From assembly GCA_022566265.1 (NCBI GenBank), contig JADFJG010000026.1, forward strand, positions 1 to 35,818: 35,818 bases of DNA. Reading direction: 5' to 3'. A program made the position numbers and the translations under genes. A model generated the notes under the pieces. That model made no database searches. It worked only from the letters and a program-made list of their open reading frames with translations, and was not told where the DNA came from. The DNA comes from Pseudomonadota bacterium. GTDB taxonomy: Bacteria > Pseudomonadota > Alphaproteobacteria > SMXQ01. This document shows, piece after piece, positions 1-35,818 of this stretch (position 1 is its first letter; each line of letters opens with the position of its first letter).

Positions 1-376
1 GGCTCTCCCAGTCGTCCTCGACGAAGCGGATGTCGTGATGCGCGGACGAGATGCCGATCTCGCCCAGGCTTTCGAGGTAGGTCTCCTGGACGTCGGCGGG
101 CGAGGGCTTGAGCAGCACCTGGAACTGGTAATAGTGCTGCAAGCGGTTGGGGTTTTCGCCATAGCGCCCGTCGGCGGGCCGCCGCGTGGGCTGGACGTAG
201 GCGCAGCGCCACGGTTTCGGGCCGAGCGAGCGCAACAGCGTCGCCGGATGGAAGGTGCCGGCGCCGACCTCCATGTCATAGGGTTGCAGGATGACGCAGC
301 CCTTTCGCGCCCAGAACGACTGCAAGTCGAGGATAAGGTCCTGGAAACTGGACGCCTTGGCGCGCTGTTCAGGCAT
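1..376 (-). CDS. glyQ: Glycyl-tRNA synthetase alpha subunit (N-terminal part, cut by window edge)
   Basis: Charges tRNA-Gly together with the beta subunit (GlyS) in the cytoplasm. The first 125 codons are present and the gene runs off the left edge. The start is ATG at 376, giving [19 protein letters not shown]. The class II synthetase signature of the bacterial alpha subunit is easy to read: [20 protein letters not shown] around residues 31-50, then [20 protein letters not shown] and [13 protein letters not shown]. These blocks are near invariant in GlyQ, so the call is firm. The glyS gene would be expected further left, outside the window. In the next genes on the same strand, the zinc-ribbon gene at 487-729 and sppA follow the order I know from several alphaproteobacteria. 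A 12-base motif TAGAGCGGTTCT lies just upstream at 385-396 and recurs at 4107-4118. Confidence 0.96.
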
Positions 377-486
377 CACACCGTTAGAGCGGTTCTAGAG
401 CGGGGTCTTCGGCGGCAGACAGTATCGAGCGCGCCGGAACCGGTCAAGGCCGCGCGCGCCGATCGCCGGTAATCCCCGGATCAGCG

Positions 487-729
487 TCAGTAGGGGCAGT
501 CTTCGCGCCCGCATGACTGGGCCCCGCCGGGCGAGACGTAGGTGCCGCAGGCCGCGCACTCGACCAGGGATTCGGCTTCCACCGTTCGGCTCTCGGGCCC
601 GCCCCCTTTGTCCTTGAGCGCCTTCTTCTTGCGGGCCCGGTCGAGCCGGCCCACCCATTTGAAGCCGTACCAGATCGCCAGGATGATGACGGTGGTCAGC
701 AGGAGCTTGTTGAAAGAGAAGCCGAACAT
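487..729 (-). CDS. Small membrane-anchored zinc-ribbon protein, unknown function
   Basis: An 80-residue protein. Residues 5-25 form one hydrophobic membrane segment (FSFNKLLLTTVIILAIWYGF). A basic stretch follows (RLDRARKKKALKDK), and the C-terminus carries four cysteines as CAACGTYVSPGG...SCGREDCPY, a probable single zinc ribbon facing the cytoplasm. Short proteins of this layout are often found beside glyQ and sppA in alphaproteobacteria. I know no assigned function. No clear Shine-Dalgarno precedes the ATG at 729 (upstream on this strand reads TTTAAAACTCCCCC). The gene lies between glyQ and sppA on the same strand, about 110 bases from each, so it may be cotranscribed. Confidence 0.8.
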   Translation of the reverse strand: MFGFSFNKLLLTTVIILAIWYGFKWVGRLDRARKKKALKDKGGGPESRTVEAESLVECAACGTYVSPGGAQSCGREDCPY

Positions 730-836
730 GGGGGAGTTTTAAAGGGCCGGGCGCCGAGGAGCAAGAAGTGTGGCGACGCCAAGCCCGGTCCCGGCGTCGT
801 GCCCCAGTGGCGGCCCCAGTGGCGAAAGAGGCGCCA

Positions 837-1754
837 TCACAGGCCGAAGCGGCTCCACAGCGCGCGCTCCTCGATCGCGGAGATGATGCCGGCGGCCAGT
901 TCGGCGCCACCGCCGGCGCCAAGCGACGGAACGCCCGCCGGGGACGTTCCCTCCCAATGGCCATCCCCATGGCGGGACCCGAGGCCGGGGCCGAAACGGC
1001 GCTTGAACCAGGGGCGCTGAGGCGTGACCACCCTGAGCCTGACCTCGTCGCCGAAGCGTTCGCGCATGACGGTGCGGAGATCGCCGATGCCGTCGATGAG
1101 CCCCAGCTCGAGCGCCCGGCGCCCGGACCAGAAGGCGCCGGAAAAGAGCTCGTCCTCCGCCGCCTTGAGCTTGCCCTGGCGCCGGGCGCGCACCATCGCC
1201 TTGAAGGTCTCATGGACGTCGCCCTGGATCGCCTTGATGCGGGCGACGTCGTCCGGGTCCTCGGGCGTGAAGGGATCGAGCAGCGATTTATTCTCGCCCG
1301 CGGTATAGATCCGCCGCTCGATGCCGAGGCGCCCGATCGCTTCCGCCAGGCCGAAGCTCTTGAAGATCACCCCGACCGAACCGATGATCGACGATTCATC
1401 GGCGAAGATCTCGTCCCCCGCCAACGCCAGCCAGTAGCCGCCCGAACCGGCCACGTCCTCGGCGAAGGCGAAGACCGGCACCTCGTTCTCCTCCGCCAGC
1501 GCGCGGATGCGCTTGCAGATGAGCGCCGATTGCACCGCCGAGCCCCCCGGCGAATTGACCGCGAGCGCCACCGCCTTCAGGCGCCGCAGCGAAAAGGCGC
1601 GCTCGATCGCCTCCGCCAGGCCCCCAAGCGTCAGGCCCGTGCGCAACGGCCCGAGCTGGCCGATGATGCCGCTAAGGCGCAGCACCGCCACGACGGGGGG
1701 CGGGTTGCGCACCCGTTCGATCGGCACCAAGCGCCGCAACGCGCCGAGTTTCAT
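837..1754 (-). CDS. sppA: Signal peptide peptidase SppA-type serine protease (S49 family)
   Basis: Degrades leftover signal peptides and other membrane-embedded peptides using a Ser-Lys dyad. ATG at 1754 is preferred over longer in-frame starts because GGGGGGAGA lies directly upstream; it gives 305 residues. The nucleophile is Ser104 in DVAGSGGYWLAL. The probable general base is Lys156 in TAGENKSLLDPFTP. Their 52-residue spacing equals that of the Bacillus short-form dyad (Ser147/Lys199, from memory). The conserved NSPGG loop is at 67-71 and SIIGSVGVIFK at 122-132. The length fits the short single-domain form, not the 67 kDa enterobacterial form. No clear N-terminal membrane anchor is visible, so it may associate with the membrane by its surface or as an oligomer. 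A glycine-rich tail occupies roughly residues 255-285. Confidence 0.9.
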   Translation of the reverse strand: MKLGALRRLVPIERVRNPPPVVAVLRLSGIIGQLGPLRTGLTLGGLAEAIERAFSLRRLKAVALAVNSPGGSAVQSALICKRIRALAEENEVPVFAFAEDVAGSGGYWLALAGDEIFADESSIIGSVGVIFKSFGLAEAIGRLGIERRIYTAGENKSLLDPFTPEDPDDVARIKAIQGDVHETFKAMVRARRQGKLKAAEDELFSGAFWSGRRALELGLIDGIGDLRTVMRERFGDEVRLRVVTPQRPWFKRRFGPGLGSRHGDGHWEGTSPAGVPSLGAGGGAELAAGIISAIEERALWSRFGL

Positions 1755-1854
1755 TCTCCCCCCTCGAGGTTTCTGGAAAGGCTTGCCGGCCGCGGCCGGC
1801 GGGCCTTCGCCACGCCGAAGCGGCTCCGACCGCACAGGCGGGTGAAATGCCGTC

Positions 1855-2658
1855 TCACAGCTCGAGCCCCTCGCCGCGGCGGAGCACCGCTTCCGCCTGA
1901 GCGGTGAAGGACCCGTCCTCTTCATGAAGGACCATGCCGGTGGCAAGGCGCATCGGCCGGAAGGCGTCGGCGACGGCGCGCACCAATACCCTCTTGGCGG
2001 GCTTACCCGAATAGCCCGGCCACAGCGGATAGACGACGATGGAGCCGGCGCGGCCGTGAAGCTCGGCGAGGAGCGTATCGAGGCGGTCGGCGCGGTGGAT
2101 CACGGTCAAGGTGCCCTTGCGCCGCACCATGGCGAGGCAGAAACGGACCCAGTCGCCAAGGCCGCCGGCGGGCGCCGCGTCTTGCCTAACCGCCGACGCC
2201 GCGCCTTCGACGTTTGCCGCCGCCCTGCCCCGATCCGGCGATGGGCTTGCCCGGCCGGCCTCGATATAGGGCGGATTGGCCATGACATGGTCGAACGAAC
2301 CCGGCGCCAGGCGCATCGGCGGGCGGGTCAGATCGCCGGTCATGACGTCGACCCGGCCGATAAAGCCGTTGAGACCGATATTGTGGCTGGCGAGGCGGGC
2401 CATGTCCGGCTGCGCCTCGATACCGCTCACCCGGCAGCGGGGCACGCGCCAGGCGAGGCAGAGCGACGCCGCGCCCGAACCGGCGCCGACGTCGAGCACC
2501 CTCTCGCCGGCGATCGCGGGAACGGCGGCGGCGAGGAAGACGGGGTCGATCGCCACCCGATAGCCTTTCTTGGGCTGGCAGAGCTTGACCCGCCCGTCGA
2601 GCAGGCCGTCCTCGGTGATGGCGGCGCCGCCATGGGGGGCAAGGGCCGGTTCAGCCAT
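1855..2658 (-). CDS. TrmN6-like tRNA1(Val) adenine-N6 methyltransferase
   Basis: A SAM-dependent class I methyltransferase of 267 residues. SAM motif I is RVLDVGAGSGAASL at about 53-66, and the amino-methyltransferase motif NPPY is at 128-131. NPPY marks enzymes that methylate an exocyclic nitrogen. The N-terminal DGLLDGRVKLCQPKKGYR, followed by DPVFLAAA, matches the YfiC/TrmN6 family, which methylates A37 of tRNA-Val. After NPPY there is a short Ala/Gly-rich insertion of low complexity (residues about 135-160). The ATG at 2658 lies inside the last codons of the DUF2007 gene (8-base overlap), so the two genes are probably translationally coupled. Specificity for tRNA-Val is family knowledge, not shown by the sequence. 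Confidence 0.85.
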   Translation of the reverse strand: MAEPALAPHGGAAITEDGLLDGRVKLCQPKKGYRVAIDPVFLAAAVPAIAGERVLDVGAGSGAASLCLAWRVPRCRVSGIEAQPDMARLASHNIGLNGFIGRVDVMTGDLTRPPMRLAPGSFDHVMANPPYIEAGRASPSPDRGRAAANVEGAASAVRQDAAPAGGLGDWVRFCLAMVRRKGTLTVIHRADRLDTLLAELHGRAGSIVVYPLWPGYSGKPAKRVLVRAVADAFRPMRLATGMVLHEEDGSFTAQAEAVLRRGEGLEL

Positions 2659-2869
2659 GATTGTGGTGGACCTCGGCGGCGTCCAACAGCCGGCAGGCGC
2701 GATCGAATTGCTCGTTTGCGACCATGACGCGCCTGGGGATGGCGTTGGCGCTGCCCTCGAGTATCGACATGTGTGTGTCGAGCTCGAACGCCTCGATATC
2801 GTCGTCGGCCAAAAGCGCCCTGACCCAGGAAATCAACACTATATCGTTGGTCCTGAGCAACTCCTTCAT
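2651..2869 (-). CDS. DUF2007 family small protein
   Basis: A 72-residue protein resembling the DUF2007 ('putative signal transducing protein') fold. It starts MKELLRTNDIVLISWVRALL and continues with AFELDTHMS and NAIPRRVMVANEQFDRACRLL, the usual ferredoxin-like pattern of a short strand, a helix and a conserved R-RVMV strand. The biochemical role of the family is unknown to me. Its 3' end overlaps the start of the downstream methyltransferase by 8 bases, a pairing common in alphaproteobacteria. It is divergent from ispB, with about 150 bases between the two starts. No strong ribosome binding site is visible before the ATG at 2869. Confidence 0.85.
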   Translation of the reverse strand: MKELLRTNDIVLISWVRALLADDDIEAFELDTHMSILEGSANAIPRRVMVANEQFDRACRLLDAAEVHHNHG

Positions 2870-2944
2870 GGCCGGCCCCAGGCGCCGGCGCGCGGAACAA
2901 AATTATGAGGCATAAATTACCTATAAATTACCTATGTTGTGGAC

Positions 2945-2974
2945 TTGACCGTCGGCAAACACCGCTTCTATGCT
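2945..2974 (+). promoter_or_regulatory. Probable sigma-70 promoter of ispB
   Basis: TTGACC at 2945-2950 and TATGCT at 2969-2974 are separated by 18 bases. Transcription would start near 2981, between this site and the TTG codon at 3017. The promoter lies inside the longer reading frame that begins at GTG 2939, which argues that the longer start is wrong. Not tested; based on consensus match only. Confidence 0.5.
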
Positions 2975-3016
2975 CGTGCAGTCGCATCGCCGCGTCAAGC
3001 AACATGGGAGGAGCGC

Positions 3017-4039
3017 TTGGCACTCGTCGTCGATCTCCATGCCGGCCGGGACAAGGGCCGGCGGCCATCGCTGGAACTCTTGATCGCGCTCGTCGCCGAC
3101 GATCTGGCGCGGGTCAATGAGCTCGTGCTCAAGAACATGGAAAGTCAGGTGGCGCTGATCCCCGAGCTGGCGGGCCACATCATCGCCGCCGGGGGCAAGC
3201 GTCTCAGGCCGATGCTGGTGCTGGGCGCGGCGCGGTTGTGCGGCTATGACGGCGAGCGCCATATCGGCCTCGCGGCCTGCGTCGAGTTCATCCACACCGC
3301 CACCCTGTTGCATGACGACGTGGTGGATGAGAGCGACCTGAGGCGAGGGCTCGCCACCGCCAACACGGTCTGGGGCAACAAGGCGAGCGTGCTGGTGGGG
3401 GACTTCCTGTTCAGCCGTTCGTTCCAGTTGATGGTGACCGACGGCTCGATCGACGTGCTCGCCATCCTGTCCGACGCTTCCGCCGTGATCGTCGAGGGCG
3501 AGGTCATGCAGTTGACCACGGCGAACGACACCGAGACCAGCGAGACCGCCTATCTCGAGGTCATCAAGTCGAAGACCGCGAAGCTGTTCTCCGCCGCCTG
3601 CCGGCTCGGCGCCGTGGTCGCCGAACGACCGGCGATCGAGGAGGAGGCCCTGACCTCGTTCGGGCTCAACCTCGGCATCGCCTTCCAGCTGGTCGACGAC
3701 GTGCTCGATTACTCGGCGCCCCAGGCGGTGCTCGGCAAGGCCGTGGGCGATGACTTCCGGGGGGGCAAGATCACGCTTCCCATCATCCTCGCCTTCCGCC
3801 GCGGCAACGATGGCGAGAGAGATTTCTGGCGCCACGCCCTGGAGGAGCTGGAGCAGGAGGACGGCGACCTCGAACGCGCGGTCGCCTTGTTGCACCAGCA
3901 CGGCGCGCTGGCGGATACCACGGAACGCGCCCGCCATTACGCCAAATTGGCGCGCGACGCGCTCGATATCTTCGCCGCCGGGGACGAGAAAGCGGCGCTT
4001 ATCGAGGCCGTCGATTTCTCCATCGAGCGCAACCACTAA
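3017..4039 (+). CDS. ispB: Long-chain trans-polyprenyl (octa/decaprenyl) diphosphate synthase
   Basis: Elongates farnesyl diphosphate with isopentenyl units to make the side chain of ubiquinone. The first aspartate-rich motif is LLHDDVVDESDLRRG (Asp100, 101, 104) and the second is QLVDDVLDY (Asp227, 228, 231). GGKRLRP is at 59-65 and FRGGKITLP near 247-255. I chose TTG at 3017 because GGGAGGA sits 5 bases before it, giving 340 residues, the usual family length. An upstream GTG at 2939 would add 26 residues but would include the likely promoter. Chain length cannot be fixed from sequence here; small residues upstream of the first motif (FIHTATLLHDD) fit long products. It is divergent from the DUF2007 gene and ends beside a repeat-rich gap. 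Confidence 0.93.
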   Translation: MALVVDLHAGRDKGRRPSLELLIALVADDLARVNELVLKNMESQVALIPELAGHIIAAGGKRLRPMLVLGAARLCGYDGERHIGLAACVEFIHTATLLHDDVVDESDLRRGLATANTVWGNKASVLVGDFLFSRSFQLMVTDGSIDVLAILSDASAVIVEGEVMQLTTANDTETSETAYLEVIKSKTAKLFSAACRLGAVVAERPAIEEEALTSFGLNLGIAFQLVDDVLDYSAPQAVLGKAVGDDFRGGKITLPIILAFRRGNDGERDFWRHALEELEQEDGDLERAVALLHQHGALADTTERARHYAKLARDALDIFAAGDEKAALIEAVDFSIERNH

Positions 4040-4154
4040 TCCACGCGCGCGACGGCGTGTGACCCATTGTTCAGTAGCGGTGGAAGTTCCGTCTTCCGCC
4101 GGGCCCTAGAGCGGTTCTCGGTAGATAGGAATCAATTTGATGGGTGCAAATCGG

Positions 4155-4199
4155 CTCCTTCGGCTAGGCGCGGGCGCGCCGCGCGATGCTTGAGCATCG
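4155..4199. repeat. Dispersed palindromic element, copy 1
   Basis: CTCCTTCGGCTAGG (4155-4168) is followed by a GC-rich stretch and the perfect hairpin CGATGCT-TG-AGCATCG (4184-4199). The same arrangement, TTCTTCGGCTAGG and then a GATGC/GCATC hairpin, occurs at 35678-35721 beside hpnD. The two sites therefore look like members of one intergenic repeat family. Confidence 0.5.
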
Positions 4200-4206
4200 G
4201 GCAAGA

Positions 4207-4328
4207 GGGAAGGGGTCAAGTCTTGATAATTATCATTTTAAGCTGGCTCTCTTCCGCGCCGCGCGAGAGGGGAAGGGGTCAAGTCTTGATAATTATCATT
4301 TTAAGCTGGCTCTCTTCCGCGCCGCGCG
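4207..4328 (+). repeat. Two tandem copies of a 59-base repeat (period 63)
   Basis: Copies 4207-4265 and 4270-4328 are identical by eye. Each starts GGGAAGGGGTCAAGTCTTGA, contains the perfect 12-base palindrome TGATAATTATCA, continues CATTTTAAGCTGGCTCTC and ends in a GC-rich CCGCGCCGCGCG. The AT-rich core contrasts with the GC-rich surroundings. The core GGGGTCAAGTCTTGA resembles repeats I have seen next to REP-associated tyrosine transposases (RAYTs); no transposase gene is present here. A relative of the core forms the 3' end of hicB at 6760-6790. Confidence 0.85.
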
Positions 4329-4419
4329 GGTCAAATCCGAACGCCCGGCACGAGGCCGGACGTCGCAGGGGAATTATTCCCTTGCACCGGGGGCGGCTAA
4401 TGGGTGACCCCTTCGGCCT

Positions 4420-5187
4420 CTAATCGTCCCAGACCTTTTCCGGCAGCGGCAGCCCGGCGAGGTCATCGTCGCTCAACGGCCGGTCCGGCTCGGTGGCGAA
4501 ATCCTCCCTCAGCAGCATCATCAACTGGCGGACATGCTGGCCCGAATGCCAGGTGAAACGTTCGAGCACGTCGTGCAAGGAATGGGTGCCGTAATAGGTC
4601 TCGACAGGTCCCTGGCAGGACTTGTCCTCGAGCCCTTGCCACCAGTCCCTGACGCTCTTGCGGACCCGATCGCCGTAAGCGGAGATCTGCGGGGCCGTCG
4701 CCATGTCCGCCGGCGCCTCTGTGTTCAGCAGCTCGCGGGTGACCATCCCCTCGGCGCCGGTGGCGACTTCGAGAAAGGCCTCCTGGAGCCTGAAGATATG
4801 AAAGCCGAGATTGCGGTAGGTGCGCTTGCGGTCGCGCACATTGGTGTCGAGCCTGTCGGCGGGGAACTGGCACAGGTACCGCTGGGCGGCGGCGAGAATG
4901 AGGTCGAGCTTCTCGACCAACTGTTCTGGCGTGAGTTGCGCCTTGGCCTGGTATTCGACGCCGGTCAGCCGGGCCACGTCGTCGAGGGACTGGCCGAACA
5001 CCCACTCGTCGCCAAGCGCCACCACCGGGACGGAGGTGGCGCCGATGCTTCTCAGCGCCTCCATGCCGCCGGGGTCGTCCTGAATGTTGATCGATTCGAA
5101 TTCGATCCCACGGATCGAAAAGAACTCCTTGGTCCTAAGGCAACTGGTTCAACCCGGGTGCCAGAACACCCTGATGGTCTCGGACAC
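4420..5187 (-). CDS. Glutaredoxin-DinB fusion with in-frame UGA at the redox cysteine (candidate selenoprotein)
   Basis: GTG at 5187, preceded by AGGAGAGGGGA, opens a 255-codon frame interrupted only by TGA at 5151-5149 (codon 13). The N-terminus reads MSETIRVFWHPG-UGA-TSCLRTKEFF. The stop thus replaces the first cysteine of the glutaredoxin CxxC, leaving UxxC with Cys16. A cis-proline loop (TSVP, residues 51-54) completes the thioredoxin fold. Residues about 88-245 form a DinB-like four-helix domain: a helix-rich stretch with HIFRLQEAFLEV, then HSLHDVLERFTWHSGQHVRQL, whose spaced histidines are potential metal ligands. Cysteine versions of this fusion exist in other bacteria (from memory). 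Conventional gene calling would report only the 214 residues from ATG 5064. The alternatives are a nonsense mutation or a base error. Selenocysteine is favoured because the UGA falls exactly on a catalytic cysteine and everything after it is open. Confidence 0.72.
5101..5119 (-). promoter_or_regulatory. Candidate bacterial SECIS hairpin downstream of the UGA
   Basis: On the coding strand TTCGATCC and GGATCGAA form a perfect 8-base-pair stem around the loop GUG. The loop begins 37 bases after the UGA and has G first. Bacterial SECIS elements are hairpins a few tens of bases after UGA with G early in the loop; this one sits at the far end of the range I recall. A shorter alternative, CCUU-AGGACC-AAGG at 5127-5140, lies only 12 bases from the UGA. 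Confidence 0.4.
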
Positions 5188-5327
5188 GGCTCGTCCCCTC
5201 TCCTGGTAGATTCTTGTAGTGAACGTACCCAGCCTAACGAGGGTGCGGCCGGGCTGTAAAGCCAATTTCGGTCGTGATCGGGGGGAACGCGGGGCGGCCC
5301 CGTCCAGGCCGGGGCTGGTGGAGGTGT

Positions 5328-5990
5328 TTAGGACGAGGCCGCCGCCGCGTCGTTGGCGCTGACTGCCTGGGGCAGCTTCGCGCCGGGGCGAGGTGTGCAC
5401 CAGAGCCGGCCCTGCTTCCGGGGGCTCTTGCACAAGGCGCAATTAAGCTTGAGCGGGTCGACCGCGCTCAAATAGGCGCATCTCCAGGCCACCGTGATCT
5501 CCTCGCGGTTGGCGTCATCGATCTCGAGCGCGCAGATCGGCGCGCCCAGAAGCGGCGGATCGGTGAAGCCGAGCTCGGCGAGAAGCTTGACGGTGGCGGG
5601 GTGGACGGCGTGGGAATAGTAACGCGAAAAATCGTAGCGTCCGTCGTCCAGCAGTTCGGCGAACGCCTTCGACACCAGGACGGTGGCCAGCCCCCTCTTG
5701 CGAAGTTCGGAGTGCACCACCACCGAATCGAGCTTGCAGACCTTGGCGCTGGCGTTACCGGTACCGGCGTCAACGATCTGGCAGCAGATTACGGCACAGA
5801 CCTTGGAGCAGCCCATCAGACCCAGAAGCAGCAACTCGCCGGCGGGCGCATCGTTGCGGTCGCCGTCGAGGCAGGTACCGATGCGCCCGATCTCCTCGGA
5901 GGTGGCGTGCCGGCGCACGAAATCGAGGAAGGTCTCGCGCGAAACCTCGCCGATCTCAAGTCCCTTTTTCTCGGCCGGGCACGGGCTCAT
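5328..5990 (-). CDS. GNAT-family N-acetyltransferase-like protein
   Basis: A 220-residue protein with the GNAT acetyl-CoA signature: a strand plus loop reading KLDSVVVHSELRKRGLATVLV (motif A, R/Q-x-x-G-x-A form), followed by a helix and later by AVHPATVKLLAELGF, the typical GNAT motif B region. The substrate is unknown. It is cysteine-rich for a cytoplasmic enzyme: CSKVCAVICC in the core strand, and a C-terminal CALCKSPRKQGRLWC that could be a small metal site. ATG at 5990 is chosen over the TTG one codon earlier because GGAG lies 6 bases before it. It is divergent from the small membrane protein at 6376 and upstream of the glutaredoxin-DinB gene on the same strand, 140 bases away. Confidence 0.75.
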   Translation of the reverse strand: MSPCPAEKKGLEIGEVSRETFLDFVRRHATSEEIGRIGTCLDGDRNDAPAGELLLLGLMGCSKVCAVICCQIVDAGTGNASAKVCKLDSVVVHSELRKRGLATVLVSKAFAELLDDGRYDFSRYYSHAVHPATVKLLAELGFTDPPLLGAPICALEIDDANREEITVAWRCAYLSAVDPLKLNCALCKSPRKQGRLWCTPRPGAKLPQAVSANDAAAASS

Positions 5991-6375
5991 CAATCACTCC
6001 AAAAATTCGTCACATTCACTGTCCTTGCGTTCACCGCCGGTAGGGCGCTTAACACCCGCCGACACCCCGATTAGACCACGAAGTGCTTTACCGGGAGTTA
6101 AAGGGTCAATTTTAATTAAATATAATCAATTACTTACCATGGCACTTCGTCACGGCGCAAAACCCCGCCTGCTCCGGCGGGGCGTTCTTTATGCCGCCAA
6201 ATCGTTCCGCATTTACGATTTCTTAGACAAATATAGATTAGTATCGATTAACACCCACGATCAGTGGATGTTTTGGGGCGGCTGATCTAAGCATCTGTCT
6301 TCCCTTGGTGACACTATAGCCGCCCACGCAACTCACCTCACCTAAGGGAGCCACATACCCAAAGGAGGAGGAAAA
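5991..6375. other. AT-rich divergent gap with RNA-like signals
   Basis: No protein gene is supported. Visible signals: a 9-base inverted repeat ACGAAGTGC (6078-6086) and GCACTTCGT (6142-6150); a perfect TATAAT at 6121-6126 in an AT-rich patch; a GC hairpin at 6163-6182; and GGTGACACTATAG at 6307-6319, identical to the core of the phage SP6 promoter. A strong Shine-Dalgarno (AAAGGAGGAGG) ends the gap before the ATG at 6376. Confidence 0.6.
6121..6193 (+). ncRNA. Possible short RNA (TATAAT to GC hairpin)
   Basis: TATAAT at 6121-6126 would start an RNA near 6133. The stem CCCCGCC (6163-6169) / GGCGGGG (6176-6182), followed by CGTTCTTTA, could end it, giving about 55-60 bases. The -35 match is poor (TTAAAG near 6098). 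The hairpin also has four T on the other strand, so it may be only a bidirectional terminator. Speculative. Confidence 0.25.
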
Positions 6376-6615
6376 ATGCCTTCATTCTTCGATAAGCTAA
6401 AGGGTTGGCTCGGCCAGATCGTCGAGCTCGGCCTACTGCTGATTGCTCTCGGCATTGTACTCCAGATCTTGTTCGGCCGGGCGGTCAGCTTCATACCGGG
6501 CGACGTTGTCGGTAATCTCATCGCCGTGGTTAAGGCGATGGGCGACAACGGCCTCGCCGGCTTGATCGCCATCGGTGTCGTCATGTGGCTGTTCTGGAAG
6601 AGGCAACCAGGGTAA
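6376..6615 (+). CDS. Small two-helix membrane protein, unknown function
   Basis: A 79-residue protein starting MPSFFDKLKGWLGQIVELGL. Residues 14-33 (QIVELGLLLIALGIVLQILF) and about 57-74 (NGLAGLIAIGVVMWLFW) are hydrophobic membrane helices joined by a loop that begins with a short basic/hydrophobic stretch (GRAVSFIPGDVVG). I recognise no family. Translation signals are excellent: AAAGGAGGAGG lies 5-6 bases before ATG. A strong terminator follows at 6644, so this is a monocistronic unit. The upstream gap is AT-rich and holds an SP6-promoter-like sequence. Its isolation and strong signals suggest high expression. Confidence 0.8.
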   Translation: MPSFFDKLKGWLGQIVELGLLLIALGIVLQILFGRAVSFIPGDVVGNLIAVVKAMGDNGLAGLIAIGVVMWLFWKRQPG

Positions 6616-6643
6616 CAACGGCTGTCTTAGGAGGGATGGGTTG

Positions 6644-6680
6644 ACGGGCTGGGGGATCTCCCCCAGCCCGTTGCCTTTTC
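6644..6680 (+). terminator. Rho-independent terminator after the small membrane protein
   Basis: ACGGGCTGGGGGA (6644-6656) and TCCCCCAGCCCGT (6659-6671) form a perfect 13-base-pair stem with almost no loop, followed by TGCCTTTTC. It stands 28 bases after the stop codon. Confidence 0.85.
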
Positions 6681-6759
6681 GTAAGCCGGCACTCAGTCTG
6701 TCGCCTTGCCCGCCCGACATCCCTGGGCGCGACTGACGAAAAACCGCAGGATTCAAGGG

Positions 6760-6790
6760 GGAGAAGAGGTCAAGACTTGACTCCTTCTCC
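6760..6790. repeat. 31-base near-perfect palindrome containing the hicB stop codon
   Basis: GGAGAAGAGGTCAAG (6760-6774) and CTTGACTCCTTCTCC (6776-6790) pair with two mismatches around a single A. Read on the minus strand its core GGAGTCAAGTCTTGA is almost identical to GGGGTCAAGTCTTGA in the tandem repeat at 4207-4328. The last hicB codons (Gly-Val-Lys-Ser-stop) are encoded by it. Confidence 0.7.
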
Positions 6791-7165
6791 TCTGTCAGAG
6801 CCCCCGATAGCAGATGAAGTATGGCCTTCGATCATGGAGGCGGATGCTGTCGTTAGCAGTTCGGAGATCAACCCATTCATGCTTTTGCCTTGTAGCTTCG
6901 CGACAACATATAGGTCGTGGTGCAGCTCCGGGGTGAGACGGACGGAAAGCGTCCCGGAGAACGGGCGGTCAGGCTCTTCGCCGCGCTCGGCGCAGAAGGC
7001 GCGATAATCCTCTATAGAGTCGACAAAGGCTTGGCGTAGCTCATCAACCGATCGCCCCTGAAACGTAATCACGTCCCGTGTGTTGATCACTTCGCCATGA
7101 AAGACGTCGGCCTCGCTATCAAACTCTACACGACCGACAAAGCCCTCGAATTCCAGATTTCCCAC
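6770..7165 (-). CDS. hicB: HicB-family antitoxin
   Basis: Antitoxin of a type II toxin-antitoxin pair; it binds HicA and represses the operon. The 131 residues show the usual two parts. First, a partial RNase H-like fold (FEGFVGRVEFDSEADVFHGEV ... DVITFQGRSVDELRQAFVDSIEDY, residues 6-54). Second, a ribbon-helix-helix DNA-binding end, GTLSVRLTPELHHDLYVVAKLQGKSMNGLISELL, near 70-104. The start is GTG at 7165, with GAGGG 7 bases upstream. It lies 20 bases after hicA. The final residues after the RHH domain are low complexity and run into a palindromic repeat that supplies the stop codon. Confidence 0.9.
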   Translation of the reverse strand: MGNLEFEGFVGRVEFDSEADVFHGEVINTRDVITFQGRSVDELRQAFVDSIEDYRAFCAERGEEPDRPFSGTLSVRLTPELHHDLYVVAKLQGKSMNGLISELLTTASASMIEGHTSSAIGGSDRGEGVKS

Positions 7166-7185
7166 GGTATCACCCTCTAGCGGTT

Positions 7186-7449
7186 CTATTCACTGTCAGG
7201 CGCCACGCCCGCCGCGACAAGAAACCGGCGGACCGACTTTACGGCGCCCCTGTCTGTTTCTGGCCGGGGATGGGGCCGATGAAACACGGCCTTCGCCTCG
7301 TTTAAGGCTACCCGGACACGCGATCCCTTTCCTTCACTCAACTCTGCTCCGCAAGTTTTTAACCAAGCCTCAATGTCAGACCACAAGATTCCCGAGGGGG
7401 GCGGGTTTGCAAAAATGTTTTCAAGTGTCCGCCTATGCTTGGCCCTCAT
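7186..7449 (-). CDS. hicA: HicA-family mRNA interferase toxin
   Basis: An 87-residue toxin of the HicAB pair, expected to cleave mRNA on ribosomes. It has a double-stranded-RNA-binding-like fold: TLENIFANPPPSGILWSDIEAWL for helix 1, then GAELSEGKGSRVRVALN and the strand AVFHRPHPRPETDRGAVKSVRRFLVAAGV. The histidine in FHRPHP occupies the conserved catalytic position. The family's usual GSH before the strand is GSR here. The gene precedes hicB, the normal order. No Shine-Dalgarno is visible. A -10-like TATGAT lies only 11 bases before the ATG, so the message may be leaderless or nearly so. Confidence 0.88.
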   Translation of the reverse strand: MRAKHRRTLENIFANPPPSGILWSDIEAWLKTCGAELSEGKGSRVRVALNEAKAVFHRPHPRPETDRGAVKSVRRFLVAAGVAPDSE

Positions 7450-7456
7450 TGGTATA

Positions 7457-7477
7457 TGGTATCATATGATGATACCA
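7457..7477. promoter_or_regulatory. hicAB operator palindrome
   Basis: TGGTATCAT (7457-7465) and ATGATACCA (7469-7477) form a perfect 9-base inverted repeat with a 3-base spacer, 8 bases upstream of hicA. A -10-like TATGAT on the minus strand (7461-7466) lies inside it, so a bound HicB ribbon-helix-helix dimer would block the promoter. Confidence 0.7.
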
Positions 7478-7667
7478 TCAAGCACTGAAAAATGGCGGCG
7501 GTGGGCTTTGGGTTGTCACGACCTCGATAATCCCAAAAAACGCGCAAAACACCGAATTCGGCCAGAAATCCGGTCGATTTGCACCTATAAGCCGTTTCTG
7601 GAAGCCGTTTGTGTAAACATAAGGGCCTGGCCGGACGCGAAAATCCCAGCCAAGCCCTCAAAATAGT

Positions 7668-7744
7668 TGGTCGGGGAGAGAGGATTTGAACCTCCGGCCC
7701 CCACGTCCCGAACGTGGTGCTCTGCCAGGCTGAGCTACTCCCCG
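7668..7744 (-). tRNA. tRNA-Pro (anticodon CGG)
   Basis: A complete 77-base cloverleaf with encoded CCA. The acceptor stem CGGGGAG pairs with CTCCCCG, followed by discriminator A and CCA. The D-arm reads AGCTCAGCCTGGCAGAGC. The anticodon arm CCACG-TTCGGGA-CGTGG gives anticodon CGG, reading CCG. The T-arm contains GGTTCAAATCC. On the minus strand beyond the 3' end, AGGGCTTGGC/GCCAGGCCCT (about 7621-7655) can form a 10-base stem that may end transcription. Confidence 0.97.
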
Positions 7745-7770
7745 AGAGAGGCCGATTGGCGCGGTCGGCT

Positions 7771-7799
7771 CTTATATACCCGCTTCCCGGACTTGGCAA
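7771..7799 (-). promoter_or_regulatory. Promoter of tRNA-Pro
   Basis: On the minus strand TTGCCA (7799-7794) and TATAAG (7776-7771) are 17 bases apart. Transcription would start about 20 bases before the mature tRNA 5' end. Confidence 0.65.
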
Positions 7800-7821
7800 T
7801 GGCGGCGCCTCGGCCCCCCGT

Positions 7822-8547
7822 TCAGGCCACCGGATCGGGCTCGAGGCCGGCCTTGGCCGCGGCCTCGTAGCGGTCCTTCTCGGCGAGCCACAGATCGCCG
7901 TAATCGACGTGCCGCCAGTTGTCGAACCACGGCCCGCCGCGGGTGTGATGGACGACGTTGGGCGGGCCGCCCTCGGGCTTCTCGCACCAGCCCTCGAGCC
8001 AGTTCCAGGTCTCCCCCACGGCGCCGATAAGATCGTCCGCCAGCCACGAGAAGCGATGCAGGAAGGCGCCGGTCTCGGAACTCGCGACCTCGGCCGTCAG
8101 CGCCGCGTTCGCCGGATGGCCGCAGTTGTAGAGCATCATCGAGGACCAGTTCTTGCGCGGATAGACGGTCTGCACCTGGCCGTCCATCTTGGTCTTCTCC
8201 GGCGGCCGGTGGTCGTGATGGACGCACATCACCGCATAGCGCTCATCGATGAGGGCGATCAAATCCTTGACGTCGCCGAGCCACAGGAAATCGCAATCGC
8301 AAAACAGCGCCCAGCCCCGATAGCCCGCGAGATGGGGCACCAGGAAGCGGGTGTAGGTGAACTCGGTCGAGGACAGCGGGTCCTCGCCGCGGGTGTAGAT
8401 GCCTTGGGCCCGGAGATCCTTCTGCACCAGGGGGATGATATCGAGCGGCACCGAAGCGTTGCGAAGCATGGAATGCCGGCAGACCTGGTAGGCGATGTCC
8501 TCGCGGCTGTCCCAGCCGACATAGACGGGAAAGGGCTTGTCGCTCAC
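7822..8547 (-). CDS. Glycosyltransferase-like protein with DxD motif
   Basis: A 241-residue protein beginning PFPVYVGWDSREDIAYQVC, a nucleotide-sugar-binding first strand. It carries WALFCDCDFLWLGDV, whose DCD is a DxD-type motif that binds metal and nucleotide-sugar in GT-A enzymes. It resembles family 8-like transferases of alphaproteobacteria (from memory). No signal peptide or membrane helix is visible, so it should be cytoplasmic. It follows the TPR/glycosyltransferase gene on the same strand after 41 bases, so the two probably form an operon modifying a surface glycan or protein. Donor and acceptor are unknown. Confidence 0.72.
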   Translation of the reverse strand: MSDKPFPVYVGWDSREDIAYQVCRHSMLRNASVPLDIIPLVQKDLRAQGIYTRGEDPLSSTEFTYTRFLVPHLAGYRGWALFCDCDFLWLGDVKDLIALIDERYAVMCVHHDHRPPEKTKMDGQVQTVYPRKNWSSMMLYNCGHPANAALTAEVASSETGAFLHRFSWLADDLIGAVGETWNWLEGWCEKPEGGPPNVVHHTRGGPWFDNWRHVDYGDLWLAEKDRYEAAAKAGLEPDPVA

Positions 8548-8588
8548 TTGGGCGTACTCCTCTGACTATACGCGACTAGAACGCCGGC

Positions 8589-10283
8589 TTACGAGGCGGG
8601 CGGCAGATCGGCCACGAGGTCCGAGGCCAGCGCGTCGAAGGCCGCCCGCCAGTCCCCGTCCACCGCCTGGCGGTAGAGCCGGGAGCCCGGGAACCACGGT
8701 GATTCGGCGCCCTCGTTCATGCATTTATAATCCGCCGGGTGGGGCACGAGGATGCGGCTCGCCCGCCCGGCGCCGGCGCGAAGATGGACGTTGACGTTGC
8801 CGACGGCGACATATTCGTCGATCACCGAGAGGGTGGCCAGCATGTCCTCGACGGTCCCGTTCAGCGCCCCCAGATCGTGCACCGCGCGGCCGAGGCCGGC
8901 GGAAAGCCGGTCGATCTCACCCGCCCGAGGGCCGCTTTGCAGGGCGAGGAAGGTGCCGGGGACCTGGGACAGTCCCTTCGCCAGCCCGTCGATCGGCGCG
9001 AACTTGTAAAAGATGCCGGTACCCCCGGGGGCGCCCTTGCGCCAGCTTAGCCCGACATAGGGCGGCGGACCCAATCCCCGAAGGCGCGCCTTCATGTTCT
9101 CGACATTGGCCGGCTCGGGCGCCAACGGCAGGGGGGGTGGAAACTCGGCCGCGGTCTTGACGCCAAGAAGGAATGGCAGATCCCCCGCCAGCAGGAACCA
9201 ATCCTCGGCGGCGGGCCGGGCGTTCTCGGCGACGACGGTGTTGATGAAGGCAAGGCGTCCGGCGAGGGGGGCGAAGCGCGCGCTCGCCTGGTAGTCGATC
9301 CAGGCGCCCCGGTCCTCCAGTTCGGGCGCGAAGCGGAGGAAACATATCTCGTCCTCGAGATCGGGCTCGCCGCGGAGGAAGATGTCGCTCTCATCGAGCG
9401 CCGACGGCAAGGGCCGGCGGTCGGCCTCTCCCGCCCCGCCCGCTCCCAGCGGCCGCGAGAGGAAGGCCTCGAAACCTTCCTCGAACCTTCCCGCCGCCAG
9501 CAGCAGGACCGCCCGCAGGAACCGGGCGCGGGCGAAATCGGGCTTGGCCTCGAGCGCCTTCTCCTGCGACGCCAGGGCTTCGTCGAAGCGCCCGAGATGG
9601 CGGTAGACGATGCCAAGCGAGCTCTCGACCTCGGCCCGCGCCGGGTCGATTTCCAGGGCGCGCCGGTTCGCCGCCGCGGCGCCCTCGAAGTCCCGCTTCC
9701 GCGTCAAGGCCCTGGCGAGGTTGGCGTGGGTGGTGGCGAGGTCGGGCTTGAGTTCCATCGCCTGATTGAACCGCGCGATGGCGTCGTCCGTCCTCGCCTC
9801 CTGCAACAGCGTCACGCCGAGATTGTTGTAAGCGGGGACGTTTTCAGGGTCGGCGGCGATGGCGCGCTCGAACGCCCCGATGGCGTCCTGGTAACGGCCG
9901 GCATGTATCAGTGCGCTACCCAGGTTGTTGTGGGCATCGGAAGAGCCGGGCTCGGCGGCGATCGCGCGCTCGAAGTGAACGATGGCCCGGTCGGTCTCGC
10001 CGCGGCCGAGCAGCAGCGTGCCGAGGTTGTTGTGGGCCTTGGTGAAGTCCGGCTTCGCCTTGAGCGCGCGGTTGAAGAATTCGATGGCGGGCGGCACCTT
10101 GCCGCTCTTGGCGGCGATCCCCCCCATGAGGTGGAGCGCCTCGGCGTGGTTGGGGTCCGTTGCCAGGATCCCCCGGCAGACCGACTCGGCCTTCATCAAT
10201 CGGCCGGCGATGGCGTGCTCATAGGCGACATCGTATTCGGCGCCTTGGCCCCCTTGGGCCTCTTCGCCCTCGTTTTTCACCAT
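8589..10283 (-). CDS. TPR protein with C-terminal glycosyltransferase-like domain
   Basis: A 564-residue protein. Residues about 20-285 are a run of seven to eight tetratricopeptide repeats with the consensus ..A..NLG..L...G....AI..F..A....P; the row 'AHNNLGTLLLGRGETDRAI' is typical. Residues about 300-564 resemble the degenerate GT9/GT41-like domain often fused to such repeats: YVGLSWRKGAPGG, FLALQSGPRAGEIDRL, a helix with EDMLATLSVIDEYVAVGN, and SPWFPGSRLYRQ near the end. ATG at 10283 is preferred over an upstream TTG at 10337. A protein or glycan glycosylation role is inferred from the fusion and from the DxD transferase gene that follows 41 bases later. No membrane segment is visible. Confidence 0.78.
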   Translation of the reverse strand: MVKNEGEEAQGGQGAEYDVAYEHAIAGRLMKAESVCRGILATDPNHAEALHLMGGIAAKSGKVPPAIEFFNRALKAKPDFTKAHNNLGTLLLGRGETDRAIVHFERAIAAEPGSSDAHNNLGSALIHAGRYQDAIGAFERAIAADPENVPAYNNLGVTLLQEARTDDAIARFNQAMELKPDLATTHANLARALTRKRDFEGAAAANRRALEIDPARAEVESSLGIVYRHLGRFDEALASQEKALEAKPDFARARFLRAVLLLAAGRFEEGFEAFLSRPLGAGGAGEADRRPLPSALDESDIFLRGEPDLEDEICFLRFAPELEDRGAWIDYQASARFAPLAGRLAFINTVVAENARPAAEDWFLLAGDLPFLLGVKTAAEFPPPLPLAPEPANVENMKARLRGLGPPPYVGLSWRKGAPGGTGIFYKFAPIDGLAKGLSQVPGTFLALQSGPRAGEIDRLSAGLGRAVHDLGALNGTVEDMLATLSVIDEYVAVGNVNVHLRAGAGRASRILVPHPADYKCMNEGAESPWFPGSRLYRQAVDGDWRAAFDALASDLVADLPPAS

Positions 10284-10509
10284 ACCCGAGTGTCCTGAAT
10301 GGAAGTGAGATCGGCCACCGGCGAAGCCAGGGTGCAATGCGTGGCGGAATTATAACGGAGTTCCGGCCGAGGGTCCAAGGCCACGCGCCGCCGGTCGGCG
10401 CCGGACCGCCATCGCGACCGCACGCGGTGGCTCGCCGCGAAGCGGCCTCACCGGTGTTGAATTTGGAAAATGAAAAGGCTTCAGGCGAGCCGGCGGACGC
10501 GGCGCGGCG

Positions 10510-11640
10510 TCACTGCGGGATGATGGTTTCCGAAGAGGCGAATCCGTTCAGTTTCGCCAGCAAATATTCCAGGTTGTCGGAACCGATATCCATGTCCTCG
10601 AACTGGGTGAGCACCCGTTCGATCATGCGCTTGGTGAAGCGTTCGCGGTCGTTTTCCTGGCCGTCATAGCCGGTTTCCCGGGCCACCTCGACGGCCATCT
10701 TCACCGCCGGCAGCAGCGCCTTCGGCAACAGCGCCTTGTCGTAGATGGACTTGAGGCCCAAATCCCCCCCGTCGTAAATGAGCATCCGGGCGTTGACCAC
10801 CGAAACTCCGGCGCGCCGCGCCAGCGCGGCCTCGAAGAACGCCAAATCGCCCATGCAAAGCGCTCTCAGGATGATCGACGGGGTGAGGCGCGAATTCTCG
10901 TGAAGCTGGAGCACCAGCTCTTCGACCTCACCGCTCTCGACGCCGGCCCGGACGAGGGAAAGGGTGGCGCGTTCGCGCATGCCCAGGACCAGGTCGGTCG
11001 TGACCTCGGGCGACAATTCGTGGTGTGTCGCCAGATGATCCTTGAGCTTGTCGGAGACCATGGTCACCAGGCGCTCGGCGATGCCGACCGGCAGTTTCGC
11101 GCGGTAGGCCATGCGCTCATTCACTTTTTCGCTTTCGCCGAAGTGATCGATGGCCTTTTCAAATGACCGATCGGAAATCTCCGCGCCGACATTGTCCATC
11201 AGGGTAACGACGACGTCCTCGTTCCTGGTATCGACCAAGGCGTCCGACACCATTTCCGACACCGTCTCGCGCCGGGCGACGGCGGACTGCTTGGCGGCAT
11301 CCGAGGCGTTGATGATCTCGACCAGGTCGTCTTCGGTGAGCACCTGGGAAAACTCGAGGACGGGGATCGCCACCGAATCCACGTCCTTCGCCAGGCTCAA
11401 GGCGACGTCGTGGGGAATCTGCGGGCATTCCTTGAGATGCTCGGACAACGCCTCGCGCACCTGGACTTCCACATCGCGTGCCATGATGCGGAATATCTCT
11501 TCCGCCAGGCGGCGTTCGCTGTCGCTGAAACCCCCACCGCCGAAACGGGAGGCGATCTTGCCTATCGTGCCCGCCCTCGTCTCCGGCGAGGGATCGCACA
11601 TCAGCTTTTCGACATCGGCTTTGGTCAGACTGGCTTTCAT
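10510..11640 (-). CDS. DUF2336 domain protein
   Basis: A 376-residue cytoplasmic protein composed of helical HEAT-like repeats, matching DUF2336, a family expanded in Rhodospirillales and related alphaproteobacteria. It starts MKASLTKADVEKLMCDPSPETRAG (ATG 11640). It keeps the motifs I associate with the family: AEEIFRIMARDVEVQVREALSEHLKE, DVDSVAIPVLEFSQVLTEDDLVEII and RETVSEMVSDALVDT. No catalytic residues are known to me. It stands alone on this strand, with a 219-base upstream gap that is AT-rich near 11765-11800 and probably holds its promoter. Confidence 0.85.
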   Translation of the reverse strand: MKASLTKADVEKLMCDPSPETRAGTIGKIASRFGGGGFSDSERRLAEEIFRIMARDVEVQVREALSEHLKECPQIPHDVALSLAKDVDSVAIPVLEFSQVLTEDDLVEIINASDAAKQSAVARRETVSEMVSDALVDTRNEDVVVTLMDNVGAEISDRSFEKAIDHFGESEKVNERMAYRAKLPVGIAERLVTMVSDKLKDHLATHHELSPEVTTDLVLGMRERATLSLVRAGVESGEVEELVLQLHENSRLTPSIILRALCMGDLAFFEAALARRAGVSVVNARMLIYDGGDLGLKSIYDKALLPKALLPAVKMAVEVARETGYDGQENDRERFTKRMIERVLTQFEDMDIGSDNLEYLLAKLNGFASSETIIPQ

Positions 11641-11859
11641 TCGTGTCTTTCGTGGGCCTCGAGTATCGGTGCCGGGCGATGGGGGAACGACCGGCGATGG
11701 CCCCTGGGACAAAAATCGGATCCGCCGAGAGATCGCCGCCGGAGAGCGCCGCCAATAGCCGTAAGGTTAATTAAACTCTAACGCCCAAAGATTAAGGAAA
11801 CCTGAATCCCGCCGCCGGGTGGATGCCGGCGCGGGCACGCGGATAAGGGATAGCCCCGA

Positions 11860-12612
11860 TCAGCGGCTCTTCGGGAGTCCCTGGCCAACATTCTCGATCT
11901 GGTCCGCCAGCGAGATCGGCTGGGCCGAGGCGATCTCCAGGTCACGGTCCTCGAAGACGTCCTTGCCCGGGTGTTTCTTCGCCCATTCCTCGACCACGGT
12001 CTCGCGGAGGCGTATCAGCGCCGCCACCTGGGGGTGGAACAGGCGGATCATGGCGCCGACCCACCGGTTGACGGGCCAGGAAGGCTGGGCGTGCGAGATG
12101 ACGAAGGAATCCAGCATCGCGCAGACATCCTCGGCCCGGTACCACACTTCGCCGGTTACCCAGCGGTTGGTGGTGAACAGGCAGATGGGAAATCCGTAGC
12201 TGTCCATGGAGATGCCGATCAGGTGGCTCAAGGCGTCGTCCTTCTCGTCCGGCAGCTCGAGGTCGGGAAGGGGCGCGGGCTTGACGCCCTTCGGCATGCC
12301 CTTGGGCCGCAGGAAGGTGTGGAAGTGGCCGTGTTCGCCGACCCTGAGCTCCGCCGGATGGGCGTGGTAGTAGTACTGGGAATGGGATTCGTTGTCGTAG
12401 ACGTCGCCGTCCGGGTAGTGGTTCCATTCGTAAAAGGTGCCGGTGTCCTTGATCAGCTCGCCGACGAGGTTATCACTGGTTTTTTCCAGCACCTGGTGCA
12501 CTTCCATGACCTCTTCACCGGCCGCCGCCATATCCTCGAGCCGTTGCCTCGAAAGGCCGGAGAAGTCGATTTCCCCGATCCCGGGTGGGGTCCTGGATTG
12601 ATCGGCCGGCAT
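11860..12612 (-). CDS. His-rich protein of unknown function (DUF6969-like), paralogue A
   Basis: A 250-residue protein without signal peptide or membrane segment. A conserved cluster of aromatic and histidine residues runs from GTFYEWNHYPDGDVYD through SHSQYYYHAHP to GEHGHFHTFLRPKGMP (about residues 60-108). The spacing HxxxxxHxH...HxHxH looks suited to binding a metal. It is followed by DDALSHLIGISMDSYGFPI and LFTTNRWVTGEVWYRAEDV. A second copy with the same order of motifs lies at 14783-15559. I recall the family name DUF6969 but am not sure of it. ATG at 12612 is chosen over the GTG one codon earlier. The gene stands at the left border of the P460/Tp34 region. Confidence 0.7.
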   Translation of the reverse strand: MPADQSRTPPGIGEIDFSGLSRQRLEDMAAAGEEVMEVHQVLEKTSDNLVGELIKDTGTFYEWNHYPDGDVYDNESHSQYYYHAHPAELRVGEHGHFHTFLRPKGMPKGVKPAPLPDLELPDEKDDALSHLIGISMDSYGFPICLFTTNRWVTGEVWYRAEDVCAMLDSFVISHAQPSWPVNRWVGAMIRLFHPQVAALIRLRETVVEEWAKKHPGKDVFEDRDLEIASAQPISLADQIENVGQGLPKSR

Positions 12613-12773
12613 CACGTCATTCCCGATGAAGCGGTTCGATGGTGGCGCGTCGGGCGCCCCCGTCCAGAGATAATGTAAACACGCCCCATCCCGATGTTAA
12701 GCGGCGCGTGCCATCGGGCGCGCCGATAGGCGCGGCGATCGGCGTGATGATACCTGTTGCCGATAAGCAGCGC

Positions 12774-12842
12774 TCATCCTCCTTCGCGCACCAGCCGGAA
12801 TCCGATCGGAATGGGCTCAGGCGCGCCGCGACACCCGTGCCC
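12774..12842 (-). pseudogene. 3' remnant of a SUMF1/FGE-domain gene
   Basis: The minus strand reads ..GCRGAPEPIPIGFRLVREGG-stop (stop at 12776-12774). It ends like the intact SUMF1-domain gene at 15693, whose last residues are HILIGFRLVRETE, and keeps the preceding GC-R pattern. Only about 20 codons remain and no upstream frame continues it. Confidence 0.6.
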
Positions 12843-12845
12843 TAC

Positions 12846-12957
12846 CACGCCGGGCGGATCTTTAGCACGGCCGGCGACAGCGTGGTGGCGGAGTTCGGCA
12901 GCGCGGTCGAGGCTGTGCGCTCGGCCATTTCAGTCCGGGAAAATCTTAAATTCCGCC
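12846..12957 (+). pseudogene. Fragment of a class III adenylate/guanylate cyclase
   Basis: The plus strand reads HAGRIFSTAGDSVVAEFGSA, then VEAVRSAISVRENL, and stops being recognisable. GDSVVAEF with the following VEAVR helix is the hallmark of the class III cyclase catalytic domain (usual form GDAVLAEF). Only about 35 codons of a domain of some 180 remain, so this is debris rather than a gene. Confidence 0.65.
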
Positions 12958-12963
12958 CGCCGG

Positions 12964-13117
12964 AGGGAGGCCGCCACGCAAGCTACAGGTCTTGCGCGCC
13001 AGCTTCGGCTACCCCGTGCAAAGCGGTCTCAATCCTCGGGTTCGGAAACCTCGGTGAGCTTCCCCCCGGCCAGCTTGAAATGAAAATTTCCCGTTGCCGG
13101 TTCCATCCAGCGTTTGT
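12964..13117 (-). repeat. Truncated duplicate of the 3' end of the Tp34-family gene (copy A)
   Basis: About 154 bases nearly identical to 13934-14086, with one single-base indel and scattered substitutions. The minus strand still encodes KRWMEPATGNFHFKLAGGKL followed by TEVSEPED-stop, the last 29 or so residues of the Tp34-family protein. The copy breaks off at 13117, just before the FNR box of the TPR gene. Confidence 0.85.
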
Positions 13118-13139
13118 ACAGGGGGACAAGCCAAAGGAT

Positions 13140-13181
13140 TTGATCTGAATCAATGATCCTGCACACCGCCTCTTGTAGATT
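13140..13181 (+). promoter_or_regulatory. FNR/Anr-type box and -10 of the TPR gene promoter
   Basis: TTGAT-CTGA-ATCAA (13140-13153) is a perfect FNR-family dyad. TAGATT at 13176-13181 would place the transcription start near 13188, so the dyad is centred at about -41.5, the spacing of FNR-activated class II promoters. The 5' untranslated region to ATG 13367 would be about 180 bases. FixK/Dnr regulators read the same sequence. Confidence 0.65.
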
Positions 13182-13366
13182 TCCGCCCCATCAAACCTTT
13201 CGGGCTGCGTGCGCCCCTGCTTCACCGCATCGAAGCCAAGGGGAGAGGCACTAACATGAATTCCTGAGAAGGCGAACCAAGCCAAGAAAAAGCCACGCCC
13301 GAAATTGCGGGACAGTGTTTTCTACGACACTGTATTTCCGCAATGAAAAGCACAAGGAGAGAAACC

Positions 13367-13864
13367 ATGTTGAGCAAGCATATCTTGGCCGCAATATTGA
13401 CTTTGGGGCTGGCGTCCGCGGTGATGGCGGCAGGCTCGCCCAGCACGTCGGCGCCCAAGACGGTCGTTTCCACCTTCGACATCGCCGAGAAGGCGGTCAA
13501 GGCGGAAGATTACAAGCGGGCCATCCCGCTGTTGAAGAAGGTGATCGCCAAGAACCCGAACCACTACGACGCCTTGAACTATCTGGGCTTCAGCCACCGC
13601 CAACTGGGCGAGAACGACACTGCGCTCGGCTACTACAAGACGGTGCTGGCCATGAAGCCGGACCACCGGGGGGCTAACGAGTACCTGGGCGAACTGTACC
13701 TGAAGGAGGGCAAACTGGATTTGGCCAAGAAGCAACTGGCCAAGCTCGACAAGATCTGCTTTTTCGGCTGCAAGGAGTTCGACGACCTGAAGACCGCCAT
13801 CAAGGCCTACGCGAGCGGCGGTGGCTTCACCGGCTTCTCCAAGCAGCCACAGAGCGCCAACTGA
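13367..13864 (+). CDS. Exported TPR protein
   Basis: A 165-residue protein with a clear signal peptide (MLSKHILAAILTLGLASAVMAAG, cleavage near residue 22-23), so periplasmic. The mature part holds three TPR-like units: AEKAVKAEDYKRAIPLLKKVI, NPNHYDALNYLGFSHRQLG and DHRGANEYLGELYLKEGKLD. Two cysteines stand near the C-terminus (KICFFGCKEF, CxxxC). ATG at 13367 follows AAGGAGAG; an in-frame ATG at 13343 lacks a signal-peptide layout. It converges on the Tp34-family gene. A perfect FNR box stands upstream. Its last 29 coding bases before the variable tail are repeated at 13885-13913. The partner protein is unknown; TPR proteins of this type scaffold assembly. Confidence 0.78.
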   Translation: MLSKHILAAILTLGLASAVMAAGSPSTSAPKTVVSTFDIAEKAVKAEDYKRAIPLLKKVIAKNPNHYDALNYLGFSHRQLGENDTALGYYKTVLAMKPDHRGANEYLGELYLKEGKLDLAKKQLAKLDKICFFGCKEFDDLKTAIKAYASGGGFTGFSKQPQSAN

Positions 13865-13884
13865 CACCGGCCCAGGGCTACTCG

Positions 13885-13913
13885 GCGGCGGTGGCTTCAC
13901 CGGCTTCTCCAAG
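13885..13913 (+). repeat. Duplicated 3' end of the TPR gene
   Basis: 29 bases identical to 13815-13843 inside the TPR gene (encoding GGGFTGFSK). The original continues to QPQSAN-stop; this copy continues GGCAACTGA, that is Gly-Asn-stop, in the equivalent frame. It looks like the end of a second TPR gene whose body was lost. Confidence 0.75.
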
Positions 13914-13933
13914 GGCAACTGACCGCCCGCCGT

Positions 13934-14086
13934 AGGGAGGCCACCACGCAAGCTACAGGTCTTGCACGCCAGCTTCGGAGACCCCTGCAAAGCGGTCTCA
14001 ATCCTCGGGTTCGGAAACCTCGGTGAGCTTTCCCCCGACCAGCTTGAAATGGAATTTTCCCGTTGCCGGTTCCATCCAGCGTTTGT
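13934..14086 (-). repeat. 3' end of the Tp34-family gene shared with copy A
   Basis: The intact counterpart of 12964-13117. It covers the last codons of the Tp34-family gene (stop at 13998) plus about 64 bases of downstream sequence, including CAAGCTACAGGTCTTGC on the plus strand. The two copies are about 970 bases apart in direct orientation and flank the TPR gene. Confidence 0.85.
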
Positions 14087-14585
14087 CATCCAAGCCGCGA
14101 GCGAAAGTCGGCACCCCTACGGTGATCGTAGCCTCGTACGTCCCGTCTCCAGCCAGTCCACTGTTGAACGCATAATGCAGGCCGCTACCACCCCACATGG
14201 GATGCAGCGAGCCTTTGACCTTTTTCCCAGTGTCCTTGTTAATTGCCTCAAACGTCACGTCGGCGTAAGGGATGCGAGTTTTGGATTTTGGATCGATGGG
14301 CTTCGCCTCGACGTGGTACAACTGGCCCGGCGCGACGCCCATTTCCATCCACTTGGCTGGCTTGCCCATCAGCATCCACATACCTTTTGCGCGTTCTAGT
14401 TCCATCTGGATGAGCATACCTTCGGCCGAGGCGCGGCCAACGAGCACGCCATGCTCTGCTTTGGATGCATCCACCGGGGTTGCTAAAACCTTGACCTTGG
14501 GTTCCGAGCTTTGCCCGGCGGCTACAGGTCCCGCCAAAGCAGCAGCCAGCGCCGCGGCCAGCGCCAGCACGTTATGTCTCCTCAT
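13998..14585 (-). CDS. Periplasmic Tp34/P19-family metal-binding protein
   Basis: A 195-residue protein with signal peptide MRRHNVLALAAALAAALAGP (cleavage near VAAG, residues 21-24). The family (Tp34, P19, FetP) are periplasmic cupredoxin-like proteins that bind iron and copper and serve ferrous/ferric uptake. Diagnostic features: VGRASAEGMLIQMELERAKG, with the acidic residue and methionines of the metal site; then KGSLHPMWGGSGLHYAFNSG and GDGTYEATITVGVP, matching the HPM..S.LHY and G.Y..T features of the family. The usual FTR1/EfeU-type permease partner is absent from the window. The start ATG 14585 has GGAGGAAA upstream. The promoter region carries one perfect and one degenerate FNR box. 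Confidence 0.82.
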   Translation of the reverse strand: MRRHNVLALAAALAAALAGPVAAGQSSEPKVKVLATPVDASKAEHGVLVGRASAEGMLIQMELERAKGMWMLMGKPAKWMEMGVAPGQLYHVEAKPIDPKSKTRIPYADVTFEAINKDTGKKVKGSLHPMWGGSGLHYAFNSGLAGDGTYEATITVGVPTFARGLDDKRWMEPATGKFHFKLVGGKLTEVSEPED

Positions 14586-14664
14586 AGTGATTTCCTCCGT
14601 TCCCCAGGTCGCTGTCTCTGATGCAGCGGAAGCGCAAAAAGACCATGCCTCCTTTGCGATGTCT

Positions 14665-14707
14665 TTGATCTAGATCAACCGACCGCGGTATCTTCGATCT
14701 CGGTCAA
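14665..14707 (-). promoter_or_regulatory. Tandem FNR-type boxes upstream of the Tp34-family gene
   Basis: TTGAT-CTAG-ATCAA (14665-14678) is a perfect FNR dyad. TCGAT-CTCG-GTCAA (14694-14707) is a second copy with two half-site mismatches, 29 bases away, and both are followed by CCGAC. Centred at -41.5 the first box would place the start near 14630, 45 bases before the ATG. I see no good -10 hexamer. Confidence 0.6.
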
Positions 14708-14754
14708 CCGACATTTCCCTGACGCATGTATAGGGTCGGCACCAAGGGCAGCGC

Positions 14755-14800
14755 CGAAGTTGGGAAACCTATCAGGATATGCTTAAGCTTGGGACTGCTG
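14755..14800 (-). pseudogene. Possible second SUMF1-domain gene remnant
   Basis: The minus strand reads SSPKLKHILIGFPTS. KLKHILIGF matches RALKHILIGF near the C-terminus of the intact SUMF1-domain gene, and the underlying bases (AAACCTATCAGGATATGCTTAAG) align with its 3' end. The fragment is very short and overlaps the end of paralogue B, so homology is tentative. Confidence 0.35.
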
Positions 14801-15559
14801 TCCATTGCCGCGCCGGCGGGTGCTCTTTTCCTGCCGGCCGCGAGGCACGGTGTCCTTGCCCTCCGCCAACCGCAGGGCGGCATCGACCTTGGTGATCTGG
14901 TCCTCGAGGAAAATGGGTTTCTCCGAGGTGATATCGAGTTCACGGTCCTCGTAGACGTTGCGCCGGGGGTGTCTCTTTTGCCACGCCGCCACCGTGTCGT
15001 CGCGCTCGAACAGCAACTCGCTGATCTGCGGCTTGAACAGCTTCAGCATGGCCGTGACCCAGCGGTTCATCGGCCACGACGGCTGCGCGTGGGTGATGGC
15101 GAAGAGATCGATCATGGCCGAGACGTCCTCGGCCCTGTACCAGGTTTCGGCGCAAATCCAGCGGTTGGTGGTAAACAGATTGATCGGAAGCCCGGAAGAG
15201 TCCATCGAGATCGCGACGATGTGGCTGAGCGCGTCGTTTTCGTCCTCGGGCATGGTGAAGTCGGGCAACGGCGCCGGCTCGATCCACGAGGGCATGCCCT
15301 TGGGCCGAAGGTAGGTGTGGAAGTGGCCGTGCTCCCCTTCCCGGTGGGCGTGGTAGTAGTACTGCGAATGGGTCTCCGAGTCGTAAACGTCGTCCGCGGG
15401 GTAGTGGTTGAACTCATAAAACGTGCCTTGACCCCTCAGCGCCTCCGCCACCACGTTGTCGCCCGTCTTGGCGAGCGCCATGAGGCACTCCATGACCTCG
15501 TCGCCGGCGGCGGCGGTCCGCTGGAGTTCCTCGATCGGCAAATCGTTCAGATCGACCAT
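14783..15559 (-). CDS. His-rich protein of unknown function (DUF6969-like), paralogue B
   Basis: A 258-residue paralogue of the protein at 11860-12612. It repeats the same blocks in order: GTFYEFNHYPADDVYD, SETHSQYYYHAHR, EGEHGHFHTYLRPKGMP, DALSHIVAISMDSSGLPI, LFTTNRWICAETWYRAEDVS and HAQPSWPMNRWVTAMLKLF. The shared His/Tyr/Glu cluster argues for metal binding or catalysis. The C-terminal tail after about residue 230 is basic and low complexity (GRQEKSTRRRGNGQQSQA) and is not shared with A. ATG at 15559 is chosen over the GTG three codons earlier because GGGGGT lies at a good distance. No signal peptide, so cytoplasmic, unlike its exported neighbours. Confidence 0.7.
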   Translation of the reverse strand: MVDLNDLPIEELQRTAAAGDEVMECLMALAKTGDNVVAEALRGQGTFYEFNHYPADDVYDSETHSQYYYHAHREGEHGHFHTYLRPKGMPSWIEPAPLPDFTMPEDENDALSHIVAISMDSSGLPINLFTTNRWICAETWYRAEDVSAMIDLFAITHAQPSWPMNRWVTAMLKLFKPQISELLFERDDTVAAWQKRHPRRNVYEDRELDITSEKPIFLEDQITKVDAALRLAEGKDTVPRGRQEKSTRRRGNGQQSQA

Positions 15560-15692
15560 GCCCGTCACCCCCGGTCAGTTTCGCGAGATTCGCAACGGCG
15601 ATACCCTTAGCTTTCGAAGTTTACGTCACTTATGCCGCGATCGCCAGTCACCTCGCGTCAACTTTACGTGAGGCACGGGCGCTTGGCTGGCG

Positions 15693-16583
15693 TCACTCTG
15701 TTTCGCGCACCAGGCGGAATCCGATGAGGATATGTTTGAGCGCCCTGGGACGGCCGTGCCGGGCCGCCGGACGGCATACGCCGCACCCCTTGTCGTCCCA
15801 TGAGCCGCCCTTGACCAGGACCCGCGCCCCCGCCGGCCCATGGGGCGAGGGCGTCGCGGTCCACTCGAAAACCTGGCCGGCGGCGTCAAGCAGCCCGAAC
15901 GGGCTGGCGCCATCGGGGAACCGCCCTACCGGCACGGTGTCGAAGGGTCCCGAATCGTGGCTGTTCAGGCGCTTCGCATCGAACGCCTCGCCCCAGGGAA
16001 AGCGCCGGCCATCGGTTCCCCGCGCCGCCTTCTCCCACTCGGTCTCCGTCGGCAGGCGCCAGCGCGCGCCGGTCTTCCGCGTCAACCATTCGCCGTAGGC
16101 GCCGGCATCGTCGAACGACACCAGGACCACCGGATGGGGTCCCCGCCCGGGCGGCGGGCGGCCCCGAAGCCAGGCGAACTTGCGGGTCCTGGCATAGGGG
16201 TGGATGAGCCCGTATCCTTTCCAAGTCACCCGGTCCACATCCGGCGCCGGGTGGCCGGTCTCGGCGACGAAGAGGGCGTATTGGTCGTTGGTGATCGGTG
16301 TCTTGGTGATGGCGAACGCCGGCAAGTCGAGCTTTGCCGGGCGGCGCTCATCCTCGTACCAGCGGTTTTTCCGGGTGATGGAGTGTCCGTATGCGGCTTC
16401 ATCGAGACGGTAAGCCGCCTCGCGCTCGTCACCGCCGGAGCCGGCGATGAATGTCCCGGCCGGCACCCGGATGAGGGCCGGCGATGGATCGGCCGCGGCG
16501 GTGGGCGCCGCGCTGGAAATTTCGTCCGCCAGCGGGGCGCCGGCCACGGCCAGACAAAGCGCCAATTTTGCTATCGTCTTCAT
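15693..16583 (-). CDS. Exported SUMF1/FGE-domain protein lacking the usual catalytic cysteine pattern
   Basis: A 296-residue protein with signal peptide MKTIAKLALCLAVAGAPLAD. The SUMF1 (formylglycine-generating enzyme-like) domain shows LIRVPAGTFIAGS, FAITKTPITNDQYALFVAETGH, RWRLPTETEWEKAARG, RFPWG, GQVFEWTATPS and LVKGGSWDDKGCGVCRPAAR, ending HILIGFRLVRETE. True sulfatase-activating FGEs have a cysteine right after GGSW/F and a second five residues on. Here the first is Asp and the cysteines are shifted (GCGVC), so a sulfatase-maturase role is unlikely. NirV-type and pigment/metal-cofactor proteins with this fold are better analogies. It is divergent from the P460 gene (226-base gap). GGGGAG precedes the ATG. 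Confidence 0.8.
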   Translation of the reverse strand: MKTIAKLALCLAVAGAPLADEISSAAPTAAADPSPALIRVPAGTFIAGSGGDEREAAYRLDEAAYGHSITRKNRWYEDERRPAKLDLPAFAITKTPITNDQYALFVAETGHPAPDVDRVTWKGYGLIHPYARTRKFAWLRGRPPPGRGPHPVVLVSFDDAGAYGEWLTRKTGARWRLPTETEWEKAARGTDGRRFPWGEAFDAKRLNSHDSGPFDTVPVGRFPDGASPFGLLDAAGQVFEWTATPSPHGPAGARVLVKGGSWDDKGCGVCRPAARHGRPRALKHILIGFRLVRETE

Positions 16584-16809
16584 CGCTCCCCAGCCTCTCC
16601 GGTCTGAGCACGGGTGAGGCTCAGTCTAGAGCACTATCCGCCCAGGTCCCCCCGGTTCGCTTCAATTCCGTTCACGAATTATTGATGAGATTTGACCCCA
16701 AAAGGGCGTTCATATCATTACCATTCATGGGATGATCGAGACCAAGCATGACTCGTAACCGAACAACGAATAAGCCTTGTCCCAAGGCCAACGATAGAGG
16801 GGCTATACC

Positions 16810-17967
16810 ATGAACCCATTGAGAAACCGGCTGTTGTCCACCACCGTGATGCCGCTCGTGATCGGTGTCGGTGTCGGCATCGGCGGGGTTACGCTAACCA
16901 CCGATCCCGGGCCCGCCGCCGGCTGGCACGGCGCGGTGAACGTGGCCCAGAACCCGTGCGCGGCCAAGAACCCATGCGCCGCCAAGCGATGTAATCCCTG
17001 TGCCGCCAAGCGCGGATGCAACCCCTGCGCGGCGAAGAACCCCTGCGCCGCGAAGCGTGGATGTAACCCCTGCGCGGCGAAGAATCCCTGTGCCGCCAAG
17101 CGCGGATGCAACCCCTGCAATCCGTGCAATCCCTGTGCGGGGGGAGGTTCGGCGTTCTCCGCCAAGTGCGTGATACCGCGCCTGGCCAAGGCGGCCATCT
17201 GCAACCCCTGCGCCGCCAAGAACCCGTGCGCCCCCTGCGGGGCGAAAAGCCCGTGCGCCCCCTGCGGGGCGAAAAGCCCGTGCGCTCCCTGCGGGGCCAA
17301 GAATCCTTGCGCCGCCAAGAACCCCTGCGCGGCCAAGAGCCCCTGCGCGGCGAAGAACCCGTGCGCCGCCAAGAGCCCTTGCAACCCCTGCGCCGCCAAG
17401 AACCCTTGCGCCGCCAAGAACCCCTGCGGTCCTTGCAGTCCGTGCGGTCCCTGCGGGGCGGCCGGCGGCGCCAAGCTGACGAAAGCCGAGGCGAAAGCGG
17501 CCTATAACTGTGTCAAGGGCGAGCTCGAGGCGGCTTACAAGAAATCCGGCCTCAAGATCAGCGCCAGCTATCACGATTGGAAGCGGTACAACACCGTGAC
17601 CTACGTGTCGGCGACCCATGGCGGGCGGTACGTCAACAATTACGCCAACCCGAAGGCGAAACGATACGGCAAGTTCGAGAAGTCGGGCAAATTGCCCCAG
17701 GGCTCGGTCCTCGCCAAGGACAGCTTCATGGCAACGGCCAAGGGCCAAGTCGGCGTCGGTCCCTTTTTCATCATGGAAAAGATGGGGCCGGGCTTCAGCA
17801 AGGCCAGCGGCGACTGGCGGTACACCATGGTCATGCCCGATGGCAGCGTCTTCGGCAGCACCAAGGGCAAGGGCTCGGCCAAGGTCCGGTTCTGCGCCGA
17901 ATGCCACATGACCGCGGCGGAAACCGATTCCATGTTTTTCATGCCGGCGGAAGTGAGAGTCAGATAA
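16810..17967 (+). CDS. Exported Cys-repeat protein fused to a cytochrome P460-like haem domain
   Basis: A 385-residue protein. Residues 1-38 form a signal peptide or anchor ([19 protein letters not shown]). Residues 50 to about 215 are built from [19 protein letters not shown] and RGCNPC units with 34 cysteines by my count, interrupted once by a short ordinary stretch ([20 protein letters not shown]). Residues 222-385 resemble cytochrome P460: [72 protein letters not shown], and the c-type haem motif FCAECH (CxxCH at 362-366). P460 enzymes oxidise hydroxylamine or NO in the periplasm through a lysine-crosslinked haem; I cannot identify the crosslinking lysine. The Cys region suggests metal binding or disulfide-rich packing. 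GAGGGG precedes the ATG and a strong terminator follows. Confidence 0.85.
16950..17460 (+). repeat. Coding repeat array of 9-18-base NPC/AAK units
   Basis: Inside the P460 fusion gene the DNA repeats AAC-CC-TGC-GC-GCC-AAG units with synonymous third-base variation. The repeat is therefore kept at the protein level rather than being a recent slippage product. Units of 9 (AAKNPC half), 12 and 18 bases alternate without a fixed period. Confidence 0.85.
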
Positions 17968-18011
17968 TCGCGTAACTCCTCCCGAATGGCCTAATGGGCC
18001 GCCGGTTCTTG

Positions 18012-18053
18012 CGGCGGGTGAGTAAACCAAAACAAGCTCACCCGCCGTTTTTT
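18012..18053 (+). terminator. Rho-independent terminator after the P460 fusion gene
   Basis: CGGCGGGTGAG (18012-18022) and CTCACCCGCCG (18037-18047) form a perfect 11-base-pair stem with a 14-base A-rich loop, followed directly by six T. Confidence 0.92.
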
Positions 18054-18055
18054 CT

Positions 18056-18081
18056 GAATTAAGTATGGTGTCCCCTTAATT
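18056..18081. repeat. Short palindromic element AATTAAG..GGTGTCCCCTTAATT
   Basis: AATTAAG (from 18057) and CTTAATT (to about 18081) flank TATGGTGTCCC. The same words in inverse order (TTAAGGGGACACCATTAATT) occur at 26789-26808. The resemblance suggests two members of one REP-like family, inferred. Confidence 0.5.
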
Positions 18082-18109
18082 GCTCGTGCTCCTCGCCGCC
18101 GCCGCCGCA

Positions 18110-19120
18110 TTAGAACAATTTGTTTTCCTTGAAATAGCGGACGGCGCCGTCGTGAAGCGGCGCCGAATTGCCGGCCCTGACCAGGTTCCCGCGCTCGAGA
18201 TGGCCGAAGGCGGGATGCAGGCCCTTGAACTCGTCGAAATTATCGAACACCGCCTTGACGACCTCATAGACGATATCGGCGTCGAGCTTCGCCGATACCA
18301 CGAGCGTCGCCGTGACGCCGAAGGTTTTCACGTCCTTCGCGTTCCCCTTGTACATGCCCCCGGGGATCACGGCGTGGGCGAAATAGGGACGCTCCTTGAC
18401 CAGATCGTCGATGGCGGCGCCGGCGACCTCGACGAGCACCGTTTCGCACGCGCCCATGGCCTCGTTGATGACGCCGTTGGGATGGCCGATGACGTAGACC
18501 ACGGCGTCGGCCTCCTCGGCGCAAAGGGCCCGGTGCTGCTCGGAAGTAGCGAACTCGAAAGCACGGGCCAAATCCTTTCTCCGCCAGCCGAGCGCTTCCA
18601 TGACCAGCGCCATCATCGCCCGCTGGCCCGAACCGGGCCTGCCGACGCCGACCCTCTTGCCCTTGAGATCGGCGATCGCGGCGATGCCCGAGGAACGCCG
18701 CGCGAGAACCGTGAAGGCCTCGCCGTGGACCGAAAAGACCGATCTCAAATCGCTGAAAGGGCCGGCATCGGAGAACCTGCCGGTGCCATTGACGGCGCGA
18801 AACTGCCAGTCCGACTGGACGATGGCCATGTCGAGGTCATTCGCCCGCAAGGCGTTCAGATTGTCGACCGAGCCGCCCGTGCTCTCGACGGCGCAGCGTA
18901 TGCCATGGCTCTTGCGGCCCTTGTTGACGAGACGGCAGATGGCGCCGCCGGCGGGGAAATACACCCCGCTGACACTGCCGGTGCCGATGGTGAGGGTGTT
19001 GCCCTCGCGCGTGCTGGTTTGCGCATCCGGCTTGATCGCCTCGATATCGTTGCCCGATAGGAACCACAACGCCACCACCGCCGCGCAGGCGGTGATGGCG
19101 AGGGCCGCGTTTCTGTTCAT
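18110..19120 (-). CDS. TAXI-family TRAP transporter solute receptor (second receptor)
   Basis: A 336-residue periplasmic binding protein of the TAXI type, which delivers a carboxylate-type substrate to a fused TRAP permease. An N-terminal membrane or signal segment (AALAITACAAVVALWFLSG, residues 5-23) is followed by LTIGTGSVSGVYFPAGGAICRLVNKG, the family's first strand and ligand loop. Then come IRCAVESTGGSVDNLNALRANDLDMAIVQSDW, LKGKRVGVGRPGSGQRAMM and, near the end, LHPAFGHLERGNLVRAGNSAPLHDGAVRYFKE. It is about half-similar by eye to the receptor at 22176. It is the last gene of the TRAP operon, 78 bases after the UspA gene. The substrate cannot be read from the sequence. Confidence 0.9.
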   Translation of the reverse strand: MNRNAALAITACAAVVALWFLSGNDIEAIKPDAQTSTREGNTLTIGTGSVSGVYFPAGGAICRLVNKGRKSHGIRCAVESTGGSVDNLNALRANDLDMAIVQSDWQFRAVNGTGRFSDAGPFSDLRSVFSVHGEAFTVLARRSSGIAAIADLKGKRVGVGRPGSGQRAMMALVMEALGWRRKDLARAFEFATSEQHRALCAEEADAVVYVIGHPNGVINEAMGACETVLVEVAGAAIDDLVKERPYFAHAVIPGGMYKGNAKDVKTFGVTATLVVSAKLDADIVYEVVKAVFDNFDEFKGLHPAFGHLERGNLVRAGNSAPLHDGAVRYFKENKLF

Positions 19121-19198
19121 GGCGGCAACCTACCACAAGGCGACGCCACCGGAGGGCGGCAAATCGATCCGGCCGCGACAACCGGATCGGATAACCGG

Positions 19199-19627
19199 TC
19201 AGTCGCGGACCACCAGCACCGAGCAATCGGAGTGGCGGACGACCCGCGCCGCGTTCGGCCCCAAAAGATAGTCCTTGAGCGCCGGCCGGTGGGCGGCGAT
19301 GACGATGAGATCCGCCCCGATGCTTTCGGCCACCTCGATGATCCGCTTGTAGATGGTGCCGTAAACGACGATGGGCTTGACGGGTACGCCGTCCGGTATG
19401 CCCTCGGCGCAGAGCTTTACCAGTTCTTTCCTGGCCTCGTCGAGGGTCTGGTCTTCGTGACCCTTGGGGAAGAACTGGGCGACCTTGGTCATGCCGAAAT
19501 CGGGCACCACCGAGAGCACATGCAAGGTGGCGCCGGCGCACTGGCAGGTTTCCACCGCCACCGGCAGGGCCTTTTTCCACGAGCTCTCCTCGGTGAGATC
19601 GACGGTGAGGAGGATGTCCTTGTACAT
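19199..19627 (-). CDS. Universal stress protein (UspA family), TRAP-associated
   Basis: A 142-residue single-domain Usp: MYKDILLTVDLTEESSWKKAL, LHVLSVVPDFG, ADLIVIAAHRPALKDYLLGP and ARVVRHSDCSVLVVRD. In ATP-binding members the loop is G-x2-G-x9-G(S/T). Here the first two glycines are replaced (AAHRP) and the last pair is GP, so ATP binding is doubtful. The gene starts 12 bases after the permease gene. Usp proteins encoded in TRAP operons (TeaD is the studied case) modulate transport activity, the likely role here. The long loop with HEDQTLDEARKELV follows the second strand as usual. Confidence 0.88.
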   Translation of the reverse strand: MYKDILLTVDLTEESSWKKALPVAVETCQCAGATLHVLSVVPDFGMTKVAQFFPKGHEDQTLDEARKELVKLCAEGIPDGVPVKPIVVYGTIYKRIIEVAESIGADLIVIAAHRPALKDYLLGPNAARVVRHSDCSVLVVRD

Positions 19628-19639
19628 GCTTGCGCCTCC

Positions 19640-22060
19640 TTATGCCGGCGCGCCGGAAGGGCCGGCGGCGCCCGGAGCTTCGCGGCGCCGCCGCGCCAGT
19701 TGCAAAACGACGACGATGCCCATAAGCGCCAGTCCGAACGGGTAGATCCACTGCCTCGCCGGCTGACCCACCAACTCGACTTCGACATCGGTGACGAAAT
19801 CATCGAGCCTGATCCCGATCTGTTCGGCCAGCCCCTTGGGCAGCAAGTCGGAAACCGCGTAGCGCCCCTCTTCGTCCAGCTTCATCCTCAGCCCATAGAG
19901 CCCGTAGCCGGCGCCGGCGCCCAACTCGGGCGTGCCGATGCGGTAGAGCCTGAAACGGTCGCCGTATTCGGTCGACCGCACGACGTGGATGCGGATGGAA
20001 TAACCGGGCTTGGCCGCCGCCTCGCCGACGGCGAACCGCTTGAGATCGAGGGGCTCGAAGGCCGGGTAGATCTGGTTCATCACGAAATCGGGCCGGAACA
20101 GGGTCACGACGACGGCGGCGAGCAACACCATCTCATAGAGCTTGATCTTGACCAGCATCCACCGCTGGGTGAGGGAGGCGAAGGCGAACATGGCGATCAA
20201 CGAGACGATGAAGATCATCAGCCCATGCCAGAAGCTATCGACCCCGACCAGCAGCAGGTCGGGATTGAAGATGAAGATGAACGGCAGGATGGCGGTGCGG
20301 ATATCGTAATAGAATCCCTGGATTCCGGTCTTGATGGGGTCGGCGCGCGATATCGCCGCCGCCGCGAAGGCGGCGAGACAGACCGGCGGCGTGTCGTCGG
20401 CGAGGATACCGAAATAGAACACGAAGAGATGCACCGCGATCAGCGGCAGGACGAGACCGGACGCGGCTCCCAACTCGACCAGCACCCCGGCCAGCAGGGA
20501 GGCGACCACGAGGTAATTCGCCGTCGTCGGCAAGCCCATCCCGAGAATGAGGGCCATCACCGCGGTAAGCCCAAGGAGGATATAAACATTGCCGCCCGAG
20601 ATCGTCTCGACGAGCCCGACCATGGCGTTGTTGAGCCCGGTCGATGCGACCGAGCCGACGATGATGCCGGCGGCGGCGACGGCGACGGCGATGTTGATCA
20701 TGTTGCGCGCCCCGGAAACCAGCCCGCCATGGATCAGGACAACGCCGTCCTTGAGGGCTCGCGCGAAGTCGGACTCGCCGGCGCGCAACTCGCGCCAGAG
20801 GCGTTGCGCGACGATGATGACCATCAACATGAGGATCGAGTAGAACACCGAGGTGCCCGCCGTCCACCGTTTGAACATCAACAGATAGACCAGCAGCGCG
20901 ATCGGGATCAAAAAGTGGATGCCGCCGAAAAAGGTCTTGCGAAAGTGCGGGATGTCGGATTTCGCCATGCCGCTCAGCCCCAGCTTCAACGCCTCCAGAT
21001 GCGAGATGTAAAACAGCGCCATGTAGCTGATGACGGCGGGAATGAAGGCGGCCTTGACGACCTCGAAATAGGAGATGCCGATAAGCTCGGCGATGATGAA
21101 GGCCGCCGCGCCCATGATCGGCGGCATGAGCTGGCCGTTGGTCGACGCCGCGACCTCGATGGCGCCCGCCTTGATCGCCGACATGCCGGTCTTGCGCATG
21201 ACCGGAATGGTGAAGGTCCCGGTGGTCACCACGTTGGCGATGGAGGACCCCGATATGGCCCCGGTCATGCCCGACGCCAGGATCGCCGCCTTGGCGGGAC
21301 CGCCACGGTAGCGCCCGACCATGGCGAAGGAGAGATCGAGGAAATAACGGCCCGCCCCGGCCTTGTCCAACAGCGCCCCGAAGAGCACGAACAGGAAGAC
21401 GAAACTGACCGAGACGTCGATGGGGATGCCGAAAATGGCCTCGCCGCCCATCCACTGATAGCTGATCAGCCGGTTGAGCGACATGCCCCGGTGGGAAATC
21501 ATATCCGGCATCGACTGGCCGAATATGGAGTAGACGATAAACACGCTGGCGATGACGACCAATGGCAGGCCGATGCTGCGCCGCGTCGCCTCCAGCAGAA
21601 GGACGATGCCGATGCCGCCGACGATCGCCTCGAAGGGAAAGGAGAAGCCGAAGACGTCGATCTCGAGCAGGATCCCATCGCGCTCCACCAGCCCTCCATA
21701 GCCGAGGAACAGATAAAGCGCGCAACCGCAGCCCAGCAACGCCAGGACGATGTCATAAACAGGAATCCGCCTGGTCGCCAGGGACCGCGACGCCGGGAAC
21801 ATCAGGAAACAGAGCAGAAGGCCGAACGCCAGGTGGATACCGCGCGCCGGCACATCGACGATGATGCCGATGCCCCAAAGGAACGGCAGCGGCGAGGCCA
21901 TCCAAAGTTGGAACAAAGACCACAGCACGGCGATGACGCTGATGACGACGGCGAGGCGTGGTCCGGGCTTGCGGCCGATATATTCGATTTCGTCGATGCG
22001 TTTTTCGATGTCTTCCTGGGAAACGTCAGGAACCGCGGCCCCCGTTCCTGTTTCAACCAT
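19640..22060 (-). CDS. TRAP transporter fused permease (4TM-12TM, TAXI type)
   Basis: An 806-residue inner-membrane protein combining the small (DctQ-like) and large (DctM-like) TRAP subunits. The N-terminal cytoplasmic helix is EDIEKRIDEIEYIGRKPG. About four helices follow, then the large-subunit region with FGALLDKAGAGRYFLDLSFA, KAAILASGMTGAISGSSIAN, VVTTGTFTIPVMRKTGM, LMPPIMGAAAFIIAELIGI, GLTAVMALILGMGLPTTANY and FYFGILADDTPPVCLAAFAA. These are hallmark motifs of fused TAXI permeases. The C-terminus from about residue 640 carries a soluble domain (DUF3394-like) ending in one more helix (FGLALMGIVVVLQLARRR). Energy would come from a sodium or proton gradient. The long plus-strand frame opposite it is a shadow. 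Confidence 0.94.
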   Translation of the reverse strand: MVETGTGAAVPDVSQEDIEKRIDEIEYIGRKPGPRLAVVISVIAVLWSLFQLWMASPLPFLWGIGIIVDVPARGIHLAFGLLLCFLMFPASRSLATRRIPVYDIVLALLGCGCALYLFLGYGGLVERDGILLEIDVFGFSFPFEAIVGGIGIVLLLEATRRSIGLPLVVIASVFIVYSIFGQSMPDMISHRGMSLNRLISYQWMGGEAIFGIPIDVSVSFVFLFVLFGALLDKAGAGRYFLDLSFAMVGRYRGGPAKAAILASGMTGAISGSSIANVVTTGTFTIPVMRKTGMSAIKAGAIEVAASTNGQLMPPIMGAAAFIIAELIGISYFEVVKAAFIPAVISYMALFYISHLEALKLGLSGMAKSDIPHFRKTFFGGIHFLIPIALLVYLLMFKRWTAGTSVFYSILMLMVIIVAQRLWRELRAGESDFARALKDGVVLIHGGLVSGARNMINIAVAVAAAGIIVGSVASTGLNNAMVGLVETISGGNVYILLGLTAVMALILGMGLPTTANYLVVASLLAGVLVELGAASGLVLPLIAVHLFVFYFGILADDTPPVCLAAFAAAAISRADPIKTGIQGFYYDIRTAILPFIFIFNPDLLLVGVDSFWHGLMIFIVSLIAMFAFASLTQRWMLVKIKLYEMVLLAAVVVTLFRPDFVMNQIYPAFEPLDLKRFAVGEAAAKPGYSIRIHVVRSTEYGDRFRLYRIGTPELGAGAGYGLYGLRMKLDEEGRYAVSDLLPKGLAEQIGIRLDDFVTDVEVELVGQPARQWIYPFGLALMGIVVVLQLARRRREAPGAAGPSGAPA

Positions 22061-22126
22061 GGCGAGGATCCATCAATGCATTAACCGAAGAGCCGGATAC
22101 ATCTGATACATCGGATAGAAAAGGGG

Positions 22127-22157
22127 AGCCGGCACCCCAGGATGTGGAGTGCCGGCT
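22127..22157 (-). terminator. Intercistronic hairpin between receptor and permease
   Basis: AGCCGGCAC (22127-22135) and GTGCCGGCT (22149-22157) form a 9-base-pair stem. On the operon strand it is followed by CCCCTTTTC. It lies 19 bases after the receptor stop and 67 before the permease start. It probably attenuates or protects the 3' end so that receptor mRNA exceeds permease mRNA. Confidence 0.6.
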
Positions 22158-22175
22158 TCGAATCGGCGGCGGCGA

Positions 22176-23174
22176 TTATTTCAGGCCTTTTTCCTTGAAG
22201 TATTTGAGGGCGCCGGGATGCAGCGGCGCCGAAAGCGCGTTCGTTACCATCTGCTTGGGATCGAGGTTCCTGAACGCCGGGTGGAGCTTCCTGAAATCGT
22301 CGAGGTTCTCGAAGACCGCGCGCGTCACCTCGTAGACGACGTCGTTGGGAACGTCGGCGCTGGTGATGAAGGTGGCCATCACGCCAAACGTCGTGACGTC
22401 GGCGCTGGTGGTCTTGTAGGTGCCCTTCGGAATGGTGGCGAAGGCATAGTAGGGGTTGTTCTTGACCAGATTCGCCTCGACCTTGGTGTTGAGGTTGATG
22501 ATCACGGCGTCGCAGCCATCGGTGGCTATGGAGACGCCGGCATTGGGCACGCCGACGGTGTAACCGTAGGCGTCGATCTTGCCGTCGCAAAGCGCCTTGG
22601 ACTGCTCCGTCGAGGTCAGCTCGGTGGCGATCCTGAAGTCCGATTTCTTGGTCCCGTAAGCCTTCATCAGGACTTCCGTGGTGCCGCGCTGACCGGAACC
22701 CGGATTGCCGATGTTGAACCTCTTGCCCTTGAGGTCGGCCCAGGATCTGATCCCGGTGCCCTTGCCGACGATGATGTGGTAGGGCTCCGGATGGACGGAA
22801 AAGACCGACCGCAGCTTCTTGAACGCCTTGCCCTTGAACTTGGAGGTGCCATTATAGGCATGGTACTGCCAGTCGGACTGGGCGACGCCGAAGTCCAACT
22901 CTCCGGCCTTGATGTTGGCGATGTTGTAGGTCGAGCCGGCGGTGGACGGCGCCGCGCAGCGGATGCCGTGCTTGCGGCCCTTCTTGCGGCCCTCGGCGGC
23001 GGCCCTGTGAACCATGCGGCAGATCGCGTTGCCGACGACGAAGTAAACGCCGGTCGGACCGCCGGTGCCGATGGAGATGAAACGCTTCTTGCCTTGGGCG
23101 CTGGCGTCATCGGGGATCAGGAACGCCCCCGCGGCGAAAGCCAGGGCCAGTGTCGCAACGATAAGTTTTCTCAT
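22176..23174 (-). CDS. TAXI-family TRAP transporter solute receptor (first receptor)
   Basis: A 332-residue periplasmic receptor with a standard signal peptide (MRKLIVATLALAFAAGAF, cleavage near ASAQ, residue 26). Conserved blocks: FISIGTGGPTGVYFVVGNAICRMVH, CAAPSTAGSTYNIANIKAGE, DFGVAQSDWQYHAYNG, LKGKRFNIGNPGSGQRGTTEVL and LHPAFRNLDPKQMVTNALSAPLHPGALKYFKE. ATG 23174 has AGGAGGA 8 bases upstream; the longer frame to 23270 is not needed. It is the first gene of the operon, with permease, Usp and a second receptor following. Substrate unknown; studied TAXI receptors bind glutamate/glutamine-like or dicarboxylate ligands. Confidence 0.93.
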   Translation of the reverse strand: MRKLIVATLALAFAAGAFLIPDDASAQGKKRFISIGTGGPTGVYFVVGNAICRMVHRAAAEGRKKGRKHGIRCAAPSTAGSTYNIANIKAGELDFGVAQSDWQYHAYNGTSKFKGKAFKKLRSVFSVHPEPYHIIVGKGTGIRSWADLKGKRFNIGNPGSGQRGTTEVLMKAYGTKKSDFRIATELTSTEQSKALCDGKIDAYGYTVGVPNAGVSIATDGCDAVIINLNTKVEANLVKNNPYYAFATIPKGTYKTTSADVTTFGVMATFITSADVPNDVVYEVTRAVFENLDDFRKLHPAFRNLDPKQMVTNALSAPLHPGALKYFKEKGLK

Positions 23175-23468
23175 GACGTTAGGTCCTCCTCGATTGAATG
23201 AGACGGGGCTGGGTTGTGCCGGCGCCCGGCCCGAATTCGCCCGGGACGCTGGATTCCCTGTTATGTCCATTGGAAAGATATGCCGCGAGACCGCCGACGC
23301 ACTCTTGTCCCGGTCTGGCGACGCTCCTCAGGCCTCCCTGTTACCAAGCCCTTTGCGGCCGTTTCTTTTCAGGCCCTAACCATACCCCCATAATCCTGGA
23401 AATCCCAAATGATTTCCCGGTAATCCGCCCGCCATATAGGAACCACATCCAATCCCGTTAGGGGGCAA
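23175..23468. other. Intergenic region between the TRAP operon and apt
   Basis: A divergent gap of about 370 bases up to apt. Apart from the apt promoter signals at 23469-23498 I see no gene or strong structure. The TRAP operon promoter should lie here on the minus strand, but I find no convincing -35/-10 pair. Confidence 0.5.
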
Positions 23469-23498
23469 ATTGCCGGCGCCGGCAATGTCGGCTAGAAT
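23469..23498 (+). promoter_or_regulatory. apt promoter overlapping an 18-base palindrome
   Basis: TTGCCG (23470-23475) and TAGAAT (23493-23498) are 17 bases apart. ATTGCCGGCGCCGGCAAT (23469-23486) is a perfect palindrome covering the -35 hexamer, the position expected of a repressor operator. Confidence 0.5.
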
Positions 23499-23541
23499 TT
23501 TCATCCTGCCATTCGGCTCACCACAAAGAGACTCCCCTGTC

Positions 23542-24057
23542 ATGGACCTCAAGGATCATATCCGCCGGATACCCGACTTTCCCAAGCCCGGAATCCTTTT
23601 CTACGATATCTCCACCCTGCTCGCCCATGCCGGGGCCTGGCGGACGACGATCGAACGTCTCGCCGCCGTGGTCGAACCCCAGTCGCCGGACCTGCTGGCG
23701 GGCATCGAATCGCGGGGCTTCCTGGTGGCGGCGCCGCTGGCGCTTCATCTTGGCTTGGGTTTCCTGATGGTGCGCAAGCACGGGAAGCTTCCCGGCACGA
23801 CGATACCCCACAGCTACGAGTTGGAATACGGCACCGACGTCATCGAGATCCAGGCCGACGCCATTCGGCCGGGCCAGAAGGTCGTGCTGCTCGACGATCT
23901 GTTGGCCACCGGCGGCACCATGGCGGCGGCCGTCGTTTTGTTGCAAAAGGCCGGCGCCGAGGTCACGGGAACGGCCAGCATCATCGAGCTCGGCTTCCTC
24001 AACGGCCGCGACAAGCTCGACGTGCCCCATACCTCTCTGGTCGCCTACGATCGATGA
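23542..24057 (+). CDS. apt: Adenine phosphoribosyltransferase
   Basis: Salvages adenine with PRPP to give AMP. The 171 residues match the usual family length. ATG at 23542 begins [24 protein letters not shown], the typical Apt N-terminus (I..P.FP..GI.F.DI). [21 protein letters not shown] is the substrate hood region, and [14 protein letters not shown] (114-127) is the PRPP-binding loop. LLDD rather than the more common VVDD is a mild variant. It has its own promoter with an overlapping palindrome, and converges on the HAD phosphatase gene 30 bases away. Confidence 0.95.
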
Positions 24058-24087
24058 CGAGAGGCTCTTTTCTCACCGCCGTCGGCC

Positions 24088-24885
24088 TTACTTCCGGGCC
24101 TCGATCAGGACGGCGGCAAGCTCGGCGAACCCCTGGCCCGATTGCCGTTCGGTCACATAGGCCGGCGGCACCGGAAAATCCTTTTCGAAGGCGCGAATAT
24201 TGGCGACGCCGACGGCGTTGGGAAAATAGGCGAACATCGGTGCGTCGTTGGGCGAGTCGCCGACGAAGACGAAGCGTTCGCGCGCCTCGTCGAGATCGAT
24301 GTCGAAACACTCGGCCATCATGATGCGGGTCATGGCGAGCTTGTCGTGGTCACCGAACCAACCGTTGACGTGGATCGAGCTTACCTTGGCGGTGGCGCCG
24401 GCGTCCTCGAACAAGGTGACGATACGCCTCACCTGTTCGACACCCAGCCGCTCGACGTCCTCGCAGTAGTCGATCGCCAGGTCCGTCTCGCGGTAGTGCT
24501 GATCGGCCGCGAGGGCACTGCCCGGCACGTCAGAGAGGATGCGCCGGCGTAATTTCTCCAGCCGCCGGCGGTTTTCCGCCCGCTCGGTTGCCGATTGCAT
24601 GAAGCGGCGAATCATTTTGCGCCGCGCGTGGTCGTAACGGAAATAGAAGGCGCCGTTTTCGCCGACGACGCCGTCCACCGGCCACATGCGGGCGATATGG
24701 TCGCACCAGCCGGCCGGCCGGCCGGTGATCGGTACGACGATGAGCCCGGAGTCGTGCAACGCCTCGAGGGCGGTAAATGCTTCCGCGGTCAGGCGGCCGG
24801 CGGTGCTCAGCGTATCGTCGATGTCGGTGAATACGCCAGCAATCCGCCGGCGGGCGGAAACGGGAAAGGCGTCAAGCGGCTGCAT
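24088..24885 (-). CDS. HAD-superfamily (IIB) sugar-phosphate phosphatase-like protein
   Basis: A 265-residue hydrolase. Motif I is GVFTDIDDTLS (Asp21 nucleophile, Asp23 acid/base). Motif II is IVVPITGRPAGWCDH. The type IIB cap lies between about 100 and 190, and motif III/IV is FVFVGDSPNDAPMF, followed by AVGVANIRAFEKDFPVPPAYVT. GDSPND with VPITGR is typical of sucrose-phosphate or mannosyl-glycerate phosphatase-like members. The substrate is not determinable. ATG at 24885 is chosen over the upstream in-frame ATG at 24963, since the family starts close to the first Asp motif. It is convergent with apt and divergent from glpD. Confidence 0.8.
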   Translation of the reverse strand: MQPLDAFPVSARRRIAGVFTDIDDTLSTAGRLTAEAFTALEALHDSGLIVVPITGRPAGWCDHIARMWPVDGVVGENGAFYFRYDHARRKMIRRFMQSATERAENRRRLEKLRRRILSDVPGSALAADQHYRETDLAIDYCEDVERLGVEQVRRIVTLFEDAGATAKVSSIHVNGWFGDHDKLAMTRIMMAECFDIDLDEARERFVFVGDSPNDAPMFAYFPNAVGVANIRAFEKDFPVPPAYVTERQSGQGFAELAAVLIEARK

Positions 24886-25057
24886 CGACAAGAATCCGGG
24901 CCAGGAAAACCGGTCGAAGAAGGTAGCGGTTATAGGGCCGCCGTGCAATTGACGACATATCACGTGTTACCGACACGGTGTGCCCGGCCCCTTTCCACCT
25001 CCCCCCGGGCCCGCCTACAATGGAACGAGAACCCAAGATTTGAAGCGGGCGGCGGAA

Positions 25058-26590
25058 ATGGTTGGTGGTGACGACAAGATTTATGACCTGGGGATCGTCG
25101 GCGGCGGCATCAACGGCGCCGGCATCGCCCGGGACGCCGCCGGCAGGGGGTTGGCCGTCGCCCTGGTGGAGAAAGGCGATCTTGCCAGCGCCACGTCGTC
25201 GGCCAGTTCCAAGCTGATCCACGGCGGGTTGCGCTATCTCGAATATTTCGAGTTCCGCCTGGTTCGCGAGGCGCTCGGCGAGCGCGAGGTGTTGCTCAGG
25301 ATCGCGCCCCATATCGTCCGGCCCCTGCGTTTCGTCCTGCCCCATGTCGACAGCCTGAGGCCCGCCTGGATGATCCGTCTTGGGCTGGCGCTTTACGACC
25401 ACCTCGGCCGCCGGGTGACCCTGCCCGGCTCCGAGGGCGTGGACTTACGCCACGGCCCGCTCGGCGTCGGGCTCAAGCCCGGACTGGCCAAGGGCTTCGC
25501 CTATTCCGACTGCTGGGTCGACGACGCCCGCCTGGTGGTGCTGAACGCCCGCGCCGCGGCCGAGGCCGGGGCGGCGATCTTCACCCGTACACGATGCGTC
25601 GGGGGCACCCGGGACGCCGGGCTCTGGCATCTCAGGGTCAGGGACGAGGATAGCGGCGATGAGCGCACGCTGATCGCCCGCGCCCTGATCAACGCCTCGG
25701 GTCCCTGGGCGAGGGAATTCAAGAAAAAGACCCTCCACCTGCCGACGCCCCACGACCTCAAGCTCGTCCAGGGCAGCCACATCGTCGTGCCCCGGCTTCA
25801 CCACGCCGACCACGCCCTGATCTTGCAGAACGACGACGGACGGGTGGTGTTCGTGATCCCCTATGAAGGCGCCTTCAGCCTGATCGGCACCACCGAGTCG
25901 GTCCTTGACGCCGTGCCCGGCGATGATGGACGCCAGCAAGCCACCCTGCCGCAAGCGCCGGACGACGAGATCGCCTATCTCTGCCGCGCCGCCAACCGCT
26001 ATATGGCACGGACGATTACGCCCGAGGACGTGATCTGGAGCTATTCGGGGGTCCGGCCGCTTCTGGCCGAGGATGTGTCCGATCCCAAGGCCATCACCCG
26101 GGACTATGAGTTCGAACTCGACGCCGCCGACGGCGAAGCCCCGGCCTTGACGATCATCGGCGGCAAGATCACCACCTACCGGCGCCTGGCGGAAAAAGCG
26201 CTGGACAGGATCGCGCCGTATCTCGATGGCATGGGGCCGCCATGGACGGCGGCGGTACCGCTGCCCGGCGGCGATCTCGGGGCGGCCGGCCTCGACGCTT
26301 TTTGCGACCAATTGCGCCGCGACTATCGGGGGCTTCCGGCCGGCTACGTCGCCACCCTCGCCCGGCGCTATGGATCGCTCGCCGGCGAAATCCTCGGTGA
26401 CGCCCGCGACCCCGGCGATCTCGGGCAAGGCTTCGGCGCCACGCTGTTCGCCCGGGAAGTGGATTACCTGGTGGCCAGGGAGTGGGCGGTGACGCCGGAA
26501 GACGTACTATGGCGCCGCACCAAGGCGGGCCTGCATACGACGGCGCAACAAAGAGACGACCTCGCCGGCTTCATGGCGCGGACGGCCTAG
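25058..26590 (+). CDS. glpD: Glycerol-3-phosphate dehydrogenase (FAD, respiratory)
   Basis: Oxidises sn-glycerol-3-phosphate to dihydroxyacetone phosphate at the inner membrane and passes electrons to quinone. The 510 residues match the GlpD length. The FAD dinucleotide fold is DLGIVGGGINGAGIARDAAG at 10-29, with the acidic end of strand 2 in LVEKGD. It is followed by TSSASSKLIHGGLRYLEYFEF, the diagnostic GlpD segment (SS.SSKLIHGGLRYLE). Later blocks include LKLVQGSHIVVPR, FVIPYEGAFSLIGTTE and WSYSGVRPLLAED. The C-terminal DAO_C-like domain is present (VDYLVAREWAVTPEDVLWRRTKAGLH). ATG at 25058 is chosen; an in-frame TTG at 25040 is possible. Confidence 0.96.
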   Translation: MVGGDDKIYDLGIVGGGINGAGIARDAAGRGLAVALVEKGDLASATSSASSKLIHGGLRYLEYFEFRLVREALGEREVLLRIAPHIVRPLRFVLPHVDSLRPAWMIRLGLALYDHLGRRVTLPGSEGVDLRHGPLGVGLKPGLAKGFAYSDCWVDDARLVVLNARAAAEAGAAIFTRTRCVGGTRDAGLWHLRVRDEDSGDERTLIARALINASGPWAREFKKKTLHLPTPHDLKLVQGSHIVVPRLHHADHALILQNDDGRVVFVIPYEGAFSLIGTTESVLDAVPGDDGRQQATLPQAPDDEIAYLCRAANRYMARTITPEDVIWSYSGVRPLLAEDVSDPKAITRDYEFELDAADGEAPALTIIGGKITTYRRLAEKALDRIAPYLDGMGPPWTAAVPLPGGDLGAAGLDAFCDQLRRDYRGLPAGYVATLARRYGSLAGEILGDARDPGDLGQGFGATLFAREVDYLVAREWAVTPEDVLWRRTKAGLHTTAQQRDDLAGFMARTA

Positions 26591-26607
26591 ACGCCACCGG
26601 GAAAGAT

Positions 26608-26735
26608 TTACCACAAAGACACAGAGACACAGAGACACAGAGACACAGAGAAGAAGAAATTTTTTGTCCTTAATAATAAAAGAATCTTTTTACTTTTCCT
26701 CTGTGCCTCTGGTGCCTCTGTGCCTCTGTGGTTAA
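26608..26735. repeat. MITE-like inverted repeat with CACAGAG tandem arms
   Basis: The left arm is TTACCACAAAG followed by four ACACAGAG-type units. The right arm, GTGCCTCTGGTGCCTCTGTG...GTGGTTAA, is its imperfect reverse complement. The 45-base centre is AT-rich. Sequences of this kind are scattered widely in environmental proteobacterial genomes (from memory) and have no known gene. It directly follows glpD. Confidence 0.75.
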
Positions 26736-26778
26736 CTCTGTAGTTCTAAACCCTTGATTTCAGCGCCTTCTTTCCTGC

Positions 26779-26829
26779 CCACAACATTTAAGGGGACACC
26801 ATTAATTGATGGTACCCCTTCAATTGTGG
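26779..26829. repeat. 51-base imperfect palindrome (REP-like)
   Basis: CCACAA...AAGGGGaCACCAT-taattg-ATGGTaCCCCTT...TTGTGG: nested complementary arms with one bulged base, upstream of the exported PCMT gene. It shares AAGGGGACACCAT with the element at 18056-18081 (opposite orientation). Confidence 0.65.
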
Positions 26830-26885
26830 CCATCCGGAGCCTTCTTTTGCTGACTCTTGACCCCGTGACGGGGTATTATCGAGCC

Positions 26886-27641
26886 ATGCGCGCGATAGTT
26901 ACCGCCACGCTTCTTGTCTTGGGGTTATTCGGCGCCTTGGCCACCGCCGATGCCGTCGGCGCCGCCGAGGATCCGGATTACGTGGATCAGCGCGCGACGC
27001 TGATGCGCAGCGTCGAGGCCCACGCCAAGATCTTGGAGGAAATCGCCGGCCTGAAGCCGCCTTCGGAGCGCGTCTTGAAGGCGATGGGCGACGTTCCCCG
27101 CCACGAGTTCCTGCCCGACGAACTCAAGCCCTTCGCCTATCTGAACCGGCCCTTGCCCTTGGGTTTCGGTCAAAACATCTCGGAGCCCTACCTGATCGCG
27201 CTGATGACCGATCTGGCCAAGATTTCCGCCGACGACATCGTCTTCGAGACCGGCACCGGGGCGGGCTATCAAAGCGCGATCCTGGCGAAGCTGGCGAAGC
27301 GGGTCTATTCGGTGGAGATCATCAAGCCGCTGGCGCGTCGGGCGGCCAAGACACTATCGCGGCTTGGTTTCAAGAATGTCGAGGTGCGTCTCGGCGACGG
27401 ATATTTCGGCTGGGCCGAACACGGGCCCTACGACGCCATGATCATCAAGGAATCGATGACCTTTGTCCCGGCGCCGCTGCTGAACCAGCTGAAGCCCGGC
27501 GGACGCATGGTGGTTCCCCTTGGCCCTCCCAACGGCCAACAGTACCTGACATTGATCCGCAAGGGCCTCAACGGACGGATACGGAAAAAGCGCATCCTCC
27601 CCGTCCGCTTCTCGCCACTGCAAGGGGGCCAGCGGCTGTAG
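26886..27641 (+). CDS. Exported PCMT-family (L-isoaspartyl) methyltransferase
   Basis: Family role: methylates L-isoaspartyl residues in damaged proteins with SAM. The 251 residues start with a signal peptide (MRAIVTATLLVLGLFGALATA, cleavage near VGA-AED, residue 26-27), so the protein should act in the periplasm, unlike cytoplasmic Pcm. The fold is otherwise standard: VLKAMGDVPRHEFLPDELKP, FGQNISEPYLIALMTDLA, DIVFETGTGAGYQSAILAKL (motif I near 119-131), VYSVEIIKPLARRA, VEVRLGDGYFGWAEHGPYDA and LKPGGRMVVPLG. The catalytic-loop Ser of GQ-x-IS is kept (QNIS). SAM supply in the periplasm is unexplained. ATG at 26886 is chosen because longer frames run into the palindromic repeat. Confidence 0.85.
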   Translation: MRAIVTATLLVLGLFGALATADAVGAAEDPDYVDQRATLMRSVEAHAKILEEIAGLKPPSERVLKAMGDVPRHEFLPDELKPFAYLNRPLPLGFGQNISEPYLIALMTDLAKISADDIVFETGTGAGYQSAILAKLAKRVYSVEIIKPLARRAAKTLSRLGFKNVEVRLGDGYFGWAEHGPYDAMIIKESMTFVPAPLLNQLKPGGRMVVPLGPPNGQQYLTLIRKGLNGRIRKKRILPVRFSPLQGGQRL

Positions 27642-27730
27642 CCCGGCAGGTTCGACCTTGCCAGTCTACGGGGCCCCGCGGCCCAAAGCCTACGGGCGAC
27701 GGGTCGGGAGGCGGGTAAGTGGCCTCCGCG

Positions 27731-28378
27731 CTAATTCGAGGCAATCGATTTTTCGAGAAATCTTGTCTTCTTGCGCAGGGCGTCGAGAAGCCCCGACACC
27801 TTGCCGTTTCGCCGCCGGATAACGGAGGAATACTCCTTCCGGTGGGTAACCGGCATACTGACGCCCGCGACCTTGATGTCCATGGTCTTGAACCGGTTCC
27901 CGGTTTTCATCACCAGCATCTCGACCAGGATCGGCTCGTCGCTGAGCCGGGATATGCGGCCGTAGACGATAACGCCGCCGCCAGGCGCCGGACGCTCCTT
28001 GTTGACCAGGAAAATCTCGCTGGCGTAATCCTTGAACAGCCTGGAATAGCTGTGGGCGACGACGGTCTGGTAGAGTTCGAGAAACTCGCTCCGTTCCGCC
28101 TCCGTCGCCCGGCGCCAGTAAACGCCGAGGACGAATTTGGCGATCGTCGGCATATCGAAAGCGTCCGCCAGCAAAGCCCGCATTCGTTCGACGCGCTCGG
28201 TGTCGGAAATGTCCTCGGGCGTCAGCTCGTTGATCGCCCTCTCGCCCAGCTTCTCGACGAACTTCCTGGCATCCGATGGGGTGTCTTGGGCAAATGAAGG
28301 CGCCGAGGCCAGACAAAGCCCAAGGCCGGCCGCCACGATCGCCGCAATAAAGGTTCTCCGCCTAAACATGGTTATCAT
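27731..28378 (-). CDS. hpnM: MlaC/HpnM-type periplasmic lipid carrier (1)
   Basis: A 215-residue MlaC (Ttg2D) family protein, which carries lipids across the periplasm for an MlaFEDB-type ABC system. In hopanoid clusters the member is called HpnM. The N-terminus MITMFRRRTFIAAIVAAGLG has a twin-arginine-like RRRTFI before the hydrophobic core, so Tat export is possible. The mature part shows the family pattern: LLADAFDMPTIAKFVLGVYWRRATEAERSEFLELYQ, then VAHSYSRLFKDY, ILVEMLVMKTG and FKTMDIKVAGVSMPVTHRKEYSSVIRR. A second MlaC homologue precedes it 178 bases upstream on the same strand. No permease or ATPase is in the window. The hopanoid role is inferred from location. Confidence 0.82.
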   Translation of the reverse strand: MITMFRRRTFIAAIVAAGLGLCLASAPSFAQDTPSDARKFVEKLGERAINELTPEDISDTERVERMRALLADAFDMPTIAKFVLGVYWRRATEAERSEFLELYQTVVAHSYSRLFKDYASEIFLVNKERPAPGGGVIVYGRISRLSDEPILVEMLVMKTGNRFKTMDIKVAGVSMPVTHRKEYSSVIRRRNGKVSGLLDALRKKTRFLEKSIASN

Positions 28379-28556
28379 TTTTTCGTTTCCATTAATCTAT
28401 CAAAGACGTTTCCAAGCCCGGAAGTGTTAGCATAATTCCCCGCCGACGGCCATAGGGCGCTGAATTGCCGTCCTTCGCCGGCTCCGCGCCCAGGCCCTGC
28501 CCCCGTTGCCCCGCTCTGGCGGCGAAGGGCGGCCGCCGGGAACGGCGTGGTGGGGT

Positions 28557-29231
28557 TCAGCCCCGCTTTTTCCTGAGATTGGCGATCTTCTTCTCGATCA
28601 CCGCGATCAGCCCGTCAAAGCCCTTGCGTTTGAGGGCCGAAGTGTATTCGGAGCGCCTGACGGCGAGCTCGCTCACCCCCTTGAAGTGAACGTCGATGAC
28701 CCGCCAGTTTCCGCCCCTCTGGCCGACGAGGTAGTTGAGAATGATGGTCTTGCCGTCGCTTTTGACCAGGCCGGTCTTGACCAGGCGCGTGCTGCTGCGG
28801 AACTGTTTCTCGTCCAGGGTGTCGAATCGCTCACCGGAATAGCCATCGAAACGCTCGGCATAGATCGCGATGCTCATAGACGAAAATGCCTCGACAAGTT
28901 TCCCGCGTTGATCGGCGCTCAGCTTCTTCCAGTAACTGCCGGCGGCGAAACGCGCCATGAAGGCGAGGTTGAAGGTCTCCTTGACCGCCGGCGCGAGCTT
29001 CTGGTAACGCCCGTCGAAGCCCAGGGTCTCGGCCTCTTTCATGACGCCGATGAGGGTCTCGTGGAAGCGCTCGATGAGGCGGCTGGCGGGCGCCTCGGCG
29101 CCTTGGGCGGGGGTCAGCGCCATCAGGCCGAGGACCGCCGCGAAACCAAGCGTCCGCGCCTTTCCGACAACCCCGCCGATCCAGGGAACGGCCTCGTGAC
29201 CGACGCGAATGATGGTGTCAGATCGCTTCAT
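28557..29231 (-). CDS. MlaC/HpnM-type periplasmic lipid carrier (2)
   Basis: A 224-residue MlaC-family protein. The start ATG 29231 gives an unusually long n-region (MKRSDTIIRVGHEAVPWIGG...) before the hydrophobic core TLGFAAVLGLMALTPAQGAEA. No good ribosome binding site marks the start, so it is uncertain. Family features: FHETLIGVMKEAETLGFDGRYQKLAPAV, FNLAFMARFAAGSYWKKLSADQRGKLVEAF, YAERFDGYSGERF, WRVIDVHFKGVSELAVRRSEYTSAL. It is closer in layout to standard Ttg2D/MlaC than the first copy. It is divergent from hpnH and may share a regulatory region with it. Confidence 0.82.
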   Translation of the reverse strand: MKRSDTIIRVGHEAVPWIGGVVGKARTLGFAAVLGLMALTPAQGAEAPASRLIERFHETLIGVMKEAETLGFDGRYQKLAPAVKETFNLAFMARFAAGSYWKKLSADQRGKLVEAFSSMSIAIYAERFDGYSGERFDTLDEKQFRSSTRLVKTGLVKSDGKTIILNYLVGQRGGNWRVIDVHFKGVSELAVRRSEYTSALKRKGFDGLIAVIEKKIANLRKKRG

Positions 29232-29531
29232 AGACGAATAGATAGGGTCGAATAGCGGCGATTTTAAGATCGGGCGGCGGCCGGCGATGTGACGTTTCCC
29301 GCCAAGGCCCGGCTTGAAGGCATTAAACTTGAAAGCATTAAACAGGAACCAGGGCTCGGGGCGCAAGTGGCGCGGCGAATCCGGGCGATAAAATTTTTGC
29401 GATTTCCAGGGTAATCTGTTGGGCTTCGGCGCTTTACATGATAAACCCGGCGCAACGGTTGAAGGTTGCCGTCGGCCGCTTGGCGGCGGTGGCGCCGACG
29501 ATCGGTCCCATAACGTTTGGCGGGAGGCAGC
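29232..29531. other. Divergent control region between the lipid-carrier gene and hpnH
   Basis: A 300-base gap without a gene. It includes a 15-base tandem duplication, CTTGAAGGCATTAAA at 29313-29327 and CTTGAAAGCATTAAA at 29328-29342, and an AT-rich patch (GATAAAATTTTTGCGATTTC near 29387-29406). Promoters for both directions should lie here, but no -35/-10 pair stands out. Confidence 0.55.
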
Positions 29532-30680
29532 GTGGCGGTTCCCCTGATCCAGCAGATACGGGTTGGCGCCTATGTGGTGAAACAGCGCCTCAAGCGGGTG
29601 GACAAGTACCCCCTGGTGCTGATGCTGGAACCCCTGTTCCGGTGCAACCTGGCCTGCCCGGGCTGTGGCAAGATCGATTACCCGGACGCCATCTTGAACC
29701 GGCGGCTTAGCGTCGGGGAATGCCTGGCGGCGGTCGACGAATGTGGCGCCCCGGTGGTTTCCATTCCCGGCGGCGAGCCGCTCATCCACAAGGAGATGCC
29801 CGAGATCGTCGCCGGCATCGTCGCGCGCAAGAAATTCGTCTATCTCTGCACCAACGCCTTGCTGCTGGAGAAGAAGCTCCACCTGTTCGAGCCCAGCGTC
29901 TATCTCACCTTCTCCGTCCATCTCGACGGGCTCGAGGCGGAGCACGACATCGCCGTCGATCAAAAGGGCGTGTTCGAGATCGCCAGCCGGGCGATCCGCA
30001 AGGCACGGAAAGCGGGATTCAGGGTGACCGTCAACAGCACCCTGTTCGACAACGCAAGACCCGAGCGCGTCGCCGAGTTCTTCGACTACGCCATGGGGCT
30101 GGGGGTAGAGGGCATCACCGTCTCGCCGGGCTACGCCTATGAACGGGCGCCGGACCAACAGCATTTCCTTTCGCGCCAAAAGACCAAGCAGCTCTTCCGC
30201 GATATCTTCAAGATCGGCAAGGGCCGGAACTGGCGGTTTTCCCAGTCCACCCTGTTCCTCGATTTCCTCGCCGGCAATCAGCAATACCACTGTACGCCGT
30301 GGGGCAATCCGACGCGCAACGTGTTCGGCTGGCAACGTCCATGCTACCTCCTGGGCGAGGGTTATGTGGCCTCCTTCGCCGAGCTCATGGAGGAAACGGA
30401 CTGGGACGCATACGGCACCGGCAACTACGAGAAATGCGCCGATTGCATGGTCCATTGCGGCTATGAGGCGACCGCCGTCACCGACACCCTGAAGCACCCG
30501 CTAAAGGCGCTCAAGGTGGCGCTTTTGGGTATCGACACCGAGCGCGAGATGGCGCCGGAAATCCCCCTCGATGGGCAGCGGCCCGCCGAGTACGTATTCA
30601 AACAACATGTCGAGAAGACGCTCAGCGAGCTAAGCGCCGAGGCCGAAACCGGGCAGCGCGACCGAAGCGACGCGGCGTAG
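29532..30680 (+). CDS. hpnH: Adenosylhopene synthase, radical SAM (HpnH)
   Basis: Adds the adenosyl radical to hopene (diploptene) to make adenosylhopane, the first step of the C35 hopanoid side chain. The 382-residue protein starts with GTG at 29532, with GGGAGG just upstream. The radical-SAM cluster is FRCNLACPGCGKIDYP, with Cys38, Cys42 and Cys45. Later come VVSIPGGEPLIHKEMPEIV, FVYLCTNALLLEKKL and FSVHLDGLEAEHDIAVDQKG, near-invariant in HpnH. A cysteine-rich C-terminal part follows (YEKCADCMVHCGYEATAV). Its last 51 bases overlap, tail to tail, the end of hpnG on the other strand. Confidence 0.95.
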   Translation: MAVPLIQQIRVGAYVVKQRLKRVDKYPLVLMLEPLFRCNLACPGCGKIDYPDAILNRRLSVGECLAAVDECGAPVVSIPGGEPLIHKEMPEIVAGIVARKKFVYLCTNALLLEKKLHLFEPSVYLTFSVHLDGLEAEHDIAVDQKGVFEIASRAIRKARKAGFRVTVNSTLFDNARPERVAEFFDYAMGLGVEGITVSPGYAYERAPDQQHFLSRQKTKQLFRDIFKIGKGRNWRFSQSTLFLDFLAGNQQYHCTPWGNPTRNVFGWQRPCYLLGEGYVASFAELMEETDWDAYGTGNYEKCADCMVHCGYEATAVTDTLKHPLKALKVALLGIDTEREMAPEIPLDGQRPAEYVFKQHVEKTLSELSAEAETGQRDRSDAA

Positions 30681-31331
30681 GCTGGCAAGCGCCGCCCGGC
30701 TGTCGCCGGCGAGCCGCGCCACATCCGCGATATCGAGTGGGCGAGCCAGCAGACGGAGCAGCACCGCCAGCGGCCGGCGCCCGCCGTCCGGGCCGATCCC
30801 GGCCAACGCCGCCCAAGGCAGCGCGCGCCGGGCCGGGTCGGCGATGGCGCGGACGACGATGAAGGGCAGGCCGGCCTCGGCGGCCGCGGCGCCCACCCCA
30901 TGGCTTTCCATATCGACCGCGATGGCGCCGGTGTCCCGCGCCAACGCCTCCTTGGCGGCGGCGCTGGCGACGGGGCGGGCGGTGGTGATGACGGCGCCGA
31001 CGGAAACCGGAACCTCATCGCCGATGAGGGCGATCAGCCCCTGGCGCCAGATCCGAGAGGTGGCAAGGGTTTCTCTGTCCGGCGCCTGAACGGTATCGGC
31101 GCAAATCAAGGCGCCCGGCTCGAGCCCCGGGTCCAGTCCACCCGCCATGCCGAAGCTTACCAGGGCTTTGGCGCCGTCCTCGATAAGACGGCGCGCGCCC
31201 TCTCGGGCGCGCTCTCCATTGGCGCCGGCGCAGTAAAGAAACGGGCGGCCGGCTGGTCCCCACTCACCCACTCGCCGGGCGATGCAATCCGCTTCGGCGA
31301 CGAGGCCGGTGACGATACCGAGCCGGCTCAC
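30630..31331 (-). CDS. hpnG: Adenosylhopane nucleosidase / phosphorylase (HpnG)
   Basis: Removes adenine from adenosylhopane to give ribosylhopane. It is a 233-residue nucleoside phosphorylase-like protein. GTG at 31331 is the start: its first bases overlap the shc stop as GTGA, a coupling arrangement, and the protein begins MSRLGIVTGLVAEADCIARR. Catalytic region: LVSFGMAGGLDPGLEPGALICAD (base and ribose binding) and AVDMESHGVGAAA (MESHG at 141-145, the purine nucleosidase glutamate), followed by FIVVRAIADPARR. The 3' end overlaps hpnH by 51 bases on the opposite strand. It is last in the hpnD-hpnE-shc-hpnG operon. Confidence 0.93.
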   Translation of the reverse strand: MSRLGIVTGLVAEADCIARRVGEWGPAGRPFLYCAGANGERAREGARRLIEDGAKALVSFGMAGGLDPGLEPGALICADTVQAPDRETLATSRIWRQGLIALIGDEVPVSVGAVITTARPVASAAAKEALARDTGAIAVDMESHGVGAAAAEAGLPFIVVRAIADPARRALPWAALAGIGPDGGRRPLAVLLRLLARPLDIADVARLAGDSRAALASLRRVASVALPGFGLGA

Positions 31332-33304
31332 ATGCCCATCACCCCCGGCGAGGTGGCGCCGCGCATGAGATTGAGGTAGCGGGCCAGCGCCCACAGGGGA
31401 AAATAGGTCCGGTATCCGTGATAGCGCAGATAGAACACGCGGGGGAATCCGACCGCCGTGTACCACCGTTCCGACCACACCGCGCCCTTGCGGGGCGCCG
31501 AAAGAAGGTACTTGACGCCGCCGGCGACAGCGTCGCTTTCGACCTCGCCCGCCGCCATCAGGCCGAGGATCGCCCAGGCCGTCTGTGACGGCGTGCTTGC
31601 CTTCGCCTCGCCCTTGCGGTCGGGCCAGTAGGTGGCGCCGTCCTCGCCCCAGCCACCGTCGTCGCGCTGGCAAGCCTTGAGCCACGCCACCGCCTTCTGG
31701 ATATGGGGCGATGCGTGGTCCTCCTTCGCCGCACTGAAGGCCAACAAGGCCGACCAGGTGCCGTAGATGTAATTCATCCCCCAGCGCCCGTACCACGAGC
31801 CGTCGCTCTCTTGGCTGCGCCTGAGACTATCGAACCCACGGGCGACCGCCGGATAACCCGGTCCGTAACCGAGCTGGCACAGCATGCTGACGCAGCGCGC
31901 GGTGAGATCGGCGGTCGGCGTATCGAGAAGCGCGCCGTGATCGGCGAAGGGGATATGGTTCAGATAATGATTAGTGTTATCGGCGTCGAACGAGCCCCAG
32001 CCGCCGTCCTTGCACTGCATGCCGACCACCCATTCGACGGCGCGGGCGAGCGCGGTCCGCATATCCACGCCGTTGCCCCCGCGCCGGGTACGGTCCAGCG
32101 CCATGACGACGACGGCGGTGTCATCGATATCGGGATAATGGTCGTTGCGGTACTGGAAGGGCCAGCCTCCGGGACGCAGGCCCGGCCGGCGCGCGGCCCA
32201 ATCGCCCTCGACCTCGAGGATCTGACGATCGAGCAGCCATTTGACGCTCCCGCGCATGGACTCGCTGTCTTCCAGTTCACCCGCCTCCATCAGCGCCAGC
32301 ATCGCCAGGCCGGTGTCCCAGACCGGCGAAATGCAGGGTTGGCAATAGCCTTTGTCGGGGCCGAGCACCAGGAGCTTCCTGATGGCCTCCATGGACGCCT
32401 TCCGCCTCGGTTCGTCTTTGGGATAACCAAGCGCGGCCTGCGCCATCAACGTGTTCGCCATCGCCGGAAAGATGCCGCCGAGACCGCCTTCGCCATTGGC
32501 CCGCTTGTTGATGAAGGTGACGGCGGCGTCGATCGCGTGGGCGCGCAAACGCTTCGGAATCAGACGCTCGGCGACGTGCAAAATACGGTCGAGGAAGAGA
32601 AACACGTGGCCCAACGGAGAACCGGTGCTGTTGACGATATAGCGCCTTTCACGGAGGGGCGGCGTGACGAACAACTCGGCAATATCAACGCCCCTTGGAT
32701 TCTTCGCCTCCGGTTTGAGCGCCGAAAGGATCAGAAGCGGCACGATGACCGTGCGCGACCAATAGGAAACCATGTCCAGGCGAAAGGGGGACCACGACGG
32801 CAACAGCATGATCTCGACCGGCATGGTGGGCACGGCGCGCCATGGCACCTGGCCGAAAAGGGCGAGGGTGAAGCGGGAGAACACGTTGCACCGCGCCGCC
32901 CCGCCATGGGCGAGTATGGCTTCGCGCGCCCGCGCCATATGCGGCGCATCGGCATCGTCGCCAACCAGCTTGAGGGCGAAATAGGCCTTGACCGTGGCGC
33001 TGATATTGAAATCGCCGCCGTAAAACAGGGGCCAGCCGTCATGGACGGCCTGGCGCTCGCGGATATAGACCGCAAGCTTGGCCTCGACCTCGTCGTCGAT
33101 CTCGCCGAGAAAATGCTCGAGCAGGATGAACTCGGAAGGGATGGTGGCGTCGGCCTCGAGCTCGAACGCCCAATGCCCGTTCTCCGCCTGCAGTTCCTTG
33201 AGACCGTCGGCGACGCTTTTGACCATCCTGGCGACCGCCGAAAGGTCCGCCAACGGCTGCTCGTCGCGAGGGCTCGGCTGCTCTACTGTCTCGGCCAAAG
33301 TCAT
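31328..33304 (-). CDS. shc: Squalene-hopene cyclase
   Basis: Cyclises squalene to hopene at the inner membrane (also called hpnF). The 658 residues are the family length. The catalytic DxDD motif is HYPDIDDTAVVV, Asp392/394/395, with Asp394 the expected acid that starts cyclisation. QW repeats (Q-x3-G-x-W) are visible: LQAENGHWAFEL, MQCKDGGWGSFDADN, SQESDGSWYGRWG and CQRDDGGWGED. Substrate-channel region: SPVWDTGLAMLAL. ATG at 33304 is chosen because the protein there begins MTLAETVEQPSPRDEQPL; an in-frame extension to 33385 lacks support. The stop overlaps the hpnG start. It lies 108 bases after hpnE. Confidence 0.97.
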   Translation of the reverse strand: MTLAETVEQPSPRDEQPLADLSAVARMVKSVADGLKELQAENGHWAFELEADATIPSEFILLEHFLGEIDDEVEAKLAVYIRERQAVHDGWPLFYGGDFNISATVKAYFALKLVGDDADAPHMARAREAILAHGGAARCNVFSRFTLALFGQVPWRAVPTMPVEIMLLPSWSPFRLDMVSYWSRTVIVPLLILSALKPEAKNPRGVDIAELFVTPPLRERRYIVNSTGSPLGHVFLFLDRILHVAERLIPKRLRAHAIDAAVTFINKRANGEGGLGGIFPAMANTLMAQAALGYPKDEPRRKASMEAIRKLLVLGPDKGYCQPCISPVWDTGLAMLALMEAGELEDSESMRGSVKWLLDRQILEVEGDWAARRPGLRPGGWPFQYRNDHYPDIDDTAVVVMALDRTRRGGNGVDMRTALARAVEWVVGMQCKDGGWGSFDADNTNHYLNHIPFADHGALLDTPTADLTARCVSMLCQLGYGPGYPAVARGFDSLRRSQESDGSWYGRWGMNYIYGTWSALLAFSAAKEDHASPHIQKAVAWLKACQRDDGGWGEDGATYWPDRKGEAKASTPSQTAWAILGLMAAGEVESDAVAGGVKYLLSAPRKGAVWSERWYTAVGFPRVFYLRYHGYRTYFPLWALARYLNLMRGATSPGVMGM

Positions 33305-33411
33305 GGATGCTCTTCTCGACTGTCGGGGAGGACTGTCGCCTAGCCTAGCGGCACCGCTGTTGTCAAGGTCAGACCACTCCTCCACGCCAGGAACTCCCCG
33401 TTTTACCGCGA

Positions 33412-34662
33412 TTATCTCATTGCCAGCCTGGCCGCGCGGTACCCCGAGCGGATAGCGCCTTCTATGGTAGCGGGAAGGCCGGTATTCGTCCAGTCACCGG
33501 CCAGGAACAAATTCGTGAACTCGGTCGATGCCCCGGGGCGGCGGCTCACTTCCGTAGGGATCTGGGCAAAGGTCGCCCGGCGCTCCTTGACGACGCGGTA
33601 GGGTGGCACCGCGCCCGGATCGAGGTCCAGGGCCCGGGCGACGTCGCGCCACGCCCGGTTGGCGAGGGTCTCCGCCGGATCGTCGATCAGATCGTCGGCG
33701 GCGCTGACCGTGACGGCGACGACATCGCCGCGCACGAACAGCCACTGGGCGATGCCGCCGAGGAGCCCGAGATAAGGCGCCCCCTCGGGCAACTCGGGCG
33801 CGTCGTCGAGGCGGAAATGGACATTCAGGATGGCACGGCTGGCGAGGGGAGCTTCGAGGCCGGGGATCAGGGACGCCGCCATGGTGGGCGGCACGGCGAG
33901 GATCACCCTGTCAGCGGGCCCAAGCGCGACGGTGCCGCGCGCGAACCGGAGGCCGCCGATGCGAGCACCCTCGATCTCGAAGGCGCTCAGGCGATGGCCG
34001 AAGCGAACATCGGCGCCGAGATCGCCGAGCCTGGCGATCGCCGGATCGATAAGGCCCGCCGACAGGCCCTCGCGGGCGACATAGCCGCGCCAGGCGCGGG
34101 ACCCGCCGAAGATCATCACGGCGATCACCGGCCCGAGCAATCGCGCCGCGCCGTCTTCCATCCTGGCGTTGAGGACGGCGACGGCGAGGGGCTCGATAAA
34201 GCGCCTGACCACGGGATCGTCCGCGGCCAAGCAGTCGGCGACGGTGGCCCCGGCGCCGGCGACCGTCAGCTTCAGCAACGCCAGATACCGCGACGCCCGG
34301 CTCCCCGGCACCCGCCGGGCCGGCGCCCCGATCCACCAGGGAATGGGACCGGCGTTGGGGCGCACCGTCCAGCGCTCGCCGGTGTCGACATCGAGGAACG
34401 GGAACACCGTCTCGGACGGGGCGCGCAGCGCATCGGGCGCGCCGATGGCGTCGAGATAACGGAAGGTGGCGCGATTGGCGCCGAGGATCAGATGGTTGCC
34501 ATTGTCGATTCGCCGGCCGATCGCCGCATCATCGAACGAGCGGCAGCGCCCGCCGGCATGACCGGCGGCCTCGTACAGGCACACCTTTTGCCCGGCCTCC
34601 GCCAGACGGACCGCCGCGGCGAGTCCGGCAAGGCCCGCGCCGATGACATACGCCGCCGCCAT
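33412..34662 (-). CDS. hpnE: Hydroxysqualene dehydroxylase / FAD desaturase-like (HpnE)
   Basis: The third enzyme of the HpnCDE route to squalene; it reduces hydroxysqualene to squalene. A 416-residue flavoprotein with the amine-oxidase/phytoene-desaturase fold: AAAYVIGAGLAGLAAAVRLA (GxGxxG at 8-13), then VCLYEAAGHAGGRCRSFDD, the usual second FAD motif. NGNHLILGANRATFRYLDAIG is characteristic of HpnE. The C-terminal FAD motif is NLFLAGDWTNTGLPATIEGAIRSG. ATG at 34662 is chosen, with AGG 5 bases before it; a GTG two codons earlier abuts the hpnD stop directly. hpnD and hpnE are effectively without spacer, so they are coupled. Confidence 0.94.
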   Translation of the reverse strand: MAAAYVIGAGLAGLAAAVRLAEAGQKVCLYEAAGHAGGRCRSFDDAAIGRRIDNGNHLILGANRATFRYLDAIGAPDALRAPSETVFPFLDVDTGERWTVRPNAGPIPWWIGAPARRVPGSRASRYLALLKLTVAGAGATVADCLAADDPVVRRFIEPLAVAVLNARMEDGAARLLGPVIAVMIFGGSRAWRGYVAREGLSAGLIDPAIARLGDLGADVRFGHRLSAFEIEGARIGGLRFARGTVALGPADRVILAVPPTMAASLIPGLEAPLASRAILNVHFRLDDAPELPEGAPYLGLLGGIAQWLFVRGDVVAVTVSAADDLIDDPAETLANRAWRDVARALDLDPGAVPPYRVVKERRATFAQIPTEVSRRPGASTEFTNLFLAGDWTNTGLPATIEGAIRSGYRAARLAMR

Positions 34663-34668
34663 CGCCAC

Positions 34669-35661
34669 CTAAAGGAAGCCGTAACGAAGCGCGAGCCAGA
34701 ATTTCTCGGCCGCGTGCAGGCGTACCGGCTGGTCGAGCCGGTCCCAGCCACGGCGCATCAGCCGGTCGAGCATCCGGCGATAGACGTTCATCATCACCAT
34801 TGCCGGCCTGACCGCGCGCCTCGGGCGGTCGCGAAGCGCGCCTCGGGCGTCGGCGAAGCGTTCACCGGCGATTTCGGCGAGATCGCCGCACACCGCGGCC
34901 AGGGCGGGGTGGCGCAGCACGGCGGCGGGATCGCGGGTCTCGATGCCGTGGGCCTCGAGCAGTTCACGCGGCAGGTAGAGCCGGCCCAACTCCGCATCCT
35001 CCAAAAGATCGCGCAGAAGATTGGTGAGTTGCAGCGCCCGGCCAAGGGTCAGGGCAAGGGGGCGGGCCTCGGGCCCCGAAACACCGAAAATCCGCACCGA
35101 CAAAAGACCCACGGCGCCGGCGACACGGTCGCAGTAAAGTTCAAGCTCGGCCAAGCTCGGCGCCACCATCCGGTTGGTGGCGTCCATCTCCATGCCGTCC
35201 AGCAAGGCCAGGAAATCTTCCTTGGCGAGGCCATAGGTCTCGACCGGCCGGCGCAAGGCGCGGGTGATCGGATGATTGGGCCGGCCCTGAAAGAGCCGGT
35301 CGATTTCCCCGCGCCAGGCGGTGAGCCCGGCCAGTTTCACCTCGGGCGCCGCGTCTCCGTCGGCGATGTCATCGACGGCGCGGCAGTAGGCGTAGACCGC
35401 GAACATCGCCTCGCGCTTAGGCTTAGGCAACAACCGCATGGCCCAGAAAAACGAGCTGCTGGCGTTGGCGACGATGGCATGGACCTGTTCGCTGAGAGAG
35501 GCGCCGGAGCGGTCGTCAACCTGGGAGGGGGAGGTCAATATGGCGGATGCGGTCCCGTCTCCGGCGCCGGCCGGCGCGGCGTCCGGGCCGAGGAGAATTT
35601 CCCGCGCCGCGGGGGGCTTGGTCACCGCTTTAGTACTTACTTTCATAGAAGGGTGACACAT
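34669..35661 (-). CDS. hpnD: Presqualene diphosphate synthase (HpnD)
   Basis: Joins two farnesyl diphosphates to presqualene diphosphate, the first committed step toward squalene. The squalene/phytoene synthase motifs are YAYCRAVDDIADG (Asp97, 98, 101) and LTNLLRDLLEDAELGRLYLP (Asp218, Asp222). The start of the family's core, ANASSSFFWAMRLLPKPKR, stands at residue 65. The first 55 or so residues are therefore an unusually long, Ala/Pro-rich extension. I keep ATG 35661 because AAGG lies 7 bases upstream, but an internal start is possible. It heads the visible part of the operon. hpnC, the usual partner, would lie to the right. The intervening sequence contains a large nested palindrome. Confidence 0.92.
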   Translation of the reverse strand: MCHPSMKVSTKAVTKPPAAREILLGPDAAPAGAGDGTASAILTSPSQVDDRSGASLSEQVHAIVANASSSFFWAMRLLPKPKREAMFAVYAYCRAVDDIADGDAAPEVKLAGLTAWRGEIDRLFQGRPNHPITRALRRPVETYGLAKEDFLALLDGMEMDATNRMVAPSLAELELYCDRVAGAVGLLSVRIFGVSGPEARPLALTLGRALQLTNLLRDLLEDAELGRLYLPRELLEAHGIETRDPAAVLRHPALAAVCGDLAEIAGERFADARGALRDRPRRAVRPAMVMMNVYRRMLDRLMRRGWDRLDQPVRLHAAEKFWLALRYGFL

Positions 35662-35665
35662 CTGA

Positions 35666-35760
35666 CGGCCTTGCGGGTTCTTCGGCTAGGAGCGTGGTCC
35701 GCCGTGATGCTAGCGCATCACAAGGGCCGCGCGACGACGTCCGAAGGGCCCGCAAGGCCG
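35666..35760. repeat. Nested palindrome upstream of hpnD (dispersed element, copy 2)
   Basis: The outer arms CGGCCTTGCGGGTTCTTCGG (35666-35685) and CCGAAGGGCCCGCAAGGCCG (35741-35760) pair with two mismatches. Between them is the inner hairpin GTGATGC-TAGC-GCATCAC (35704-35721). The part TTCTTCGGCTAGG plus the hairpin resembles 4155-4199. There is no T-run, so it is not a standard terminator. Confidence 0.7.
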
Positions 35761-35795
35761 CCCGGAGGGTCGTTTTTCTCGTCCACCGGGAGGCG

Positions 35796-35818
35796 TCACC
35801 GCCGCTTGACGAGGCCCC
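35796..35818 (-). CDS. Possible 3' end of a gene upstream of hpnD (hpnC expected)
   Basis: One minus-strand frame reads GLVKRR-stop, with the stop at 35798-35796. hpnC normally precedes hpnD, and the spacing would fit, but six codons are far too few to identify a gene. Listed only as a pointer for the neighbouring sequence. Confidence 0.2.

Follow-up and report, generated by a model that had tools for sequence, protein, structure and literature searches.

The window (the whole stretch of 35,818 nucleotides that was analysed) carries on its minus strand a gene whose frame reads M-SETIRVFWHPG-UGA-TSC, in which the TGA is the sole internal stop among 255 codons and is followed by 242 sense codons and then TAG. 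The gene and its features are:

4420..5187, minus strand: complete gene of the predicted selenoprotein (255 residues, Sec at 13, stop TAG at 4420-4422), with full-length homologues
5185-5187, minus strand: start codon GTG
about 5197..5204, minus strand: ribosome binding site AGGAGAGG, 9 nt before the GTG and the same in the same-genus copy
5149..5151, minus strand: in-frame TGA, predicted Sec13, first position of a U-T-S-C redox motif; UGA in 22 homologues and Cys in 13 at the same column
5140..5142, minus strand: Cys16, the putative resolving cysteine of UxxC, invariant
5101..5119, minus strand: bacterial SECIS-like hairpin with an 8-bp stem (5112-5119 paired with 5101-5108), loop GUG at 5109-5111 and apical C-GUG-G, fitting the bSECIS model (PMC13188914)
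5002..5172, minus strand: glutaredoxin domain PF00462, residues 6-62 (Pfam 39.3 bits, cut-off 22.9; dithiol cGrx1 7c10, TM 0.87)
4522..4818, minus strand: DinB_2 domain PF12867, residues 124-222 (Pfam 29.8 bits, cut-off 24.8; best fold match YfiT/BstA 1rxq), with invariant His130, His214 and His218

The first in-frame ATG past the UGA lies at 5064 and corresponds to residue 42, so that a standard gene call begins there, gives an ORF of 214 aa and loses 41 residues. An earlier note, made from the sequence alone, had described the GTG start, the ribosome binding site, HPG-UGA-TSC and the 242 further codons exactly, base for base, and had rightly expected standard annotation to drop the N-terminal 41 residues; the perfect 8-bp hairpin that it placed 37 bases after the UGA is real, 37 nt being the distance to the start of the loop. 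Elsewhere in the window, a perfect 63-bp direct repeat (4207-4328, 1.9 copies, 100%) with a palindrome TGATAATTATCA in each copy was observed just downstream of the gene; a comparison with the 63 nt that directly follow the final sense codon of the same-genus copy showed no such repeat there. A minus-strand ORF with many TPR repeats was located at 8589-10337, beside a DUF2336 protein (10510-11712) and a DUF6969 protein (11860-12615).

In 22 homologues, the window copy among them, UGA occupied a single active-site position, the relatives being 41-92% identical, and Cys (TGC or TGT) occupied that column in 13 others; an in-frame UGA where homologues have Cys, one criterion for a bacterial selenoprotein, was therefore found here. 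The copy from another species of the same genus (L003 and L004, which are one contig and were counted once) was 91% identical with dN 0.042 and dS 0.202 and kept the TGA; its 12 codons before the UGA and its ribosome binding site were unchanged, and the 300 nt upstream had just 30% ungapped identity. Twenty further copies from several families, 42-55% identical to the window copy, also kept the TGA, two of these twenty coming from MAGs filed as Gammaproteobacteria. The same TGA was present in independent assemblies, and neither near nor distant TGA homologues contained a frameshift or a second stop. Within the window's class, the gene was found in 32 of 385 sampled genomes, with a copy carrying one TGA in 19 of those 32; outside this sample, TGA was present in L005, L006 and L008 and Cys in L007. 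A search of the class of L006 yielded, apart from L006 itself, a single Cys copy, and sampling the phylum brought in no genome from outside the window's class. A Cys paralogue (L002 / L094, contig C25:5253-6005) is present in the window's own genome as well; it reads CSSC, is 43% identical, lacks the hairpin and belongs to a Cys group with good support. About two changes of state suffice for the tree of UGA and Cys copies, and a single UGA clade is compatible with the data (p-AU 0.37, not rejected).

The window hairpin starts 29 nt past the UGA and its 3-nt loop 37 nt past it, and the energy of the hairpin is -9.8 kcal/mol. The published bSECIS model specifies a loop of 3-9 nt, a stem of 4-16 bp, G in the first two loop positions, a spacing of 16-37 nt and an MFE of -7.5 kcal/mol or lower (PMC13188914), and the window hairpin agrees with all of these (loop GUG, 8 bp, 37 nt, -9.8 kcal/mol); among the homologues only that of L069 missed the energy limit (-5.7). 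Only 2 of 200 shuffles of the 26-nt hairpin folded better, but the single-sequence fold alone is unconvincing, because an unconstrained fold of the 64-72 nt after the UGA gave an insignificant z-score. The hairpin was present at 36 or 37 nt in all 22 UGA copies, with apical CGUGN and covarying stem pairs. The closing C-G pair was formed in 15/22 (loop GUG) and open in 7/22 (loop CGUGN), which is why the loop starts at 37 or 36 nt, and the outermost pairs varied too. In the UGA copies, 91.5% of cells were paired, compared with 16-60% when the pattern was slid, and 13 double-sided changes were counted against a shuffled mean of 4.3 (0/500 shuffles as high), whereas the same columns of the Cys copies were 44% paired, no better than shuffles, and the hairpin was absent. 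Moreover, the arginine codon of the loop was CGT in 22/22 UGA copies, compared with 44/402 of the other arginine codons in the same genes, and no Cys copy had CGT at this place; a codon invariant in UGA copies and rare elsewhere reflects a constraint on the RNA and not on the protein. Judged by these comparisons, the hairpin is more than chance, the deciding point being its recurrence with UGA in 22/22 copies and its absence from the Cys homologues.

Further, we found the selenocysteine machinery, a second criterion for a bacterial selenoprotein, in the window's genome: tRNA-Sec (76.5 bits, anticodon TCA, i.e. UCA, by ARAGORN), SelA (573 bits) adjoining SelB (437.5 bits), and SelD (294 bits). 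This SelD makes up the C-terminal part of an ORF of 755 aa (L039 1387-3654) whose N-terminal half is FAD/NAD(P) oxidoreductase-like by eye, and the SelD active site appears to read CGGC, with Cys and not Sec. SelA was detected in 18/19 UGA genomes, compared with 3/13 Cys genomes (G378 and G347 among these 13 being classed by absence of a stop alone) and 56/385 genomes overall (14.5%; Fisher p 4e-5 and 1e-15). The one UGA genome of the class sample with no detectable SelA, G025, is 77% complete. Outside the sample, the UGA genomes G011 and G012 had SelA, the Cys genome G013 did not, and the UGA genome G014, a fragmented MAG, had no SelA and a fragment of SelD at the end of a contig. The tRNA-Sec pattern of the class sample agreed with that of SelA except in G004, G377 and G025; tRNA-Sec was not recovered in these three UGA genomes or in G014, all draft assemblies in which part of the candidates was scored, and SelA was present in G004 and G377. 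The SelA association represents few independent events, because the UGA copies are related and the tree needs about two state changes; indeed, an independent-contrast test of UGA against SelA had 1-2 independent pairs and low power. As to gene order, no sel gene lies near the glutaredoxin-DinB gene in the window's genome, selA lies about 8-9 kb from the gene in G067 and G107, a sel gene lies about 17 kb away in G209 (Cys copy), and in L005 a convergent tRNA-Sec gene (3141-3235) is located about 24 nt beyond the stop of the selenoprotein gene. Genome G003, of the same family, had SelA, SelB, SelD and tRNA-Sec and no glutaredoxin-DinB match, so that other selenoproteins presumably sustain the use of Sec there.

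The read-through protein was modelled with AlphaFold2 from an alignment of 34 sequences (mean pLDDT 94.9, pTM 0.91). Membership of the glutaredoxin family is indicated by PF00462 above its gathering cut-off and by UTSC as a CxxC-type motif after the first strand (5-9), and membership of the DinB/YfiT S-transferase-like group by the profile above its cut-off, the four-helix fold and the invariant H130, H214 and H218. Foldseek matched the model to YfiT/BstA 1rxq, other DinB proteins, thioredoxin-like BC3987, NrdH and dithiol cGrx1. By sequence, the best PDB matches were all Grx/NrdH and the closest solved relative was cGrx1 (7c10/7c12), which we take to be derived from a selenoprotein. U/C13, C16 and the three histidines were invariant in the alignment, and the motif WHxxQHxRQ was nearly so. 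In BstA the three histidines are H67, H160 and H164; each of the eight members in B. subtilis is a bacillithiol transferase that depends on metal (PMC5815605).

The frame could be read in other ways. If the UGA were a true stop, a DinB-only protein would start at the internal ATG (5064), which is where standard ORF calling places its 214-aa ORF, with a dead or a leader peptide before it. This is very improbable, for the ribosome binding site and the 12 codons that lead up to the UGA are preserved in the same-genus copy while the upstream 300 nt are not (30% ungapped identity), the Cys homologues read straight through the position, and a protein begun at residue 42 would have lost the first strand of the glutaredoxin fold together with its active site, although the rest of that fold is retained with dN/dS about 0.2. 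A single base change from a Cys codon to TGA, by sequencing or assembly error or in a decaying pseudogene, would suffice to produce the window copy, whose assembly is a draft in 173 contigs, but the TGA recurs in 22 homologues from different assemblies, which have neither a frameshift nor a further stop, and selection is purifying; we consider this account extremely unlikely. The frame would likewise be open if UGA were generally reassigned in these genomes, for example to Trp; however, TGA is the true stop of the Cys paralogue L002 in the window's genome and of several UGA copies (e.g. L008, L047, L050, L054, L058, L067-L069, L071), so UGA is not globally reassigned, and the homologues have Cys, not Trp, with the hairpin limited to UGA copies, which leaves such reassignment the faintest of chances.

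The window gene thus very probably encodes a selenoprotein, and decoding of the UGA as Sec at codon 13 is supported by comparison of homologues and by the machinery found in the genome. This reading, proposed in the earlier note, is strongly supported by the UGA column, the machinery, the covarying hairpin and the co-occurrence with SelA. The checks that the note had suggested bear it out: all of selA, selB, selC and selD are present, the hairpin fits the published bacterial model and covaries, and Cys replaces UGA in some homologues while near and distant relatives keep it; frameshifts or further stops in close relatives, which the note had held to speak against it, do not occur in the TGA relatives. 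Translation would start at the GTG, and SelB with Sec-tRNA-Sec would decode the UGA as selenocysteine, guided by the hairpin 30-48 nt downstream. The predicted 255-residue product would have an N-terminal glutaredoxin-fold domain, with Sec13 attacking and Cys16 resolving, and at its C terminus a four-helix domain of the DinB/YfiT type carrying a putative three-histidine metal site, as suggested by profile, fold model and invariant residues.

We infer from the fold, the three conserved histidines and the likeness to BstA that a Sec-glutaredoxin may be coupled to a metal-dependent thiol-transferase-like site; the coupling of glutaredoxin chemistry to a DinB thiol-transferase that the earlier note suggested is accordingly plausible on these grounds. 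As the most likely function we tentatively propose that the protein is a metal-dependent transferase of low-molecular-weight thiols, or another enzyme of the DinB fold related to these, and that the fused Sec-glutaredoxin drives or recycles its thiol or mixed-disulfide chemistry. Glutathione, the partner thiol expected in the host group of this protein, would probably take part, and the enzyme would serve to detoxify compounds or to repair thiols. ORF clustering around about 24 homologues revealed no common neighbour gene beyond close relatives, and therefore gives no context-based function. The DinB part of the selenoprotein might instead be just a scaffold or dimerisation domain, the activity being that of an ordinary Sec-glutaredoxin or NrdH-like reductase: known Sec-glutaredoxins function without a DinB partner, and the best PDB sequence matches are all Grx/NrdH. 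Histidines 130, 214 and 218 are nonetheless invariant in 34 sequences, and WHxxQHxRQ nearly so, as in a working active site, which makes the scaffold role possible though rather unlikely. Returning to a coupled enzyme, Sec13 and the DinB metal site could even share one catalytic cycle, in which metal-activated thiol conjugation or deconjugation yields an intermediate resolved by the fused selenol, a conjecture that we regard as doubtful.

Among known systems, Sec-containing glutaredoxin (Grx, PF00462, UxxC) is an experimentally verified selenoprotein family (PMC13188914) and resembles the window protein in its glutaredoxin fold, attacking Sec in UxxC and SECIS-type hairpin; it is entered as Grx alone, whereas the window protein is fused to DinB and has UTSC/USSC with the flank W-x-P-G. 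The UXX-star proteins (NF041114, NF041211, NF041212, NF047338) are also selenoproteins with a Grx-like fold, and HUGP/GUXX-star (NF045501) is a Grx-like selenoprotein that is also a fusion, but both lack a DinB domain and a review table gives their motifs as UxxT/GxGU; the window protein scored below the NCBIfam UXX-star curated cut-offs (31.7 against 66 for NF041212, 20.5 against 100 for NF041211). Members of the DinB/YfiT superfamily (BstA-H, PMC5815605; mycothiol-dependent maleylpyruvate isomerase) share the four-helix fold and the three conserved histidines, with H-x3-H at the last two, but those described in PMC5815605 have neither a fused glutaredoxin nor Sec. Cys-type glutaredoxin domain-containing / DinB family proteins (WP_244817409.1, WP_207446294.1) have the same two-domain architecture at about 40-47% identity, but carry CSSC instead of UTSC and are not selenoproteins. 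The 2026 list of 119 prokaryotic selenoprotein families has no DinB entry, a Sec-Grx/DinB family is absent from NCBIfam 20, and a literature search, whose scope excluded subscription literature and RefSeq protein records, found no known Sec-DinB protein. By its architecture, glutaredoxin-DinB forms a new family of selenoproteins, in which domains already known are combined with the Sec system that is standard in bacteria.

The family is present in about 5% of the sampled genomes of the window's class, where ordinary gene calling cuts it down, and gives many alphaproteobacteria a possible reason for retaining the selenocysteine machinery. Sec and Cys paralogues within one genome offer a direct test of the advantage of Sec. 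Moreover, the family brings the redox chemistry of selenium into the DinB S-transferase-like superfamily, a large group whose role is little understood except in bacteria that make bacillithiol or mycothiol; if Sec13 and the metal site do share one cycle, this would be the first selenium-dependent member of that superfamily.
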